This document shows, piece after piece, positions 1-64,000 of a DNA stretch of 64,000 nucleotides. Position 1 is the first letter of the stretch. Every line of letters begins with the position of its first letter. This DNA comes from Streptomyces griseus subsp. griseus (GTDB lineage Bacteria > Actinomycetota > Actinomycetes > Streptomycetales > Streptomycetaceae), in assembly GCF_003610995.1 (NCBI RefSeq), contig NZ_CP032543.1, positions 5,084,001 to 5,148,000 of the forward strand. The letters run 5' to 3'. The notes beneath the pieces were generated by a model that saw only the letters and a program-made list of their open reading frames with translations, was not told where the DNA came from and ran no database searches. The translations under genes were made by a program, and so were the position numbers.

Positions 1-67
1 CGGGGAGGGCATCGTCGTCGTCCAGCCGAGCGAGGACAGTACGGACCGCCTGCGGATCCGGAACTGA
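1..67 (+). CDS. AIM24 family protein, C-terminal end only
   Basis: Reading from base 2 gives an open frame that stops with TGA at 65-67. The visible tail contains GEGIVVVQPSE, which closely matches GQGFALVQPSE near the end of the next gene, so this is the end of a second AIM24-type protein. The start lies outside the window. The two genes are 17 bp apart and probably form an operon or a tandem duplication. The role of AIM24 proteins in bacteria is not established. Confidence 0.7.
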   Translation, partial: GEGIVVVQPSEDSTDRLRIRN

Positions 68-84
68 GGGGAGGGGAACCCACC

Positions 85-840
85 ATGCAGAGTCCGCTTT
101 TCAGCCACACCGAGCAGCAGTCCCAGGACCGGTACACCATCCAGAACCCGCAGCTCCTGCGGGTCTCGCTGACCGGACAGGACGACATCCTCGCCCGCAA
201 GGGCGCGATGGTCGCCTACCAGGGCTTGATGGACTTCGACGGCGAATACCAGTCGCAGGGCCAGCGGCGCGCCCGCGCACACACCGGTGAGGGCCTCGAC
301 CTGATGCGGGTGTCCGGCCAGGGCACGGTCTTCTTCGCCAACCTCGCCCAGCACATCCACGTCGTGGACGTCGACCGCGAGGGGATGACCGTGGACAGCG
401 CCTACGTCCTCGCCCTCGACTCCTCGCTGCACACCGAGGTCATCGCGGTGGACAGCCAGTACGGGATCTCCGGCAGCGGCAAGTACCAGCTCAACATCAC
501 CGGCACCGGCAAGGTCGCCCTCATGACCTCGGGCCAGCCCCTGATGATGCAGGTCACGCCCGAGAAGTACGTCAATGTGGACGCCGACGCCATCGTCGCC
601 TGGTCCAGCGCCCTGCGGGTCCAGATGCAGGCTCAGACGCACTCCAGCGGTGTCTTCAGGCGCCGGGGCAACACCGGCGAGGGCTGGGAGCTCAGCTTCC
701 TCGGACAGGGCTTCGCGCTGGTCCAGCCGAGCGAGGTCATGCCCCCGCAGAACGCCCAGATCGGCCAGGGCGCCCGTGCCCAGTTCGGCATGGGCCAGCA
801 GGGTGCCTACGGCCAGAACCAGAACAACGCCTGGAACTGA
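85..840 (+). CDS. AIM24 family protein
   Basis: A 251-residue soluble protein with the beta-rich AIM24 fold (named after a yeast mitochondrial biogenesis factor). Glycine-rich strands such as VSGQGTVFFANLAQ and the C-terminal GQGFALVQPSE are typical of the family. The last 25 residues are rich in Gln, Gly and Asn. There is no signal peptide or membrane segment. The ATG start follows a GGGGAACC ribosome site. It lies directly behind another AIM24 gene and ends at a strong terminator. Its biochemical role is unknown. Confidence 0.8.
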   Translation: MQSPLFSHTEQQSQDRYTIQNPQLLRVSLTGQDDILARKGAMVAYQGLMDFDGEYQSQGQRRARAHTGEGLDLMRVSGQGTVFFANLAQHIHVVDVDREGMTVDSAYVLALDSSLHTEVIAVDSQYGISGSGKYQLNITGTGKVALMTSGQPLMMQVTPEKYVNVDADAIVAWSSALRVQMQAQTHSSGVFRRRGNTGEGWELSFLGQGFALVQPSEVMPPQNAQIGQGARAQFGMGQQGAYGQNQNNAWN

Positions 841-850
841 CCGGTCAGCG

Positions 851-884
851 GTAAGGGGCGGCCTCCACAGAGGCCGCCCCTTAC
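851..884. terminator. Bidirectional hairpin terminator
   Basis: A perfect 15-bp inverted repeat (arms 851-865 and 870-884) with a CACA loop lies between the convergent AIM24 and NUDIX genes. It can serve both strands. Confidence 0.85.
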
Positions 885-901
885 CCACAGGGCGCTGCTC
901 G

Positions 902-1443
902 CTAGAGCCGGGAGCGCGTCGCCTTCAGCAGCCGTACGACGGAGGCGTCGGCCACCTCGGCCACGTCCTCGTAGCCGAACCAGCGCAGCTCCAGCGACTC
1001 CTCGCTGATCCGCTCCGCCGCTCCGGCCGGGGCCAGCGCCGCGTACTGCACGTCGAGGTGCCAGTTGCAGGGGCCGGGATGGGGTGCCGGTCCAGCCGGA
1101 CCGGGCCGCCGGGCAGCAGGGTGAGTCCCGTGATTCCGGACTCCTCCGTCGCCTCCCGGAGCGCCGCCGCCTCCAGAGTGGCGTCCCGCTCCTCGCAGTG
1201 CCCGCCCATCTGCAGCCACATCCGGAGCTTGCGGTGCAGGGTGAGCAGCACCTTCTTCCGCTCCGGATCGATCACCAGGGCGCTGGCCGTCAGATGCCCG
1301 GCCCCGCACGCCTTCCACATCGCGTCGTCGTGGCCCGCCAGGTGGTCCAGGTAGGCCCGGCGCAGCTCCGCCTGGTCGCTGCCCTCCTCGCCCCCGGGGG
1401 CGTAACCCTTCAGTACGAGGGTGGCGTCGTCGCGCAGGGTCAC
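902..1443 (-). pseudogene. NUDIX hydrolase gene with an apparent single-base frameshift
   Basis: NUDIX hydrolases cleave nucleoside diphosphates linked to another group. The frame starting at GTG 1443 carries a Nudix-type box around residues 80-104 (GGHCEERD, then REATEESGI). After about residue 125 it turns into Arg/Ser/Pro-rich nonsense and stops at 925. A second minus-strand frame continues with sensible sequence (CNWHLDVQYAALAPAG, then ISEESLELRWFGYEDV) to a stop at 902. Joining the two gives about 180 residues, a normal length. One base missing from the G run at 1070-1073 would explain the switch, as either a real mutation or a sequencing error. The GTG start overlaps the upstream stop as GTGA. 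Confidence 0.75.
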
Positions 1444-2879
1444 TGGTCGCGGCCGTCCTTGCCGTCTTCCTTGCCGTCCTCGCCCTTGTCCTCATCGCTT
1501 ACGGAGGGCTTCCGCGGGCCCTGCGCGGCCTCGCCGAGCATCTTGTCCAGCTCGGAGAAGTCGGCCTGCTCGTGGTGGACGAAGCCGTCCGGGTCGTCCA
1601 GGTCGTGGGCGGTCGGCAGCATGTCCGGGTGTGCCCACAGTGCGTCGCGGCCCTCAAGACCCCGGGCGTCGGTGAGCGAGGCCCACAGCCGCGAGGCGTC
1701 CCGCAGCCGGCGCGGGCGCAGCTGGAGACCGATGAGCGTGGCGAACGTCTGCTCGGCCGGACCACCGGAGGCACGGCGCCTGCGCATCGTCTCGCGCAGC
1801 GCGTCCGAGGAGGTCAGCCGGGACTTCGCGGCCTCATGGACCACCGCGTCCACCCAGCCCTCCACGAGCGCCAGAGCCGTCTCCAGACGGGCCAGGGAGG
1901 CCTTCTGCCCGGGTGTGTCCTCCGGCTGGAACATGCCCTGCTGAAGGGCGTCCTGCAACTGCTCGGGGTTGGAGGGGTCGAACTGGCCGACGACGTCCTC
2001 CAACTTGCTCGTGTCGACCTTGATGCCGCGCGCGTACGACTCGACCGCGCCGAACAGGTGCGAGCGCAGCCACGGCACATGGGCGAAGAGCCGCTGGTGG
2101 GCGGTCTCGCGCAGGGCCAGATAGAGCCGCACCTCGTCCTGCGGGACGCTGAGGTCCTTGCCGAACTGTGCCACGTTCAACGGGAGCAGCGCGGCCTTGC
2201 CCGCCGGACCGAGCGGCAGCCCGATGTCGGTGGAACCGACCACCTCGCCGGCCAGCGTGCCCACGGCCTGACCGATCTGCTGGCCGAACATGGCGCCGCC
2301 CATCGACCGCATCATGCCGATCAGCGGGCCCGCCATGGCCTGCATCTCCTCGGGCAGCACATCGCCCATCGCCAGGCCCACCCGCGCGGCCACCGGGTCG
2401 ACCAGCTGCTGCCAGGCCGGCAGCGACGCCTCGACCCACTCCGCACGGCTCCACGCCACGGTGGAGACCGAACCGGAGGGCATCGACGTCACACCGTCCA
2501 GCCAGAGATCGGCCAGCCGCAGCGCCTCGTCGACCGCCGTCCGCTCGGAGGGGCCCACGCTCGCGTCCTTGGTGCCGTCGGCCGTCCCCTGCGAGACGGT
2601 CTGGCGGGCGATCTGCTTGGCCATGTCCCAGTTCACGGGACCGCCCTCGTAGCTCAGCATCTGCCCGAGCTGCTGGAAGGCCGCACCGAGATCGTTCGGG
2701 TTCATGGAGCCGAACATCGCGGCGAACGGGTTGTCCCCGCCCGCCCCCGGCCCGAATCCGAACGGGTTTCCCGGCCCGCCCGCGCTCTGCCCACCCTCGG
2801 TGGGGTCCTTCTTCTTGCCCTCGTCGCCGTTCTCCGGCTCCTCCGGCGGAAGGCCGAATCCGAATGGGGTGTCACTCAC
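1440..2879 (-). CDS. Zinc-dependent metalloprotease-like protein (DUF2342 family)
   Basis: A 479-residue actinobacterial protein of the DUF2342 / zinc-dependent metalloprotease family. The N-terminus is a Gly/Pro/Phe-rich low-complexity segment (about residues 1-60). The family's conserved helix is visible as LRETAHQRLFAHVPWL, carrying the His and Glu presumed to bind zinc. The C-terminus is a charged Glu/Asp/Lys tail. GTG start at 2879 with GAGGAAA upstream. Its stop overlaps the NUDIX start by 4 bp, so the two are translationally coupled. Substrate and activity are unproven; the family call is firmer than the protease function. Confidence 0.75.
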   Translation of the reverse strand: MSDTPFGFGLPPEEPENGDEGKKKDPTEGGQSAGGPGNPFGFGPGAGGDNPFAAMFGSMNPNDLGAAFQQLGQMLSYEGGPVNWDMAKQIARQTVSQGTADGTKDASVGPSERTAVDEALRLADLWLDGVTSMPSGSVSTVAWSRAEWVEASLPAWQQLVDPVAARVGLAMGDVLPEEMQAMAGPLIGMMRSMGGAMFGQQIGQAVGTLAGEVVGSTDIGLPLGPAGKAALLPLNVAQFGKDLSVPQDEVRLYLALRETAHQRLFAHVPWLRSHLFGAVESYARGIKVDTSKLEDVVGQFDPSNPEQLQDALQQGMFQPEDTPGQKASLARLETALALVEGWVDAVVHEAAKSRLTSSDALRETMRRRRASGGPAEQTFATLIGLQLRPRRLRDASRLWASLTDARGLEGRDALWAHPDMLPTAHDLDDPDGFVHHEQADFSELDKMLGEAAQGPRKPSVSDEDKGEDGKEDGKDGRDQ

Positions 2880-3069
2880 GGGTTTCCTCGGCTCGTAGGG
2901 CCGCCGGCTCGAACCGACGGCGACTGCCCGACATCACCATCCAGCGTAGACACCACGCCCGCTTCGGGCCTCAGTGCTCCGCCGACTCCCGGCCTGCGGC
3001 AGGATGGACGCCACCTGGTACGTACGCGTCATTCGGGTACGTACTGAAGACAACCGCTGGAGACGCCCG

Positions 3070-4227
3070 GTGAGTTCCCCAGATCCGCAGGTTCGCGCAG
3101 CGCGAAACCTGACCGACCCGCCGCCCGAGAGCACACCCGAGAAGAAACGCCCCAGGACCCCCAGGAACCGGGGCCCCGTGGTCGCGGTCACCGGTGCCGC
3201 GACCGGGGTCGGTGAGCTGCTGACCGCCCATCTCGCCGCATCCGACGAGGTCAAGCAGGTCATCGCGATCGACGAACGCCGGGGAGAGGTCTCCGAGGCG
3301 ACCTGGCACATCCTGGACGTACGGGACCCGGCCATCGCCGAGAAGCTGCGCGGCGCGGACGTCGTCGTGCACCTGGCCCTCGACCTCGACCTGGAGACCG
3401 ACCCCGCCGCCCGCACCGCGTACAACGTACGGGGCACCCAGACCGTGCTCACCGCCGCGGCCGCCGCCGGGGTCCACCGGGTCGTGCTGTGCACCTCCGC
3501 GATGGTCTACGGGGCGCTCGCCGACAACGATGTGCCGCTCTCCGAGGACGCCGAGCTGCGGGCCACCGCCGAGGCCACCGGGGTCGGCGACCTCCTGGAG
3601 ATCGAACGGCTGGGCCGCCGGGCACCCCGCGCCCACCCCGGGCTCAACGTCACCGTCGTACGCCCCACCGTCCTGGTCGGCGGCACCGACACCGCGCTGA
3701 CCCGCTACTTCGAGTCACCGCGTCTCCTGGTTGTCGCCGGTTCCCGGCCCACCTGGCAGTTCTGCCACGTGGACGACCTGGTGACCGCCCTGGAGTACGC
3801 CGCCCTGGAGAAGATCGACGGGGAGTTCGCGGTCGGCTGCGACGGCTGGCTCGAACAGGAGGAGGTCGAGGAGCTCAGCGGCGTACGCCGGATGGAGCTG
3901 CCCTCCGCCGTCGCCCTGGGGGCCGCCGCCCGGCTGCACCGCATCGGGCTCACCCCCTCCCCGGCGGGCGACCTGGCGTACACGATGCACCCCTGGGTGG
4001 TCAGCGTGAGCCGGCTGCACGACGCGGGATGGCGGCCGAAGTGGACCAACGAGGAGGTCCTCGGAGCGCTCCTCGAAGAGGTCGAGGGACGCCACACGCT
4101 CGCCGGCCGCCGCCTCGGCCGCAAGGACGCCACCGCCGCGACGGCCACGGCCGCCGGTGCCACGGTCGCCCTGCTGGGTACGGCCGCTCTCGTCCGCCGC
4201 GCCCGCAAGGCCCGCCGCCGCATCTGA
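3070..4227 (+). CDS. SDR-like NAD-dependent epimerase/dehydratase family protein
   Basis: A 385-residue protein with a Rossmann fold: VAVTGAATGVGE is the dinucleotide-binding glycine loop, and TSAMVYGAL matches the strand that carries the SDR active-site Ser. The usual YxxxK pair is not seen where expected; that segment reads GVGDLLEIERLGRR, so enzyme activity is doubtful. The C-terminus ends in an Ala/Val/Leu helix followed by an Arg/Lys-rich tail, which could anchor it at the membrane. The start is placed at GTG 3070, which has GGAGA at good spacing; the frame stays open upstream to 2974. It is divergent from the metalloprotease-like gene. Confidence 0.7.
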   Translation: MSSPDPQVRAARNLTDPPPESTPEKKRPRTPRNRGPVVAVTGAATGVGELLTAHLAASDEVKQVIAIDERRGEVSEATWHILDVRDPAIAEKLRGADVVVHLALDLDLETDPAARTAYNVRGTQTVLTAAAAAGVHRVVLCTSAMVYGALADNDVPLSEDAELRATAEATGVGDLLEIERLGRRAPRAHPGLNVTVVRPTVLVGGTDTALTRYFESPRLLVVAGSRPTWQFCHVDDLVTALEYAALEKIDGEFAVGCDGWLEQEEVEELSGVRRMELPSAVALGAAARLHRIGLTPSPAGDLAYTMHPWVVSVSRLHDAGWRPKWTNEEVLGALLEEVEGRHTLAGRRLGRKDATAATATAAGATVALLGTAALVRRARKARRRI

Positions 4228-4337
4228 CCGCGTCCCCGGGTCCGGGCAGCCGTCTGTAGGAGGCTCCAACGCGGTCGGGTGTCCGCCGGTCGAACAGGCA
4301 ATTCCGGGTTGTCGGTGCCGTACGGCACGATGGGGGC

Positions 4338-4799
<462 letters not shown>

Positions 4800-4925
4800 G
4801 CGCAAACCGGACCGGAGCGCATCAGCCCCGATTTGCGTAACCGCACCCCTGCCGTGAGCGTTGGTCTTCCGGATCGTTAATCTGCAGATCGATCATTCGA
4901 TCGCTCACGGGGTAGGGAGGTCGTG

Positions 4926-5096
4926 ATGGCGGCTCTCGCTTGGCTGTTGATTCCACTTTTCGCTGCTGTCGGCGGTGCGATATGGGCATCCTGGGCTGCT
5001 CGTAATCGCACGACCGGCGATGTCACCGAACTCGCCGACTACGCCAGGTTCCGTGACGCGATGGAGAAATCGCACTCCGGTTCCGAGGCTCTCTGA
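4926..5096 (+). CDS. Small single-pass membrane protein
   Basis: A 56-residue protein. Residues 2-25 form one hydrophobic segment (ALAWLLIPLFAAVGGAIWASW), followed by an Arg/Asn-rich turn and a soluble tail with a Tyr-Ala-Arg-Phe-Arg patch. AGGGAGG at 4914-4920 supports either the ATG at 4926 or the GTG just before it at 4923. It lies 105 bp upstream of the PDZ protease gene on the same strand and could be co-transcribed. It looks like a conserved Streptomyces small membrane protein; no function is known to me. Confidence 0.65.
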   Translation: MAALAWLLIPLFAAVGGAIWASWAARNRTTGDVTELADYARFRDAMEKSHSGSEAL

Positions 5097-5200
5097 GGCC
5101 ACCGAACGCCGCGTGACTCTCCTTCCGCCGCGTCCTGGCCGCTCCTCGTACGGACCGGCCCCGGCGGTGGACGGACAGGCTTTTCCCGTACTGTCGTTCC

Positions 5201-6307
5201 ATGCCACGCCGCACCGCGACGATGCTCGCCTCCACCCTCATCCTCATCGCGCTGCTCTGCGCAGGCCTGCTGATCAAAGTGCCGTATGCGGAGATGTCTC
5301 CCGGACCGACGGTGAACACCCTGGGTGAGGCGCGCGGCGAGCCGGTGCTGCGGATCGTGGACCGCAAGACGTACGGGACCACCGGGAATCTCAACATGAC
5401 CACGGTCCGGGTCACCGGAGCGGACTACCGGATGAACCTGGGCCAGGCCGTCTACGGCTGGCTGGCGCACGACAGCATCGTCGTACCGCACGACACGCTC
5501 TACCCGGACGGCAAGACCGAGGAGCAGTCGACCCAGGAGAACGCCGAGGAGTTCAGCCAGTCCCAGGAGAGCGCCAAGGTGGCCGCCCTGAAGGAGCTGG
5601 GCATCCCGGTCGCCACCCAGGTCATCGTCTCCAGCGTGGTCAAGGACAGCCCCTCCGAGGGCAAGCTGCACGCGGGCGATGTGATCAGGTCCGTCGACGG
5701 CACCGAGGTCAAGGAGCCGGGCGACGTGGCCGAGCTGGTCACCGAGCACAAGCCCGGCGAGGACGTCACGTTCACCGTGATCCCGGCCAAGGAGGCGGCG
5801 GCCGCCGAGAAGGCCGGCCAGGCCCCCGAGGGCGGCCGGAAGGTCACCATCACCACCGAGGCTGCGCCGGCCTCGCAGGAGAGCGGCGGGAAGGAGCGGG
5901 CGATCGTCGGCATCAAGGCCGGGATCGACCACACCTTCCCGTTCGAGATCGACATCAAGCTCGCGGACGTCGGCGGCCCCAGCGCCGGGCTGATGTTCTC
6001 CCTGGGCATCATCGACAAGCTCACCCCCGGCAATCTGACCGGAGGCAAGTTCATCGCGGGCACCGGAACCATCGACGACGCGGGCAAGGTCGGCCCGATC
6101 GGCGGGATCACGATGAAGCTGGTCGGCGCCCGGGACGCGGGCGCCCGCTACTTCCTGACGCCCGACGAGAACTGCGCCGCGGCCGCCGCCGACACGCCGG
6201 ACGGACTGACGCTGATCCGGGTCAAGACCCTCGACGACGCCAAGAAGTCGCTGGAGAAGATCAGCGCGGGGAAGACCGACGCGCTGCCGAGCTGCTCGGC
6301 CGGCTGA
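5201..6307 (+). CDS. YlbL-like PDZ and Lon-type (S16) membrane protease
   Basis: 368 residues: an N-terminal membrane anchor (about residues 7-27), a PDZ domain (about 140-200, HAGDVIRSVDGTEV) and a C-terminal Lon-like S16 protease domain. The catalytic serine is in GGPSAGLMFSLG and the partner lysine in GGITMKLVGAR, giving an intact Ser-Lys dyad. It is predicted to face the outside of the cell, as for Bacillus YlbL, which degrades membrane-associated regulators. The natural substrate here is unknown. The ATG start is near the -35 bp of a short leader without a strong ribosome site. Confidence 0.85.
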   Translation: MPRRTATMLASTLILIALLCAGLLIKVPYAEMSPGPTVNTLGEARGEPVLRIVDRKTYGTTGNLNMTTVRVTGADYRMNLGQAVYGWLAHDSIVVPHDTLYPDGKTEEQSTQENAEEFSQSQESAKVAALKELGIPVATQVIVSSVVKDSPSEGKLHAGDVIRSVDGTEVKEPGDVAELVTEHKPGEDVTFTVIPAKEAAAAEKAGQAPEGGRKVTITTEAAPASQESGGKERAIVGIKAGIDHTFPFEIDIKLADVGGPSAGLMFSLGIIDKLTPGNLTGGKFIAGTGTIDDAGKVGPIGGITMKLVGARDAGARYFLTPDENCAAAAADTPDGLTLIRVKTLDDAKKSLEKISAGKTDALPSCSAG

Positions 6308-6331
6308 CAGCGCGTCGGGAAGCGGGCGGTG

Positions 6332-6892
6332 TCAGGACTCGAACGTCGCCGCGAGGGCCTCGGCGAGCCCCGGGACCAGGCCGGCCCCGGTCAGCACCTC
6401 GGTGGGAGAGTCCTTCTCGCGCAGCCGTACGGCGGACTCGCGCGCCCCGTCCCGCAGCACGGCCACCGTCATCCGCACCTCCTGCCGGTCCGGGTGCTTG
6501 GCCACCCACTGGGTGAGCTTCTTGTCGCTGAGCCCTTCCGGTACGGAGGCCTCGGCGGACGGCGGCAGCATCAGCCGCTCCACGGTCATGGCACAGCCGA
6601 CCACGGCATCGGGCCAGGCGATGGTGCCGAGGAAGTCGTCCAGGGCGGTACCGGCGGGCAGCTCCTCCTGCTCGATCGGGGTGAGGGAAGCGGTCGTGGC
6701 AGCGGAGTCGTCCAGCCCGAGCTGCGAGGCGAGAGCGGGCTCCTGGACCCGCAGCCGGGCGGTGTCGACCAGGGCGAACAGCCGGGCGGGCTGGTCCCAG
6801 CCGAGGGTGGAGGCGTAGGCGTCGATTTCGAGGACGGCGACGGTGAGCGGGCTCGCGGCCATCGGGGGTCCTGCGGGGGAAACGTTGGGCAT
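6332..6892 (-). CDS. PPA1309 family protein
   Basis: A 186-residue soluble protein of the actinobacterial PPA1309 family, recognisable by LTVAVLEIDAYASTLGWDQPARLFALVDT near the N-terminus and VERLMLPPS in the middle. No catalytic motif is evident and the function is unknown. The start chosen is ATG 6892; TTG at 6898 is spaced better from GGAGG, and ATG 6862 is a third option. It is divergent from the UPF0182 gene and convergent with the PDZ protease gene, 24 bp away. Confidence 0.7.
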   Translation of the reverse strand: MPNVSPAGPPMAASPLTVAVLEIDAYASTLGWDQPARLFALVDTARLRVQEPALASQLGLDDSAATTASLTPIEQEELPAGTALDDFLGTIAWPDAVVGCAMTVERLMLPPSAEASVPEGLSDKKLTQWVAKHPDRQEVRMTVAVLRDGARESAVRLREKDSPTEVLTGAGLVPGLAEALAATFES

Positions 6893-7016
6893 GGGCAATA
6901 TCCTGCCTCCTTCGGCCCCCGTATCGGGAACTAGGTAAAGCTTCAGTAAGTTGCATAGGTGGGCTCTACGATCGCTGGGGCCGTTCCACACGACCGCGAA
7001 CTTCGAGGTGCGCACG

Positions 7017-9989
7017 TTGGCTTTCCAGATGCCGGACCGCGGCGGAGGCCCGACCGGGCCACGGATCAGTGTCGGCCGCCCGTCCCGGCGGGTCCGCACC
7101 CTGCTCATGACTTTGGGGGTCCTGGCGGTTCTCGCCATGGTCTTCGTCATGTTCGCCGGGTTCTGGACGGACTGGCTCTGGTACCGGTCGGTCGCGTACT
7201 CCTCCGTATTCACCACCACCCTGTGGACCAAGATCGGACTGTTCCTCGTCTTCGGACTGCTGATGGCCCTGGCCATCGGCGTGAACATCTGGCTCGCGCA
7301 CCGGCTCCGGCCGCCGCTGAGCGCGATGTCGCTGGAGCAGCAGAGCCTGGACCGCTACCGGATGAGCGTCGCCCCCTTCAAGAAGTGGGTGCTGCTCGCC
7401 GTCACCGCGCTCGTCGGACTGATCGCCGGAGCCTCCGCCTCCGGCCAGTGGCGCACGTGGCTGATGTACATCAACGGCGTGCCGTTCGGCCAGAAGGACC
7501 CCCAGTTCAAGCTGGACGTCTCCTTCTACGCCTTCGACCTGCCGTTCTACCGCTTCCTGCTGGGCTTCGGCTTCGCGGCGACCGTGCTCTCGCTGATCGC
7601 CGCCGCGCTGACCCACTACCTGTACGGCGGGCTGCGCATCACCAGCCCCGGCGCCCGCGCGACCGGAGCGGCCACCGGCCATCTCTCGGTGCTGCTCGGC
7701 ATCTTCGTCTCCCTGAAGGCCGTGGCCTACTGGCTCGACCGCTACGGGCTCGCGGTGAAGTCCAGCGACTTCAAGGCCGCGGAGAACTGGACGGGCCTGC
7801 GGTACGTCGACGCCAACGCCTATCTCCCGGCGAAGACCATCCTGTTCTGCATCGCGGCGATCTGCGCCGTGCTGTTCTTCGCGACGCTGTGGCGCCGCAC
7901 CTGGCAGCTGCCGGTCATCGGCTTCGGTCTGATGGTGCTCTCGGCGATCCTGATCGGCGGGCTCTACCCGGCGATCGTGCAGAAGTTCCAGGTCCAGCCG
8001 AACGAGCAGGCCAAGGAAGCGCCCTTCATCCAGAAGAACATCGAGGCGACGCGCGACGCGTACGACATCGATGACGCCGTGATGGAGGACTACTCCGGCC
8101 AGGCCACCACGACCGACGACACCAAGCTGCGTGCCGCCGCCAACACGGCCGCCAGCTACCGCGTGATGGACCCCAACGTGGTCTCCCCGGCCTTCCAGCA
8201 GCTCCAGCAGCGGAGGAACTACTACCAGTTCCCCAAGACGCTCGACGTCGACCGCTACAAGGGCGAGGACGGCAAGGAGCAGGACACGGTCATCGGTCTG
8301 CGTGAGCTGAACATCCAGGGCCTGCCCAAGCGGAACTGGATCAACGACCACTTCACGTACACCCACGGCTACGGCGCCATCGCCGCCCGCGGTACCAGCA
8401 CCGGCACCAACCCGACGGGGTCCCCGGACTTCACCGAGTCGGGTCTGCCGTCCACCGGTGAGTTCGGGAAGTACGAACAGCGGATCTACTACGGCGAGAA
8501 GACCGAGCAGTACTCCATCGTCGGCGGGCCCCAGAAGGAGCTCGACTACGAGGAGGACGGCGAGAAGACCACCAGCTACAAGGGTGACAGCGGGGTCAGT
8601 CTCTCCAACACCTTCAACCGCGCGGCGTACGCGGTCGCCTTCAGCGAGCCGCAGATCATGTACTCGGGAGCCATCGGTGACGGCTCGCGCATCCTGTACA
8701 ACCGCACGCCCAAGGAGCGCGTCGAGGCGGTCGCCCCGTGGCTGACCATCGACGGTGACGCCTACCCGGCGGTCATCGACGGCCGCATCCAGTGGATCGT
8801 CGACGCCTACACCACGACGAACGGCTACCCGTACGCGTCCCGGACGACGCTCGGCGACACCACGGCCGACTCGCTGACCACCAACCAGCGCGCGGTCGTC
8901 GCCCAGCAGAACCAGGTCAACTACATCCGCAACTCGGTGAAGGCCACCGTCGACGCGTACGACGGCAAGGTCAAGCTCTACGAGTGGGACACCAAGGACC
9001 CGGTCCTCAAGACCTGGCGCAAGGCGTTCCCGGGCACGGTGAAGGCCCGTTCGGATATCTCGCAGACGCTCATGGACCACCTGCGCTACCCGCAGGACCT
9101 CTTCAAGGTCCAGCGCGAGCTGCTCACCCGCTACCACGTCCAGGACCCCGCGCAGTTCTACAGCGGCTCCGACGCGTGGCAGGTGCCGGCCGACCCGACC
9201 ACCAAGGATTCGGGCGCCGTTCCGCCCTACTACCTGTCCATGAAGATGCCGGGCCAGGACCAGCAGGCGTTCTCCCTGACCACCACGTTCACCCCCAGGG
9301 GGCGGCCGAACCTCGGCGCCTTCATGGCGGTGAACGCGGACGCGGCCAGCAAGGACTACGGCACGATGAGACTGCTCCGGGTCACCTCCACGGTGAAGGG
9401 CCCGGGCCAGGTACAGAGTGAGCTGAACGGTAACGACGACGTCGCCGAGTTCGTGCGGAACCTCAAGGGCACGGACTCCGACATCGACTACGGCAACCTG
9501 CTGACGGTTCCGCTCGAAGGCGGCTTCCTCTACATCGAGCCCGTCTACACGCGCGGTGGCAACCAGAACTATCCGCTGCTGCGCAAGGTGGCCGCCTCGT
9601 ACGGCTCGAAGATCGTCTTCGAGAACAACCTGGGAGACGCGCTCAACGCGGTCTTCGGGGTCGACGGCGACTCGGACACCACACCGGACCCGAGTGAGCC
9701 GCCGGGAGACACCACCAAGCCGCCGGCCACCGGCAGCGACGCGCTCAAGAAGGCCATCGCGGACGCCCAGAAGGCGTACACCGACGGTGAGACGGCGCTG
9801 AAGGAGCAGGACTGGCCTGCCTACGGCAAGGCGCAGGACGCGCTCCAGGAGGCTCTGGAGCGGGCGGCCAAGGCCCAGCCCACGGGCGGTGCCGAGGGCG
9901 ACAAGGCGGCCACTCCTGAGAAGGACGGCGCGGCCGACCCGGCCAAGAAGCCCGACGAGAAGCCCGACGAGGGCGACCAGGGCACCTGA
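7017..9989 (+). CDS. UPF0182 family large membrane protein
   Basis: About 990 residues. The first third contains seven or so transmembrane helices (for example [20 protein letters not shown] and [12 protein letters not shown]). A long extracytoplasmic domain follows, rich in Tyr and Asp, and the C-terminus is a Pro/Lys/Asp-rich low-complexity tail ([16 protein letters not shown], later [10 protein letters not shown]). UPF0182 proteins are conserved across actinobacteria and of unknown function. TTG 7017 is chosen because GAGGTG sits 6 bp upstream; ATG 7029 is the alternative. It ends 42 bp before an initiator tRNA gene. Confidence 0.8.
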
Positions 9990-10031
9990 GAAAGCTCCAC
10001 CCCGCGTCGTGGTACGGTTTGAACACAACGA

Positions 10032-10105
10032 CGCGGGGTGGAGCAGCTCGGTAGCTCGCTGGGCTCATAACCCAGAGGTCGCAGGTTCAAATCCTGTCCC
10101 CGCTA
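10032..10105 (+). tRNA. Initiator tRNA-Met (CAT), copy 1
   Basis: A 74-nt cloverleaf: acceptor arm CGCGGGG/CCCCGCT, D arm GAGC/GCTC, anticodon arm CTGGG-CTCATAA-CCCAG and T arm GCAGG/CCTGT. The anticodon is CAT. Three consecutive G:C pairs in the anticodon stem and the unpaired C1:U72 end mark it as the initiator. CCA is not encoded. Confidence 0.95.
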
Positions 10106-10111
10106 CTCAAA

Positions 10112-10149
10112 GACGAAGGCCCGGATCCCATGGGATCCGGGCCTTCGTC
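10112..10149 (+). terminator. Hairpin terminator after tRNA copy 1
   Basis: A perfect 38-bp palindrome centred at 10130/10131 starts 7 bp after the tRNA. A similar stem follows the second tRNA copy. Confidence 0.85.
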
Positions 10150-10260
10150 GTGTCCTCATGTCTTTCCTGTTCCGTAGGCGTGAAGTGCGGTTCGCTGGGC
10201 ACCAGTTGGGTTCCGACGTGTTTGACTTGTCTCTCTGTGGGCATGTCGACAAAACGCTGA

Positions 10261-10272
10261 AGTGACCTCACT
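10261..10272. promoter_or_regulatory. BldD-like palindrome upstream of the Sel1 gene
   Basis: AGTGACCTCACT is a 5-2-5 inverted repeat resembling the BldD operator (AGTGA-n-TCACC). It lies 45 bp before the Sel1-repeat gene start. BldD with cyclic-di-GMP represses developmental genes in Streptomyces. One short motif is weak evidence. Confidence 0.35.
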
Positions 10273-10316
10273 GGCCGCGATATACCAGGTGTACGCGGGT
10301 TACAGGTGGTGCGACG

Positions 10317-12542
10317 ATGGTATTTATGGGGGACAGGGCAACTCTGTTGGAGACAGGGCGGTTTGTGCAGCGGCGCGGCCAGAAGGCGGACAAGGTGGCA
10401 GATGCGGCCTTCGCTGCCGTCATCGCCGGGGCGGCCGGAGCGAGCACGAGCACACCCGGACCACGAGACGCCACCACCGCCGGTGAAGCAGGGCCCGCCG
10501 TCGAGGCGCCGGCCCGGGGCAGGGGGCGCACCACGAGCGAGAACACCGCGACGGTGGGGCAGCTGGACGCGGACGCCGTGCACGCCACCGGCGCCACGGG
10601 CGTGACCACGCCGGACACGGCCACCATCGACGCCGACGCGACCACCGCCGACGCCGACGCGGGCACCACGGACGCCGTCGACGCGGCGGACAGCGCCGAA
10701 ACGGAGGCGCGCCACCGCCGGGCCGCCGAGGCCGGGGACACCGCGTCCATGAGCGTGCTGGGCGCGCTGCTGCTCCGCCGGGGCGAGCTGGACGGCGCCG
10801 AGACCTACCTCCGCGCCGCCACTGCCGACGGCGACCGGGCCGCCGCCAACAACCTGGGCGTCCTGCTGCACCAGCGGGGCTACCCGGACGAGGCCGCGGG
10901 CTGGTGGCGTGTCGCCGCGGTGGCCGGCTCCGCCGCCGCCGCGCACGCGCTGGGCCGCCACTTCCGCGAGCGCGGGGACGAGCCCGGCGCCGAATACTGG
11001 CTGCGCCAGTCCGCCGAGCAGGGCCACGCGCTGGGCGCCTACGCCCTGGCCGACCTCCTGGAGCACCGCGGCGACATCGGTGCCGAGCGCTGGCTGCGCG
11101 CCGCCGCCGAGCAGGGCCACCGGGAGGCCGCCTACCGGCTGGCCCGCGCCCTGGAGCGGAACGCGGTCGAGGACCCGCACGACGCCTTCGGCCTGGGCCG
11201 GTCCACCGGCCGCAGCCGCCTCGGGCTCTCCGCCGATCCGGCACCGGCCGCCCCCGACGCCCTGAAGGCGGGCACGCAGGGCGCGAAGGGCGGAGTAGGC
11301 GGCGACAGCCCCGTGGCCGGTCCCGCCGCGGGGCGCGTCGGCGAGGCCGAGCAGTGGTACCGCCGTGCCGCCGCCCGGGGGCACCGCCGTGCCGCCCTCC
11401 ACCTCGGCGCGATCCTGGAACAGCGTGGCGAGCTCAAGGAGGCGGGCCGCTGGTACCTCACCGCCGCCAAGGACGGCGAGGCCCGCGCCGCCTGCGCGCT
11501 GGGCTTCCTGCTGCGCGACGCGGGTGACGAGGAGAGCGCCGCCGTCTGGTGGCTGCGCGCCGCCCAGGACGGCGACGGCAACGCGGCCAATGCGCTGGGC
11601 GCCCTGCACGCGGCGCGCGGCGAGCAGCAGACCGCCGAGCGCTGGTACCGGGCGGCCATGGACGCCGGTGACGTCAACGGCGCGTACAACCTCGGGCTGC
11701 TCTGCGCCGCCCAGGACCGTACGCCGCAGGCCGAGCAGTGGTATCGCCGCGCCGCCTACGCCGGTCACCGCGAGGCCGCCAACGCGCTCGCCGTGCTCCT
11801 CCTCCAGGCGGGGGACCACACCGGCGCCGAACCCTGGTTCTCCAAGGCGGCCGAGGCGGGCAGCGTGGACGCCGCCTTCAACCTCGGCATCCTGCACGCC
11901 GGACGCGACGAGGACCGTACGGCGCTGGGCTGGTACGAGCGTGCGGCGGCGGCCGGGCACACCGACGCCGCGCTCCAGGTCGCCATGGCCCTGCTGCGCG
12001 ACGGCGAGGACCAGGAGGCCGAGCGCCATCTGCGCTGCGCGGCCGGTGGCGGCAGCGCCGAGGCGGCGTTCCGGCTGGCCGGGGTGCTGGACGCGCGCCA
12101 GCCGCCGCCGGGCCCGCCCGCGCTGGGCGAGCCGATGCCGGAGAAGACCGAGTGCGAGGAGTGGTACGAGCGGGCCGCCCAGCAGGGTCACCGCCGCGCC
12201 CAGGTCCGGGTCGGCATGCTCGCCGCCGCCCGGGGCGACGTGGAGAGCGCCGCGCACTGGTACCGGGAGGCCGCCGAGTCGGGCAGCCGCAACGGCGCCT
12301 TCAACCTGGGGCTGCTGCTGGCCCGCGAGGGCAGCGAGCGTGAGGCCGCCCTGTGGTGGAGCCGCGCCGCCAACGCAGGCCACGGGCGGGCCGCGCTGCG
12401 TCTGGCGCTGCTCGCCGCCCGCCGGGGCGAGCTCACCGAGGGGCAGCGCTGGTGCGCCCGGGCCGTGGAGCTGGGCCCCGCCGAGGTGGCCGAGCGGGCG
12501 GCCCGGCTGCGCGATGCGCTCCACCAGGAGCTCACCGCGTAG
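10317..12542 (+). CDS. Sel1/TPR-repeat protein
   Basis: 741 residues. An Ala/Thr/Asp-rich low-complexity N-terminus (about 30-125) is followed by many Sel1-type repeats of 34-36 residues with the pattern A-LG-LL--RG----A--W-R-AA--G (for example AANNLGVLLHQRGYPDEAAGWWRVAA). Such helical solenoids are protein-binding scaffolds. No enzyme domain or signal peptide is visible. Either ATG 10317 or ATG 10326 could be used. It lies alone between two identical tRNA genes and a BldD-like site sits in its leader. Binding partners are unknown. Confidence 0.85.
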   Translation: MVFMGDRATLLETGRFVQRRGQKADKVADAAFAAVIAGAAGASTSTPGPRDATTAGEAGPAVEAPARGRGRTTSENTATVGQLDADAVHATGATGVTTPDTATIDADATTADADAGTTDAVDAADSAETEARHRRAAEAGDTASMSVLGALLLRRGELDGAETYLRAATADGDRAAANNLGVLLHQRGYPDEAAGWWRVAAVAGSAAAAHALGRHFRERGDEPGAEYWLRQSAEQGHALGAYALADLLEHRGDIGAERWLRAAAEQGHREAAYRLARALERNAVEDPHDAFGLGRSTGRSRLGLSADPAPAAPDALKAGTQGAKGGVGGDSPVAGPAAGRVGEAEQWYRRAAARGHRRAALHLGAILEQRGELKEAGRWYLTAAKDGEARAACALGFLLRDAGDEESAAVWWLRAAQDGDGNAANALGALHAARGEQQTAERWYRAAMDAGDVNGAYNLGLLCAAQDRTPQAEQWYRRAAYAGHREAANALAVLLLQAGDHTGAEPWFSKAAEAGSVDAAFNLGILHAGRDEDRTALGWYERAAAAGHTDAALQVAMALLRDGEDQEAERHLRCAAGGGSAEAAFRLAGVLDARQPPPGPPALGEPMPEKTECEEWYERAAQQGHRRAQVRVGMLAAARGDVESAAHWYREAAESGSRNGAFNLGLLLAREGSEREAALWWSRAANAGHGRAALRLALLAARRGELTEGQRWCARAVELGPAEVAERAARLRDALHQELTA

Positions 12543-12631
12543 CCCGCGTGGCCTGCGAAAGCCGGGCCTCCGGGGGCGATGTGAATGAATTTGCGCCGTT
12601 CGACCTGCTGACGTAATGTTGCATTCACCGA

Positions 12632-12705
12632 CGCGGGGTGGAGCAGCTCGGTAGCTCGCTGGGCTCATAACCCAGAGGTCGCAGGTTCAAATCCTGTCCC
12701 CGCTA
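12632..12705 (+). tRNA. Initiator tRNA-Met (CAT), copy 2
   Basis: Identical over 74 nt to the copy at 10032-10105, including the CAT anticodon, the three G:C pairs of the anticodon stem and the unpaired 5' C. It is preceded by the same CGA triplet and followed by a related terminator, so the duplication extends beyond the tRNA. Confidence 0.95.
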
Positions 12706-12713
12706 CTGAAGAG

Positions 12714-12750
12714 CGAAGGCCCGGATCTCGATCAGAGGTCCGGGCCTTCG
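12714..12750 (+). terminator. Hairpin terminator after tRNA copy 2
   Basis: A 12-bp perfect stem (12714-12725 with 12739-12750) and a 13-nt loop. The stem sequence matches that of the terminator after tRNA copy 1. Confidence 0.8.
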
Positions 12751-12861
12751 TCATGTCCGCGAACAAAAGACACGTCCGGGAACGGAAGAGGCGGGCCTCC
12801 GAGAAAGAGAGAGCCGGGCCCGCCTCGCAGGAGGCGGGCCCGGCACAGGCTCTCGGCAGGT

Positions 12862-13281
12862 TCAGGCAGCGGCGGCGCAGCTGGGGCAGAGTCCCCGGTA
12901 CGTCACCTCGACGCCGGAGACCGTGAAGCCGTAGCGCTCCTCGGACGGCAGGTCCGCGAGCGGGTTGCCCGCCGGGTGCACATCGCGGATGGCGCCGCAC
13001 CGGCCGCAGATCAGGTGGTGGTGCGGGCGGTGCGCGTTCGGGTCGTACCGCTTCGCCCGGCGGTCGGTGGAGACCTCCAGCACCTCACCGAGGGACACCA
13101 TCTCGCCGAGGGTGTTGTAGACGGTCGCGCGCGAGATCTCGGGCAGCTTGTCGACGGCCCTCGCGTGGACCTCGTCAGCCGTCAGGTGTACGTGGTCCCC
13201 GTCGAGGACCTCGGCCACGACACGCCGCTGCGCCGTCATGCGCCAGCCGCGTCCACGGAGTCGTTCCAGCAGGTCGCTCAT
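12862..13281 (-). CDS. catR: Fur/PerR-family regulator CatR
   Basis: A 139-residue peroxide-sensing repressor of the Fur superfamily. The winged helix covers about residues 1-80 (TAQRRVVAEVLDGDHVHLTADEVHARA, then ISRATVYNTLGEM). The metal-binding half has HRPHHHLICGRCGAIRDV and CPSC, giving two CxxC zinc motifs and the His cluster of PerR-type sensors. The start is ATG 13281 (MSDLLERLRGRGWRMTAQ); the frame stays open upstream into the katA promoter. It is divergent from the catalase gene, matching the S. coelicolor catR-catA arrangement in which CatR represses catalase and itself. Confidence 0.88.
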   Translation of the reverse strand: MSDLLERLRGRGWRMTAQRRVVAEVLDGDHVHLTADEVHARAVDKLPEISRATVYNTLGEMVSLGEVLEVSTDRRAKRYDPNAHRPHHHLICGRCGAIRDVHPAGNPLADLPSEERYGFTVSGVEVTYRGLCPSCAAAA

Positions 13282-13341
13282 GGAGCCCAGCCTAACAGTG
13301 GAGGGACCGAGTCCCGATCGGGTGTGACTTTGGATGCTCAC

Positions 13342-13369
13342 TTGACTTAGACATTGTCCATTGTAGGAT
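13342..13369 (+). promoter_or_regulatory. katA promoter with overlapping CatR-type operator
   Basis: TTGACT (13342-13347) and TAGGAT (13364-13369) are separated by 16 bp, a good housekeeping promoter. The spacer holds a direct hexamer repeat, CATTGT-C-CATTGT (13352-13364), a plausible repressor contact. CatR binding is inferred from position. Confidence 0.6.
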
Positions 13370-13442
13370 CGAGATCGGCATTGGCCAAGGGACAGGGCTG
13401 TACAGGAAACAGGCTGTGCAGGACATGACGCAGGAGGCGCAC

Positions 13443-14894
13443 GTGACGCAGGGACCGCTCACCACGGAGGCCGGGGCTCCGGTCGCCGACAACCAGAACA
13501 GCGAGACCGCGGGCGTCGGCGGTCCGGTGCTCGTGCAGGACCAGGCGCTGCTGGAGAAGCTCGCCCACTTCAACCGGGAGCGCATCCCGGAGCGCGTCGT
13601 GCACGCCCGCGGCGCCGGCGCGTACGGCACCTTCACCGTGACCCGCGACGTGTCGCAGTGGACCCGGGCGAAGTTCCTCTCCGAGGTCGGCAAGCAGACC
13701 GAGACGTTCCTGCGCTTCTCCACCGTCGCCGGCAACCTCGGCTCCGCCGACGCCGCGCGCGACCCGCGTGGCTTCGCGCTGAAGTTCTACACCGAGGAGG
13801 GCAACTACGACCTCGTCGGCAACAACACCCCGGTGTTCTTCATCAAGGACGCCATCAAGTTCCCCGACTTCATCCACACCCAGAAGCGCGACCCGTACAC
13901 CGGCTCCCAGGAGGCGGACAACGTCTGGGACTTCTGGGGGCTGTCGCCCGAGTCGACCCACCAGGTGACCTGGCTCTTCGGCGACCGGGGCATCCCCGCG
14001 ACCCTCCGCCACATGAACGGGTACGGCTCGCACACCTTCCAGTGGAACAACGAGGCCGGCGAGGTCTTCTGGGTCAAGTACCACTTCAAGACCGACCAGG
14101 GCATCAAGAACCTCACCACCGAGGAGGCCGTCCGCCTCTCCGGAGTCGACCCCGACTCGCACCAGCGCGACCTGCGCGAGTCGATCGAGCGCGGTGACTT
14201 CCCGTCCTGGACGGTGCAGGTCCAGATCATGCCGGCGGCGGACGCGGCGACGTACCGCTTCAACCCGTTCGACCTCACCAAGGTGTGGCCCCACGCGGAC
14301 TACCCGCCGATCGAGATCGGGAAGCTGGAGCTCAACCGCAACCCGGAGAACATCTTCGCCGAGGTCGAGCAGTCGATCTTCAGCCCCGCCCACTTCGTGC
14401 CGGGCATCGGACCGTCCCCGGACAAGATGCTCCAGGGCCGTCTCTTCGCGTACGGCGACGCCCACCGCTACCGCGTGGGCATCAACGCCGACCACCTGCC
14501 GGTGAACCGCCCGCACGCCACGGAGGCGCGCACCAACAGCCGCGACGGCTTCCTGTACGACGGCCGCCACAAGGGCACGAAGAACTACGAGCCGAACAGC
14601 TTCGGCGGGCCTGTCCAGACGGACCGCCCGCTCTGGCAGCCCGTGCCGGTCAACGGCGCCACGGGCGGCACCGAGGCTCCCGCCCACGCCGAGGACGACG
14701 ACTTCGTGCAGGCCGGCACCCTCTACCGGCTGATGTCGCAGGACGAGAAGGGCCGGCTGATCGACAACCTCGCCGGGTTCATCTCCCAGGTCTCGCGCGA
14801 CGAGATCGCCGAGCGCGCGATCGACAACTTCCGCCGTGCGGACGGCGACTTCGGCAAGCGGCTGGACGCCGCGGTTCAGGCCCTTCGCGGCTGA
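13443..14894 (+). CDS. katA: Monofunctional haem catalase KatA
   Basis: Converts hydrogen peroxide to water and oxygen in the cytoplasm. The 483-residue clade-3-size enzyme has the catalytic His54 ([15 protein letters not shown]), the haem-pocket segment [26 protein letters not shown] and the proximal haem ligand Tyr337 ([14 protein letters not shown]). GTG 13443 is chosen because AGGAGG lies 5 bp upstream; ATG 13425 and GTG 13416 are in frame but poorly supported. It is divergent from catR, behind a clear promoter, so it should be derepressed by peroxide. It ends at a strong hairpin. Confidence 0.95.
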
Positions 14895-14913
14895 CCGGAC
14901 GCTTGCCGTCGAC

Positions 14914-14950
14914 GGTGGGCCGGCTCCCCTTCACGGGGATCCGGCCCACC
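14914..14950. terminator. Hairpin terminator between katA and the CBS gene
   Basis: A 10-bp outer stem (14914-14923 with 14941-14950) plus an inner TCCCC/GGGGA stem with one mismatch between them. It is placed to stop both convergent genes. Confidence 0.75.
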
Positions 14951-15009
14951 GGGCGTTCGGGCCGAGCCCCGCAGCCGCCTGCGGGGCTCGTCCGGCGGGC
15001 CGGGGCGCC

Positions 15010-15429
15010 TTACGCCGACCCGGAGGCCGCCACCGTACGGCGACGGTCGGGTGCCCAGCAGCGGATGATGTCGCGCACCGACACGATGCCCACCGGGCCG
15101 GTGTCATCCAGCACGATCAGATGCCGGAACCCGCCGTGTGTCATGGCTTCCGCCGCCTCCTCCAGGGTCCAGGCCGGGGCGGCGAACACCACGTCGGTGG
15201 TGGTGTGGGCGGACGCGGTCTCCCGATCGGGGTTCTGGCCCGATCCGACCGCGTTGAGGATGTCGCGCTCGGTGATGATCCCGAGCCCGCAGGTGTCCGG
15301 GTCGTGGACGACGGCCGCCCCGATGCGGCGCGCCGACATCAGCCGGGCCGCCTGGCGGAGCGTGTGGGTGGGGCCGATGGTGAGGAGCACCGTGCTCATG
15401 GCGTCACGGACCAGCATGAAACGAGCCAC
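15010..15429 (-). CDS. Two-CBS-domain protein
   Basis: A 139-residue protein made of two CBS domains, about residues 7-62 (AMSTVLLTIGPTHTLRQAARLM, IGAAVV, GIITERDIL) and 72-128 (HTTTDVVFAAPAWTLEEAAEAM, HLIVLDD, GIVSVRDII). CBS pairs bind adenine nucleotides and act as energy sensors. No other domain is fused, as in stand-alone CBS proteins found near stress genes. ATG 15429 is used; ATG 15417 is possible. A tandem octamer repeat sits in the upstream region. The partner is unknown. Confidence 0.85.
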   Translation of the reverse strand: MARFMLVRDAMSTVLLTIGPTHTLRQAARLMSARRIGAAVVHDPDTCGLGIITERDILNAVGSGQNPDRETASAHTTTDVVFAAPAWTLEEAAEAMTHGGFRHLIVLDDTGPVGIVSVRDIIRCWAPDRRRTVAASGSA

Positions 15430-15458
15430 CTCCTCGGTGCGCCGACTCCGTGAGTCGA

Positions 15459-15475
15459 TTCACAAGTTCACAAGT
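15459..15475 (-). promoter_or_regulatory. Tandem octamer repeat upstream of the CBS gene
   Basis: Two head-to-tail copies of TTCACAAG (15459-15466 and 15467-15474) lie 30 bp before the CBS start. On the coding strand they read CTTGTGAA twice and could be a promoter element or a binding site. No known regulator is assigned. Confidence 0.3.
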
Positions 15476-15593
15476 GGGGGAGTCTCAGAGTTGCATCCCC
15501 GGGGTGGGCAGACAAGGGGTGGACGGGGCGCGTACCGGGGGAGTGCGCGAGCGCGCGCCGGAGCCCCCGGGCGCCCGGGGGCCGGCAGGGGCG

Positions 15594-16430
15594 TCAGTAG
15601 CGCTGGTTCAGGTAGCCCAGCAGTTCTTCGTGGAGCAGGCCGTTCGACGCGGCCCCGTTGGCGCCGCCGGGGCCGTCGGTCCCGTCCAGGTCGGTGAACC
15701 GGCCGCCCGCCTCCTGGACGATGATCGCGTTCGCCGCCATGTCCCAGAGCGAGAGCTCCGGCTCCGCGCAGATGTCCACGGACCCCTCGGCGACCATCAT
15801 GTACGGCCAGAAGTCCCCGTACCCCCGTGTCCGCCAGCACGCCCGGGTCAGGTCCATGAAGCCGTCCAGGCGGCCCTGCTCCTCCCAGCCGCTCAGCGAG
15901 GAGAACGCGAACGAGGAGTCCGCGATCGCGTCCACCTTCGACACCTGCAGCCGGGTCGCGGAGGTGAGGCTGCGCCCGGAGTACGCGCCGGCGCCCTTCG
16001 CCGCCCACCAGCGCCGGTTCAGCGCCGGCGCGGAGACGACCCCGACCACCGGCTGGAAGCCTCCCCCACTCTCGCCTCCGCTCGAGCGGGAGGTACCCCC
16101 TCCGCCCGCTTCCATGAGCGCGATCAGCGTCGCCCAGACCGGCACACCGCGGACGTAGTTCTTGGTGCCGTCGATCGGGTCGATCACCCAGCGCCGCGGC
16201 CCGGTGCCCTCGACCCCGTACTCCTCGCCCAGAATCGCGTCGCGCGGGCGCGCCCGATGCAGATGGCCGCGGATCAGCTCCTCGGCGGCCTTGTCGGCCT
16301 CGCTCACCGGCGTCATGTCCGGCTTGGTCTCCACCTTCAGGTCGAGAGCCTTGAACCGGTCCATGGTCGCCGCGTCGGCGGCGTCCGCCAGTACATGGGC
16401 GAGGCGCAGATCATCGTGGTAGTCGGGCAT
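15594..16430 (-). CDS. hisN: Histidinol-phosphatase of the inositol monophosphatase family
   Basis: A 278-residue IMPase-fold enzyme. The metal-site motifs are complete: [20 protein letters not shown] and [18 protein letters not shown]. In actinobacteria this subfamily supplies the histidinol-phosphate phosphatase step of histidine synthesis, although inositol phosphatase activity cannot be excluded. The ATG 16430 start gives [19 protein letters not shown]. In the middle, a Gly/Ser-rich segment ([19 protein letters not shown]) is encoded by a palindromic repeat-like insert at 16060-16103 that keeps the frame; it falls between two conserved strands, probably in a surface loop. Confidence 0.8.
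16060..16103. repeat. Palindromic repeat element inserted in hisN
   Basis: The segment contains the perfect palindrome CCGCTCGAGCGG (centre CTCGAG) flanked by CCTCC/GGAGG-like arms and GGTACC. From memory, closely similar units beginning CTCCCCCACTCTCG are common between genes in Streptomyces genomes. Here it lies inside a coding sequence and preserves the frame. Confidence 0.6.
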
Positions 16431-16578
16431 GCCGTCACAGTATCCAGCGGTACGGGGCACGGGCCACCGGCCCCCGCCCCCGGGCTTGGGCCCGCAGCTC
16501 CGGCCCGTACGCGGCCTCTTGACAGTCGCCAGGAGCGCCTCAACCCTGAAGCGCAGGCCCCGGGTGTGGGAGGCGGCG

Positions 16579-17190
16579 ATGCCGACAGCGCGAGAAGCCC
16601 TGCTGGACGCCGCGCTCAGGGCGCTCGGCGACCGGCCCTGGCGCACGGTGCGGATGGTCGACGTCGCCGCGCTGGCCGGTGTCTCGCGGCAGACCCTCTA
16701 CAACGAGTTCGGCACCAAGGGAGGCCTGGCCACCGCCCTGTTACGCCAGGCCGCCGACGGCTATCTGAGCGGCGTGGACCGCGCGCTGACGGCGCCCGCG
16801 CCGGAGCACCCGGCCGCCGTGGCGCGCTGGACCGTCCGGGCCGCCGGTGCGGACCCGCTGGTCAAAGGGCTGCTCACGGGGCTCTGGGGAGAGGGGCTGC
16901 CGCGCCCGGGCCACAACGAGGGGCTGCCCCGCCCCGGCCACGACGTGCCGGGCCCGGCCGAACTGCTCGCGCTGGCCAGGGACCGGATGGTGGCCGCGGC
17001 GTCGTCCCCCGTGTCGCCGGAACGCTGCGAGACCGCCCTCCGGCTCGCGCTCTCCCACGTGATCGTGCCCCGCCGCTCCGCTCAGTGCGCGGAGCCGGAC
17101 AGCTGGAGCCCGATCACTCCGAGGATCACCAGCGAGATCGACACCAGCTTCAGCGTCGAGACGACGTCACCGAGGAAGACCATGCCGTAG
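16579..17190 (+). CDS. TetR-family transcriptional regulator
   Basis: 203 residues. The N-terminal helix-turn-helix (about 10-50) reads [27 protein letters not shown], typical of TetR. ATG 16579 has GGGAGG 6 bp upstream. The ligand domain contains a 9-residue tandem duplication ([18 protein letters not shown]). The last 36 or so residues are encoded opposite the SMR gene (109-bp convergent overlap) and look like antisense sequence, so the true end may lie near 17080 with the stop lost or shifted. It probably regulates the neighbouring SMR exporter or hisN, but this is only positional. Confidence 0.75.
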
Positions 17191-17405
17191 ATCGCCGTCC
17201 CGGCCGCGCCGATGCCGGTCCATACCGCGTACGCCGGTCCGACGTCCAGCTTCTTCAGGGCCATCGTCAGAAGGCCGAAACTGCCCAGGGCGAACGCGGC
17301 GAACGCGATGGTCGGCCAGAGCCGGGTGAAGCCGTGCGAAAGCTTCAGACAGACAGCGAAGCCGGTCTCCAGCAGCCCGGCGACCACGACCAGCAGCCAT
17401 GCCAT
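17082..17405 (-). CDS. SMR-family cation exporter, SugE/Gdx-like
   Basis: A 107-residue small multidrug resistance protein with four membrane helices. The essential Glu is in TM1 (LLVVVAGLLETGFAVCLKLS), followed by [13 protein letters not shown] and the C-terminal [13 protein letters not shown]. SugE-type members export guanidinium or quaternary ammonium compounds as antiparallel dimers. The single gene suggests a homodimer. The ATG start has GGGAGGC upstream. I looked for a guanidine riboswitch in the leader and saw none I could support. A TetR gene converges on it from the other side. Confidence 0.85.
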   Translation of the reverse strand: MAWLLVVVAGLLETGFAVCLKLSHGFTRLWPTIAFAAFALGSFGLLTMALKKLDVGPAYAVWTGIGAAGTAIYGMVFLGDVVSTLKLVSISLVILGVIGLQLSGSAH

Positions 17406-17535
17406 CGTCCGTTGCCTCCCGCATAGGTGACTGGTTGGTCCCGCACGGTGCGATTATGCCTTTACCAATCGTTGAAACCGGCAAACATGCCCGTGTCACA
17501 CCGGCCGAATACCGCCACTCCGCAGCAGGGCCGGG

Positions 17536-18552
17536 TCAGTCGCCCTCGCGGCGTTCGCGGGTCGAGAGCAGTCGGCGCAGCGAGTCGAGACGCGCCGGGT
17601 CGGCGTGTCCCTCGGCCACCCAGGCGTCCAGCGCGCACTCCGGCTGGTCCGCGTCGTGGGTGCAGCCGCGCGGGCAGTTCTCGGTGCCCGGCTGGAGGTC
17701 GGGGAACGCGTTGATGACGCGCGACGGGTCGACGTGGTGCAGCCCGAACGACCGTACGCCGGGGGTGTCGACGACCCAGCCGCGTCCTTCGGGAAGCGGC
17801 AGGGCGAGAGCCGAGGTGGTGGTGTGCCGGCCCCGGCCGGTGACCGCGTTGACGATGCCGGTGGTACGCCGCCGGTCCTTCGGCACCAAGGCGTTGACCA
17901 GGGTCGTCTTGCCGACCCCGGAGTGCCCGACGAAGGCCGTGATCTTTCCGTCCAGCTGCGCGCGCACCCGGTCCGCCGCGCCGCCGTTCTCCAGCTCCTC
18001 GCGGTTGGTCACGATGTACGGGACGCCGAGCGGGGTGTACGCCTCCAGCAGCTTGTCCGGCGAGGCCAGGTCGGACTTGGTCAGCACCAGCAGCGGGGTG
18101 AGCCCCCCGTCGTACGCAGCCACCAGACAGCGGTCGATCATGCGCGGGCGCGGCTCCGGATCGGCCAGCGCCGTCACGATCGCCAGCTGGTCGGCGTTGG
18201 CGACGACCACCCGCTCGTACGGATCGTCGTCGTCGGCCGTGCGGCGCAGCACCGTGCGGCGCGAGGCGATCCGCACGATCCGGGCCAGGGTGTCCTTCTC
18301 GCCGGACAGGTCCCCGACGATGGAGACGGTGTCGCCCACCACGGCGGCCTTGCGCCCCAGCTCGCGGGCCTTCATCGCCACCACGGTCCGGCCGTCGACG
18401 AGGCAGGTGAGCCGGCCCCGGTCGACGGTGAGGACCATGCCGTCCTCGGCGTCCTCGTGCTTGGGCCGGGTGTGCGTTCGCGGCCGGTTGCCCTTGCGGT
18501 TGGGGCGGACGCGGATGTCGTCCTCGTCGGGATTCTTCCCGTAGCGGCGCAT
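17536..18552 (-). CDS. rsgA: Ribosome small-subunit-dependent GTPase RsgA
   Basis: A 338-residue circularly permuted GTPase that assists late 30S maturation. In order: a basic N-terminus, an OB fold (about 40-105), then the GTPase motifs in permuted order, TKSD (G4) before GHSGVGKTTL (G1) and DTPG (G3). The C-terminal zinc site has CPRGCTHDADQPEC. The start at ATG 18552 is 4 bp beyond the aroA stop, so it is the second gene of an aroA-rsgA operon. All GTPase motifs look intact. Confidence 0.93.
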   Translation of the reverse strand: MRRYGKNPDEDDIRVRPNRKGNRPRTHTRPKHEDAEDGMVLTVDRGRLTCLVDGRTVVAMKARELGRKAAVVGDTVSIVGDLSGEKDTLARIVRIASRRTVLRRTADDDDPYERVVVANADQLAIVTALADPEPRPRMIDRCLVAAYDGGLTPLLVLTKSDLASPDKLLEAYTPLGVPYIVTNREELENGGAADRVRAQLDGKITAFVGHSGVGKTTLVNALVPKDRRRTTGIVNAVTGRGRHTTTSALALPLPEGRGWVVDTPGVRSFGLHHVDPSRVINAFPDLQPGTENCPRGCTHDADQPECALDAWVAEGHADPARLDSLRRLLSTRERREGD

Positions 18553-18555
18553 GTT

Positions 18556-19896
18556 CTAGATCCCGAGCATTCCGGTCCACATGTCCGGGAAGTCCGGCAG
18601 GGTCTTGGCGGTGGTGCCCACGTTCTCGATCTCCACGCCCTTGACCGCGAGGCCGATGATCGCCCCGGCGGTGGCCATGCGGTGGTCGTCGTACGTGTGG
18701 AAGACGCCGCCGTGCAGCGGGCGCGGGCGGATGTGCAGCCCGTCGGCCGTCTCCGTGACGTCACCGCCCAGCTCGTTGATCTCCTTGGTGAGCGCGGCCA
18801 GCCGGTCCGTCTCGTGCAGTCGCAGGTGGGCGACGCCGCTCAGCGTGGAGGGGGAGTCGGCCAGCGCCGCGACCGCCGCGATGCCCGGGGTCAGCTCGCC
18901 GACCTCGCCGAGGTCCACGTCGATGCCGTGGATCCGGCCGGTGCCCGTGAAAGTGAGCCCGCGCTCGGTCAGCTCGCAGCTGCCACCCATCGCGGTGAAG
19001 ATCTCTCGCAGCGCGTCACCCGGCTGGGTGGTCCGCTCGGGCCAGTCCGGAATGGTGACCTTGCCCCCGGTGACCAGTGCGGCGGCCAGGAACGGCTGCG
19101 CGTTGGAGAGATCCGGCTCCACCGTCAGGTCCCGGCCCAGCAGCGCGGAGGGCGAGACCCGCCAGACGTTCGGCTCGCCGCCCGTCTCCGGCTCGTCCAC
19201 CTGCGCCCCGACGGCCCGCAGCATGTCGACGGTCATCCGGATGTGCGGCATGGAGGGCAGGACGGAGCCGGTGTGCCGGACCTCCACGCCCTGGTTGAAG
19301 CGTGGCCCCGACAGCAGCAGCGCCGAGACGAACTGCGAGGACGACGACGCGTCGATCGCCACCGGGCCGCCGTCCAGCGCCCCGCCGCCGTGCACGGTCA
19401 GCGGCAGCGCGCCGCGCCCGTCGTCGTCGATCCGCGCGCCCAGCGCCCGCAGCCCCTCGATCACGCCGGTCAGCGGGCGTTCGTACGAGCGGGGGTCGCC
19501 GTCGAAGCGGATCGGTCCGTCGGCGAGGGTGGCGACCGGCGGCAGGAAGCGCATGACGGTGCCGGCGTTGCCGACGTCGACGGTGGCCGGGCCGTGCAGC
19601 CCCGCCGGGATGACCCGCCAGGCCTCGCCCGTGATCTCGGCGTCGCCCGATGCGGTGGAGCTGGAGGAGATCGTCTCCTCGATGCCGACGCCCATGGCGC
19701 GCAGCGCCTCGGCCATCAGCAGGGTGTCGCGGGAGCGCAGCGGGCGGCGCAGCCAGCCCGGCTCGGAGGCCAGCGAAGCCAGCACGAGCGCCCGGTTGGT
19801 GACCGATTTCGATCCGGGCACGGTGACGGTCGCATCGACGGCTCCACTCGCGTGAGGGGCGGGCCAGAGGGCGGGCTGCACGGAACTCTCGGTCAT
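18556..19896 (-). CDS. aroA: 3-phosphoshikimate 1-carboxyvinyltransferase (EPSP synthase)
   Basis: Makes EPSP from shikimate 3-phosphate and phosphoenolpyruvate in aromatic amino acid synthesis. The 446 residues show the family motifs [17 protein letters not shown] (N-terminal Lys and Ser), [28 protein letters not shown] and [14 protein letters not shown]. The length is normal. It is the first gene of the minus-strand pair with rsgA, 4 bp apart, and is preceded by a 114-bp gap shared with the end of the M50 peptidase gene. Confidence 0.95.
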
Positions 19897-20010
19897 GGCC
19901 CTTACTTTAGTGGCTCCGCGCAGAACCGGATCGTCACCAAAAGAGCGTAAACCGGTCCGTAACGAAAGACTGGTACGGACCGGATCGTGCGCCGTGCGGG
20001 AGCGGGGGTC

Positions 20011-20724
20011 TCACCACCCCAGCAGCCAGCGCCCCCCACCGATCAGCGAGCACAGCGACACCGCGTGGAAGAGGAACAGCCACAGCGCCGCCGGGGCGTG
20101 CGTCAGCCGGGCCAACTGGTCCGCGTCGGAGTCCGGGGCGCCCCCGAACCGCCGCTTGGACTGGAGCTCGAAGGGCGGCCGCACCCCGCCCAGCAGCAGG
20201 AACCAGACCACCGCGTACGCGAACGCCGACTGCACGTCCGACGAGGTCAGCCAGGACACCAGCAGGAACGCCGTACCGGTCAGGATGACGGTGAGCGCCC
20301 CGTACACATTGCGGATCATCACCAGCATCGCGGCGAGCAGCGCCGTCGCGATCCACAGCAGCAGCGTGATCCGCCCGTTGGTCAGCAGCCACGCACCGCC
20401 CAGACCCAGCAGCGAGGGGGCCGTGTAGCCGGCCGCCGCGGTGAGGATCATGCCGATCCCGGTCGGCTTGCCGCGGCTCACGGTCAGCCCGCTGGTGTCC
20501 GAGTGCAGCCGGATACCGGAGAGCTGGCGCCCGGTGAGCAGGGCCACCAGCCCGTGGCCGCCCTCGTGCGCGATGGTGATGGTGTTCCGCGCCAGGCGCC
20601 ATATCGGGTTCGGCACGACGGCGATGAGCGCCAGGGCGGCCGTCACCACCACCAGCCACTGCTCGGGTGCGGGCTGGGTGCCGGTGAGGCGATCCCACAG
20701 GTCGCCCAGTTCGGTGCTGTTCAT
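20011..20724 (-). CDS. M50-type membrane metallopeptidase
   Basis: A 237-residue membrane protein with about six helices. The zinc site HEGGH (His53, Glu54, His57) lies at the end of a membrane helix, as in intramembrane site-2 proteases of family M50B. Downstream helices include LGLGGAWLLTNGRITLLLWIATALLAAML. No PDZ domain is present. ATG 20724 has AAGGAG about 11 bp upstream. It is divergent from the SRAP gene with 53 bp between the starts, so promoters must overlap. Substrate unknown. Confidence 0.8.
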   Translation of the reverse strand: MNSTELGDLWDRLTGTQPAPEQWLVVVTAALALIAVVPNPIWRLARNTITIAHEGGHGLVALLTGRQLSGIRLHSDTSGLTVSRGKPTGIGMILTAAAGYTAPSLLGLGGAWLLTNGRITLLLWIATALLAAMLVMIRNVYGALTVILTGTAFLLVSWLTSSDVQSAFAYAVVWFLLLGGVRPPFELQSKRRFGGAPDSDADQLARLTHAPAALWLFLFHAVSLCSLIGGGRWLLGW

Positions 20725-20777
20725 CGGCCGGGCGACTCCTTGCGGCGGGGGCGGGCGGTCGTGGCAGTCTGGCACTT

Positions 20778-21593
20778 ATGTGCGGACGGTATGCAGCGAG
20801 TCGGGGACCAGAGGATCTGACCGGAGTCTTCGGGGTCGAGAAGTGGGAACCCACCGAGACCCTGGAGCCGGACTGGAACGTGGCGCCGACCAAAGAGGTC
20901 TACGCGGTGCTGGAGCGCCCTGTTAAGGACGCGGACGACCGGCGTCCGGTTCGCCAGCTGCGGACCCTGAAGTGGGGGCTCGTGCCCTCCTGGTCGAAGA
21001 CGCCCGACGGCGCGGCCCGGATGATCAACGCCCGCGCGGAGACCGTGCACGAGAAGCCGTCCTTCCGCAGTGCCTTCGCCCAGCGCCGCTGCATCCTGCC
21101 CGCCGACGGGTACTACGAGTGGGTCACCGGCGCCGAGGAGCGGCAGCTGGAGGAGAAGAAGGGGAAGAAGCGGGCGCGCAAACAGCCCTACTTCGTCACC
21201 CCGGCCGACGGCTCGGTCTTCGCGATGGCCGGGCTGTACGAGTTCTGGCGCGACCCGAACCTCCCCGGTGACCACGAGAACGCCTGGTGGGTGACGTGCT
21301 CGGTGATCACCACCGAGGCCGAGACCACACCGCTGGGCGTCGCCCCCGCCGAGGGGCCCGGCGCACTCGCCGACATCCACCCCCGGATGCCGCTGATGCT
21401 CACCCCGGACCGCTGGGACACCTGGCTGGACCCCTCGCACACCGGTCCGGACGAGCTGCGCGCGCTGCTGGAGCCGCCGCCCGGCGGGCTGATGCGCGCC
21501 TACCCGGTCGCCACCGCCGTCAGCAACGTCCGCAACAACGGGCCGGAGCTGCTGGAGGAGCTGGCCGCGCCGGAGGAGGAGACCCTCTTCTGA
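20778..21593 (+). CDS. SOS response-associated peptidase (SRAP/HMCES-like) family protein
   Basis: SRAP proteins form a thiazolidine crosslink to abasic sites in single-stranded DNA through Cys2, shielding them during replication. Here the N-terminus is MCGRYA with Cys2 exposed after Met removal, and the other active-site elements are present: NAPTKEVYAV (as NVAPTK), NARAET, DGYYEW and DIHPRMP with the catalytic His. The 271 residues include a lysine-rich insertion (LEEKKGKKRARKQ) before the PYFV strand. No good ribosome site precedes the ATG, so the mRNA may be leaderless or nearly so. Divergent from the M50 gene. Confidence 0.9.
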   Translation: MCGRYAASRGPEDLTGVFGVEKWEPTETLEPDWNVAPTKEVYAVLERPVKDADDRRPVRQLRTLKWGLVPSWSKTPDGAARMINARAETVHEKPSFRSAFAQRRCILPADGYYEWVTGAEERQLEEKKGKKRARKQPYFVTPADGSVFAMAGLYEFWRDPNLPGDHENAWWVTCSVITTEAETTPLGVAPAEGPGALADIHPRMPLMLTPDRWDTWLDPSHTGPDELRALLEPPPGGLMRAYPVATAVSNVRNNGPELLEELAAPEEETLF

Positions 21594-21648
21594 GGGGCGC
21601 GCGGGGGAGTCCCGGTGAGCCGTCGGCCACGCGGGGGAGGATGTCCGC

Positions 21649-22290
21649 GTGAGCCGTCGACCACGTACGCAGAACGTCACCACCGACGCCGGTGAGGCCA
21701 GGATCACCTGGGTCCCCGCGCCCGAGCCCCGCCTCGTGCTGGCCGTGAGCCACGGAGCGGGCGGCGGTATCGAGGCCCGGGACCTGAAGGCCCTCGCCGC
21801 CGCCCTGCCCGCCCAGGGGGTCACCGTCGCCCTGGTGGAGCAGCCCTGGCGGGTGGCCGGAAAGAAGGTGGCGCCCGCCCCGAAGACCCTGGACACCGGG
21901 TGGCGCGGACTGTGGCCCGCGCTGGCCGCACCCGGGCTGCCGGTCGTCTCCGGAGGGCGGAGCGCCGGGGCCCGGGTCGCCTGCCGGACCGCCACCGAGC
22001 TGGGTGCCCTCGCCGTCCTCGCCCTCAGCTTCCCGCTCCACCCGCCGGGCAAGCCGGAGAAGTCCCGGGCCGGCGAACTGCTCGGCACCGGCGTGCCCAC
22101 CCTGGTCGTCCAGGGCGGCAACGACCCGTTCGGCCGACCCGAGGAGTTCCCTTCCGGGCCGTACGAGCTGGCGGAAGTGGCCTACGGCGACCACGGCTTC
22201 GCCGTGCCGAAGAGATCCGGGCTGAGTGAGGCTCAGACGATGGACGTCCTCACCGGCGCGGTGACGGGGTGGCTCGCCGGACTCGGGTGA
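21649..22290 (+). CDS. Alpha/beta hydrolase of the KANL3/TEX30-like family
   Basis: A 213-residue alpha/beta hydrolase. The nucleophile elbow is GGRSAGARVA, the acid is probably in QGGNDPFGRP and the catalytic His in YGDHGFAVP. The oxyanion strand is LAVSHGAGGG near the N-terminus. This short form matches the dienelactone-hydrolase-like KANL3/TEX30 group; the substrate is unknown. GTG start at 21649. It follows the SRAP gene by 55 bp on the same strand and precedes the sigR promoter. Confidence 0.75.
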   Translation: MSRRPRTQNVTTDAGEARITWVPAPEPRLVLAVSHGAGGGIEARDLKALAAALPAQGVTVALVEQPWRVAGKKVAPAPKTLDTGWRGLWPALAAPGLPVVSGGRSAGARVACRTATELGALAVLALSFPLHPPGKPEKSRAGELLGTGVPTLVVQGGNDPFGRPEEFPSGPYELAEVAYGDHGFAVPKRSGLSEAQTMDVLTGAVTGWLAGLG

Positions 22291-22301
22291 CACGGACCGC
22301 G

Positions 22302-22327
22302 GGAATGCGGCGTACGGGGGCGCTGTT
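22302..22327 (+). promoter_or_regulatory. SigR-dependent autoregulatory promoter (sigRp2-like)
   Basis: GGAAT (22302-22306) and GTT (22325-22327) with exactly 18 bp between them match the SigR consensus. The site lies 50 bp before the long-form sigR start, as expected for the autoinduced promoter of S. coelicolor. Confidence 0.8.
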
Positions 22328-22377
22328 GTTCGGGACGTCGGTACAACAACGTCGTACGTGGAGAGGGAGTCCGTCGC

Positions 22378-23220
22378 ATGGGTTCGACCATCTGCCCCAG
22401 CCGCTCGAACGCCGCTGATCTGGAGTGGACCGTGCTGCCTGCGGCGAAGACCACCCGTGAGCGGTCGATGGGCGGCGCCGATCGACAGCCCGTCTCCAAG
22501 CAAGGTCGACTATTCTCCGAGGCGAGCGGGTCCGGTTTCGGCTCCGCCACATCGTTGGAGGAGGTGGGTCCGGTCACTGGGACCGACACAGGGACCGACG
22601 ACGGCCGTGCACCCGAGACGACCGCCGAGCGCAACGCGCGCTTCGAGCGGGACGCCCTCGGTTTTCTCGACCAGATGTACTCGGCCGCGCTGCGCATGAC
22701 GCGCAACCCCGCCGATGCCGAGGACCTGGTCCAGGAGACCTACGCGAAGGCGTACGGCTCCTTCCACCAGTTCCGTGAGGGCACGAACCTCAAGGCGTGG
22801 ATGTACCGCATCCTCACCAACACCTTCATCAACTCGTACCGCAAGAAGCAGCGCGAGCCCCAGCGCAGCGCCGCCGAGGAGATCGAGGACTGGCAGCTGG
22901 CGCGCGCCGAGTCGCACATGTCGACCGGTCTGCGCTCGGCCGAGTCCCAGGCCCTCGACCACCTGCCGGACTCCGACGTGAAGTCGGCGCTCCAGGCGAT
23001 TCCCGAGGAGTTCCGCATCGCCGTCTATCTCGCCGATGTCGAGGGCTTTGCCTACAAGGAGATCGCGGACATCATGGGGACTCCCATCGGTACGGTGATG
23101 TCCCGGCTCCACCGCGGCCGCCGTCAGCTGCGCGGCATGCTGGAGGACTACGCCCGTGAGCGCGGGCTCGTCGCGGCCGGTGCCGGTGACTCGGACGATC
23201 GGAAGGGCTCTACCTCATGA
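22378..23220 (+). CDS. sigR: ECF sigma factor SigR, with long (SigR') and short forms
   Basis: The sigma factor for thiol-oxidative stress. Region 2 reads [31 protein letters not shown] and region 4 [25 protein letters not shown]. From ATG 22378 the product is 280 residues; from GTG 22564, which has GGAGGAG just upstream, it is 218 residues and starts MGPVTGTD, which I take as the constitutive form. The 62-residue N-terminal extension corresponds to the unstable SigR' made from the SigR-dependent promoter in S. coelicolor. The stop overlaps rsrA as ATGA. Target genes would include the thioredoxin and mycothiol systems elsewhere. Confidence 0.93.
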
Positions 23221-23537
23221 GCTGCGGAGAGCCGCACGAGACGGATTGCTCGGAGGTCCTCGACCATCTCTACGAGTTCCTCGACCGGGAGATGCCCGAG
23301 GGCGACTGCACCAAGTTCGAGGTGCACTTCGAGGAGTGCTCCCCGTGCCTGGAGAAGTACGGCCTGGAGCAGGCCGTGAAGAAGCTGGTCAAGCGCTGCT
23401 GCGGACAGGACGACGTCCCGGCCGACCTGCGCTCCAAGGTGATGGGCCGCATCGACCTGATCCGGGCCGGCGAGGCCGTGCCCGAGCAGGACATCACCGT
23501 CAGCGGCACGGACCGGACCACCACCGCGCGGGAATAG
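23217..23537 (+). CDS. rsrA: Redox-sensing zinc anti-sigma factor RsrA
   Basis: A 106-residue ZAS-family anti-sigma factor that holds SigR inactive until disulfide stress expels its zinc. The diagnostic H-x3-C-x2-C is His37, Cys41, Cys44, and Cys3, Cys11, Cys31, Cys61 and Cys62 also occur; this numbering matches what I recall for S. coelicolor RsrA, where Cys11 and Cys44 form the trigger disulfide. The start overlaps the sigR stop by 4 bp, coupling the synthesis of sensor and sigma factor. Confidence 0.95.
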
Positions 23538-23632
23538 TCACCCGAATGTGCTAATCGCACCTGTAGCGGCTCGGCGGACCCGCCGACTCGCTAGCGTGGC
23601 GCCTCCATGGACCATGGGGGGCGAGTGCGGGC

Positions 23633-24997
23633 GTGAGAGGCACACCGGTGGCGGCGCGCGGCTGCATCCTGGCGGCGGTGATCGCCGCCGTCTGCTGCAC
23701 CCTCCCGGTGTCTCGTCCCGGGGCCTCGGTCCCGTGGGGCGCGGCGGCCCTGCTCGCGGCCCTCTGCCTTGTCTGTGAGGCCGTCGGCCGCCGCTTCGAC
23801 CCGGGCTCAGTCCAGGCCGGCGCCGGATCCTTCCTCCCGCTGCTGCCCGCCGCCGCGTTCCTCCTGCCGCCCCCGGCCGCCGCCCTGGTCGCGGCCGTGG
23901 CGTCCCTGGCGGGCCGGGTGGACCGGCCACCCTTCGCGGCCCGCCGGATCTGGCGGGCCGCACAGCTGGCCCTCACCTGCTGCGCCGCCTCCTGGACGTA
24001 CACGCTCCTCGGCGGCCCCGCCACCCTCGGGGGCGTCCCGGACTTCCCGTACGCCCTGCTCCCCGCGTGCGCGGCGTCCCTCACCTTCTCCCTGGTGCTC
24101 ACCGCCCTGGACTGCCTGATCCTCGCGGCGGCCGAAGGACAGCCCGTACCCCGCTCCTGGCGCACCCTGCTGCCGCGCGCGCTCGGGCCCCACCTGGTGC
24201 ACGCGCTCGCCGGGCTGATGATGGCCGTGCTCTGGCGCAGCCCGTACGGGCCCGTCTCCGCGCTCTTCGTCCTGCTGCCGATGTACCTCTCCTGCTGGGT
24301 CTTCGCCCAGTACCACCGCGAGGACGCCGCCCACCGCGCCACCATCCGCGCGCTGGTCCACGCCGTCGACATCAAGGACACCTACACGCGAGGCCACAGC
24401 GAGCGGGTCGGCCGGGCCTCCGTCCTGATCGCCCGGGAACTCGGCATGGACCCCGCCCGCCTGGAGGCGCTCCGCTTCGCCGGGATCCTCCACGACATCG
24501 GCAAGCTCGGCGTACCGACCCGGGTGCTGCGCAAGGACGGCCCGCTCACCCCGGACGAGCGCCGGGTCATGGAGCTGCACCCGGAGTACGGACACGAGAT
24601 CGTCCGGTCCATCGGCTTCCTGGACGAGGCCCGCGCCGCGATCCTGCACCACCACGAACGGCTCGACGGCACCGGTTATCCCTACGGGCTCAGCGGCCGC
24701 CGCATCCCCGAGTCCGCCCGGATCGTCGCGGTCGCCGACGCCTTCGACGCCATGACCTCGACCCGCTCCTACCGGCGCGGCAGGCCCGTTCCCGCCGCCC
24801 TGACCGAGCTGCGCCGGTGCGCGGGCAGCCAGTTCGACCCGCGCATGGTGCGGGCGCTGGCCCGCGCCCTGGACCGGCACGGCTGGAGCGGCGCGGACAC
24901 CGCCGTCACCGCGGACGAGGCGGGGGCGGCGGCCGTCGTGCCCGACGCCCGCAGGGGGACCGGTCGGCGAAGCCCCTCCCCGGAGCGATCCCCGTGA
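23633..24997 (+). CDS. Membrane HD-GYP domain phosphohydrolase
   Basis: 454 residues: about six N-terminal membrane helices (residues 8-225), then an HD-GYP domain (about 240-415). The metal and substrate motifs are intact: GHSERVG, HDIGKLGVP (His287-Asp288), HPEYGHEIV, HHERLDGTGYP (His339, GYP near 348) and VADAFDAMTS. HD-GYP enzymes hydrolyse cyclic-di-GMP or related dinucleotides. The membrane part resembles a MASE-like sensor but has no motif I recognise. GTG start at 23633. Its stop overlaps the next gene as GTGA, giving a coupled pair. Confidence 0.85.
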   Translation: MRGTPVAARGCILAAVIAAVCCTLPVSRPGASVPWGAAALLAALCLVCEAVGRRFDPGSVQAGAGSFLPLLPAAAFLLPPPAAALVAAVASLAGRVDRPPFAARRIWRAAQLALTCCAASWTYTLLGGPATLGGVPDFPYALLPACAASLTFSLVLTALDCLILAAAEGQPVPRSWRTLLPRALGPHLVHALAGLMMAVLWRSPYGPVSALFVLLPMYLSCWVFAQYHREDAAHRATIRALVHAVDIKDTYTRGHSERVGRASVLIARELGMDPARLEALRFAGILHDIGKLGVPTRVLRKDGPLTPDERRVMELHPEYGHEIVRSIGFLDEARAAILHHHERLDGTGYPYGLSGRRIPESARIVAVADAFDAMTSTRSYRRGRPVPAALTELRRCAGSQFDPRMVRALARALDRHGWSGADTAVTADEAGAAAVVPDARRGTGRRSPSPERSP

Positions 24998-26313
24998 AAA
25001 GTCTCACCCCGCCCGCCCTCCTCGCCGTCCGGGGGGCCGCGCTCCTCCTCGCCCTCGCCGCGCTCGCCCACACCCTCCGGCACGGCCTCGCCGATCCGGG
25101 CCACGCCCTCGCCTTCGGGCTCCTCGTCGCCGTCGGGGAGCAGGCCCGGTGGGGCGGGGCGCCCGGGGAGCGGGAGCCCGCGCCGCTCGCCGCCGCCGGG
25201 GCGCTGGCGTACGCCCTGCTCGGGGACAGCGCGGGGGAGCCGACCGGGCCCGGGCCCCTCCAGGTGGTCGCCGTCGTCGTCGCCGCACAACTCGCCGCCC
25301 AACTCGTGACCGCCGTGCGGCAACCCGCCCCGGATGTGGACCGCGTGGCGCGGCGGGTGCTCACCGTGGGGTTCGCCGCCGTCTGCTTCCAGCCGCTGTA
25401 CGCCTCCGGGCAGGCGGTGCGGTGGTTCGGCGGCGGGCTGCACTTCGCGCTGTTCCTGCTCGGCCTGCTGGCGCTGACCGCCGTCTGCGACGCGCTGCTC
25501 GCCGCCCTCGTGGCGCGTGCGCGGGCCCTGCCCTACGGCACCGGGAGGCCGTCCCCGTACGGCACGGAGAAGCCGCTTCCGTACGGACCGCCCGCCCCGC
25601 CCCCGTACGGCCCGTTCCTCGGCGACGAGCTGCGGGCGCTCGCCGGGATCGGGCCCGCGGTCGGGGCGAGCGGGGTGGTCCTGGCGCTGGGAGTGGCCGT
25701 CGCCGGGCTGTGGGCGCTGCCCGTGCTCGCTGTCCCGCTGCTGCTGACCCAGGTCGCCTTCCGCCGGTACGCGGCCGTCCGCACCACCTACCGGCAGACC
25801 ATCGCCTCGCTCGCCCGCGCCACCGAGATCGCCGGGTACACCCCGCCCGGCCACGCCCGCCGGGTCGCCGCCCTGGCCACCGCCGTGGGGCGGGAGCTGG
25901 GGTTCACCGGGGCCCAGCTGACCGTGCTGGAGTACGCGGCCCTGATGCACGACATCGGCCAGCTCTCCCTCCTGGACCCGGTCGCCGCCGGGGCCACCGC
26001 CCGGCTGCCCGCCGCCGAGCAACGCCGGATCGCCCTGCTCGGCGGGGCCGTGGTGCGCCGGACCGGGGTGGACCCGGAGGTGGCCGCGGTGGTGGAGCAG
26101 CAGGCCGATCCGTACCGGGAACAGCTGCCCGCCGCCAGGATCGTCCGGACGGTCAACGCATACGACGACCTGTGCGGGGAAGGCGTCGGCGGGTCGCTGG
26201 AAGCGCTGGAGGAGCTCAGGCTCGCCACCGGACACGACCACCAGCCGCAGGTGGTGGAGGCCCTCGTGAGAGTCCTCGGCCGGAGCGGTCTGACCCGGGC
26301 CGGGGCTGGGTAA
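24994..26313 (+). CDS. Degenerate HD-domain membrane protein, partner of the HD-GYP protein
   Basis: A 439-residue paralogue of the preceding protein: several membrane helices, a proline-tyrosine-glycine-rich loop with four PYG repeats (about residues 175-205), two more helices, and a C-terminal HD domain. The signature is decayed: GHARRVAALA and HDIGQ are kept, but the later HPEYGHE, HHE and GYP motifs are lost (EQQADPYREQLPAARIV replaces them). It is probably inactive and may regulate or dimerise with the active HD-GYP protein. GTG 24994 overlaps the upstream stop by 4 bp. Confidence 0.75.
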   Translation: MKSLTPPALLAVRGAALLLALAALAHTLRHGLADPGHALAFGLLVAVGEQARWGGAPGEREPAPLAAAGALAYALLGDSAGEPTGPGPLQVVAVVVAAQLAAQLVTAVRQPAPDVDRVARRVLTVGFAAVCFQPLYASGQAVRWFGGGLHFALFLLGLLALTAVCDALLAALVARARALPYGTGRPSPYGTEKPLPYGPPAPPPYGPFLGDELRALAGIGPAVGASGVVLALGVAVAGLWALPVLAVPLLLTQVAFRRYAAVRTTYRQTIASLARATEIAGYTPPGHARRVAALATAVGRELGFTGAQLTVLEYAALMHDIGQLSLLDPVAAGATARLPAAEQRRIALLGGAVVRRTGVDPEVAAVVEQQADPYREQLPAARIVRTVNAYDDLCGEGVGGSLEALEELRLATGHDHQPQVVEALVRVLGRSGLTRAGAG

Positions 26314-26405
26314 CCCATGGGTAATGAGCGGGCGTCCGGCCGGGCATGGTTGGATGCGAAAGCAGAGCGGAAAACGAGGGTGTCCAGTCGGGACAGGCGG
26401 GAATC

Positions 26406-27401
26406 GTGAGGATCTTCGGGAAGGTACGGCATCGGCCGTCCGCCTCTTGGCGGCAGGCCACGGACCGCGCGTTCACGCTGATCGGCGACGGCCGGTACGA
26501 GGACGCGGGGGCGCTGCTGACGCGCGCGGCGGATCTGGAGCCCTGGCTCTCGGAGTCCTGGTTCAACCTGGCGCTGCTCCACAAGTTCCGGCACGACTGG
26601 GAGCAGGCGCGCGCGGCGGGCCTGCGGGCGGTCGCGCTGCTGGACCGCGAGGCCGGCGCCCCGGACTGGTGGAACGTCGGGATCGCGGCCACCGCGCTCC
26701 AGGACTGGCCGCTGGCGCGCCGGGCCTGGCAGGCGTACGGGCTCAAGGTGCCAGGCTCCGGGCTGAACAGCGGGGCCACCACCGAGCCGTCCGGCATGGA
26801 GCTGGGCAGCGCGGCGGTCCGGCTCTCCCCGGAGGGCGAGGCCGAGGTGGTGTGGGGGCGGCGGCTGGACCCGGCCCGGATGGAGGTCCTCTCCATCCCG
26901 CTGCCGTCCTCCGGGCGGCGCTGGGGCGAGGTCGTGCTGCACGACGGGGTGCCCAACGGCGAGCGGGTCACCGCCGCCGGACCCTCGTACCCGGTGTTCG
27001 ACGAGATCGAGTTGTGGGCGCCCTCCCCGGTGCCGACCTGGGTGGTGCTGCTGGAGGCGGCCACCGAGGAGGACCGGGACGCGCTGGAGAAGCTCGCCTC
27101 GGACGCCGGGTTCGCCGCCGAGGACTGGTCCTCCTCCGTCCGGCTGCTGTGCCGGGCCTGTTCGGAGAGCCGGATGGAGAGCGACGAGGGCGACGGGGAG
27201 CACCTGGACCCGCACGACCACAGCGAGCCGGGCCACCCGGGACCGCTGGGCCACCGCACGGCGGGCGGCGGTGACCTGTGGGTCCCCGAGCGCGAGTGCG
27301 GTCTCGCGGCCCCGGCCGGTCTGGTGCGCGGGCTGCTGGACGGCTGGGTCGCCGACAGTCCGGACAGCCGTGAGTGGCGGGATCTCGAAGAAGTCTGCTG
27401 A
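26406..27401 (+). CDS. TPR-containing conserved protein
   Basis: 331 residues. Two or three TPR-like helical repeats cover about residues 18-125 ([40 protein letters not shown] split over two repeats, and [25 protein letters not shown]). A beta-rich C-terminal half of unknown fold follows, with an acidic loop ([15 protein letters not shown]). GTG 26406, starting [15 protein letters not shown], is preferred; the frame is open to 26346. No enzyme motif is seen. It lies upstream of def on the same strand, with 119 bp between them. Confidence 0.7.
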
Positions 27402-27520
27402 CCGCTGCCCGTAGGCTGTACGCGCACCGATCGCGGTGCTGTTCCTCCCGTGGTTCCCGGGTTTCGGCCCGGCCCGCGGGGTCACCGAGTTCAGGTTTTG
27501 CAGGAAGGCGTACGGCGGAC

Positions 27521-28159
27521 ATGTCGCAGCAGGAGACGGACGGGCGGATCGGCGTGGACGACGAGGGATTCGTCATCGACACCGAGGACTGTGAGGAGCG
27601 CGAGACGGCGCACCGGGAGCGCGGCACGTCGCGCCCGATCACGGTCGTGGGCAACCCGGTGCTGCACAAGGAGTGCAAGGACGTCACCGAGTTCGGCGAC
27701 GAGCTGGCGCAGCTGATCGACGACATGTTCGCCAGCCAGAAGACGGCCGAGGGCGTGGGCCTGGCGGCCAACCAGATCGGCGTGGACCTCAAGGTCTTCG
27801 TCTACGACTGCCCGGACGACGACGGCAAGCGGCACACCGGCGTGGTCTGCAACCCGGTCCTGGACGAGCTGGCCCCCGAGGCGCGGGTGCTGGACGACTC
27901 CAACGAGGGCTGCCTCTCGGTCCCGACCGCGTACGCCTCCCTCGCCCGCCCCGACTACGCGGTGGTGCGCGGCCAGGACGCGAAGGGCGACCCGATCAAG
28001 GTCCGGGGCAGCGGCTACTTCGCGCGGTGCCTCCAGCACGAGACGGACCATCTCTACGGCTACCTGTACATCGACCGGCTCTCCAAGCGCGACCGCAAGG
28101 ACGCGCTGCGCCAGATGGAAGAGGGCACGCCGCGCTACGAGACCGTCCCCAACGACTGA
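27521..28159 (+). CDS. def: Peptide deformylase
   Basis: Removes the formyl group from nascent N-terminal methionine. All three motifs are present: [15 protein letters not shown] with the metal ligand Cys131, and QHETDHLYG with His173, Glu174 and His177. The 212 residues include a roughly 45-residue acidic N-terminal extension before the usual start of the fold ([10 protein letters not shown]), as in other actinobacterial deformylases. ATG 27521 follows AGGAAGG. It is convergent with the GlxA-type regulator, 24 bp away, without an obvious terminator. Confidence 0.93.
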
Positions 28160-28183
28160 GGACGCGCCCCGGCCGCACGGCGC

Positions 28184-29161
28184 TCAGGCGACGTCGGGCA
28201 CCGTGCCCGCCGGGCCCCGGAAGGTCCGGCGGTAGGCGTTCGGCGTCGTCCCGAGCGTGCGCACGAACTGGTGGCGCAGGGTCGCCGCCGTACCGAACCC
28301 CGTCCGCCCCGCGATCGTGTCGACCGTCAGGCCGGAGGTCTCCAGCAGGTGCTGGGCCAGCAGCACCCGCTGCCGCAGCAGCCAGCGGTACGGGGTCGTC
28401 CCGGTTTCCTGCTGGAAGCGGCGGGCGAAGGTGCGCGGCGACATGTGCGCCAGCCCCGCCAACTGCTCGACCGACATCTCCTGGTCCAGGTGGTGTTCCA
28501 TCCACGCCAGGGTGGAGCCGACGGTGTCGCAGGCGCTCCGGGGCAGCGGGCGGCTGATGTACTGCGCCTGCCCGCCGTCCCGGTGCGGCGGCACCACCAT
28601 GCGCCGGGCGATCGTGTTGGCCGCGTCCTGCCCGTACGCCTGGCGTACGAGGTGGAGGCAGGCGTCGATCCCGGAGGCGGTCCCGGCCGAGGTGATCACC
28701 GGGCCCTCGTCGACGTACAGCACGTCCGGCTCCACGACCGCCTTCGGGTAGCGTCGGGCCAGCTCCGCCGCGTGGCGCCAGTGCGTCGTGCAGCGGCGGC
28801 CGTCCAGCAGGCCCGCCGCCCCGAGGATGAAGGCCCCGGAGCAGACGCTCAGCACCCGCGCCCCGCGCTCCACGGCCCGCCGCAGCGCGTCCAGTGCCTC
28901 GTCCGGATACACCCGGTCCATGAAGTGGCTGCCGGCCGGGACGGCGATGAGGTCGGCCTCCTCCAGCCGCTCCAGGCCGTGTTCGGTACGGATGGTGAAG
29001 CCGGCGTGGGTGCGCAGCTCGGGGCCCTCGGCGGAGACGACCGCGAAGTCGTGGACCGGCAGGCCCTCCTCGCTGCGGTCCAGGCCGAAGACCTCGCAGA
29101 CCACGCCGAGTTCGAAGGGGTGGACCTCGTCCAGCAGCAGGGCGGCGACGTTTTTCAGCAT
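28184..29161 (-). CDS. GlxA/AraC-family transcriptional regulator
   Basis: 325 residues: an N-terminal DJ-1/PfpI-like domain (about 1-180, with VLSVCSGAFILGAAGLLDGR around the nucleophile-elbow position) and a C-terminal AraC helix-turn-helix pair (SVEQLAGLAHMSPRTFARRFQQETG and TVDTIAGRTGFGTAATLRHQF). Such proteins usually activate metabolic genes. It is on the nrdAB strand and downstream of nrdB, so it could be equivalent to NrdS, the AraC-like gene linked to class Ia nrdAB in S. coelicolor, though a terminator and a plus-strand gene intervene. A palindromic repeat cluster lies just before its start. Confidence 0.82.
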   Translation of the reverse strand: MLKNVAALLLDEVHPFELGVVCEVFGLDRSEEGLPVHDFAVVSAEGPELRTHAGFTIRTEHGLERLEEADLIAVPAGSHFMDRVYPDEALDALRRAVERGARVLSVCSGAFILGAAGLLDGRRCTTHWRHAAELARRYPKAVVEPDVLYVDEGPVITSAGTASGIDACLHLVRQAYGQDAANTIARRMVVPPHRDGGQAQYISRPLPRSACDTVGSTLAWMEHHLDQEMSVEQLAGLAHMSPRTFARRFQQETGTTPYRWLLRQRVLLAQHLLETSGLTVDTIAGRTGFGTAATLRHQFVRTLGTTPNAYRRTFRGPAGTVPDVA

Positions 29162-29163
29162 GG

Positions 29164-29210
29164 AGTCAGTGTGGCAGTAATTTGATGCTGTGTGGCAGTG
29201 CTGCCACTGA
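29164..29210. promoter_or_regulatory. Repeat-rich divergent operator region
   Basis: GTGGCAG occurs at 29171-29177 and 29192-29198, 21 bp apart, and its inverse CTGCCAC at 29201-29207, making the palindrome GTGGCAG-TG-CTGCCAC. The cluster lies between the GlxA-type gene and the small plus-strand gene and is a likely autoregulatory site. Confidence 0.55.
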
Positions 29211-29242
29211 CTCTTCTCGGCGGCGCGGACGACAGTGGAGCC

Positions 29243-29452
29243 ATGAACCTCTTCCTGGACTACCTGACCGTTACCGCCCTCTTCGCCCTCGTCGCTCTCC
29301 CGGCCGCCCTCGGCCTCATCCGCGACCGCCGCATCGACCGCCAGCTGCGTGACGCGGAACGGGGGGAGGCGGCGCGTACGGAAACGGAGAGCGCCGCGCG
29401 ACCCTACAAGGTCACGCGGCGCTCCTACCCGAAGGGTTGGGCGAAGGCCTGA
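29243..29452 (+). CDS. Small membrane protein
   Basis: A 69-residue protein: one hydrophobic helix (YLTVTALFALVALPAALGLI), then a highly charged tail (RDRRIDRQLRDAERGEAART) ending in RRSYPKGWAKA. ATG 29243 follows GTGGAG. It is divergent from the GlxA-type regulator and shares the palindromic repeat region, so it may be that regulator's target. I do not recognise a family. Confidence 0.55.
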   Translation: MNLFLDYLTVTALFALVALPAALGLIRDRRIDRQLRDAERGEAARTETESAARPYKVTRRSYPKGWAKA

Positions 29453-29625
29453 AGCGGTCCGTGACTCCAGGACCGTTGGGGGCCCGGTGGCCGAAGCCCT
29501 GCCGCACCGTGGAGTCCACGCCGTCGACGGCACGCTTGACGGTCTTCTCACGGGTCAGCAGCGTGCGGATGCCCGCGAAGCGCCCTTCTGCCCTTCGGCC
29601 GGTTCTCGTCGGGCCGTCCGGGGAC

Positions 29626-29669
29626 GCGGAAGGCCCCACCGTGCTGCTGAGCACGGTGGGGCCTTCCGC
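29626..29669 (-). terminator. Terminator of the nrdAB operon
   Basis: A perfect 20-bp stem (29626-29645 with 29650-29669) and a GCTG loop begin 20 bp past the nrdB stop. It separates nrdAB from the downstream regulator gene. Confidence 0.85.
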
Positions 29670-29689
29670 CGTACGGAATCCGGAAGGGC

Positions 29690-30709
29690 CTAGAAGTCGT
29701 CGTCGAACCCGACCGAGCCCTCCACCGCCACCTGGTAGGCGGACGGGCGGCGCTCGAAGAAGTTCGTCAGCTCCTGGACGCCCTGGAGCTCCATGAAGGA
29801 GAACGGGTTCTCCGAGCCGTAGACCGTCGGGAAGCCCAGGCGGGCGAGGCGCTGGTCGGCGACGCACTCCAGGTACTGGCGCATCGACTCGGTGTTCATG
29901 CCCGGCAGGCCCTCGCCGCACAGGTCGCGGCCGAACTGGAGCTCCGCCTCGACCGCTTCCTTCAGCATGTCGGTGACCTGCTGCTGGAGCGCGTCGTCGA
30001 AGAGCTCCGGCTCCTCCTTGCGGACGGTGTCCACAACCTCGAACGCGAAGTTCATATGCATCGTCTCGTCACGGAACACCCAGTTGGTGCCCGTGGCGAG
30101 GCCGTGCAGCAGGCCGCGCGAGCGGAACCAGTACACGTACGCGAAGGCGCCGTAGAAGAACAGCCCCTCGATGCACGCCGCGAAGCAGATCAGGTTCAGC
30201 AGGAAGCGACGGCGGTCGGCCTTCGTCTCCAGGCGGTCGATCTTCTCGACCGAGTCCATCCACTTGAAGCAGAACTGGGCCTTCTCGCGGATCGAGGGGA
30301 TCTCCTCGACCGCGTCGAACGCCGCCGCCCGGTCGTCCGGGTCCGGCAGATAGGTGTCCAGCAGCGTCAGATAGAACTGGACGTGCACGGCCTCCTCGAA
30401 CAGCTGCCGCGACAGGTACAGCCGCGCCTCGGGGGAGTTGATGTGCTTGTACAGCGTCAGCACGAGGTTGTTGGAGACGATCGAGTCACCGGTCGCGAAG
30501 AACGCCACCAGCCGGCCGATCATGTGCTGCTCACCCGGCGACAGCTTCGCGAGGTCGGCGACGTCCGAGTGGAGGTCGACCTCCTCCACGGTCCAGGTGT
30601 TCTTGATCGCGTCCCGGTAGCGCTCGTAGAAGTCCGGGTAGCGCATGGGACGCAGGGTCAGCTCGAATCCCGGGTCGAGCAGGTTCTTCTCGTTGTTCGT
30701 GGTGCTCAT
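29690..30709 (-). CDS. nrdB: Ribonucleotide reductase class I beta subunit NrdB
   Basis: The radical-generating subunit of aerobic ribonucleotide reductase; 339 residues. Metal-site helices are visible as EEAVHVQFYLTLLD and DETMHMNFAFEV, with earlier acidic ligands in WTVEEVDLHSD. The C-terminal tail GSVGFDDDF is the acidic peptide that docks onto NrdA. Its start overlaps the nrdA stop by 1 bp, so the two subunits are translated together from the B12- and probably NrdR-controlled promoter. Confidence 0.93.
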   Translation of the reverse strand: MSTTNNEKNLLDPGFELTLRPMRYPDFYERYRDAIKNTWTVEEVDLHSDVADLAKLSPGEQHMIGRLVAFFATGDSIVSNNLVLTLYKHINSPEARLYLSRQLFEEAVHVQFYLTLLDTYLPDPDDRAAAFDAVEEIPSIREKAQFCFKWMDSVEKIDRLETKADRRRFLLNLICFAACIEGLFFYGAFAYVYWFRSRGLLHGLATGTNWVFRDETMHMNFAFEVVDTVRKEEPELFDDALQQQVTDMLKEAVEAELQFGRDLCGEGLPGMNTESMRQYLECVADQRLARLGFPTVYGSENPFSFMELQGVQELTNFFERRPSAYQVAVEGSVGFDDDF

Positions 30710-33123
30710 TACTGGCAGGCCTCGCAGGACTCAGGGTTTTCCAGGGAGCAGGCGATGGCGTCCGCGTCGGGAGCCGAAGCCTGCTGTACGGGAATGGGGG
30801 CGGCGGCCGACGCCTGACCGGACGCGGCACGGGCGATCCGGGTCGCCGGGCGCGAACGCAGGTAGTACGTCGTCTTCAGCCCCTGCTTCCAGGCGTACGC
30901 GTACATCGAGGAGAGCTTGCCGATCGTCGGCGTCTCCAGGAACAGGTTGAGCGACTGGCTCTGGTCGAGGAACGGCGTACGGGCCGCCGCCATGTCGATC
31001 AGGCCGCGCTGCGGGATCTCCCATGCCGTGCGGTACAGCGCCCGCACGTCCTCGGGGATCCAGGCGAAGCCCTGCACGGAGCCGCTGGCCTCGCGCAGCG
31101 CCTCACGGGTGCGGGCGTCCCACACGCCGAGCTTCTTCAGCTCGTCCACCAGGTAGGCGTTGACCTGGAGGAACTCACCGCTGAGCGTCTCGCGCTTGAA
31201 CAGGTTGGAGACCTGCGGCTCGATGCACTCGTACACACCGGCGATCGAGGCGATCGTGGCGGTCGGCGCGATGGCCAGAAGCAGCGAGTTACGCATACCG
31301 GTCTTCGCGACCCGGGCGCGCAGGGCCTCCCAGCGCTCCGGCCAGTTCAGCTCGGTGTCGTAGTGGTCGGGGTGCAGCACACCGCGCGCGGCCCGGGTCT
31401 CGGACCAGGCGGGCAGCGGGCCGGAGCGCTCGGCGAGGTCGCAGGACGCCTCGTACGCGGCGAGCATGATGCGCTCGGAGATCCGCGTCGAGAGCGCGCG
31501 GGCCTGCGGCGAGTCGAAGGGCATCCGCAGCTGGAAGAAGACGTCCTGGAGGCCCATCGCGCCCAGGCCGACCGGCCGCCAGCGGGAGTTGGAGCGCCCG
31601 GCCTGCTCGGTCGGGTAGAAGTTGATGTCGACGACCCGGTCCAGGAAGGTGACCGCGGTGCGGACCGTGGCGTCCAGGCGCTCCCAGTCGATGGAGCCGT
31701 TGGCCACGAAGGCGCCCAGGTTGACCGAGCCCAGGTTGCAGACGGCCGTCTCGCCGTCGTCGGTGACTTCGAGGATCTCGGTGCACAGGTTCGAGGAGTG
31801 CACGACCCGGCCCGGCTCGGCGGTCTGGTTCGCGGTCCGGTTGGAGGCGTCCTTGAACGTCATCCACCCCTGGCCGGTCTGCGCGAGGGTCCGCATCATC
31901 CGGCCGTACAGCTCGCGCGCCGGGATCGACTTGCGGGCCAGGCCCTTGGCCTCGGCCGCGCGGTAGGCCGCGTCGAACTCGTCGCCCCACAGGTCGACCA
32001 GCTCGGGCACCTCGGCGGGGGAGAACAGCGACCAGTCGGTGTCCGCGTCGACGCGGCGCATGAACTCGTCCGGGATCCAGTGCGCCAGGTTCAGGTTGTG
32101 CGTACGCCGCTGGTCCTCACCGGTGTTGTCGCGGAGCTCCAGGAACTCCTCGATGTCCGCGTGCCAGGTCTCCAGGTACACCGCCGCGGCGCCCTTGCGG
32201 CGGCCGCCCTGGTTCACCGCCGCCACCGAGGCGTCCAGCGTCTTGAGGAACGGCACGATGCCGTTGGAGTGCCCGTTGGTGCCCCGGATCAGCGAACCCC
32301 GGGCGCGGATACGGGAGTACGACAGACCGATGCCGCCCGCGTGCTTCGAGAGGCGCGCCACCTGGTGGTAGCGGTCGTAGATCGAGTCCAGCTCGTCCTT
32401 GGGCGAGTCCAGCAGGTAGCACGAGGACATCTGCGGGTGCCGGGTGCCGGAGTTGAAGAGCGTGGGGGAGGAGGGGAGGTAGTCCAGCCGGCTCATCAGT
32501 CGGTAGAGCGCGGCGACCTCGTCCAGCGCGCGCACCGACTCGTCCTCGGCCAGCCCCGCGGCCACGCGCAGCATGAAGTGCTGCGGGGTCTCGATGACCT
32601 GACGGGTGAGCGGGTGGCGCAGCAGGTAGCGGCTGTGCAGCGTGCGGAGGCCGAAGTAGCCGAAGCGGTCGTCGGCGCCGTCGGCCAGCGCCTGGTCGAC
32701 GAGTTCGTCCAGCGCGTCCGCGTGCAGCGCCACGAACGCGGCGGTGCGGTCCGCGATCAGGCCCTCGCGGTGACCCACCGCGACCGAGGCGGAGAAGTGC
32801 GTCGCGCCCTGGCCCGCGGCCTCGTCGGCGATCGTACGGGTCAGCAGCCGGGCGGCGAGCTGGGAGTACGCCGGGTCCTCGGAGATCAGCCCCGCCGCCG
32901 CCTCGGTGGCCAGCGAGCGCAGCTCGGCCTCGTCGGAGCGGGCGTTGCGCCCGCGCAGCGCGGAGGCGGCGACCCGTCCGGGGTCGGTGTCGGGCAGATC
33001 GACGGTGAGGTCGGTCAGGGTCCGCAGCAGGGCGGTCCCGGGTCCGTCGTTCGTGCCGTCGCCGGACGTGGTGGAGGCAGCGGATTCGGTGGCTGAAACC
33101 GGATCGGCGGGCGCGATGGTCAC
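30709..33123 (-). CDS. nrdA: Ribonucleotide reductase class I alpha subunit NrdA
   Basis: The catalytic subunit reducing ribonucleotides to deoxyribonucleotides. 804 residues; recognisable segments include SCYLLDSPKDELDSIYD, the active-site NLCTEILE and the C-terminal redox pair in ESCEACQ, which exchanges electrons with thioredoxin or glutaredoxin-like partners. GTG 33123 follows GAGGGAAAG. The gene is preceded by a cobalamin riboswitch, so the oxygen-dependent class I enzyme is shut down when vitamin B12 allows the class II enzyme (encoded elsewhere) to work. Confidence 0.94.
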   Translation of the reverse strand: MTIAPADPVSATESAASTTSGDGTNDGPGTALLRTLTDLTVDLPDTDPGRVAASALRGRNARSDEAELRSLATEAAAGLISEDPAYSQLAARLLTRTIADEAAGQGATHFSASVAVGHREGLIADRTAAFVALHADALDELVDQALADGADDRFGYFGLRTLHSRYLLRHPLTRQVIETPQHFMLRVAAGLAEDESVRALDEVAALYRLMSRLDYLPSSPTLFNSGTRHPQMSSCYLLDSPKDELDSIYDRYHQVARLSKHAGGIGLSYSRIRARGSLIRGTNGHSNGIVPFLKTLDASVAAVNQGGRRKGAAAVYLETWHADIEEFLELRDNTGEDQRRTHNLNLAHWIPDEFMRRVDADTDWSLFSPAEVPELVDLWGDEFDAAYRAAEAKGLARKSIPARELYGRMMRTLAQTGQGWMTFKDASNRTANQTAEPGRVVHSSNLCTEILEVTDDGETAVCNLGSVNLGAFVANGSIDWERLDATVRTAVTFLDRVVDINFYPTEQAGRSNSRWRPVGLGAMGLQDVFFQLRMPFDSPQARALSTRISERIMLAAYEASCDLAERSGPLPAWSETRAARGVLHPDHYDTELNWPERWEALRARVAKTGMRNSLLLAIAPTATIASIAGVYECIEPQVSNLFKRETLSGEFLQVNAYLVDELKKLGVWDARTREALREASGSVQGFAWIPEDVRALYRTAWEIPQRGLIDMAAARTPFLDQSQSLNLFLETPTIGKLSSMYAYAWKQGLKTTYYLRSRPATRIARAASGQASAAAPIPVQQASAPDADAIACSLENPESCEACQ

Positions 33124-33261
33124 TGGGCTTTCCCTCGCTCGGCTGGGGGCCGGCGGCGAGCGGGGAAACCGGGCAGCACGATGCCCTCCAGGGCAGCACT
33201 GCTACGGCGTCCACCGGCCCATCCGCGAGGCCCGGACGTCTGGCGTCCGGTTCGGTCGAGC

Positions 33262-33372
33262 CGGACGCACTGTCGACAGGTCTTCGGACTTCGGGTGTGC
33301 AAAAGCACACTGATCACACCGTTGCGGGACAGTTCCGGATTCGCACCGGATTCCCCTGCGGCGACAGCGAGG
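33262..33372 (-). promoter_or_regulatory. Cobalamin (adenosylcobalamin) riboswitch of nrdAB
   Basis: On the minus strand the hallmark elements follow in order: GGGGAATCCGGTGCGAATCC, GGAACTGTCCCGCAACGGTG, then AAGTCCGAAGACCTGTCGAC with the GCG after it. About 140 nt separate the aptamer from nrdA; that stretch contains repeated CTGCCC/GGGCAG segments that can form the switching hairpin. B12 binding should lower nrdAB expression, as shown for S. coelicolor. Confidence 0.9.
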
Positions 33373-33375
33373 TCG

Positions 33376-33423
33376 AGCATACATGTGGGGGGCGCTCGAT
33401 GAGGAAGCCCCCACATGTTGTGT
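33376..33423 (-). promoter_or_regulatory. Paired NrdR-like boxes at the nrdAB promoter
   Basis: Two related 16-bp sites, 33376-33391 and 33408-33423, each hold an ACATGT core flanked by a G/C run, in opposite orientation. The better one reads CCCCCACATGTTGTGT on the plus strand. Their centres are 32 bp apart, about three helical turns, the spacing known for NrdR. TATGCT within the first box could be the -10. Confidence 0.6.
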
Positions 33424-33517
33424 CGGCGTGAACAGATGTCGGTATGGCGGTCTGGCTTCTTCGCCCGGCTTTCTCCGTATCGGCGGCGCGCAGAGGCCCT
33501 CTTGGAGGGCGCGAAAA
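33424..33517. other. Intergenic remainder between nrdAB control region and cstA terminator
   Basis: Within the 447-bp gap 33124-33570, this part holds no gene, repeat or site that I can support. The rest of the gap is the nrdA leader with riboswitch, the NrdR-like boxes and the cstA-ybdD terminator. Confidence 0.5.
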
Positions 33518-33554
33518 GGGGCCGCCGCGCCCCTGGGAGGGGTGCGGCGGCCCC
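33518..33554 (-). terminator. Terminator of cstA-ybdD
   Basis: An 11-bp perfect outer stem (33518-33528 with 33544-33554) continues inward with GCCCC/GGGGT. It lies 16 bp beyond the ybdD stop. Confidence 0.8.
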
Positions 33555-33570
33555 GATCGGCCGGTGGCGG

Positions 33571-33774
33571 TCAGCAGCAGCGGAAGCCCTCGCGGGGGTC
33601 CGCCTCACGGGCGTCCGTGCGGCTCCGCTCGAAGGCCCGGCGGTCCATCACCGGCGTGTCCGGATCGTGAGCCCTCGCGTGCGCCACATAGCGGTCGTAC
33701 GTCGACTCGCCGGTCAGCTCACGGACGTACCAGCGGATCCGTCCGGCCACCCGTCGTACGTCCGCGAGGGTCAT
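33571..33774 (-). CDS. YbdD/YjiX family small protein
   Basis: A 67-residue basic protein. The family signature is clear: IRWYVRELTGESTYDRYVAHARAHDP, then MDRRAFERSRTDAREADP and a Cys-Cys end. YbdD/YjiX proteins almost always follow cstA-type peptide or pyruvate transporters and in E. coli are needed for their transport activity. The start overlaps the cstA stop as ATGA, so the two are translationally coupled. Confidence 0.88.
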   Translation of the reverse strand: MTLADVRRVAGRIRWYVRELTGESTYDRYVAHARAHDPDTPVMDRRAFERSRTDAREADPREGFRCC

Positions 33775-35996
33775 GTCCGGCTCCCCGTTCCCGCCGCTTC
33801 CTTGCGGATGCCGCCCTCGGGGCCGACACCGGCGGCGGCCAGTTCGGCCTTCTCCTCCTTGGTGGCGATGAGCGAGGCCGGGGCGACGAACTTGGACTGG
33901 ACGAACGGCGTCTCGTGGAGCCTGACGCTCTCCGGGTCGCGGATGGCGTTGAAGCAGACCCGCCCGGCATCCACCAGCACCACGATGATGAGGAGCGCGA
34001 AGAGCGCGCACAGCACCCCGTCGACGGTGGAGTTGGTGACGACGGTCTGCATGTCGTCCATGTTCTTGGCCGGCGGCAGCACCTCGCCCGCGTCGATGCC
34101 CGCCTGGTACTTGTCGCGCTGGGCGAAGAAGCCGACCTTCACGTCGGAGGAGAAGATCTTCTGCCAGCTCGCGGTGAGGGTGACGGCCACGTCCCAGGCG
34201 AGCGGCACCGCGGTGACCCACGCCCACTTCAGGCGGCCGGACTTGATCAGCAGGACGGTGCAGACGGCCAGCGCGACGGCGGCCAGCAGCTGGTTGGCGA
34301 TGCCGAAGAGCGGGAAGAGCTGGTTGATGCCGCCCAGCGGGTCGTGCACGCCGACCCAGAGGAAGTAGCCCCAGCCGCCCACCACGACCGCGCTGGCGAA
34401 CCAGACGCCCGGCTTCCAGGAGACCTCGCGGAACGGCTTGTAGGCGTTGCCCAGCATGTCCTGGAGCATGAAGCGCCCGACGCGGGTGCCGGCGTCCACG
34501 GTGGTGAGGATGAAGAGCGCCTCGAACATGATGGCGAAGTGGTACCAGAACGCCTTCATCGCGGTCCCGCCGATCACGGCGGAGAAGATCTCCGACATGC
34601 CGAGCGCGAACGTGGGCGCGCCGCCGGTCCGGGAGAGCAGGCTCGCCTCCTCGACGTCCTTGGCGGCCTGGGCCAGGGCGTCCGGCGTGATGGTGAAGCC
34701 GAAGTTGGCCACGGCCTGGGAGGCGGACTGGACGCTGTCGCCGATCACACCGACGGGCGCGTTGATGGCGAAGTAGAGGCCCGGGTCGATGATGCAGGCC
34801 GCGATCATCGCCATGATCGCGACGAACGACTCGACCAGCATGGCGCCGTAGCCGATCACCCGGATCTGCGTCTCCTTCTGGACCATCTTCGGCGTGGTGC
34901 CGGAGGAGACCAGGGAGTGGAAGCCGGAGAGCGCGCCGCAGGCGATGGTGATGAAGACGAAGGGGAACATGGAACCGGCGAAGACCGGCCCCGAGCCGCT
35001 GGTGGCGAAGTCGGTGACGGCCGGCATCTTCAGCGTCGGCAGCGCGACGATCACGCCGAGGGCCAGCAGCCCGATGGTGCCGACCTTCATGAAGGTGGAG
35101 AGGTAGTCGCGCGGCGCCAGCAGCAGCCAGACGGGGAGCACCGAGGCGAGGAACCCGTACACGATCATCCAGATGACCAGGGTGCCCGGCTCCAGCGTAA
35201 AGAAGTCCGCCCATGACGACTCGGCGACCCAGCCGCCGGAGACGATCGCGAGCAGCAGCAGCGCGACGCCGATGAGGGAGACCTCACTGACCTTGCCGGG
35301 CCGCAGGATGCGCAGGTAGACGCCCATGAAGAGGGCGATCGGGATCGTCATGCCGATGGAGAAGACGCCCCACGGCGAGTGGGCGAGCGCGTTCACGATG
35401 ACCAGTGCGAGGACCGCGAGCAGGATGATCATGATGATGAAGACCGCGACCAGGGCGGCGACGCCGCCGACCGGGCCGATCTCGTCGCGCGCCATCTGGC
35501 CGAGCGAACGGCCGTTGCGGCGGGTGGAGAAGAAGAGCGTCACCATGTCCTGCACGGCACCGGCGAAGATGACGCCGACGACGAGCCAGATCGTGCCCGG
35601 CAGATAGCCCATCTGCGCGGCGAGCACGGGGCCGACCAGCGGGCCCGCGCCCGCGATGGCGGCGAAGTGGTGGCCGAAGAGGACCCGGCGGTCGGTGGGG
35701 TGGAAGTCGACACCGTTGTCCAGCAGTTCGGCCGGGGTCGCGCGGTTCTTGTCCGCCTTGAGGACCCGGTTGGCGATGAACCGGGAGTAGAAGCGGTACG
35801 CGATGGCGTACGAGCCCAGCGCCGCCGCCAGCATCCAGGCGGCCGAGACCTCTTCACCGCGCGAGAGCGCGAGGGTGGCCCAGCCGATGGCGCCGACCAG
35901 GCCGACCAGGCTCCAGACGACTATGGACTTCGGGGACAGCGCCCGCCGTCCCGGTGCTTGTGGAACCGGTGGTGCTGGTGTGGGCGATTCCGGCAT
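33771..35996 (-). CDS. cstA: Carbon starvation protein CstA, peptide/pyruvate transporter
   Basis: A 741-residue integral membrane transporter with many helices. CstA signatures include RFYSRFIANRVLKADK, GHHFAAIAGAGPLVGPVLAAQMGY (in two conserved halves) and the C-terminal cytoplasmic tail starting near the last helix. The family imports peptides or pyruvate during carbon limitation. ATG 35996 (MPESPTPAPP, a Pro-rich N-terminus) is chosen; the frame stays open to 36221 but that stretch is Arg-rich shadow sequence. It forms an operon with ybdD and lies next to the dasR locus. Confidence 0.92.
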   Translation of the reverse strand: MPESPTPAPPVPQAPGRRALSPKSIVVWSLVGLVGAIGWATLALSRGEEVSAAWMLAAALGSYAIAYRFYSRFIANRVLKADKNRATPAELLDNGVDFHPTDRRVLFGHHFAAIAGAGPLVGPVLAAQMGYLPGTIWLVVGVIFAGAVQDMVTLFFSTRRNGRSLGQMARDEIGPVGGVAALVAVFIIMIILLAVLALVIVNALAHSPWGVFSIGMTIPIALFMGVYLRILRPGKVSEVSLIGVALLLLAIVSGGWVAESSWADFFTLEPGTLVIWMIVYGFLASVLPVWLLLAPRDYLSTFMKVGTIGLLALGVIVALPTLKMPAVTDFATSGSGPVFAGSMFPFVFITIACGALSGFHSLVSSGTTPKMVQKETQIRVIGYGAMLVESFVAIMAMIAACIIDPGLYFAINAPVGVIGDSVQSASQAVANFGFTITPDALAQAAKDVEEASLLSRTGGAPTFALGMSEIFSAVIGGTAMKAFWYHFAIMFEALFILTTVDAGTRVGRFMLQDMLGNAYKPFREVSWKPGVWFASAVVVGGWGYFLWVGVHDPLGGINQLFPLFGIANQLLAAVALAVCTVLLIKSGRLKWAWVTAVPLAWDVAVTLTASWQKIFSSDVKVGFFAQRDKYQAGIDAGEVLPPAKNMDDMQTVVTNSTVDGVLCALFALLIIVVLVDAGRVCFNAIRDPESVRLHETPFVQSKFVAPASLIATKEEKAELAAAGVGPEGGIRKEAAGTGSRT

Positions 35997-36184
35997 ATCG
36001 ATCCGTCCCCTCGCGTGATCACAGTCGTAACGTGCGCGAAATCTAGGTGGTACGGCCGCTCTCCGGAACCCCTGTCCGCATACCGGTCGCGTATCGCCGA
36101 TGCCTCCACCGAAGGTCCGCAGTAAGGACACGGACGGCAGGCGGAATCGGTTCACGCGGAGGGAAGCCGCCTGACCTGACCGAA

Positions 36185-36229
36185 AACAGGCGGTGGCCCG
36201 GGGAGGGAATCCCCGGGCCACCGCCTGTT
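36185..36229 (-). terminator. Terminator of dasR
   Basis: A perfect 19-bp stem (36185-36203 with 36211-36229) and a 7-nt loop begin 16 bp after the dasR stop. Confidence 0.88.
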
Positions 36230-36245
36230 CGCACGCTGTCGGCTC

Positions 36246-37010
36246 TCAGTCGGTCGGCCGCTTCAGACGGGCCACGAACTTGTACCGATCGCCCCGGTAC
36301 ACGGATCGCACCCACTCCACGGGTTCGCCCTGGCCATCGATGGAATGACGGGAGAGCATCAGCATCGGCAGCCCCACGTCCGTCCCCAGCAGACCGGCCT
36401 CGCGCGGGGTGGCGAGCGAGGTCTCGATGGTCTCCTCGGCCTCGGCGAGGCGGACGTCGTACACCTCGGCCAGCGCGGTGTAGAGCGAGGTGTACTTCAC
36501 CAGCGAGCGGCGCAGCGCCGGGAAGCGTTTGGCCGAAAGGTGGGTTGTCTCGATCGCCATCGGCTCTCCGCTGGCGAGCCGGAGTCTCTCGATGCGCAGC
36601 ACCCGGCCACCCGTGGAGATGTCCAGCAGTCCGGCGAGGGTGTCGTCCGCCGTGACGTAGCCGATGTCGAGGAGCTGGGAGGTCGGCTCCAGTCCCTGGG
36701 CGCGCATGTCCTCGGTGTACGAGGTCAGCTGGAGCGCCTGGGAGACCTTCGGCTTCGCGACGAACGTCCCCTTGCCCTGGATGCGTTCGAGCCGGCCCTC
36801 GACGACCAGCTCCTGAAGGGCCTGGCGCACGGTGGTGCGCGAGGTGTCGAACTCGGCCGCCAGGGTGCGTTCGGGCGGCACCGGGGTGCCGGGTGGCAAG
36901 GTATCGGTCATGTCGAGGAGATGGCGCTTGAGCCGGTAGTACTTTGGTACGCGCGCGGTGCGCGTACCGTTACCGGTCTCGCTCCCCGAACTGCCCCCGT
37001 CGGCACCCAT
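36246..37010 (-). CDS. dasR: GntR/HutC-family global regulator DasR
   Basis: Represses aminosugar uptake and catabolism, and antibiotic activator genes in S. coelicolor, releasing DNA on binding glucosamine 6-phosphate or GlcNAc 6-phosphate. From ATG 37010 it is 254 residues, the length of S. coelicolor DasR. The winged helix (about 20-90) includes [40 protein letters not shown] read in two parts; the UTRA effector domain follows, ending [16 protein letters not shown]. It is divergent from dasA with DasR operators between them. Confidence 0.95.
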
Positions 37011-37167
37011 GGCCCGCCTCTCCGACGCTTGCGTTACTGCCGTCACCGGCTCCTCCGTCTGTCGCGGCTCACATGGTGGCACGGTCCGGTCACGGGTCGT
37101 CGCCCTCCCTTAGGTGTCGGTCCTATAACGGACGCGAGTGCACTTCTTATACACCCTTGACACCCCT

Positions 37168-37183
37168 AAAGGTCTAGGCCAAG
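37168..37183. promoter_or_regulatory. DasR operator (dre), distal site before dasA
   Basis: AAAGGTCTAGGCCAAG keeps the GGTCTAGnCCA core of the dre consensus (ACTGGTCTAGACCACT-like). It lies 24 bp from the second dre in the dasR-dasA intergenic region. Confidence 0.65.
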
Positions 37184-37191
37184 CTCCCGGT

Positions 37192-37207
37192 ACTGGTCTA
37201 AACCATT
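37192..37207. promoter_or_regulatory. DasR operator (dre), proximal site before dasA
   Basis: ACTGGTCTAAACCATT differs from the ideal 16-bp dre at few positions and lies about 83 bp before the dasA start. A further half site, AGACCAGGTCC, follows at 37210-37220. Confidence 0.85.
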
Positions 37208-37289
37208 AAAGACCAGGTCCAGCCCCAGCAGAACTCGTCGAATGTCTTCGCGGTGGGTGGGGTTGCAGCATCCCTGAGGAGGGTTTGAC

Positions 37290-38588
37290 GTGAAGCGCAA
37301 GCTCATCGCGGCTATCGGTGTCGCGGGCATGTTGGTTTCGGTCGCGGCGTGTGGTTCCGACGACAAGGCATCGTCGCAGGAGCCGAAGGACCGCAAGGAG
37401 AACCTGACCGTCTGGCTGATGGGCGAGGCCCAGTCGACGTGGCCCGAGCTGGTCAAGGACACCAACGCCGAGTTCAGCAAGAAGTACCCGAACGTCAAGG
37501 TCAAGGTTCAGTACCAGCAGTGGGCTGACAAGGTCAAGAAGCTTGACACCTCCCTCGGTGGCGACAAATTCCCGGACGTTGTCGAACTCGGCAACACCGA
37601 GACCATGCAGTACATCCTCAATGGTGCGCTCGGGGAAATCGACCCCAAGAAGTACGAGAACTCGGACACCTGGATCAAGGGTCTGAAGGACACCTGCACC
37701 TTCGAGGGCAAGACGTACTGCGTTCCTTACTACGCGAGCGCCCGTCTGGCCGTCTACAACAAGGACATGCTGAAGGCCGGCACCGGCAGCGACGAGCTCC
37801 CGCAGACCGAGGACGAGTTCCTCAAGGCGATGGACAAGGTCTCCGCCGAGCTCGCCAAGAAGGACAAGCGCGCCTCCTCGCTCTACTTCCCGGGCCGCTA
37901 CTGGTACGCCGCGATGTCCTACGTCGCCGCCTACGGTGGCCAGATAGCCTCCTACGACGAGGGCTCGAAGGAGTGGAAGGGCGCGCTCTCCACACCCGAG
38001 GCGCAGAAGGGCCTGGAGCACTTCGTCAACCTGGTCAAGAAGTACAACAAGGCCGACCAGACGAAGGACGAGCAGGACCACGCCAACGTCATGGCCAACG
38101 AGAAGGCCGCGGTCATCTACGGCCAGGCCTGGGAGGCCGGCAGCGTCACGGGTGGCGAGAACGGCAACCCGAAGCTGGAAGGCAAGATCGCCACGGCCGG
38201 TATGCCCGGCCCCGAGGGCAAGGCCCTCCCGTCCTTCATCGGCGGCTCCGACCTCGCGACGATCTCCAAGTCCAAGGTCCAGGACCTCGGCGAGGAGTGG
38301 ATCGCCCTCTACACCAACGCCAAGGGCGGCGAGGTCCTCGCGTCGAAGAACGTCCTCCCGAACAACGAGAAGCAGCTTGAGCCGCTGAAGTCGAAGCCGG
38401 AGACGGCCGCCATCGCCAACGCGGTGCCGGACGCCTGGTTCACGCCGATCGCGCCGGGCTGGGCCTCCGTCGAGAAGGAGGACATCCTGGAGAACCTGCT
38501 CCTGGAGATCCTGAAGGGCGGCTCCGTCGCCGACGCCTCCAAGAAGGCCGACGACAAGATCAACGCCCTGATCAACAAGAAGTCCTGA
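37290..38588 (+). CDS. dasA: Chitobiose-binding lipoprotein DasA
   Basis: The extracellular solute-binding component of the DasABC importer for N,N'-diacetylchitobiose from chitin. 432 residues; signal peptide MKRKLIAAIGVAGMLVSVAAC with lipobox VAAC (Cys21), then a family 1 sugar-binding fold starting NLTVWLMGEAQSTWPELVKD. AGGAGG lies upstream of the ATG. Two dre sites in front place it under DasR. A strong hairpin follows the stop and probably lets the binding protein be made in excess of the permeases. Confidence 0.93.
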   Translation: MKRKLIAAIGVAGMLVSVAACGSDDKASSQEPKDRKENLTVWLMGEAQSTWPELVKDTNAEFSKKYPNVKVKVQYQQWADKVKKLDTSLGGDKFPDVVELGNTETMQYILNGALGEIDPKKYENSDTWIKGLKDTCTFEGKTYCVPYYASARLAVYNKDMLKAGTGSDELPQTEDEFLKAMDKVSAELAKKDKRASSLYFPGRYWYAAMSYVAAYGGQIASYDEGSKEWKGALSTPEAQKGLEHFVNLVKKYNKADQTKDEQDHANVMANEKAAVIYGQAWEAGSVTGGENGNPKLEGKIATAGMPGPEGKALPSFIGGSDLATISKSKVQDLGEEWIALYTNAKGGEVLASKNVLPNNEKQLEPLKSKPETAAIANAVPDAWFTPIAPGWASVEKEDILENLLLEILKGGSVADASKKADDKINALINKKS

Positions 38589-38602
38589 CCTTCCGGTCGC
38601 CA

Positions 38603-38636
38603 GGCGGGGGCCCGGCATCTCTGCCGGGCCCCCGCC
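38603..38636 (+). terminator. Hairpin between dasA and dasB
   Basis: A perfect 15-bp GC stem (38603-38617 with 38622-38636) with loop TCTC, 15 bp after the dasA stop and 66 bp before dasB. It may act as a partial terminator or as a block to 3' exonucleases. Confidence 0.8.
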
Positions 38637-38702
38637 CTCTTCCCGTAAGTGCACGCCGTGAATTCCGGGGCCCGCCCCGGACCGCGATGGAAGGTCAGCC
38701 AC

Positions 38703-39707
38703 GTGTCTGCCGCTGATACCAAGGCCGTCGGGCCGCCGGTCCCGCTACCGCCCGACCCGCAGCCGACCGGGAAGCCGTCCTCCGACGGCGGGCCCCGGGT
38801 ACAGAAGAGGAAGCGGAAGAAGGGTGAACTCCTCCCCTACTTCCTGATCCTCCCGGCGATCGTGGCGATCGCCGCCGTCTACCTCTACCCGCTCAGCAAG
38901 ACGGTCATCATGTCCTTCCAGGACATGGGCCGGCGCGAACTGTGGTCCGGAGAGCCCGCCCCCTGGGTGGGCTTCGAGCAGTTCACGAACATTCTCGGCG
39001 ACCCCGACTTCTGGTGGGTCACCTTCCGCACGGTGGTCTTCATGGCCATCTGTGTGACGCTGACCATGGGCATCGGGCTGCTCGTCGCCCTGCTCATGCG
39101 CAGGCTCTCCACCTGGGTCCGGCTCGTCCTGACGGTGGCCCTGATCGCCGCCTGGTCGATGCCGCTGATGGTCGCCGCCTCGATCTTCCGGTTCATGGCC
39201 GACTCCGACTACGGGCTGATCAACACCCTGGTCGCCAAGGTCGTCGGCGAGGACTGGCTCGGCCACAACTGGTACCTCAACCCGGTCCAGGGCTTCGGCA
39301 TCATCACCCTGCTGGTCGTCTGGGGCGCCATCCCGTTCGTGGTCGTCACCCTGTACGCCGCCCTCACCCAGGTCCCCCAGGAGCTGGAGGAGGCCGCGGC
39401 CCTCGACGGTGCCAGCGGCTACGGCGTCTACAAGTTCGTCACCTGGCCGGTCATCAAGCCGGTCTTCACCATGGTCGCCACCCTTTCGGTGATCTGGGAC
39501 TTCAACGTCTTCGGCCAGATCTGGCTGCTGCGCGGAAACAAGCCCGAGCCGGAGTACGAGACCCTCGGCCTCTACTCCTACTCCAAGGCGTTCGAGTCCA
39601 CCTCCTTCAGCCAGGGCTCCGCGATCGCCCTGATCACGGTGCTGCTCCTGTCCGGTGTGGCCGTGTACTACCTGCGCCAGCTCATGAAGACGGGAGAGGT
39701 CGAATGA
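38703..39707 (+). CDS. dasB: Chitobiose ABC transporter permease DasB
   Basis: A 334-residue MalF-type permease with six helices after a Pro/Lys-rich cytoplasmic N-terminus (PPVPLPPDPQP, then QKRKRKKGE). The EAA loop that contacts the ATPase reads LEEAAALDGASGYGVYKFVTWP. GTG 38703 with GGAAGG upstream is chosen over in-frame upstream starts. Its stop overlaps dasC as ATGA. No ATPase gene lies here; in S. coelicolor the shared MsiK ATPase encoded elsewhere powers this transporter. Confidence 0.93.
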   Translation: MSAADTKAVGPPVPLPPDPQPTGKPSSDGGPRVQKRKRKKGELLPYFLILPAIVAIAAVYLYPLSKTVIMSFQDMGRRELWSGEPAPWVGFEQFTNILGDPDFWWVTFRTVVFMAICVTLTMGIGLLVALLMRRLSTWVRLVLTVALIAAWSMPLMVAASIFRFMADSDYGLINTLVAKVVGEDWLGHNWYLNPVQGFGIITLLVVWGAIPFVVVTLYAALTQVPQELEEAAALDGASGYGVYKFVTWPVIKPVFTMVATLSVIWDFNVFGQIWLLRGNKPEPEYETLGLYSYSKAFESTSFSQGSAIALITVLLLSGVAVYYLRQLMKTGEVE

Positions 39708-40564
39708 GCAGCACGACCGAAACACAGGCGCTGCGTCCCGACCGGAAGAAGAGCCGGCTCCACCTGGACATCATCGGCCTCGGCATCGCCGTGGTCATGA
39801 TCTTCCCGGTCTACTGGCTGGTCATCAGCTCGCTCCGGCCCAACCAGGAGATCCGCAGCTACGACCAGAAGCTCTGGCCCACCTCGCTGACCTTCGACAA
39901 CTTCGAACGCGCGGTCAACCAGCCCAACTTCACCACCGCCATCCAGTCCAGCCTGATCGTCGCCGTCACCGCGGTGGTCGGCGGCATGATCATCGCGACG
40001 CTGGCGGCCCTGGCCATCGGCCGGTTCCGGTTCTTCGGCCGCAAGCCGCTCCTGCTGATCATGATCCTGGTCCAGATGCTGCCGCCGACGGCGATGCTCA
40101 TCCCGATCTACGCCCAGCTCAACGCGATGGGCGGGATCGACGAGTACTGGGGCCTGATCGTCGTCTACCTGGTCTCCACGCTGCCCTTCGCCACCATCAT
40201 GATCCGGGGCTTCGTCGTGAACATCCCGGTGGAGCTGGAGGAGTCCGCGATGGTCGACGGCCTCACCCGCTTCGGGGCCTTCCGCAAGGTGGTCTTCCCG
40301 CTGCTCGCCCCCGGCCTCGCCGCCGCGTCGATCTTCGCCCTGGTGAACGCGTGGAACGAGTACCTCTTCGCGTACATCCTGATCAACGACAACTCCAAGT
40401 ACACGCTCAACGTGTGGCTGATGACCTTCACCACCGAGCGCGGAACGGACTACGGCGCACTCATGGCGGCCTCCACCATGATCGCCCTGCCCGTCGTCAT
40501 CTTCTTCATGATCATCCAGAAGAAGATGGCCGCTGGCCTCACCTCCGGCGCTGTGAAGGGATAG
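39704..40564 (+). CDS. dasC: Chitobiose ABC transporter permease DasC
   Basis: A 286-residue MalG-type permease with six helices. The EAA loop is VELEESAMVDGLTRFGAFRKVVFP. The ATG at 39704 overlaps the dasB stop by 4 bp, so both permeases are made together and pair in the membrane. The stop is followed within 10 bp by dasD, continuing the operon from uptake to hydrolysis. Confidence 0.94.
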   Translation: MSSTTETQALRPDRKKSRLHLDIIGLGIAVVMIFPVYWLVISSLRPNQEIRSYDQKLWPTSLTFDNFERAVNQPNFTTAIQSSLIVAVTAVVGGMIIATLAALAIGRFRFFGRKPLLLIMILVQMLPPTAMLIPIYAQLNAMGGIDEYWGLIVVYLVSTLPFATIMIRGFVVNIPVELEESAMVDGLTRFGAFRKVVFPLLAPGLAAASIFALVNAWNEYLFAYILINDNSKYTLNVWLMTFTTERGTDYGALMAASTMIALPVVIFFMIIQKKMAAGLTSGAVKG

Positions 40565-40573
40565 TGCGGTCCC

Positions 40574-42097
40574 ATGACCACCCTCGTTTCCACCACGGAC
40601 ACCCTGACGCGTGACGCGCTCGCGGTGCTCCAGCCCGGATTCACCGGAACCACCGCCCCGGACTGGCTGCTGCGCCGCGTCGGTGAAGGGCTCACCTCCG
40701 TCGGGCTGTTCGGCCGCAACATCGAGTCGCCCGGCCAGCTCGCCGCCCTCACCGCGCGGCTGCGCTCCGAGCGGGACGATGTCCTCGTCGCCATCGACGA
40801 GGAGGGCGGGGACGTGACCCGCCTGGAGGTCAACGAAGGCTCCTCGTTCCCGGGCAACTTCGCCCTCGGCTCGGTCGACGACGTCGACCTCACCCGCGCC
40901 GTCGCCCACGAGCTCGGCCGCCGGCTCGCCGCGTGCGGTGTCAACCTCAACTGGGCGCCGTCCGCGGACGTCAACTCCAACCCGGGCAACCCGGTCATCG
41001 GCGTACGGTCCTTCGGCGCCGACACCGCCCTGGTGGCACGGCACACCGCCGCGTACGTCGAGGGGCTCCAGGCCGCCGGCGTCGCCGCCTGCACCAAGCA
41101 CTTCCCCGGCCACGGCGACACCGCGGTCGACTCGCACCTGGCGATGCCCCGCATCGATGTGGATCTCGACACCCTGCACGCCCGTGAGCTGCTGCCTTTC
41201 CGGGCGGCCATCGCGGCGGGTTCCAAATCCGTGATGAGCGCGCATATCCTGCTTCCCGCACTCGACCCGGACCGCCCGGCCACCCTGAGCCCGCAGATCC
41301 TCACCGGTCTGCTCCGCCAGGAGCTGGGCTACGACGGCCTGATCGTCACCGACGGTGTGGAGATGGAGGCCATCTCCAAGACCTACGGCATCGAGCGTGG
41401 ATCGGTCCTCGCGATAGCCGCGGGCGCCGACGCGATCTGCGTCGGCGGCGGGCTGGCCGACGAGGAGACGGTGGTCGCTCTGCGCGACGCCCTGGTGGCG
41501 GCGGTACGGAGCGGGGAACTGCCCGAGGAGCGGCTCGCGGACGCGGCCGCCCGTGTACGAGCCCTCGCGTCCTGGACGCAGGGGGCCCGGGGGGACGTCC
41601 CGGAGCCGGGCGCGGAAGTGCAGGAGGGGACCGCGCCCGGCACCGGAGTCAGCTCCGACATCGGCCTGGTGGCCGCCCGCCGCGCGGTGAGGGTCACCGG
41701 CACCGGCGACCCGCTGACCGGTCCGGCCCATGTCGCGGAGTTCGTCACGGAGGCGAACATCGCGGTCGGCGACGAGACCCCGTGGGGCATCGCCGACGGG
41801 ATCGCCCGCCTCCGTCCGGGCACCGAGGCGGGCCGCTACAGCGGCGAGGGCGCCGATCCGGCGGCCGGAATCCTCGCGGCGGCGGGTGACCGCCGCATCG
41901 TCGCCGTCGTCCGCGACGAACACCGCCACGCCTGGATGGCCCAGGCCCTGGACGGCCTGCTCGCGGCCCGTCCGGACACCATCGTGGTCGAGATGGGCCT
42001 CCCGGAGTCCACTGCCCGGGGCTCGCTCCACGTGGCCACCTACGGCGCCTCCCGCGTCTGCGGCCAGGCGGCGGTGGAAGCGGTGACGGGGGCGTAG
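40574..42097 (+). CDS. dasD: GH3 beta-N-acetylglucosaminidase DasD
   Basis: A cytoplasmic glycoside hydrolase family 3 enzyme expected to split imported chitobiose into GlcNAc. 507 residues. The NagZ-type loop KHFPGHGDTAVDSH begins at Lys175 and carries the His/Asp acid-base dyad; the nucleophile Asp260 is in VTDGVEMEAI. The C-terminal 150 residues form the extra domain of two-domain GH3 enzymes. No signal peptide is present, which fits an internal role. It is the last gene of the dasABCD operon, before a repeat element and a terminator. Confidence 0.9.
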   Translation: MTTLVSTTDTLTRDALAVLQPGFTGTTAPDWLLRRVGEGLTSVGLFGRNIESPGQLAALTARLRSERDDVLVAIDEEGGDVTRLEVNEGSSFPGNFALGSVDDVDLTRAVAHELGRRLAACGVNLNWAPSADVNSNPGNPVIGVRSFGADTALVARHTAAYVEGLQAAGVAACTKHFPGHGDTAVDSHLAMPRIDVDLDTLHARELLPFRAAIAAGSKSVMSAHILLPALDPDRPATLSPQILTGLLRQELGYDGLIVTDGVEMEAISKTYGIERGSVLAIAAGADAICVGGGLADEETVVALRDALVAAVRSGELPEERLADAAARVRALASWTQGARGDVPEPGAEVQEGTAPGTGVSSDIGLVAARRAVRVTGTGDPLTGPAHVAEFVTEANIAVGDETPWGIADGIARLRPGTEAGRYSGEGADPAAGILAAAGDRRIVAVVRDEHRHAWMAQALDGLLAARPDTIVVEMGLPESTARGSLHVATYGASRVCGQAAVEAVTGA

Positions 42098-42140
42098 TAC
42101 GCGCCTCCCGCGGTGACCGGTGGGTCGGCGGACAGACCAA

Positions 42141-42182
42141 GCCCGTCCGGCGATCGAGGGCGAAGCCTCTCGCCGGACGGGC
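42141..42182. repeat. REP-like palindromic element
   Basis: GCCCGTCCGGCGA (42141-42153) and its perfect inverse (42170-42182) bracket 16 nt. The unit beginning GCCCGTCCGGCGATnGAGG is, from memory, a frequent intergenic repeat in Streptomyces genomes. Confidence 0.6.
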
Positions 42183-42190
42183 GGTACAAC

Positions 42191-42230
42191 GGGAAGGGCC
42201 AGGACTCCTCACGGCGTCCTGGCCCTTCCC
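42191..42230. terminator. Bidirectional terminator between dasD and nagB
   Basis: A perfect 15-bp stem (42191-42205 with 42216-42230) and a 10-nt loop between convergent genes. Confidence 0.88.
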
Positions 42231-42249
42231 GCACGTACAGCCGTACGCC

Positions 42250-43035
42250 CTACAGCCCCTGCCAGGCCGGCTTCGCCGCGTACGTGGCGCGGAAGTAGTC
42301 CGCCAGCTTCAGCTTCGAAGCCGCGGCTTCGTCCACCACGACCGTCGCATGCGGATGCAACTGCAGCGCCGACGCCGGCACGACCGAGGCGACCGGCCCC
42401 TCCACCGTCTGGGCCACGGCCTCCGCCTTGCCCTCCCCGGTGGCCAGCAGGATCGGGTGCCGGGAGTCCAGGATGGTCCCGATGCCCTGGGTGATCACGT
42501 GGTGCGGCACCTGGTCGATGTCGTCGTCGAAGAAGCGCGCGTTGTCCACCCGCGTCTGCTCGGTCAGCGTCTTGATCCGGGTGCGCGAGGCGAGCGAGGA
42601 GCACGGCTCGTTGAAGCCGATGTGTCCGTCGGTGCCGATGCCGAGCAGCTGGAGGTCGACCCCGCCGGCCTCGGCCAGCGCCCGGTCGTACGCCTCACAC
42701 GCGGCCTGGACGTCCTCGGCCGAGCCGTCGGGGCCCATGAAGGACGCCTCGGAGAGCCCGAGCGGCGCCACGACCTCGCGCAGGACCACGGAGCGGTACG
42801 ACTCCGGATGGCCGACCGGCAGCCCGACGTACTCGTCCAGCTGGCAGATGCGGGCGCGCGAGGCGTCGACGGAACCCGCGGCGACCTTGGCCGCCAGCGC
42901 GCGGTAGATGGGCAGCGGGGTAGAGCCGGTGGCAACGCCGAGCAGGGCGTCGGGCTTGCGGCTGAGCAGGGAGGCGATGGCCTCCGCGATCAGTTCGCCG
43001 CCTGCCGTGGCGTCCGGGACGATGACAACTTCCAC
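42250..43035 (-). CDS. nagB: Glucosamine-6-phosphate deaminase NagB
   Basis: Converts glucosamine 6-phosphate to fructose 6-phosphate and ammonia, the last step that carries imported aminosugar into glycolysis. 261 residues; signatures are VATGSTPLPIYRALAA, LDEYVGLPVGHPESYR, GIGTDGHIGFNEP and TRIKTLTEQTRVDNARFF. GTG start at 43035. A dre operator lies about 32 bp upstream, so DasR controls it together with the das genes. Confidence 0.95.
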   Translation of the reverse strand: MEVVIVPDATAGGELIAEAIASLLSRKPDALLGVATGSTPLPIYRALAAKVAAGSVDASRARICQLDEYVGLPVGHPESYRSVVLREVVAPLGLSEASFMGPDGSAEDVQAACEAYDRALAEAGGVDLQLLGIGTDGHIGFNEPCSSLASRTRIKTLTEQTRVDNARFFDDDIDQVPHHVITQGIGTILDSRHPILLATGEGKAEAVAQTVEGPVASVVPASALQLHPHATVVVDEAAASKLKLADYFRATYAAKPAWQGL

Positions 43036-43066
43036 GCTGTGCCTGCCGATCTGATGAGTGGAACCG

Positions 43067-43082
43067 TGTGGTATAGACCAAT
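43067..43082. promoter_or_regulatory. DasR operator (dre) of nagB
   Basis: TGTGGTATAGACCAAT on the plus strand (ATTGGTCTATACCACA on the nagB strand) matches the dre consensus closely and overlaps the expected nagB promoter. It also lies 137 bp before the divergent SIS-domain gene. Confidence 0.88.
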
Positions 43083-43218
43083 CAAGGTTCCAATCTAGCA
43101 GAATCGGGCAGCTGCGCGGTGAACAGCCCGCGGATCGATCCGCGGGCCCGTCCGCTGGCGCACCCCGGCTTCGCCTGGTCGACTTGTCCGGTACGACACC
43201 GCACCGGGAGGCACCCCC

Positions 43219-44301
43219 ATGTCAGCCACCCCTCCGCCCGGCCCCGACGACCAGGACGACGCGCCCGGCCGCATCATGTCCGGCGAGATGGCCGAGCAGC
43301 CCGCGATGCTGCGGCGCATCCTCGACCGGGGCGCGCCCCGCATCCGTGAGGTGGCCGCCGAGATCGCCGCCAGGAAGCCCCGCTTCGTGCTGCTCACCGC
43401 GCGCGGCACCTCGGACAACGCGGCGCTCTACGCGAAGTACCTGCTGGAGATCCGGCTCGGCCTGCCCTGCGGCCTCGCCTCCATGTCCACCACGACGGCG
43501 TATGGGGCCAAGCCCGATCTCCGGGACGTCCTGGTGATCACCGTCAGCCAGTCGGGCGGCTCACCGGACCTGGTGGCCTCCACCCGGGCCGCCCGGGAGG
43601 CCGGCGCGGTCACCCTCGCGGTCACCAACAACCCGGACTCCGCGCTCGCCGCCGTATCCGAGTACCACATCGACATCCTGGCGGGCCCCGAGAAGGCGCT
43701 CCCGGCCACCAAGACGTACACGGCGTCCCTGCTCTCCCTGTACCTCTTCGTGGAGGGACTGGCGGGCGCCGACGGCACGGAGGCGGCGGCCTCCCTGCCC
43801 GATCTGGCGGGCGCGATCCTGGGCCGCCGGGCCGAGGTCAGGGCGCTGGCCTCCCGCTACCGCTTCGCCGAGCGCATGGTGATCACCTCGCGCGGCTACG
43901 GCTACCCCACCGCCAAGGAAGCGGCCCTGAAGCTCATGGAGACCAGCTACATCCCCGCTCTCTCCTACTCGGGCGCCGATCTGCTGCACGGCCCGCTGGC
44001 GATGGTCGACAACATCTCCCCGGTGATCGCCGTGGTCACCGACGGCCGGGGCGGTGAGGCCCTCCAGCCGGTGCTGGACCGGCTGCGCGGACGCGGCGCG
44101 GACCTCTTCGTGGTCGGGCCGAAGGTGCAGGTGGAGGCGGCCTCGGCGGGCTTCTCGCTGCCGACGTCCGGGGTGCCGGAGGAGTTGCAGCCGATCCTGG
44201 AGATCCTGCCGCTCCAGATGCTGGCGTACGAGGTCACCATCGCGCGCGGCCAGGACCCGGACTCACCCCGGGCGCTGGCGAAGGTCACGGAGACCCGCTG
44301 A
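43219..44301 (+). CDS. Double SIS-domain aminosugar-phosphate protein
   Basis: 360 residues with two SIS sugar-phosphate isomerase domains: the first around LTARGTSDNAALYAKYLLE and ITVSQSGGSPDLV, the second around ITSRGYGYPTAKEAALKLME and ELQPILEILPLQML. It resembles the isomerase half of GlmS without the glutaminase domain. Such proteins act as glucosamine-6-phosphate deaminases of the SIS type (NagB-II) or as ammonia-dependent synthases, so it may duplicate or reverse NagB. GGGAGG precedes ATG 43219. It is divergent from nagB, across the dre. Confidence 0.82.
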   Translation: MSATPPPGPDDQDDAPGRIMSGEMAEQPAMLRRILDRGAPRIREVAAEIAARKPRFVLLTARGTSDNAALYAKYLLEIRLGLPCGLASMSTTTAYGAKPDLRDVLVITVSQSGGSPDLVASTRAAREAGAVTLAVTNNPDSALAAVSEYHIDILAGPEKALPATKTYTASLLSLYLFVEGLAGADGTEAAASLPDLAGAILGRRAEVRALASRYRFAERMVITSRGYGYPTAKEAALKLMETSYIPALSYSGADLLHGPLAMVDNISPVIAVVTDGRGGEALQPVLDRLRGRGADLFVVGPKVQVEAASAGFSLPTSGVPEELQPILEILPLQMLAYEVTIARGQDPDSPRALAKVTETR

Positions 44302-44471
44302 GCGCACACCCGTACACAGGCCCCGGAAACACCCGCGGGCCGCGGCGCCAGGACGGGACCCTCAGCCCGCCCGGCACCGCAGCCCGGAGCTACCTGGCCG
44401 GCGGTGTGCGGTGCCCCCGGCCACAGGAGGCACCTTGGCGCGGTCAGGGCAGAGAGCGCCGGGTGCCTCGG

Positions 44472-44498
44472 TCCACTCTCCTGTGCGGGGAGAGTGGA
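44472..44498 (+). terminator. Possible terminator downstream of the SIS-domain gene
   Basis: TCCACTCTCC (44472-44481) pairs perfectly with GGAGAGTGGA (44489-44498) across a 7-nt loop. It lies 170 bp past the stop, so its role is uncertain. Confidence 0.5.
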
Positions 44499-44515
44499 GG
44501 TCTTGGTGAACCCAT

Positions 44516-44531
44516 TGTGGACTAGACCAAT
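44516..44531. promoter_or_regulatory. DasR operator (dre) upstream of the PdtaS-like kinase
   Basis: TGTGGACTAGACCAAT is a close dre match (ATTGGTCTAGTCCACA on the other strand), stronger than the distal dasA site. It lies 153 bp before the kinase start and 215 bp past the SIS-gene stop. Confidence 0.8.
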
Positions 44532-44683
44532 TGCCTGTGTCCATCCATGTGCACGACATTCTCCGGCCGCACGCCGCGCCCTGTCCATCGGCATCCCGTC
44601 CGGCACGGGCGCCTTGACCTGAGGCACGGCCCGCGGAGCCGAGCGGTTCGAACGCCGCTGTCGACCCCGGGTACGCTCCACAG

Positions 44684-46159
44684 GTGCCCTCCATGAACGA
44701 TCTCGTCCGCCAGCACACCGCTCTGAGCGACACCGACCTCGAGTGGCTCCATCTGCTGGTCTCGGAGTGGCAGCTGCTCTCCGACCTCTCCTTCGCCGAC
44801 CTCGTGCTGTGGGTGCCCACCCGGGACGGCACACGGTACGTCTCCGTCGCCCAGATGCGGCCCAACACCGGCCCCACCTCCTACCAGGACGACATGGTGG
44901 GCCACCTGGTGCCGCGCGGCCGCCGGCCGCTGCTGGACGCGGCGCTGGACGAGGGCCGGATCGTGCGGGAGGGCGACCCGGAGTGGCGCGAGGAGGTTCC
45001 CGTACGGGTCGAGTCCATCCCCGTACGTCGTGAGGGCCGGGTCCTCGGGGTGATCGCCCGCAACACCAACCTGCTCACCGTGCGCACCCCCTCCCGGCTG
45101 GAGCTCACCTACCTCCAGTCCGCCTCCGACCTGGCCCAGATGATCGCCGCCGGGGCCTTCCCCTTCCCCGGCCAGCAGGTCGACATGGACGCCTCCCCGC
45201 GCGTCGGCGACGGCCTGATCCGGCTGGACGCCGACGGGGTCGTCCAGTACGCCAGCCCCAACGGCCTCTCCGCCTACCACCGTCTCGGCCTCGCCTCCGA
45301 CCTGGTCGGCCACCACCTCGGCACCACCACCGCCGAACTGGCGCCCTCCCGGGGCCCGGTGGACGAAGCCCTGGTGAAGGTGGCCAGCGGGTACGCGCCG
45401 CGCGAGTTCGAGGTGGAGGGCGAGGGCGGGGTGATCCAGCTGCGGGCCATTCCGCTCAAGCCCAAGGGCGTCCGCATCGGCTCGCTGGTCCTGCTCCGGG
45501 ACGTCACCGAACTCCGTCGTCGCGAACGCGAGTTGATCACCAAGGACGCGACCATCCGGGAGATCCACCACCGGGTGAAGAACAACCTCCAGACGGTGGC
45601 CGCCCTGTTGCGCCTCCAGGCCCGCCGGATGGATTCCGAACAGGGGCGCGAGGCGCTCAACGAGGCGGTGCGGCGCGTCGGTTCGATCGCCATCGTCCAC
45701 GAGACGCTGTCGCAGAACCTGGACGAGCGCGTCGAGTTCGACGAGATCGCCGACCGGGTCATCGCGATGGTCTCCGAGATCTCACCCGGCAAGGTGACCT
45801 GCCGGCGCACCGGACGCTTCGGCATCCTGGACGCCGAGGTCGCCACCCCGCTCTCCATGGTGCTCACCGAAGTCCTGCAGAACGCCCTGGAACACGCGTT
45901 CGCGGTGGCGGACCAGGGCACGGTGGAGGTCTCCGCCGTGCGCGGCGGCTCACCGGCCGAGGGCCGGCTGCTCATCACCGTCACCGACGACGGGCGCGGT
46001 CTGCCCGAGGGGTTCGACCCGCAGCGGACCGGCAATCTGGGGCTCCAGATCGTACGGACGCTGGTGGAGGGGGAGTTGGGCGGCACGTTCGGCATGGTCC
46101 CGGCCCCGGAGCGCGGCACCCAGGTGGTGCTGGACCTGCCGGTACGCGGCGACAAGTAG
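44684..46159 (+). CDS. pdtaS: PdtaS-like sensor histidine kinase
   Basis: A soluble 491-residue kinase: an N-terminal GAF-like domain (about 10-150), a PAS domain (about 165-275, GLIRLDADGVVQYASPNGLSAYHRLG), then a HisKA_2 box with EIHHRVKNNLQTVAALLRLQARR (phospho-acceptor His near residue 295) and a HATPase domain (LTEVLQNALEHAF, DDGRGLPEGF, GLQIVRTLV). Mycobacterial PdtaS signals to the ANTAR-domain antiterminator PdtaR. The neighbouring whiB1-like gene repeats the mycobacterial pdtaS-whiB1 arrangement. ATG 44693 is an alternative start. The response regulator is not in the window. Confidence 0.88.
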   Translation: MPSMNDLVRQHTALSDTDLEWLHLLVSEWQLLSDLSFADLVLWVPTRDGTRYVSVAQMRPNTGPTSYQDDMVGHLVPRGRRPLLDAALDEGRIVREGDPEWREEVPVRVESIPVRREGRVLGVIARNTNLLTVRTPSRLELTYLQSASDLAQMIAAGAFPFPGQQVDMDASPRVGDGLIRLDADGVVQYASPNGLSAYHRLGLASDLVGHHLGTTTAELAPSRGPVDEALVKVASGYAPREFEVEGEGGVIQLRAIPLKPKGVRIGSLVLLRDVTELRRRERELITKDATIREIHHRVKNNLQTVAALLRLQARRMDSEQGREALNEAVRRVGSIAIVHETLSQNLDERVEFDEIADRVIAMVSEISPGKVTCRRTGRFGILDAEVATPLSMVLTEVLQNALEHAFAVADQGTVEVSAVRGGSPAEGRLLITVTDDGRGLPEGFDPQRTGNLGLQIVRTLVEGELGGTFGMVPAPERGTQVVLDLPVRGDK

Positions 46160-46201
46160 GAACGCGCACAGACGGAGAGCGAGCAGGGGTGCGCGCAAAC
46201 A

Positions 46202-46239
46202 GAGCGGGCCCGGACCGTGGTGACGGTCCGGGCCCGCTC
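46202..46239. terminator. Bidirectional terminator between pdtaS and wblE
   Basis: A perfect 17-bp stem (46202-46218 with 46223-46239) with a GGTG loop between the convergent genes. Confidence 0.88.
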
Positions 46240-46355
46240 CGTGTTGCTCACGTTGCGATGCGCTCGGGGGTACTGCGCGCTGCGACTCGAAGGCGGGGCT
46301 GTGCGCACGCTCTGTGCGCGCCGCCTGGCTGAGGCCTGTTCGTGGGGGGCGTCGG

Positions 46356-46613
46356 TCAGGCGCTGGCGTTACGCGCCCGGTTGCGAGCGGCACGGCGCTT
46401 CATCGCGCGGCGCTCGTCCTCGCTGAGGCCACCCCAGACGCCGGAGTCCTGGCCGGACTCGAGCGCCCACTGCAGGCACTGCTCCATGACGGGGCAGCGA
46501 CGGCAGACGGCCTTGGCTTCCTCGATCTGCAGCAGCGCAGGACCGGTGTTGCCGATGGGGAAGAACAGCTCGGGGTCTTCCTCACGACAAACGGCGTTGT
46601 GACGCCAGTCCAT
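46356..46613 (-). CDS. wblE: WhiB-family iron-sulfur regulator WblE (WhiB1 type)
   Basis: An 85-residue WhiB protein. Cys9, Cys37, Cys40 and Cys46 give the C-x27-C-x2-C-x5-C cluster that binds a 4Fe-4S centre; GVWGGLSEDERR is the beta-turn and the tail KRRAARNRARNASA is the basic DNA-contact helix. WhiB1-type members bind region 4 of the main sigma factor and react with nitric oxide. GGAGAGG lies 8 bp before the ATG. WblE is essential or nearly so in related species and is the nearest relative of mycobacterial WhiB1. Confidence 0.93.
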   Translation of the reverse strand: MDWRHNAVCREEDPELFFPIGNTGPALLQIEEAKAVCRRCPVMEQCLQWALESGQDSGVWGGLSEDERRAMKRRAARNRARNASA

Positions 46614-46932
46614 GGCTGCTACCTCTCCTTGGTATTACACGCTTGTTGCTTGTGAATGTGAACGCTTTCACGAATCCCCCCACGGATGACGGGCCGACTC
46701 CCAGGAGCACTGGGTGTGGTCTGTGATGGTGAGGAGGGGTTCTTGCTCTCAGGGAGGCCGGTGCTGCGGGCCGTCCCGATCGCCATGTAGAGATTCGCAA
46801 ACCTCGGCGGCGGATACAACCCCTTCTGGAAAGTTTTTTTTGATTCCTCGGTGTCGACTAGGTCACAGCCGCACTTCTAAGGGGTGGGGGCCAGGCCAAA
46901 CGTTCGAGTTAAAGGACTTTCGGCCCTTCCAC
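46614..46932. other. 319-bp wblE leader and promoter region
   Basis: No gene is supported. The region contains an inverted repeat GTGAACGCTTTCAC (46658-46671) about 45 bp before wblE and an unusual T8 tract near 46835. It must hold the wblE promoter and the end of the lipid kinase transcript; I could not place either with confidence. Confidence 0.5.
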
Positions 46933-47901
46933 TCACACAATCACACGCAGTGCACGGCGTACGCCTGTGAACGTCACGCTCGTACGCAGTCCCAGGTGGT
47001 CGCCGTCCATCTGGAAGGGCAGTGGGACCTTTGAATGCAAGGTGAAGTCCGTGAGGTCATGGCGTGAAACAGCGTGCTTCCCGCGCGGCCCTCTGTCAGG
47101 GCTCGAAGTGAGCAGTTGGGTGCCGTACATGGCGACCGCGGCGGTGGAGAGACGCTTCAGTCCGAGGACGTCCAGAGCGGTGTCGAAGGAGGCCTTCGGG
47201 GAGGCGTACACCGGACGATTCCCCAGGTAGGTCCAGGGGGCGGTGTTGCAGATTATGGAGAGCGCGAGGTCGGTCACCGGGTCCTGGCCGGGCACGTCCA
47301 GCGTGATCGTCCCGTGTCTGCGGTGGGCCTCGTTCAGGAACTGGCGCACCACCTGGCGTACGTACAGCGCATGTGTCGACCGCTTGCCGTGCTCGCGTTT
47401 CTGTTCGACCCGGCCGACCACTCCGGCGTCGAAACCGAGACCGGCACAGAAAGTGAACCAGCGTTCTGGTACGGATTCGTCCTCGGTTCCCGGGGTGCCG
47501 GCCGCCAGGCCCAGACCGACCGTGCGTTCGGTCCGGTTCTCCAGGGCGTCCAGGATCGCGCCGGTCGCCTCCACCGCGTCGTTCGGCAGCCCCAGGGCGC
47601 GCGCGAAGACATTGGTGGAGCCGCCGGGGACGACGGCGAGCTTCGGCAGGCTGTCCACGTCCGGGCCCCGGTGCAGCAGCCCGTTCACGACCTCGTTCAC
47701 CGTGCCGTCGCCGCCGAGGGCGACCACGAGGTCGATGTCGTCGCTGTCGGCCGCCCGCCGCCCCAGATCCCGCGCGTGACCCCGGTACTCCGTGGTCACC
47801 GCCTCCAGCTTCATCTCGCTGGCCAGGGCGTGGATGAGAACGTCACGGGTGCGGGCACTGGTGGTGGTAGCTGCCGGGTTGACCACGAGGAGTGCGCGCA
47901 T
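46933..47901 (-). CDS. Diacylglycerol/lipid kinase family protein
   Basis: A 322-residue kinase of the DAGK/YegS/sphingosine kinase family. The catalytic loop VVALGGDGTVNEVVNGLLHRG and PGGSTNVFARALGLP are intact; the C-terminal beta-sandwich includes NTAPWTYLGNRPVYASP. The N-terminus is MRALLVVNPAAT, typical for the family. Such enzymes phosphorylate membrane diacylglycerol or related lipids. It lies upstream of wblE on the same strand, but the 319-bp gap suggests separate transcription. Exact lipid substrate unknown. Confidence 0.87.
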   Translation of the reverse strand: MRALLVVNPAATTTSARTRDVLIHALASEMKLEAVTTEYRGHARDLGRRAADSDDIDLVVALGGDGTVNEVVNGLLHRGPDVDSLPKLAVVPGGSTNVFARALGLPNDAVEATGAILDALENRTERTVGLGLAAGTPGTEDESVPERWFTFCAGLGFDAGVVGRVEQKREHGKRSTHALYVRQVVRQFLNEAHRRHGTITLDVPGQDPVTDLALSIICNTAPWTYLGNRPVYASPKASFDTALDVLGLKRLSTAAVAMYGTQLLTSSPDRGPRGKHAVSRHDLTDFTLHSKVPLPFQMDGDHLGLRTSVTFTGVRRALRVIV

Positions 47902-48084
47902 GCCCGTCAGAGTACCTACCGGGTGGTTCGGTACCGAAGTCGCGGTTCACTGCGCTGCTGGACGGTCACGCTCCGTGAGGCCGTGCCGGTGCGTACTCCG
48001 TGGCGCCTTCCCCGCACGTGACGTGCGCCGCGCCCGCGCCCCCCGGCTTCACTTCCGGGGTCCGGGGATGCCAACCTGAAAGGC

Positions 48085-48534
48085 GTGAGCACTGAAGCGA
48101 CCTCCTCCACCCCCTCGCCCGCCGCGACGGAGCGCCCGCGGAGGATCACCCTCCTCGCCGGGATCAACGCCCTCGAAGGCGCCGCGCTCGCGGTCAGCGG
48201 GCTCTGGCTGCTGGTCATGGGGGTGCTCGGGCGCCCCGAGAGCCCGCAGCAGGCGGAGACGGTAGGCATCACGCTGATCGCGCTGGGCGCGATCCCGCTC
48301 ATCGCCGCCCGGGGGCTGACGCTGCTGCGCGGCTGGAGCCGGGGCCCGGCGCTGATCACCCAGATCATGGCGCTGCCGGTGGCCTGGACGCTGCTGCGCT
48401 CCCAGGGCGCGCTGATCCCGACCGGGATCGTCCTGGCGGCGGTCGCCGTGACCGGTCTGGCGCTCGTCCTGAACCCGGAGACCACCCGGACCCTGGGCCT
48501 GCGCAGGGGCGCCGGGACGGACCCGGGGTCCTGA
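48085..48534 (+). CDS. Four-helix membrane protein of unknown function
   Basis: 149 residues with a Ser/Thr/Pro-rich cytoplasmic N-terminus and four predicted membrane helices (about 24-48, 61-80, 88-105 and 110-133, for example ALIPTGIVLAAVAVTGLALVL). A conserved short loop, LRGWSRGPALITQIMALPVAW, joins helices 2 and 3. GTG start at 48085. It stands alone between the lipid kinase and sigH, on the opposite strand to both. I recognise no named family. Confidence 0.65.
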   Translation: MSTEATSSTPSPAATERPRRITLLAGINALEGAALAVSGLWLLVMGVLGRPESPQQAETVGITLIALGAIPLIAARGLTLLRGWSRGPALITQIMALPVAWTLLRSQGALIPTGIVLAAVAVTGLALVLNPETTRTLGLRRGAGTDPGS

Positions 48535-48579
48535 GCCCTGGGCCCGCGGGCCCAGGTTCACCCACTTCTGCGGTGGGGG

Positions 48580-49530
48580 CTACTCCTCGACGAGCAGCCG
48601 CTCGCGCAGCTGGGCCAGGGTGCGGGCCAGCAGCCGGGAGACGTGCATCTGTGAGATACCGACCTCCTGGGCGATCTGCGACTGGGTCATGTTCCCGAAG
48701 AAGCGCAGCAGCAGGATCCGCTTCTCGCGCGGTGGGAGGTCCTCCAGGAGCGGCTTGAGCGACTCCCGGTACTCCACGCCCTCCAGCGCCTCGTCCTCCG
48801 AACCCAGCGTGTCCGCGACCGCCGGGGACTCGTCGTCCGTGTCCGGCACGTCCAGCGAGAGCGTGCTGTACGCGTTGGCCGACTCCAGGCCCTCCAGCAC
48901 CTCCTCCTCGGAGATGCCCAGCCGCTCGGCCAGCTCGTGCACGGTCGGCGAGCGGCCGTGCTGCTGGGAGAGCTCCGCCGTGGCCGTGGTCAGGGAGAGC
49001 CGCAGCTCCTGGAGGCGGCGCGGCACCCGCACCGCCCAGCCCTTGTCCCGGAAGTGGCGCTTGATCTCGCCGACGACCGTGGGGGTCGCGTACGTCGAGA
49101 ACTCCACGCCCCGGTCCGGGTCGAACCGGTCCACCGACTTGATCAGCCCGATGGTGGCGACCTGCGTCAGGTCGTCCAGCGGCTCCCCGCGGTTGCGGAA
49201 GCGGCGGGCGAGGTGCTCCACCAGCGGCAGGTGCATCCGCACCAGCCGATTGCGCAGCTCCGCCTTCTCCGCCGAGCCGTCGGGAAGCTCCCGCAACTCG
49301 ATGAACAGGGCCCGGGCCCCGCTGCGGTCGTGTGGATCGTGGTGCCCGTGCTCGCTCATCTGGCCCGCCCGCTCCTGCGCCTGCTCCACCGCGACGTTGA
49401 GGCTCTCAGGCCCGTCCGCTCCGTCCACCGGATGCGGCCGGGCCTGTTGCTCCGGGATGCCTGCCGGTCGCACCACCCCGGATCGGATCGTCTCGTCCCG
49501 CACAGGACCGTCCCCGTTCCCGTCGCTCAC
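48580..49530 (-). CDS. sigH: SigB/SigF/SigG-type stress sigma factor SigH
   Basis: A group 3 sigma factor for osmotic stress and development. From GTG 49530 it is 316 residues; the GTGA overlap with the anti-sigma stop favours this start. Domain order: a variable N-terminus (about 1-85), region 2 (LDDLTQVATIGLIKSVDRFDPDRGVEFSTYA), region 3 and region 4 (FFGNMTQSQIAQEVGISQMHVSRLLARTL). In S. coelicolor sigH yields several products by alternative starts and proteolysis; internal Met and Val codons, such as MSEHGHHDPH, would allow that here too. Confidence 0.88.
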   Translation of the reverse strand: MSDGNGDGPVRDETIRSGVVRPAGIPEQQARPHPVDGADGPESLNVAVEQAQERAGQMSEHGHHDPHDRSGARALFIELRELPDGSAEKAELRNRLVRMHLPLVEHLARRFRNRGEPLDDLTQVATIGLIKSVDRFDPDRGVEFSTYATPTVVGEIKRHFRDKGWAVRVPRRLQELRLSLTTATAELSQQHGRSPTVHELAERLGISEEEVLEGLESANAYSTLSLDVPDTDDESPAVADTLGSEDEALEGVEYRESLKPLLEDLPPREKRILLLRFFGNMTQSQIAQEVGISQMHVSRLLARTLAQLRERLLVEE

Positions 49531-49940
49531 GCCGGCCCGGGGCCCGCGCCGCGCTGTTTGTAGAGGCTGATGCTGACCGTACGGTCGTCGGCGACCGTCG
49601 AGTCGACCTTGCCGGCCAGTGCGGAGAGCACCGTCCAGGCGAAGGTGTCGCGCTCGGGTGCGCGGCCGTCCGTCGTGGGGGCCGACACCGTCACCTCGAG
49701 AGAGTCGTCGATGAGACGGAACACGCAGCTGAGGACGGAGCCGGGCACGGCCTGCTGAAGCAGGATCGCGCAGGCCTCGTCGACCGCGATACGAAGATCC
49801 TCGATCTCGTCGAGAGTGAAGTCCAAACGCGCTGCGAGACCGGCCGTGGCCGTTCGCAGCACCGACAGGTAGGCACCCGCAGCGGGCAGCCGGACCTCTA
49901 CGAAGTCCTGATTCCCGGGCTCGCCTGCGATCTGGGACAC
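49527..49940 (-). CDS. Anti-sigma factor of SigH (PrsH/UshX type)
   Basis: A 137-residue RsbW-like protein with a single GHKL ATPase fold (IEDLRIAVDEACAILLQQ holds the N-box). It binds and inhibits SigH. GTG 49940 (MSQIAGEPGNQDF) is chosen because GGAGG lies 5 bp upstream; ATG 50000 is an in-frame alternative. Unlike complete RsbW kinases, the later G-box is hard to see (the end reads LAGKVDSTVADDRTVSISLYKQ), which may mean weak kinase activity. It is immediately upstream of sigH with a GTGA overlap. Confidence 0.8.
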   Translation of the reverse strand: MSQIAGEPGNQDFVEVRLPAAGAYLSVLRTATAGLAARLDFTLDEIEDLRIAVDEACAILLQQAVPGSVLSCVFRLIDDSLEVTVSAPTTDGRAPERDTFAWTVLSALAGKVDSTVADDRTVSISLYKQRGAGPGPA

Positions 49941-50171
49941 CCTCACCTCCAAGGTGGCACAAACTCTTTCGAGGTTCCGGGAAGGGTGGCCCGGAGCCAT
50001 GTGGTCGGTCGACGGTTCTCAGCTCGGCGACGCTATCGGATCCATGATGCAGTGTCGCCCGCACCCCATCCCCCGGCCATCACTCATAGTAAACCCATGA
50101 GTACGCACAGTGGCTAGGGGTCTGCGGCGTCCAATTACGAAGAACCGGCGCCGGATTGACGTACCCACACG

Positions 50172-50432
50172 TCAGACGATCGAACCGTCCTCGAAGCACC
50201 AGCGCCAGCTCTCGCCCGGCTCGAAGCTCCGCATCACCGGATGGCCGGTCTCCCGGAAGTGCCCGGTAGCGTGCCGCAGAGGTGAGGAATCGCAGCAGCC
50301 GACGTGCCCGCAGGTCAGGCAGAGCCGCAGCTGCACGGGGTGGGTGCCCGCGGCCAGGCACTCGGGGCAGGTGTCCCCGAGCGGTACGGGCTCGGGGCGT
50401 GGCAGATCCGCTACGTGCGCACACTCGCTCAT
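50172..50432 (-). CDS. UBP-type zinc finger protein
   Basis: An 86-residue protein that is one ZnF-UBP domain. Likely ligands are in CPECLAAGTHPVQLRLCLTCGHVGCCDSS and HATGHFRETGHPVMRSFEPG, a Cys/His pattern like that of the ubiquitin-binding finger of deubiquitinases. In bacteria the ligand is unknown; a C-terminal diglycine-like tail or another peptide end is plausible. It is divergent from the antiporter gene, 35 bp away, and may share its control region. Confidence 0.87.
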   Translation of the reverse strand: MSECAHVADLPRPEPVPLGDTCPECLAAGTHPVQLRLCLTCGHVGCCDSSPLRHATGHFRETGHPVMRSFEPGESWRWCFEDGSIV

Positions 50433-50467
50433 GATGGGCAGGTTACGACGGATCCGAGGACGGTGAG

Positions 50468-52069
50468 ATGGACGCGCTGCCGCTGGTGGCGCTGGTCGCG
50501 GCCAGCGCGGCGGTCGCCGGTGCGGCGCGCCGCACCCCCATTCCCGCCCCGCTCGTCCTGGTCGCCGTGGGCCTTGTCGCGGGCCTGGTGCCGGGCGTTC
50601 CTACGTACCACCTGGACGCACACGTCGTCCTCCCGCTGCTGCTGCCCCCGCTGCTCTACACGGCCGCCGTCGACAGCTCCTACCTCGACCTGCGGGCCAA
50701 CATCCGGCCGGTCGCGCTGCTCTCCGTGGGGTACACCCTCTTCGCGACCCTTGCCGTGGGCTGGCTGGCGTACCTGGTCATTCCGGAGCTGCCGCTGACC
50801 GCCGCGCTCGTCCTGGGGGCCGTCATCGCCCCGCCGGACGCCGTGACGGCCGCCGCGATCGCGCGCCGGGTCGGGCTGCCCGCCCGGGTGACGACCATCC
50901 TCCAGGGTGAGTCGCTGGTGAACGACGCCACCGCGATCACCGCCTTCCGGGTGGCGCTGGCAGCGGCGGTGGGGGAGGGGATGACGTGGGCCGCCGGGAT
51001 CGCCGAGTTCCTGCTGGCCGCGGTCGGCGGGGTCGGGGTCGGCCTGCTCCTGATGGTGCCGCTGCACTGGTTGCGCACGCATCTGAAGGAAGCCCTCCTC
51101 CAGAACACGCTCTCCCTGCTGATCCCGTTCGTGGCGTACGCGGCGGCCGAACGGGTGCACGCCTCCGGAGTCCTCGCCGTGGTCGTCGTCGCCCTCTATC
51201 TGGGACACCGCTCCTGGCAGGTCGACTTCGCCACCCGCCTCCAGGAGGCCGCGGTCTGGAAGATGGTCTCCTTCATCCTGGAGTCCACGGTCTTCGCCCT
51301 GATCGGGCTCCAGCTGCCGTTCGTCCTGAAGGGGCTCGAAGCGGGCGGCACGACGGCGGCGCTCGGCTACGCGGCGATCATCTTCGTCGCCGTCGTCGTG
51401 GTCCGCTTCATCTGGGTCTACCCGGCCACCTACCTGCCCCGACGGCTCTCCCGGCGGGTACGGGAGCGGGAGCCGGGCACCGACTGGACCGCGCCCCTGA
51501 TCGTCGGCTGGGCGGGTATGCGCGGGGTCGTCTCGCTCGCCGTCGCCTTCTCCATCCCGCTGGTCACGCACGACGGCGAGCCCTTCCCGGCCCGCAACCT
51601 GGTGCTGTTCCTGACCTTCACCACCGTCATCGCCACGCTGGTGATCCAGGGGCTGACCCTGCCCGTCCTCGTCCGCGTGCTGAAGCTGCCGGGGCGCGAC
51701 CCGCAGACCGAGACCCTCATCGAGGCGCAGGCCCAGAGCGAGGCGTCGGTCGCCGCCGAGGCCCGCCTTGAGGGGCTGCTCACCGACCCGCGCAACAGCC
51801 TGCCGCCCCCGCTGGCCGACCGGCTCCGCAGCGTGCTGGAGCGCCGCCGCAACGCCGTGTGGGAGCGGCTGGGAGCGGCCGACCCGGTCACCGGGGAGTC
51901 GGCGGACGACACCTACCGGAGGCTCTCCCGCGAGATGATCGAGGCCGAACGGGAGGTCTTCGTCCGGCTCCGGGACGAGCGGCGGATCGACGACGAGATG
52001 ATGCGTACGCTGCTGCGCCGGCTGGACCTGGAGGAGGCGGCCGCCTACCGGGAGACGGACGACTCCTGA
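50468..52069 (+). CDS. CPA1-family Na+/H+ antiporter
   Basis: A 533-residue cation/proton antiporter with about 12 helices. Ion-site motifs are GAVIAPPDAVTAAAIAR and LQGESLVNDATAITAFRV, as in NhaP/NHE-type exchangers. A helical cytoplasmic tail of about 130 residues, rich in Glu and Arg, follows the last helix. ATG 50468 has GGTGAG in front. The 3' end overlaps the deaminase gene by 25 bp on the other strand. Confidence 0.9.
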   Translation: MDALPLVALVAASAAVAGAARRTPIPAPLVLVAVGLVAGLVPGVPTYHLDAHVVLPLLLPPLLYTAAVDSSYLDLRANIRPVALLSVGYTLFATLAVGWLAYLVIPELPLTAALVLGAVIAPPDAVTAAAIARRVGLPARVTTILQGESLVNDATAITAFRVALAAAVGEGMTWAAGIAEFLLAAVGGVGVGLLLMVPLHWLRTHLKEALLQNTLSLLIPFVAYAAAERVHASGVLAVVVVALYLGHRSWQVDFATRLQEAAVWKMVSFILESTVFALIGLQLPFVLKGLEAGGTTAALGYAAIIFVAVVVVRFIWVYPATYLPRRLSRRVREREPGTDWTAPLIVGWAGMRGVVSLAVAFSIPLVTHDGEPFPARNLVLFLTFTTVIATLVIQGLTLPVLVRVLKLPGRDPQTETLIEAQAQSEASVAAEARLEGLLTDPRNSLPPPLADRLRSVLERRRNAVWERLGAADPVTGESADDTYRRLSREMIEAEREVFVRLRDERRIDDEMMRTLLRRLDLEEAAAYRETDDS

Positions 52070-52965
52070 GGGCTCCACGGGTCCGGTGTGCCGGTGATCA
52101 CCGCGCTCACCCGGGTGCCCGGAGCGAAAGCGCCCTCCTCGGCCAGGGCCGTCAGCGCGAACAGCAGCTTGGCGACGTAGACCCGCTCCACCGGCAGCCC
52201 GTGCCGGTCCTCGAAGTCGGCGGCGAAGGCGTCCAGTTCCGCCGTCGTACGGGCGTAGCCGCCGAAGGTGAAGCGTTCGTCGAGGGACCAGTCCCCGGCC
52301 TGGCCGCCGAACGCCTCGTCATGGAGCGCGGTCACGGTCGCCCCGAGGAAGCCGCCGCGCACCACCGGTACACCCAGGGCACGCTGTCCCTCCGCCAGCC
52401 CGGCCGCGAGCCCGGCGAGGGTGCCGCCGGTCCCGCAGGCCACGGCCGCCACATCGGTGAGCCCGCGCAACTCGCGCCCCAGCGCTGCGCAGCCCTGTGC
52501 GGCCAGGGCGTTGCTGCCGCCCTCCGGGATCACCTCGACGTCCCCGTACAGCCTCAGCAGCCCCTCCAGGACCTCGGGTGAGGCCTTCGCCCGGTAGGTC
52601 GTACGGTCCACGAAGTGCAGGCGCATGCCGTCGGCGGCGCACCGGGCGAGCGAGGGGTTGAGCGGGCGGTGCGCCAGCTCGTCGCCGCGCACCACCCCGA
52701 TGGTGGGAAAGCCCAGCAGCCGGCCGGCCGCCGCGGTGGCCCGCAGGTGGTTGGAGTAGGCACCGCCGAACGTCAGCACGGTCCGCCCGGCGGCCGCCTC
52801 CAGGTTGAGGGCGAGTTTGCGCCACTTGTTGCCCGGCAGATCGGAGTGGATCAGGTCGTCCCGCTTGAGGAGCAGCGTGATCCCGCGCCGGGCGAAGCGG
52901 TCGTCCCGGGCCTCCTGGAGCGGGGACGGGACCCGGGGGCGCAGAAGGGTCTCGGGGCGGTTCAC
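52045..52965 (-). CDS. PLP-dependent ACC deaminase / D-cysteine desulfhydrase family protein
   Basis: 306 residues of the fold-type II PLP family. The cofactor lysine is in PGNKWRKLALN (NKWRK), followed by FGGAYSNHLRATAAAGR, which binds the substrate carboxylate, and CGTGGTLAGLAAGL for the PLP phosphate. These features fit D-cysteine desulfhydrase or 1-aminocyclopropane-1-carboxylate deaminase; sequence reading alone does not separate the two. GTG start at 52965. It is upstream of, and on the same strand as, nothing obvious; hmpA ends 34 bp beyond its start. Confidence 0.85.
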   Translation of the reverse strand: MNRPETLLRPRVPSPLQEARDDRFARRGITLLLKRDDLIHSDLPGNKWRKLALNLEAAAGRTVLTFGGAYSNHLRATAAAGRLLGFPTIGVVRGDELAHRPLNPSLARCAADGMRLHFVDRTTYRAKASPEVLEGLLRLYGDVEVIPEGGSNALAAQGCAALGRELRGLTDVAAVACGTGGTLAGLAAGLAEGQRALGVPVVRGGFLGATVTALHDEAFGGQAGDWSLDERFTFGGYARTTAELDAFAADFEDRHGLPVERVYVAKLLFALTALAEEGAFAPGTRVSAVITGTPDPWSPQESSVSR

Positions 52966-52999
52966 CCGTCCATTGTGGCCCGCCCCGTCGGCGCCCTCC

Positions 53000-54196
53000 T
53001 CAGGTGCTCGCCAGCCACAGGTCCGGGCCGAACACCTCGTAGTGGATGTCGGCCGGGCGCACCCCCGCGTCCAGCAGCCGGGTGCGCACCGTACGCATGA
53101 AGGGGAGCGGGCCGCAGAGGTAGGCGTGGGTGCCCGGCAGCACGGTGATGCCGTTCAGGTCGACGAGGCCGGTGCGGTGGGCCGGGTGGCCGGCCTCCGG
53201 GGACTCGTACCAGAAGTGCGGTTCGGCGGCCGGGAGCTTCTCCGTCAGCCGGATGTGGTGGGCGCGCAGGGCGTGGTCGGCGGGGGAGCGGTCGCCGTGC
53301 ACCACGGTGACCGGGCGGTCGTGGCCCTGCTCGCCCAGGTGCTCCAGCATCGACAGCATGGGCGTGCAGCCGATCCCCGCCGAGGCCAGCAGCAGGGGTG
53401 CGTCCAGGTGGTCGAGGACCAGGTCCCCGTAGGGGACGGAGACGCGCAGCCGGTCGCCCGCGCGGGTGTGCTCGTGCAGCAGGCGGGAGACCTCGCCGTC
53501 GGGCGTCCGCTCCCCGCGCACCCGCTTGACCGTGATGGAGCGCAGCCGGGAGCCGGGGGAGGAGGCGAGGCTGTACTGGCGTATCTGCCGGGCCCCGTCC
53601 GCCAGTTCGACCTGTACGGAGACGTACTGGCCGGGCCGGAAGGCGGGAGCGTCACCGCTGTCCGCCGGGCGGAGGTGGAAGGTGGCGACGTCCTCGTTCT
53701 CCTCGATCCGGGCGGCGACCTCCCACTCCCGCCACACGTCGCCCGCGACCACACCCTGCTGGGCGTAGAGCCGCGCCTCGACGGAGATGAGGGCGTTCGC
53801 CATCAGCCAGTAGACCTCGTCCCAGGCCGCGGCGACCTCAGGGGTGACCGCGTCACCCAGTACGTCGGTGATCGCGGCGAAGAGATGGGTGTGGACGACC
53901 TCGTACTGCCCCGGGGTGACCCCCAGGGAGGCGTGCTTGTGGGCGATGCGGTTCAGCATCACATCGGGCCGGGTGCCGGGGTGTTCGACCAGCGCGGTCG
54001 CGAACGCGGCGATGGATCCGGCCAGGGCCCTGCGCTGGTCGCCGGAGGCCTGGTTGCCCCGGTTGAACAGATCGCGCAGCAGCTCAGGGTGGGCCTCGAA
54101 GAGCTTCTCGTAGAAGAGGTCGGCGATGTCCCCGATAGCCGCGCCGACGGCGGGGAGGGTGGCACGGACGGTGGCGGTGGACCGGTCGGAGAGCAT
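53000..54196 (-). CDS. hmpA: Flavohaemoprotein HmpA, nitric oxide dioxygenase
   Basis: Converts NO to nitrate with O2 and NAD(P)H. 398 residues: a globin domain (1-145; distal Tyr29 in DLFYEKLF, proximal His88 in IAHKHASLG), an FAD domain (ARQIRQYSLASSPG) and an NAD domain (ASAGIGCTPMLSMLEHL, ending YEVFGPDLW). The ATG 54196 start gives a full-length protein; the open frame upstream is non-coding. An NsrR site lies 22-44 bp before the start, giving NO-dependent derepression. Confidence 0.94.
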   Translation of the reverse strand: MLSDRSTATVRATLPAVGAAIGDIADLFYEKLFEAHPELLRDLFNRGNQASGDQRRALAGSIAAFATALVEHPGTRPDVMLNRIAHKHASLGVTPGQYEVVHTHLFAAITDVLGDAVTPEVAAAWDEVYWLMANALISVEARLYAQQGVVAGDVWREWEVAARIEENEDVATFHLRPADSGDAPAFRPGQYVSVQVELADGARQIRQYSLASSPGSRLRSITVKRVRGERTPDGEVSRLLHEHTRAGDRLRVSVPYGDLVLDHLDAPLLLASAGIGCTPMLSMLEHLGEQGHDRPVTVVHGDRSPADHALRAHHIRLTEKLPAAEPHFWYESPEAGHPAHRTGLVDLNGITVLPGTHAYLCGPLPFMRTVRTRLLDAGVRPADIHYEVFGPDLWLAST

Positions 54197-54217
54197 GCGG
54201 AGGGGCTCCTCTGTGTT

Positions 54218-54240
54218 AATCGGTATCTGGGATGCGTATT
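54218..54240. promoter_or_regulatory. NsrR binding site at hmpA
   Basis: An 11-1-11 inverted repeat centred on 54229, with inner half sites GTATCT and GGATGC. It fits the Streptomyces NsrR motif of GCATCT-n-AGATGC with A/T-rich flanks and lies next to the hmpA start. Confidence 0.8.
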
Positions 54241-54297
54241 TTTGGGCGAGGTGAACCCCGCTCCCGGGCCAGGGTCTCGGTTCCGGGGTCCGGGGGG

Positions 54298-54744
54298 TCA
54301 GTCCGGCGGCGGTCCGCTGTCGATGCCGAGCAGCAGGGGGCCGGTGGGGGAGGCGACCAGGTCGGTGACGGTGATCGGGTCGAGTGAGGCGTAGAAGGCC
54401 TCCTGGGCCTTCCGCAGGGCGCCGCGCAGCCGGCAGCCGGAGCGCAGCGGGCAGGGTGTGGTGCCCTCGCACTCCACGACGTCGTCCGTGCCCTCCAGTT
54501 CGCGCACGAGAGCGCCGATCGAGGCGGAGTGCCCGGCTGAGGTGAGGGTGAGTCCGCCGCCCCGGCCGCGCCGGGCGTCCAGCAGGCCGAGATGCTGGAG
54601 GCGGGCCACGACCTTGGCGGTGTGCGTGTAGGGCACCCGCATGATGCCCGCGACCTCGCGCGTGGTGGGCGGGTCCGCACCTTCGGTGACCGCCAGCCGC
54701 ATGAGGACGCGGAGCGCCACGTCGGTGTACCGGGTTAGCCGCAT
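54298..54744 (-). CDS. nsrR: Rrf2-family NO sensor NsrR
   Basis: A 148-residue repressor with a winged helix (LTRYTDVALRVLMRLAV, then TTREVAGIMRVPYTHTAKVVARL) and the Fe-S ligands Cys92, Cys98 and Cys104 spaced C-x5-C-x5-C. Asp8 corresponds to the unusual fourth ligand region seen in the S. coelicolor protein. NO destroys the 4Fe-4S cluster and releases the DNA. It is upstream of hmpA on the same strand, and each gene has its own NsrR site. Confidence 0.93.
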   Translation of the reverse strand: MRLTRYTDVALRVLMRLAVTEGADPPTTREVAGIMRVPYTHTAKVVARLQHLGLLDARRGRGGGLTLTSAGHSASIGALVRELEGTDDVVECEGTTPCPLRSGCRLRGALRKAQEAFYASLDPITVTDLVASPTGPLLLGIDSGPPPD

Positions 54745-54759
54745 GGCCCCACCCTAGAT

Positions 54760-54782
54760 ACGTGGCATCTCAGATGCAACTT
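54760..54782. promoter_or_regulatory. NsrR binding site at nsrR
   Basis: GCATCT-C-AGATGC (54765-54777... centred on 54771) is a perfect inverted repeat inside an 11-1-11 motif, 16 bp before the nsrR start. It implies autoregulation, and it is the better of the two sites. Confidence 0.85.
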
Positions 54783-54920
54783 TCATGGTGCGCGGAGCGA
54801 CGGGGAGCGACCTGCCCCGCCCGAAGGCTGATTAGTCACACTCTTTTGTGTAATGGCGGACCGCGTCCCCCTGCTGAAAGGCTTCTCCCGCAGGTCAGCC
54901 CATGATCGAAAGGACGTCAG

Positions 54921-56327
54921 ATGTCCGTTGGTGAAGAGGTTCGCGACACGCAGGCGCCGCCGCAGCAGAGTCTGGGGACGGCAGCTGCGCGGAACCTCGC
55001 GACGACCACCAAATCCGCGCCGCAGATGCAGGAGATCACCTCACGGTGGCTGCTGAAGATGCTGCCGTGGGTGCAGGTACAGGGCGGTACGTACCGGGTG
55101 AACCGTCGGCTCAGCTATTCGGTCGGTGACGGCCGGGTGACGTTCGTCCAGACCGGGGACCGGGTGGCCGTGATCCCCGCCGAGCTGGGGGAGCTGCCCG
55201 CTCTGCGCAACTTCGGGGACGAGGAGGTCCTCACCGAGCTCGCCCGCAGGTGCGAGCAGCGGGATGTGGCCGCGGGGGAGGTGCTCGCCGCGCAGGGGGA
55301 CGCGGCGGACCGGGTCTTCCTGCTGGCCCACGGCAAGGTCGAGAAGATCGGCACCAGTCTCTACGGGGACGAGGCGGAGCTCGAAGTCCTCGCCGACGGC
55401 GCGTACTTCGGCGACCAGAGCCTCGTCGACGGCGACGCCGTCTGGGAGTACACGGCCCGGGCCGTGACCGCGTGCACGCTGCTGACGCTCAGCCGTGCGG
55501 ACGTGTTCAATCTGGCGGAGCGCGCGGAGCCGCTCCGCGCCCATCTCGCCGGTCTGCTCACGATCCCGCATCAGCGGACCAACAAGTACGGCGAGGCGGA
55601 GATCGACCTCTCCGCCGGCCATGTCGGCGAGGCCGTGGTCCCGCACACCTTCGTCGACTACGACGCCGCCCCCCGCGAGTACGAGCTGAGCGTCGCCCAG
55701 ACGGTGCTCAAGGTGCACAGCAGGGTCGCCGACCTCTACAACCAGCCGATGAACCAGACCGAGCAGCAGCTGCGGCTCACGGTCGAGGCGCTCCGCGAGC
55801 GCCAGGAGCACGAGCTGATCAACAACCGGGAGTTCGGCCTCCTCAACAACTGCGACTACGGCCAGCGGCTCCAGCCGCACGACGGGGCGCCCAGCCCCGA
55901 CGACATGGACGAGCTGCTCTCCCGCCGGCGCGGATCGAAGCTCTTCCTCGCCCACCCGCGCGCCATCGCCGCCTTCGGCCGCGAGTGCAACCGGCGCGGA
56001 CTGGTCCCGGAGAGCGTGGACATCGGCGGCCACCACGTGCCGGCCTGGCGCGGGGTGCCGATCTTCCCGTCCAACAAGATCCCGGTCACCGACGCCCGTA
56101 CGACCTCCATCATCTGCATGAGGACCGGCGAGGCCGAACAGGGCGTCATCGGCCTCCAGCAGACCGGCATCCCGGACGAGATCGAGCCGAGCCTCTCGGT
56201 CCGCTTCATGGGCATCGACGAGCAGGCGATCATCTCCTACCTGGTGACCGCGTACTACTCCGCCGCCATCCTGGTACCGGACGCCCTCGGCGTACTGGAG
56301 AACGTGGAGGTGAGCCGCTGGCGCTGA
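54921..56327 (+). CDS. Family 2B encapsulin nanocompartment shell protein (EshA-like)
   Basis: A 468-residue shell protein with an HK97 phage-capsid fold. Order: an N-arm (about 1-45), capsid segments with [16 protein letters not shown] and [15 protein letters not shown], an inserted cyclic-nucleotide-binding-like domain (about 95-215), then the rest of the capsid fold ([75 protein letters not shown] read in parts). The phosphate-binding cassette of the insert reads [16 protein letters not shown], lacking the classical Glu and Arg, so cAMP binding is doubtful. GAAAGGA precedes the ATG. The likely cargo gene follows. Confidence 0.9.
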
Positions 56328-56337
56328 CCCCGTGTCA

Positions 56338-56379
56338 CCCCCGGCGGCCCGGTCGGCCGACACCGGCCGGGCCGCCGGG
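56338..56379 (+). terminator. Hairpin between the encapsulin and polyprenyl synthase genes
   Basis: A 14-bp perfect stem (56338-56351 with 56366-56379) starts 10 bp after the shell gene stop. It probably reduces read-through, so that shell exceeds cargo. Confidence 0.75.
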
Positions 56380-56413
56380 GCCCCGCCCCATCGCACCGCC
56401 CCAGGGAGTGACC

Positions 56414-57463
56414 GTGACCATGACCAGTACGGACGCAGCGACGGAAGGGCACGAGGCCGCGGCGCTGCTGGAGCGCACCCGTGCCATCGTGGACCCGCAT
56501 CTGCGGTCGGCCGTGGAATCGCTGCCCGGTGGCATACGCCGGATCGCGATGTACCACTTCGGCTGGGAGAACGCCGACGGAACACCTGCCGCCGGACAGG
56601 CGGGCAAGGCCATCCGGCCGGCCCTCGTGCTGGCCGCCGCCCGGGCGCTCGGCGGCGATCCGGAGAGCGCCGTGCGCGCCGCCGTCGCCGTGGAGCTGGC
56701 GCACAACTTCACCCTCCTCCATGACGACGTCATCGACGAGGACACCACCCGCAGACACCGGCCCACCGCCTGGGCCGTCTTCGGCGTCCCGGACGCGATC
56801 ATCACCGGCGACGCCATGCTGGCCCTCGCCCAGCGGCTGCTCGCCGAGGACACCCACCCCGCGGCGCAACGGGCCGGTGCCCGCCTCTCCTCCTGCGTCA
56901 TCGAGTTGTGCGCGGGCCAGCAGGCCGACTGCGCCTTCGAGGAGCGCGGCCCGGACGAGGTCACGCTGGACGAGTGCCTGACGATGGCGACCGCCAAGAC
57001 CGGTGCCCTGCTCGGCTGCGCCTGCGCGCTCGGCGCCCTCTACGCCGGGGCGGAGGACCGCGCGGTCCGCGCCATGGACGGCTTCGGGCGCGAGGCCGGC
57101 CTCTCCTTCCAGCTCATCGACGACCTGATCGGCATCTGGGGCGACCCGGCCCGCACCGGCAAGCCCGTCGGCGCCGACCTCGCCGCCCACAAGAAGTCGC
57201 TGCCCGTGGTCGCGGCCCTGACCTCCGGCACACCGGCCGCCGCCGAGCTCGCCGCGCTCTACGGCGGCCCCATGGCCACCCCCGCGGAGGTGGACCGGGC
57301 GGCCGACGCCGTGGACCGGGCCGGCGGCCGGGACTGGGCCCAGGTCTGCGCGGCCGACCGGATGGCCCGGGCGGTCCACCACCTCTCCCGGGCGGTCCCC
57401 GACCCCAACGGAGCCGGTGACCTGCTGGCCCTGGCCGAATTCGTCACCCGTCGCACCAGCTGA
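56414..57463 (+). CDS. Polyprenyl diphosphate synthase, probable encapsulin cargo
   Basis: A 349-residue all-helical trans-prenyltransferase. The first Asp-rich motif is LLHDDVIDEDTTRRHRPT (Asp104, Asp105, Asp108) and the second QLIDDLIGIWGD (Asp236, Asp237), so it should condense isopentenyl units; chain length is not readable. A Lys in GKAIRPALVLA is the substrate contact. The N-terminal extension is short (about 20 residues, Thr/Ala/Glu-rich). GTG 56414 has AGGGAG 5 bp upstream; ATG 56420 is possible. Family 2B shells with such enzymes are known in actinobacteria, so encapsulation is likely. Confidence 0.88.
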   Translation: MTMTSTDAATEGHEAAALLERTRAIVDPHLRSAVESLPGGIRRIAMYHFGWENADGTPAAGQAGKAIRPALVLAAARALGGDPESAVRAAVAVELAHNFTLLHDDVIDEDTTRRHRPTAWAVFGVPDAIITGDAMLALAQRLLAEDTHPAAQRAGARLSSCVIELCAGQQADCAFEERGPDEVTLDECLTMATAKTGALLGCACALGALYAGAEDRAVRAMDGFGREAGLSFQLIDDLIGIWGDPARTGKPVGADLAAHKKSLPVVAALTSGTPAAAELAALYGGPMATPAEVDRAADAVDRAGGRDWAQVCAADRMARAVHHLSRAVPDPNGAGDLLALAEFVTRRTS

Positions 57464-57563
57464 CCGGCCTCACCGGGCGGCACGAGCGCATCAACTCTAG
57501 TATTCCGGAGGTTGGTTGAGAGCAGAGCGCCGAGAGCGGCGGGCGAAGGGGTGGAAGCCGGTC

Positions 57564-58160
57564 ATGGGCATACGGATTCAGCGGGCGGGCCAGGACGACA
57601 GGGAGCTGGTCGTATCGGTCCTGGAGGAGGCCTTCCACCACGACCCGGTCAGCAGCTGGGTCTTCCCCGACGAGGCGCACCGGCGGGCGGTGCACGGCAA
57701 GTTCCTCGGCGTCTTCGCCGACATCACCCTCGCCGAAGGCCGTATCGACATCGCGGACGACGGCGCCGCGGTGGCCCTGTGGCTGCCGGTGCCCGCCGGG
57801 GCGCCCGAGGAGGAGGACCCCACGCCCGCCCTGATGCGGCAGACCGCCGACCCCGACAACGAGCGATGCGAGCTGGTCGGGAGGCTGACCGGGAAGGTGC
57901 ACCCGCACGACCGCGCCCACTCCTACCTGCTCATGGTCGGGGTCTCCCCGCAGCGCCAGGGCCAGGGCGTCGGGGCCGAGCTCATCCGGACGGAGCTGGA
58001 CCGCTGCGACCGCGACGGCGTCCCCGCCTATCTGGAGGCGAGCAGCGCCCGCAGCCGCACGCTCTACGAACGGCTCGGCTTCGGCTTCCTGGGAAGCGCC
58101 GTCGAACTGCCGGACGGCCCGTCGATGTGGCCCATGTGGCGTGAACCGCAAGCGGATTGA
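57564..58160 (+). CDS. GNAT-family N-acetyltransferase
   Basis: 198 residues with one GNAT domain: N-terminal IRIQRAGQDDRELVVSVLEEAF, the acetyl-CoA loop LLMVGVSPQRQGQGVGAELIR (the R-x-x-G-x-G/A motif as RQGQGVG) and C-terminal LYERLGFGFLG. ATG 57564 (MGIRIQRAG) fits the fold; TTG 57516 has a GGAGG-spaced site and would add 16 basic residues. It follows the polyprenyl synthase by 100 bp on the same strand and may be part of the encapsulin locus, but no functional link is evident. Confidence 0.85.
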   Translation: MGIRIQRAGQDDRELVVSVLEEAFHHDPVSSWVFPDEAHRRAVHGKFLGVFADITLAEGRIDIADDGAAVALWLPVPAGAPEEEDPTPALMRQTADPDNERCELVGRLTGKVHPHDRAHSYLLMVGVSPQRQGQGVGAELIRTELDRCDRDGVPAYLEASSARSRTLYERLGFGFLGSAVELPDGPSMWPMWREPQAD

Positions 58161-58249
58161 CCCCTCGGCCCGCCACCCCTGGCCGAGCCGCCCGCGGAGA
58201 GGGAGGGCGGCACGGGAACCGCACCGGGCAGGGGCTACAGTCCCTGCTC

Positions 58250-58960
58250 ATGACAGATGAGTCGTGGGCCGGCTGGTACCGGGACCGCAACGGTTCCGAT
58301 GCCGTCGTTCTCACCACGGACGGACAGCAGCTCCGGATCCGGATCAGAGGGGTCGACTTCGCGGGCGAGAGCTTCGACGACCTGGCACCGGTGTCCGGCA
58401 CACCTCCGGAGAGCGGCATGTTCGCCCTGGCGGACGGCGCGCTCACCGACTGCGTACTGGAGTGGGACCTCCCGCTGCCCGTCCTCGTCGACGGCGAACT
58501 GCGCCAGGCCACTCTCAGCTGCCTGCTCTCCCTGCGCCGGGCCGACCCGGACCTCTACCTCACCCTCCATCTGGACGGCGCGGCCTACGAATCCGCCCGG
58601 GCCGAGAGCGACTTCGCCGCCGCGCTGACGGCGATCCAGCGCATCCTCCCGGACGGCATCCGGCTCCAGACCTGCGTCGCCTGCGCCTTCTCCGACTACT
58701 TCCCGGCCCCCGGCCGCGCCCTCTCCGGCGGCCTCGCCTGCTTCCGGGGCGCCAAGGACGCCTACCGGGATGCGGAGGGCGAGGACGCGGTCCTGGACCT
58801 GTGGGACCGGCGTACCGAATTCGTCCAGGAGGTCTGGAGCTGCCAGGAGTTCGAGGCGCGCCCGGCCCGGGGCGCGGGGACCGGCCACCGGGGGGCCTTC
58901 CCCGTGGAGCCTCGGGAATCCGTGGCCCTGGAGGCTCTGGGGCCCCTCGAACCCGCCTGA
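58250..58960 (+). CDS. DUF6304-like protein of unknown function
   Basis: A 236-residue acidic soluble protein. Residues 1-60 form beta strands (WAGWYRDRNGSDAVVLTTDGQQLRIRIRGVDFAGESFDDL read in two parts); the middle has VLEWDLPLPVLVDGELRQATLSCLLSL and the C-terminal third has a Cys pair, TCVACAFSDYFP, and LACFRGAKDAYRD. I believe this is the family called DUF6304 in Streptomyces and some Bacillus. There is no membrane segment or catalytic motif. ATG 58250; it is followed by a strong terminator. Confidence 0.6.
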   Translation: MTDESWAGWYRDRNGSDAVVLTTDGQQLRIRIRGVDFAGESFDDLAPVSGTPPESGMFALADGALTDCVLEWDLPLPVLVDGELRQATLSCLLSLRRADPDLYLTLHLDGAAYESARAESDFAAALTAIQRILPDGIRLQTCVACAFSDYFPAPGRALSGGLACFRGAKDAYRDAEGEDAVLDLWDRRTEFVQEVWSCQEFEARPARGAGTGHRGAFPVEPRESVALEALGPLEPA

Positions 58961-58990
58961 CCGTCACGCCCTTCCTGACGGACGCCCACT

Positions 58991-59022
58991 CTGCCCCGTA
59001 CCGCAACTCCGGTACGGGGCAG
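58991..59022 (+). terminator. Terminator after the DUF6304-like gene
   Basis: A perfect 13-bp stem (58991-59003 with 59010-59022) and a CAACTC loop, 31 bp past the stop. Confidence 0.82.
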
Positions 59023-59069
59023 AGCCGTTCCCGGAACCTGAGTGCCGGTACCGCGTTGCCCTTCCTCTA

Positions 59070-59094
59070 GTTGTTCTACTAACATGCGAACAAC
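59070..59094. promoter_or_regulatory. Palindromic operator of the DUF1648-GntR operon
   Basis: GTTGTTC (59070-59076) and GAACAAC (59088-59094) are perfect inverted half sites 11 bp apart, just before the ribosome site GGAGG of the first gene. The region between them (TACTAACATGC) could contain the -10. It is a probable binding site for the GntR protein encoded two genes on. Confidence 0.65.
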
Positions 59095-59104
59095 GGAGGT
59101 TTCC

Positions 59105-60076
59105 ATGACACGCAAGAACCTTGTCCGCACCACACTCGCGGCCCTGCCCTTTGTCCTCGCATTCCTCGTCGACCTGATCCTCTTCCTGGTCCTCAAGGAC
59201 CGTCTTCCCACCCGTCTGGCCAGCCATTTCGACGCGTCCGGCGATGTGAACGGCCATGTCGACCGCACCACCTACCTCCTCGTCACCGCCCCGGTGCTGC
59301 CGGTGCTCGGCGCCCTGTGGGTGCTCGTGGTGGTCCGCGGAAAGGTCTACGGGCGCGCCCACCGCCTGCTCATCGGCGGCGGCTGGGCCGTGGCGGCCTT
59401 CCTCCAGTACGTGCTGGGCGCCACCCTGATCGTCAACCTGGACGCCCCCGACGGGGGTGCGGCCGACGGCTTCCCGATGTGGCACCTCGCCGTGGCCTTC
59501 GGTGCGGCCGCCCTCGCGGGCGGGGTCGGACTGCTGCTGGCCCGGCAGGTCCCGGCGCCGGAGGACCCGCGCGCCGGGAAGAACCCCGCCGACCGCGAGC
59601 GGATCGCGCTCGCCGACGGTGAGGTGGCCGGCTGGGCGCGCATCACCGGCTCCCGATGGCTGTCGCTCGGAACCCTGGCGCTGGTCGCCGCCGGGGCGGT
59701 GCTCGGGTACGCGGTCAACTGGCTCGCGGCCGCACCGCTGTTCCTTCTCGCCCTGCCGGCGGTCACCTTCTGCCGCCCCCAGGTCACCGTGGACCGGCGC
59801 GGCCTCACCGTCTCCGGTCTGCTGCCCTGGCCCCGGGTCCAGGTCCCGCTGGAGCGCATCGAGGCGGCGGACAGCCGGGAGGTCGACGCGATCGCGGAGT
59901 TCGGCGGCTGGGGCTACCGCGTCCGTCCCGGCCGTACCGGCTTCATCGTCCGCTCGGGCGAGGCCATCGTCGCCCGGCAGACGGGCGGACGGGAGTTCGC
60001 GGTCACCGTCGAGGACTCCGCGACCGGCGCCGCCCTTCTCAACACCCTTGTCGACCGGAACCGGGCGGGGCGCTGA
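59105..60076 (+). CDS. DUF1648-domain membrane protein
   Basis: A 323-residue membrane protein. The N-terminal DUF1648 domain has a helix (FVLAFLVDLILFLVL) followed by the signature LPTRLASHFDASGDVNGHVDR, in which HF-A-G is the conserved core. Further helices lie at about 65-85, 100-120, 140-160 and 200-235, and a C-terminal soluble beta domain follows (GLTVSGLLPWPRVQVPLERIEAA). ATG 59105 has GGAGG upstream. It is paired with a GntR gene 2 bp away; such pairs often respond to cell-envelope stress. Confidence 0.8.
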   Translation: MTRKNLVRTTLAALPFVLAFLVDLILFLVLKDRLPTRLASHFDASGDVNGHVDRTTYLLVTAPVLPVLGALWVLVVVRGKVYGRAHRLLIGGGWAVAAFLQYVLGATLIVNLDAPDGGAADGFPMWHLAVAFGAAALAGGVGLLLARQVPAPEDPRAGKNPADRERIALADGEVAGWARITGSRWLSLGTLALVAAGAVLGYAVNWLAAAPLFLLALPAVTFCRPQVTVDRRGLTVSGLLPWPRVQVPLERIEAADSREVDAIAEFGGWGYRVRPGRTGFIVRSGEAIVARQTGGREFAVTVEDSATGAALLNTLVDRNRAGR

Positions 60077-60078
60077 CC

Positions 60079-60435
60079 ATGCTCTTCCGGGTCGACCCCA
60101 CCTCCACCGTGCCGCTCGGCGACCAGATCGCGGCCTCGGTGCGCCGCGCGGTCGCCGACTCGACGGTGACCCCGGGCGAGCGGCTCCCCGCCGCCCGGGT
60201 GCTCGCCGACTCCCTCGGGGTGAACGTCCACACGGTGCTCCGCGGCTACCAGCGGCTGCGCGAGGAGGGGCTGATCGAGCTGCGCCGGGGCCGAGGCGCC
60301 GTGGTCACCGCGGCCGCCTCCCCCCGCCGGGCCCAGCTGCTGGAGCGCGTCCGCGAAGTGGTCGCGGACTCCAGGGAACTGGGCATGACCGAGGAGGAAT
60401 TGCTGACGCTGGTCCGCGCCGAACTGGGCACCTGA
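60079..60435 (+). CDS. GntR-family regulator, YtrA subfamily
   Basis: 118 residues: a winged helix (LGDQIAASVRRAVADSTVTPGERLPAARVLADSLGVNVHTVLRGYQRLREEGLIELRRGRGAVV read in sections) and a short C-terminal dimerisation helix pair (ERVREVVADSRELGMTEEELLTLV), the YtrA layout with no ligand domain. Such regulators repress adjacent membrane-protein genes. It is the second gene of the operon with the DUF1648 protein (2-bp gap), and the palindrome before the operon is the probable autoregulatory site. Confidence 0.87.
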   Translation: MLFRVDPTSTVPLGDQIAASVRRAVADSTVTPGERLPAARVLADSLGVNVHTVLRGYQRLREEGLIELRRGRGAVVTAAASPRRAQLLERVREVVADSRELGMTEEELLTLVRAELGT

Positions 60436-60474
60436 CGCCGCAGCCACCGGCGTACGAGAACAGTTCATCCACCA

Positions 60475-60541
60475 TGGCGTACGGCAGCGGCGCACCGCCG
60501 TGGCGTGCGGCAGCGGCGCACCGCCGTGCCGTACGACAGCG
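60475..60541. repeat. 26-bp tandem repeat, 2.6 copies
   Basis: Units at 60475-60500 and 60501-60526 differ at one or two positions; a partial third runs to about 60541. The repeat lies between the convergent GntR and snapalysin genes and does not form a clear coding frame. Confidence 0.75.
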
Positions 60542-60577
60542 CTCCGGAAACAGTGCGCAGCAGACGGCGCACACCAC

Positions 60578-60609
60578 AGAGGGCCGTTCCGCGTCCGGAA
60601 CGGCCCTCT
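60578..60609 (-). terminator. Terminator of the snapalysin gene
   Basis: A perfect 14-bp stem (60578-60591 with 60596-60609) and a CGTC loop, 20 bp past the stop of the minus-strand gene. Confidence 0.85.
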
Positions 60610-60628
60610 CCTCATGCGGCGCCCGGGG

Positions 60629-61288
60629 TCAGGAGGCGGTGCCGGCCAGTGCGGCGGCGAAGCCGTTCTGCCAGAGCTGGTTCACCCGCGCCCGCTCGTT
60701 GGCGTCCGGCTGGGCGTTGGTGCAGGACGGGCCGGGGCCACCGCCGGACATCAGCTGGCTGCACGGACCGGAGTAGGTGTCCGGCAGGCCGAGCACGTGC
60801 CCGGTCTCGTGCGTGGTGACGCGGGTCGAGTTGTACTGCTGGTTCTGCCGGTAGTCCAGGAAGATGAAGCCCCGGCCGTGGCCGTTGGTCGAGGCGTACG
60901 AACCCCGCGAGTCGTTGCCCTCGCGGTAGGTGAAGTCGGCGTTGGAGCCTTCCTGGAGCCGGACGTTGGAGACCGAGCTGTTCCAGATCCGCGTGCTGTT
61001 GGCTATCTGGGTGCGGAAGCTCGGCGCGGAGGCCGTGCTGTAGGTGACGGTGACGGCCTGGGTGCCCGCCGGACTGGCGGCGCGCTTCTCGGCGACGGAC
61101 TTCATCACCGCGTCGAAGAAGGCCTTGTTCGCGGCGGCGTTCTCGGCCGACCCGGTGTACGCGGCGATGGTGGAAGGGGTGGAGACCGCAGGGGCAGGAG
61201 CGGCGGAGACCGCGGGAGCCGTGCCGAGCGCGGCGACGAGGCCGAGACCGGCGATGGCGGAGGCGATGGCGGTCCTGAGGTGTCTCAT
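60629..61288 (-). CDS. snpA: Snapalysin-type secreted zinc protease (M7 family)
   Basis: A 219-residue small neutral protease. Signal peptide at about residues 1-29 ([20 protein letters not shown]), a propeptide, then the catalytic domain with [11 protein letters not shown] (His160, Glu161, His164, Asp170), the M7 zinc motif in which Asp replaces the usual third His. Cys residues in [17 protein letters not shown] form the single disulfide. GGAGA precedes the ATG. A LysR gene is divergent, as for snpA/snpR in S. lividans, so it is probably activated by that regulator. Confidence 0.93.
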
Positions 61289-61573
61289 GGGGGATATCTC
61301 CTACTGTCCGGTGAACCCGCGCCGTGGGGGTTGTCCGCTGAACGGACGGGGCGCGGGGCGGTACGGGGAGAGTGTGGGGGAGCGGACGGCCGCCGGGGAT
61401 GATGCCAACCGGCGATAGCGCGGCCCTATCCCCGCGCCCACCACCCGCCCGGCCGGGGAGGGCAACCCTGTCATCGCGGTATGACGCCCTGCCCAACACC
61501 CGCTGAATTAACGCCCTTTGGTGGGGTTGAGTCCGCTGGTGCAGTGGGCACGACCGGTCGTAGTCTCCGCTCC
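61289..61573. other. 285-bp divergent control region of snpA and its LysR gene
   Basis: No gene. It should hold both promoters and a LysR site of the T-n11-A type; I could not single out one with confidence. Confidence 0.5.
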
Positions 61574-62527
61574 ATGGAGCTTGAGGTGAGACACCTCAGG
61601 GCGCTGTGCGCCATCGCCGACGCGGGCAGTCTGCACCAGGCCGCCCGCCGTCTCGGCGTGAGCCAGCCCTCCCTGACCACCCAGTTGCGGCGGATCGAGA
61701 ACTCACTGGGCGCCGAGCTGTTCCGCCGCGATCGCACGGGCTGCCGCCCGACCCCCCTGGGCCGGGCCGTCCTCAGCCGGGCCCGGCCGCTGGTCGACGG
61801 GATGAGCGCCCTGGTCAGCCACGCCCTGGCGGAGGCCGACGCCACCCGGTCCCGGGGGCCCCGGCTGCGGATCGGCTCCACCGCGAGCCGGGTCGTGGGG
61901 AGTTGGCTGCGCAGGCTGCGGGTCGCCCTGCCCGGTACGGAGATCTCCCTGCGGGTCGACGTCTCGGCCCACGCCCTCCTGGGCTCGGTGGAGGCGGGCC
62001 GGCTGGACGTCGCCTTCGTGCACGAGGTGGAGGGGAGCCCGCTGACGCTGCCCGGCGGCCTGGTCCAGCGCGTACTCGTCGACCGGGAACCGCAGTTCAT
62101 CTCCCTGTCCCGGGACCACCCGGCCGCCCGCCGCCGGGTGGTGGAGCTCGGGGAGCTGGCCGGCGACCGGTGGATGGTCGATCCGACGGTGGACGGCGAG
62201 TGGGACGGGGTGCGCCGTGTGCTGGGTGCCGCCGGGATCGACCCGCCGGTCCTGCACGGGGACTACCTCACCGCCGCCTCCCTCGTCGTGCTCGGCGAGG
62301 CCGTCGCGCCCTGCCAGCCCACCTCGGGGCCGCGCGACGACATGGCGATCCGTCCGCTGCGCGACGACCCGCTGGCCGTCCGGCTGCTCCTGGTCTCCCG
62401 GCCGGAGACGGACATCTCGGTGGCGTACGCGGAGCTGGAGGCGGCGTACCGGGAGGCGGCCCGGCGCTCCAGCGGCTACTACGAATGGCTCCTGCGCCAC
62501 CGCAGCCCACTGGCCCGCACGCCGTGA
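61574..62527 (+). CDS. LysR-family regulator, probable activator of snapalysin
   Basis: 317 residues. The N-terminal helix-turn-helix (1-60) reads LRALCAIADAGSLHQAARRLGVSQPSLTTQLRRIE; the C-terminal effector domain includes GSTASRVVGSWLRRLRVALPG and RPLRDDPLAVRLLLVSRP. The ATG at 61574 has no strong ribosome site. Its position, divergent from snpA, repeats the S. lividans snpR arrangement, in which the regulator activates protease expression; the symbol is withheld because the link is positional. Confidence 0.87.
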   Translation: MELEVRHLRALCAIADAGSLHQAARRLGVSQPSLTTQLRRIENSLGAELFRRDRTGCRPTPLGRAVLSRARPLVDGMSALVSHALAEADATRSRGPRLRIGSTASRVVGSWLRRLRVALPGTEISLRVDVSAHALLGSVEAGRLDVAFVHEVEGSPLTLPGGLVQRVLVDREPQFISLSRDHPAARRRVVELGELAGDRWMVDPTVDGEWDGVRRVLGAAGIDPPVLHGDYLTAASLVVLGEAVAPCQPTSGPRDDMAIRPLRDDPLAVRLLLVSRPETDISVAYAELEAAYREAARRSSGYYEWLLRHRSPLARTP

Positions 62528-62541
62528 GGACTTGAGGGCCC

Positions 62542-62587
62542 TGAGCCCATGAGCTCTGAGACCGTGAGCCCGTGAGCTCTGAGTCCT
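62542..62587. repeat. 23-bp tandem repeat, two copies
   Basis: Units at 62542-62564 and 62565-62587 (TGAGCCCrTGAGCTCTGAG) differ at three positions. They lie between the LysR and epimerase genes and include several GAGCTC-type palindromes. Confidence 0.7.
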
Positions 62588-62689
62588 TGAACCCCGGAAG
62601 TCCGAGGACCTGAGACCCGGGGGAGCTCCCCGTTCTGCTGACAGCGTGCGGGTGTTCCCCGGAGCGGCCCGGGCGGGCACGCTCGGTAC

Positions 62690-63703
62690 ATGAAGCTGCT
62701 GATGCTGGGCGGTACGGAGTTCGTCGGCCGGGCCGTCACCGAGGCCGCCCTGGCGCGGGGCTGGCAGGTCACCGTCTTCCACCGCGGCCACCACGCACCG
62801 CCGCAGGGCGTGCGCGCGCTGACGGGCGACCGTACGGGAGGGGGCCGGGGCCGGGGCCTGGCGGCGCTGGCGGAGCACGCGGGCGACTGGGACCTGGTCG
62901 TCGACACCTGGAGCGGTGTGCCCACCGCCGTACGGGACGCGGCCCGGCTCCTGGCGGACCGCGCGGGCCACTACACGTACGCCTCCAGCCGCTCGGTCTA
63001 CGCCTACCCCGCGCCCGCCGGACTGGACGAGGACGGGCCGTTGGTGACCGGCGCCTCGCCCGACGACAGCGGCGAGGGCGGGGAAGTGCCGTACGACCGG
63101 GCCAAGCGCGGCGGTGAGCTGGCGGCCCTCGACGCCTTCGGCGACCGCGCGCTGCTGGCCCGCGCGGGGCTGATCATCGGCCCCGGGGAGAACATCGGGC
63201 GGCTGCCCTGGTGGCTCACGCGGATCGCCCGCGGCGGCCCGGTGATCGCCCCCGGTCCACGTACCACCGAACTCCAGTACGTCGACGCGCGCGACCTCGC
63301 CCGCTGGATCCTGGACGCCGGGGCGGCCGGACTGCACGGCCCGTACAACACGGTCAGCCGCCCCGGCCACGCCACCATGGGGGAGTTGCTGGACGCCTGC
63401 GTCCAGGTCACGGGCTCCGGAGCCGAGCTGCGCTGGACGGACCCGGAGACCCTGCTGGCTGCCGGGGCCGAGCCCTGGAGCGGGCTGCCGATCTGGCTGC
63501 CGGAGGGGGAGCTGCACGACGCGATGCACCGGGGCGGCCATGCCAAGGCCGAGGCGGCCGGGCTGCGCTGCCGTCCGGTCGGCGGGACCGTCGCCGACAC
63601 CTGGAGCTGGCTGTGCGAGCGCGGCGGTACCGCGCCCCAGCGGCCGGACCGGCCGACGGTCGGCCTCGATCCCCGGCTGGAGGAGAGGCTGCTGGCCCTC
63701 TGA
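62690..63703 (+). CDS. NAD-dependent epimerase/dehydratase family protein
   Basis: A 337-residue extended-SDR protein. The NAD(P) loop is LMLGGTEFVGRAV (GGxxFVG, as in reductases of the isoflavone or RNA-binding CSP41 type), the catalytic pair is in PYDRAKRGGE (Tyr and Lys, YxxxK) and the substrate segment is LQYVDARDLARWILDA. Its substrate is unknown. ATG 62690 is near a G-rich stretch. It stands alone after the 23-bp repeat and is followed by a 90-bp gap. Confidence 0.85.
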   Translation: MKLLMLGGTEFVGRAVTEAALARGWQVTVFHRGHHAPPQGVRALTGDRTGGGRGRGLAALAEHAGDWDLVVDTWSGVPTAVRDAARLLADRAGHYTYASSRSVYAYPAPAGLDEDGPLVTGASPDDSGEGGEVPYDRAKRGGELAALDAFGDRALLARAGLIIGPGENIGRLPWWLTRIARGGPVIAPGPRTTELQYVDARDLARWILDAGAAGLHGPYNTVSRPGHATMGELLDACVQVTGSGAELRWTDPETLLAAGAEPWSGLPIWLPEGELHDAMHRGGHAKAEAAGLRCRPVGGTVADTWSWLCERGGTAPQRPDRPTVGLDPRLEERLLAL

Positions 63704-63793
63704 ACCCTCCTGGCCCTCCTATAGGCCTACGTATGCGGGCAGATCCGGCGTGTCATAACAAATGACTAGCATTAAAGATGCATATTGCGCGGC

Positions 63794-64000
63794 ATGGAAC
63801 AACAGGCGCGCAGGCGCGGCAACACGATCCGGGCAGCAGTGACAGTGGCCACGGCCGCGGCGATGGTGGGCATGCTGGCCCCGGCCGCCGCCGCCGATCC
63901 GTTGCCGGGCGGGCTCGGCCCTTGCCTCGGCAGCGGGTGCCCGTCCGTGTGGAACGACCCCAACAACGGCCCGGTCGTAGGGTTCGACGAGAACATCAAC
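63794..64000 (+). CDS. Secreted protein, start only (choice-of-anchor A family likely)
   Basis: The first 69 codons before the window edge. Residues 1-34 form a signal peptide (basic QQARRRGN, then a hydrophobic TVATAAAMVGMLAPAAAA), followed by DPLPGGLGPCLGSGCPSVWNDPNNGPVVGFDENIN. This start resembles Streptomyces choice-of-anchor A proteins (extracellular beta-helix adhesin-like proteins), but too little is visible to be sure. A GTG or upstream ATG start is possible; ATG 63794 gives a normal signal peptide. Confidence 0.55.
   Translation, partial: MEQQARRRGNTIRAAVTVATAAAMVGMLAPAAAADPLPGGLGPCLGSGCPSVWNDPNNGPVVGFDENIN

Follow-up and report, generated by a model that had tools for sequence, protein, structure and literature searches.

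In a 64,000-nucleotide stretch of the Streptomyces griseus subsp. griseus genome (here called the window), the gene for a Family 2B encapsulin shell protein stands directly upstream of a gene for a polyprenyl diphosphate synthase, which raises the question of which enzyme sits inside the shell. Such a locus is ordinary in Streptomyces; the point of interest is its cargo. In the available passages of PMC8346489 and related literature, the cargo of polyprenyl transferase (PT)-type Family 2B shells has so far been assigned by gene neighborhood only. We favor, with some confidence, the reading that this is a two-gene PT-type Family 2B locus, in which the shell self-assembles and the synthase, a short-chain enzyme, is used in or on the shell.

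The Shell Gene and Its Product

The shell gene and the parts of its product lie in the window as follows.

54921-56327 (+): Family 2B encapsulin shell protein, 468 aa (NF041163, 769.2 bits, cut-off 400; PF19307 and PF00027; 9bhu, 678.7 bits)
54969-55013 (+): N-terminal stretch of the shell protein, residues 17-31, conserved among Family 2B shells (pattern match)
55260-55523 (+): cNMP-binding-like domain, an insert within the shell protein, residues 114-201 (PF00027, E 8.1e-17)
55569-56315 (+): HK97-like SrpI capsid domain of the shell protein, residues 217-465 (PF19307, E 5.7e-138)

A sequence-only reading of this DNA had described a Family 2B shell with an embedded nucleotide-binding-like domain, and the family models bear this out. 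The protein scores well over the cut-off of the 2B model NF041163 and under that of the 2A model NF041162 (367.9 bits, cut-off 380), while its capsid domain matches PF19307, the HK97-like SrpI capsid family, at 458.5 bits (cut-off 22.8). The cNMP-like domain precedes the PF19307 match. The canonical cNMP-binding motif contains a phosphate-binding Arg, and with this motif as the yardstick, the Arg appears by eye to be replaced in the shell protein (WEYTA). At the N-terminus, the pattern [LM][GSAT]T[ASG]AA[RH] is matched within the conserved stretch in 70 of the 80 extracted shell rows. The source genome contains one shell gene, and a Streptomyces cyaneofuscatus protein that is 98% identical to its product bears the NCBI name 'family 2B encapsulin nanocompartment shell protein'.

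The closest solved structures are 9bhu, 9bix, and 9bje, followed by SrpI-type shells; 9bhu is the S. griseus Family 2B encapsulin according to the available parts of PMC12407261. By analogy with these solved homologues, the shell protein would most likely self-assemble into a closed particle of T=1 symmetry, and its cNMP-like domains would most likely face outward over the two-fold pores. This is where the same parts of PMC12407261 place these domains in the S. lydicus shell and its relatives, and they state, citing other work, that the domain inserted into Family 2B shells does not bind cyclic nucleotides. The shell architecture resembles that of the two-component Family 2B shell of S. lydicus, and the first diagnostic site reads RRRG here, which by eye is nearer to the self-assembling Enc2 (RRRK) than to Enc1 (TVWK). 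However, the S. lydicus system, as far as these parts of PMC12407261 describe it, has two shell genes where there is one here, and the neighbor in the present case is not a xylulose kinase.

On the opposite strand, positions 54954-55459 match Rfam family RF02735 (Sernc350, a Saccharopolyspora antisense sRNA) at 112.9 bits against a gathering threshold of 50. The match is antisense to the shell gene and may simply mirror conserved shell coding sequence.

The Synthase and Its N-Terminus

The second gene encodes a synthase in which both Asp-rich motifs can be located.

56414-57463 (+): short-chain trans-polyprenyl diphosphate synthase, 349 aa from the GTG at 56414, or 347 aa from the alternative ATG at 56420 (NF041169, PF00348)
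56723-56737 (+): first Asp-rich motif, DDVID, with a Phe five residues upstream (from the synthase sequence)
57119-57133 (+): second Asp-rich motif, DDLIG, with the third Asp changed to Gly

The sequence-only reading had placed a trans-prenyl synthase 86 bp downstream of the shell gene, a gap that fits the GTG start, and its family assignment agrees with the PF00348 match and with NF041169 ('family 2 encapsulin nanocompartment cargo protein polyprenyl transferase'), for which a scan begun at the ATG at 56420 gave 499.7 bits against a cut-off of 450. The runner-up model was GGPP synthase IdsB (377.7 bits, below its cut-off of 475). Since two of the other PF00348 synthases in the source genome, which has five, score near the same cargo model (412 and 382 bits, both below 450), the model alone proves little on cargo status.

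The sequence-only reading had noted both Asp-rich motifs. The first is the canonical DDxxD, without an insertion and with Phe at position -5; the second ends in Gly. This DDxxG form recurs in three of the other four synthases in the source genome and looks like a family trait. Under the chain-length rules for short-chain synthases, an uninterrupted DDxxD with Phe at -5 points to products of C15-C20. The enzyme here, judged by its motifs, is likely of the IdsB/GGPP-synthase kind and likely makes C15-C20 diphosphates, most likely GGPP. It would be expressed from the same transcript as the shell; that it is enclosed by the shell is suggested by gene linkage, the one line of evidence for enclosure here.

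The N-terminus of the synthase counts against this favored explanation. According to the available passages of PMC8346489, a disordered N-terminal domain of 50-100 residues is consistently found on Family 2B PTs. The synthase here falls short of this, with 46 residues from the GTG to the HFGW block and the first conserved helix beginning after about a dozen residues. Loci of the same lineage (for example L041, L042, L044, and L045) share the conserved GTG/ATG start and the dozen or so residues before that helix. A longer synthase extending into the intergenic region was considered and rejected: relatives do not preserve this frame, and conservation places the start at the GTG/ATG near 56414-56420.

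Across 59 parsed loci (60 were fetched, and L094 was not parsed), the region upstream of the first conserved helix is highly variable, as if no strict tag were selected in these sequences, and many of the other synthases have longer N-terminal extensions rich in Pro and Gly. A start resembling M[A/G]EFMTET is present on 27 of the 59 parsed synthases by a loose pattern (seen in L048-L099), and its codons are nearly invariant, with ACG at the sixth codon in 24 of the 27. This scant variation may stem from constraint on the nucleotide sequence or from recent descent. M[A/G]EFMTET was rejected as a targeting tag for PTs in general on account of that scant variation and its absence from the present lineage.

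Conservation of the Gene Pair

The same two-gene locus was searched for in 199 evenly sampled Streptomyces genomes, as the sequence-only reading had proposed, and the search found it widely. A synthase match at E 1e-90 is present in 157 of the 199; its absence from the other 42 counts against the favored explanation. Among the matches listed, 139 of 150 synthases lie directly downstream of the shell gene on the same strand, with a gap of 14-662 bp (median 171). As for the other 11 of the 150 listed, one genome has its shell gene on another contig, and ten have no listed shell row, although one of these ten (G198) shows the adjacency when its locus is inspected. Upstream of the pair, antiporter and PLP-enzyme genes occur in 20 of 20 inspected loci; in 7 of the 20, NsrR-like and flavohemoprotein genes stand between these two and the shell gene. 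The pairing is thus more than chance, given its recurrence across the genus and the same two upstream genes in every inspected locus. The shell-synthase pair is widely conserved in Streptomyces.

The locus had been taken as unusual for having no cyclase, and comparison did not support this view. The available passages of PMC8346489 count 900 Family 2B operons with a PT, against 165 systems in which cyclase and PT are both present, and describe the PT-type operons as almost exclusive to Actinobacteria. Together with the recurrence of the pair in the genus, these counts make a cyclase-free locus ordinary, and the present one is a correctly spotted, well-conserved case of an already published operon type. 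It agrees with the PT-type operons, as those passages present them, in having a shell with a cNMP insert and an adjoining PT, both of which score over their NCBIfam cut-offs here; it differs in that the synthase does not have the disordered N-terminal domain.

The 2-methylisoborneol (2-MIB) operon eshA-mibA-mibB has a shell of the same family, with 9bhu as the best solved relative of the present one. However, the shell gene here adjoins a prenyl synthase gene, and the window (5.084-5.148 Mb) holds no PF19086 cyclase, the three PF19086 cyclase ORFs of the source genome lying at 0.18, 0.96, and 5.35 Mb. A scan of nine proteins, namely the shell, synthase, GNAT, Rrf2, flavohemoprotein, PLP enzyme, DUF6304, antiporter, and DUF1648, found no methyltransferase, which sets the locus apart from a 2-MIB-type operon. 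The earlier statement that no terpene cyclase is adjacent was right as far as PF19086 goes.

Upstream Elements and Regulation

Ahead of the shell gene lies one candidate control element.

54836-54853 (+): inverted repeat TCACAC-N6-GTGTAA, 18 bp, beginning 85 bp before the shell gene, a possible operator

The repeat recurs in 29 of 50 loci rows, representing 24 of 45 distinct genomes, chiefly those of the closest relatives, and in close relatives it stands at a near-constant 84-94 bp from the shell start.

A perfect 13-bp palindrome, GCATCTCAGATGC, occupies 54765-54777, directly upstream of a divergent gene of the Rrf2/NsrR-like type (54298-54744), after which comes the flavohemoprotein gene. 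It is possibly an NsrR-type site. Control of the shell gene by this palindrome was rejected, as the pattern is found in just 3 of the 50 loci rows.

Published regulation of a related gene bears on a different role for the shell, namely that of a multimer of the EshA/EshB kind whose function is mainly developmental or regulatory and with which the synthase is only co-transcribed. The eshB gene of S. coelicolor (SCO5249), which may be the counterpart of the shell gene, is developmentally regulated (PMC3878966), is listed among the expression changes tabulated in PMC3610822, and is a possible new direct target of AtrA (PMC13170358), as far as the available passages of these papers go. We nevertheless regard this role as improbable: SCO5249 is only a putative counterpart, the linkage of shell to synthase is kept with variable gaps across many genomes, and eshA itself forms an operon with 2-MIB genes in S. 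venezuelae, according to the passage available from PMC6428758.

A Distant Cyclase as Candidate Cargo

The sequence-only reading had concluded that the compartment would make a prenyl diphosphate only. This was not established, owing to the short N-terminus of the synthase and to a putative targeting motif on an unlinked cyclase. The cyclase is a two-domain protein of 737 aa, encoded at genome positions 175373-177583, about 5 Mb from the shell gene, and its C-terminus reads GPTGLGTSAAQ. In the available passages of PMC8346489, GPTGLGTSAAR is a possible targeting sequence of geosmin-synthase-class cyclases, and the label 'geosmin-synthase-like' is used here on the basis of the two domains and that class description. 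The motif is present at the C-terminus of this cyclase, with a degenerate copy between the domains, and was not found in the other two PF19086 ORFs of the genome. With NF041168, the NCBIfam model of encapsulin-cargo terpene cyclases, the protein scores 1195.3, just under the cut-off of 1200, which makes it a near-member; its gene is not linked to the shell gene.

It is conceivable, though in our judgment doubtful, that this cyclase is the main cargo of the shell, loaded in trans through its GPTGLGTSAAQ tail, and that the synthase supplies it with substrate or is packaged alongside it. In that case the shell would be a compartment for geosmin-type terpenes, and the production of a widespread soil odor would be compartmentalized. 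If the distant motif-bearing cyclase is the true or an additional cargo, gene neighborhood misleads on the role of the shell. Several features of the source genome argue for such loading: there is a single shell gene, the motif is carried by just this one of the three PF19086 ORFs, and the NF041168 score is close to the cut-off. On the other hand, that score does remain below a curated cut-off, the motif copy between the two domains is degenerate, and the available passages of PMC8346489 give the motif as a putative tag. The substrate matters as well. Geosmin synthase acts on farnesyl diphosphate, whereas the synthase may make a C20 product.

Co-occurrence of shell and cyclase favors loading in trans, within limits. 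In a class-level sample of 394 genomes, the cyclase (cut at E 1e-100) is present in 92 and a strong 2B shell match (E <1e-130) in 98. Both are present in 89 genomes, the shell only in 9, the cyclase only in 3, and neither in 293; with Streptomyces excluded, the corresponding counts are 49, 9, 3, and 293. The Fisher p values are tiny, but they ignore descent, which confounds the association. The shell count depends on the threshold, in that 108 genomes exceed the cut-off of the 2B model against 98 at E <1e-130, so that up to ten could switch cells; the three cyclase-only genomes (G216, G292, and G479) do have weaker shell matches. In 33 of the 92 genomes, no more than 1.5 kb separates the cyclase gene from the shell gene, and 32 of these 33 are outside Streptomyces. 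Within the genus sample, the cyclase is found at E 1e-150 in 196 of 199 genomes, and of the three genomes that have no strong shell match, two (G007 and G049) lack the cyclase too. Against this, G101 has the cyclase and no strong shell match, in a fragmented assembly, and G098 has shell and synthase and no cyclase match.

The distribution of the tail weighs against the distant cyclase as main cargo. Among 103 cyclases (L101-L203), a strict pattern finds the motif in 32 and a looser one in 78, of which at least one, L154, is doubtful; four of the 25 that the looser pattern misses (L164, L171, L180, and L198) carry a variant by eye, giving 82 with the tail and 21 without. At the C-terminus, geosmin-synthase-like enzymes divide into a class that has a GLGTSAAR-like tail and one that does not. 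In 60 rows (the 59 loci and the window), the C-terminus of the cyclase is known in 46 and unknown in 14, and 37 of the 46, all Streptomyces with the shell-synthase pair, have no motif, as opposed to 9 that do.

An exchange of the tag between cyclase and synthase was considered in this light. The length from synthase start to HFGW block is 46-68 in rows with the motif (6 of 9 assignable) and 46-250 in rows without it (28 of 37 assignable), where starts were assigned by a heuristic and some, such as those of L046 and L081, are doubtful. In the synthase tree, all 37 motif-free rows fall within one clade, whose 46 rows also include 9 of unknown status; this probably reflects a single loss with no independent repeats. 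The exchange was rejected for this reason.

A broader reading, which we rate as unlikely, is that the only shell of this lineage is filled in trans by the geosmin-type cyclase 5 Mb away, and that the LGTSAA tail of this cyclase resembles the N-terminal stretch of the shell (LGTAAAR) and may dock at the site of that stretch. The two enzymes, synthase and cyclase, would then constitute a prenyl-to-terpene compartment, and the tag would have been kept by the cyclase here and lost in the lineage with many N-terminally extended synthases, often of the M[A/G]EFMTET type. The available open-licence literature, part of it in the form of passages, makes no mention of an unlinked geosmin synthase loading into a PT-type shell, which is weak evidence of novelty.

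The pattern LGT[SAT]AA[RQ] has 0 matches in 650,833 residues of six-frame ORFs from the window and 20 related loci with shell ORFs excluded, a total in which the loci are related and the ORFs overlap. The cyclase tail as a mimic of the shell N-terminus was rejected: a 14-column profile of cyclase tails gives the shell stretch 2.4, as against a best chance score of 12.5, and so does not single it out; only the core LGT[S/A]AAR is common to both, and the comparison was post hoc.

In seven actinomycetes outside Streptomyces (G214, G251, G281, G331, G340, G349, and G487), a geosmin-synthase-like gene is directly flanked on both sides by genes for Family 2B shells.
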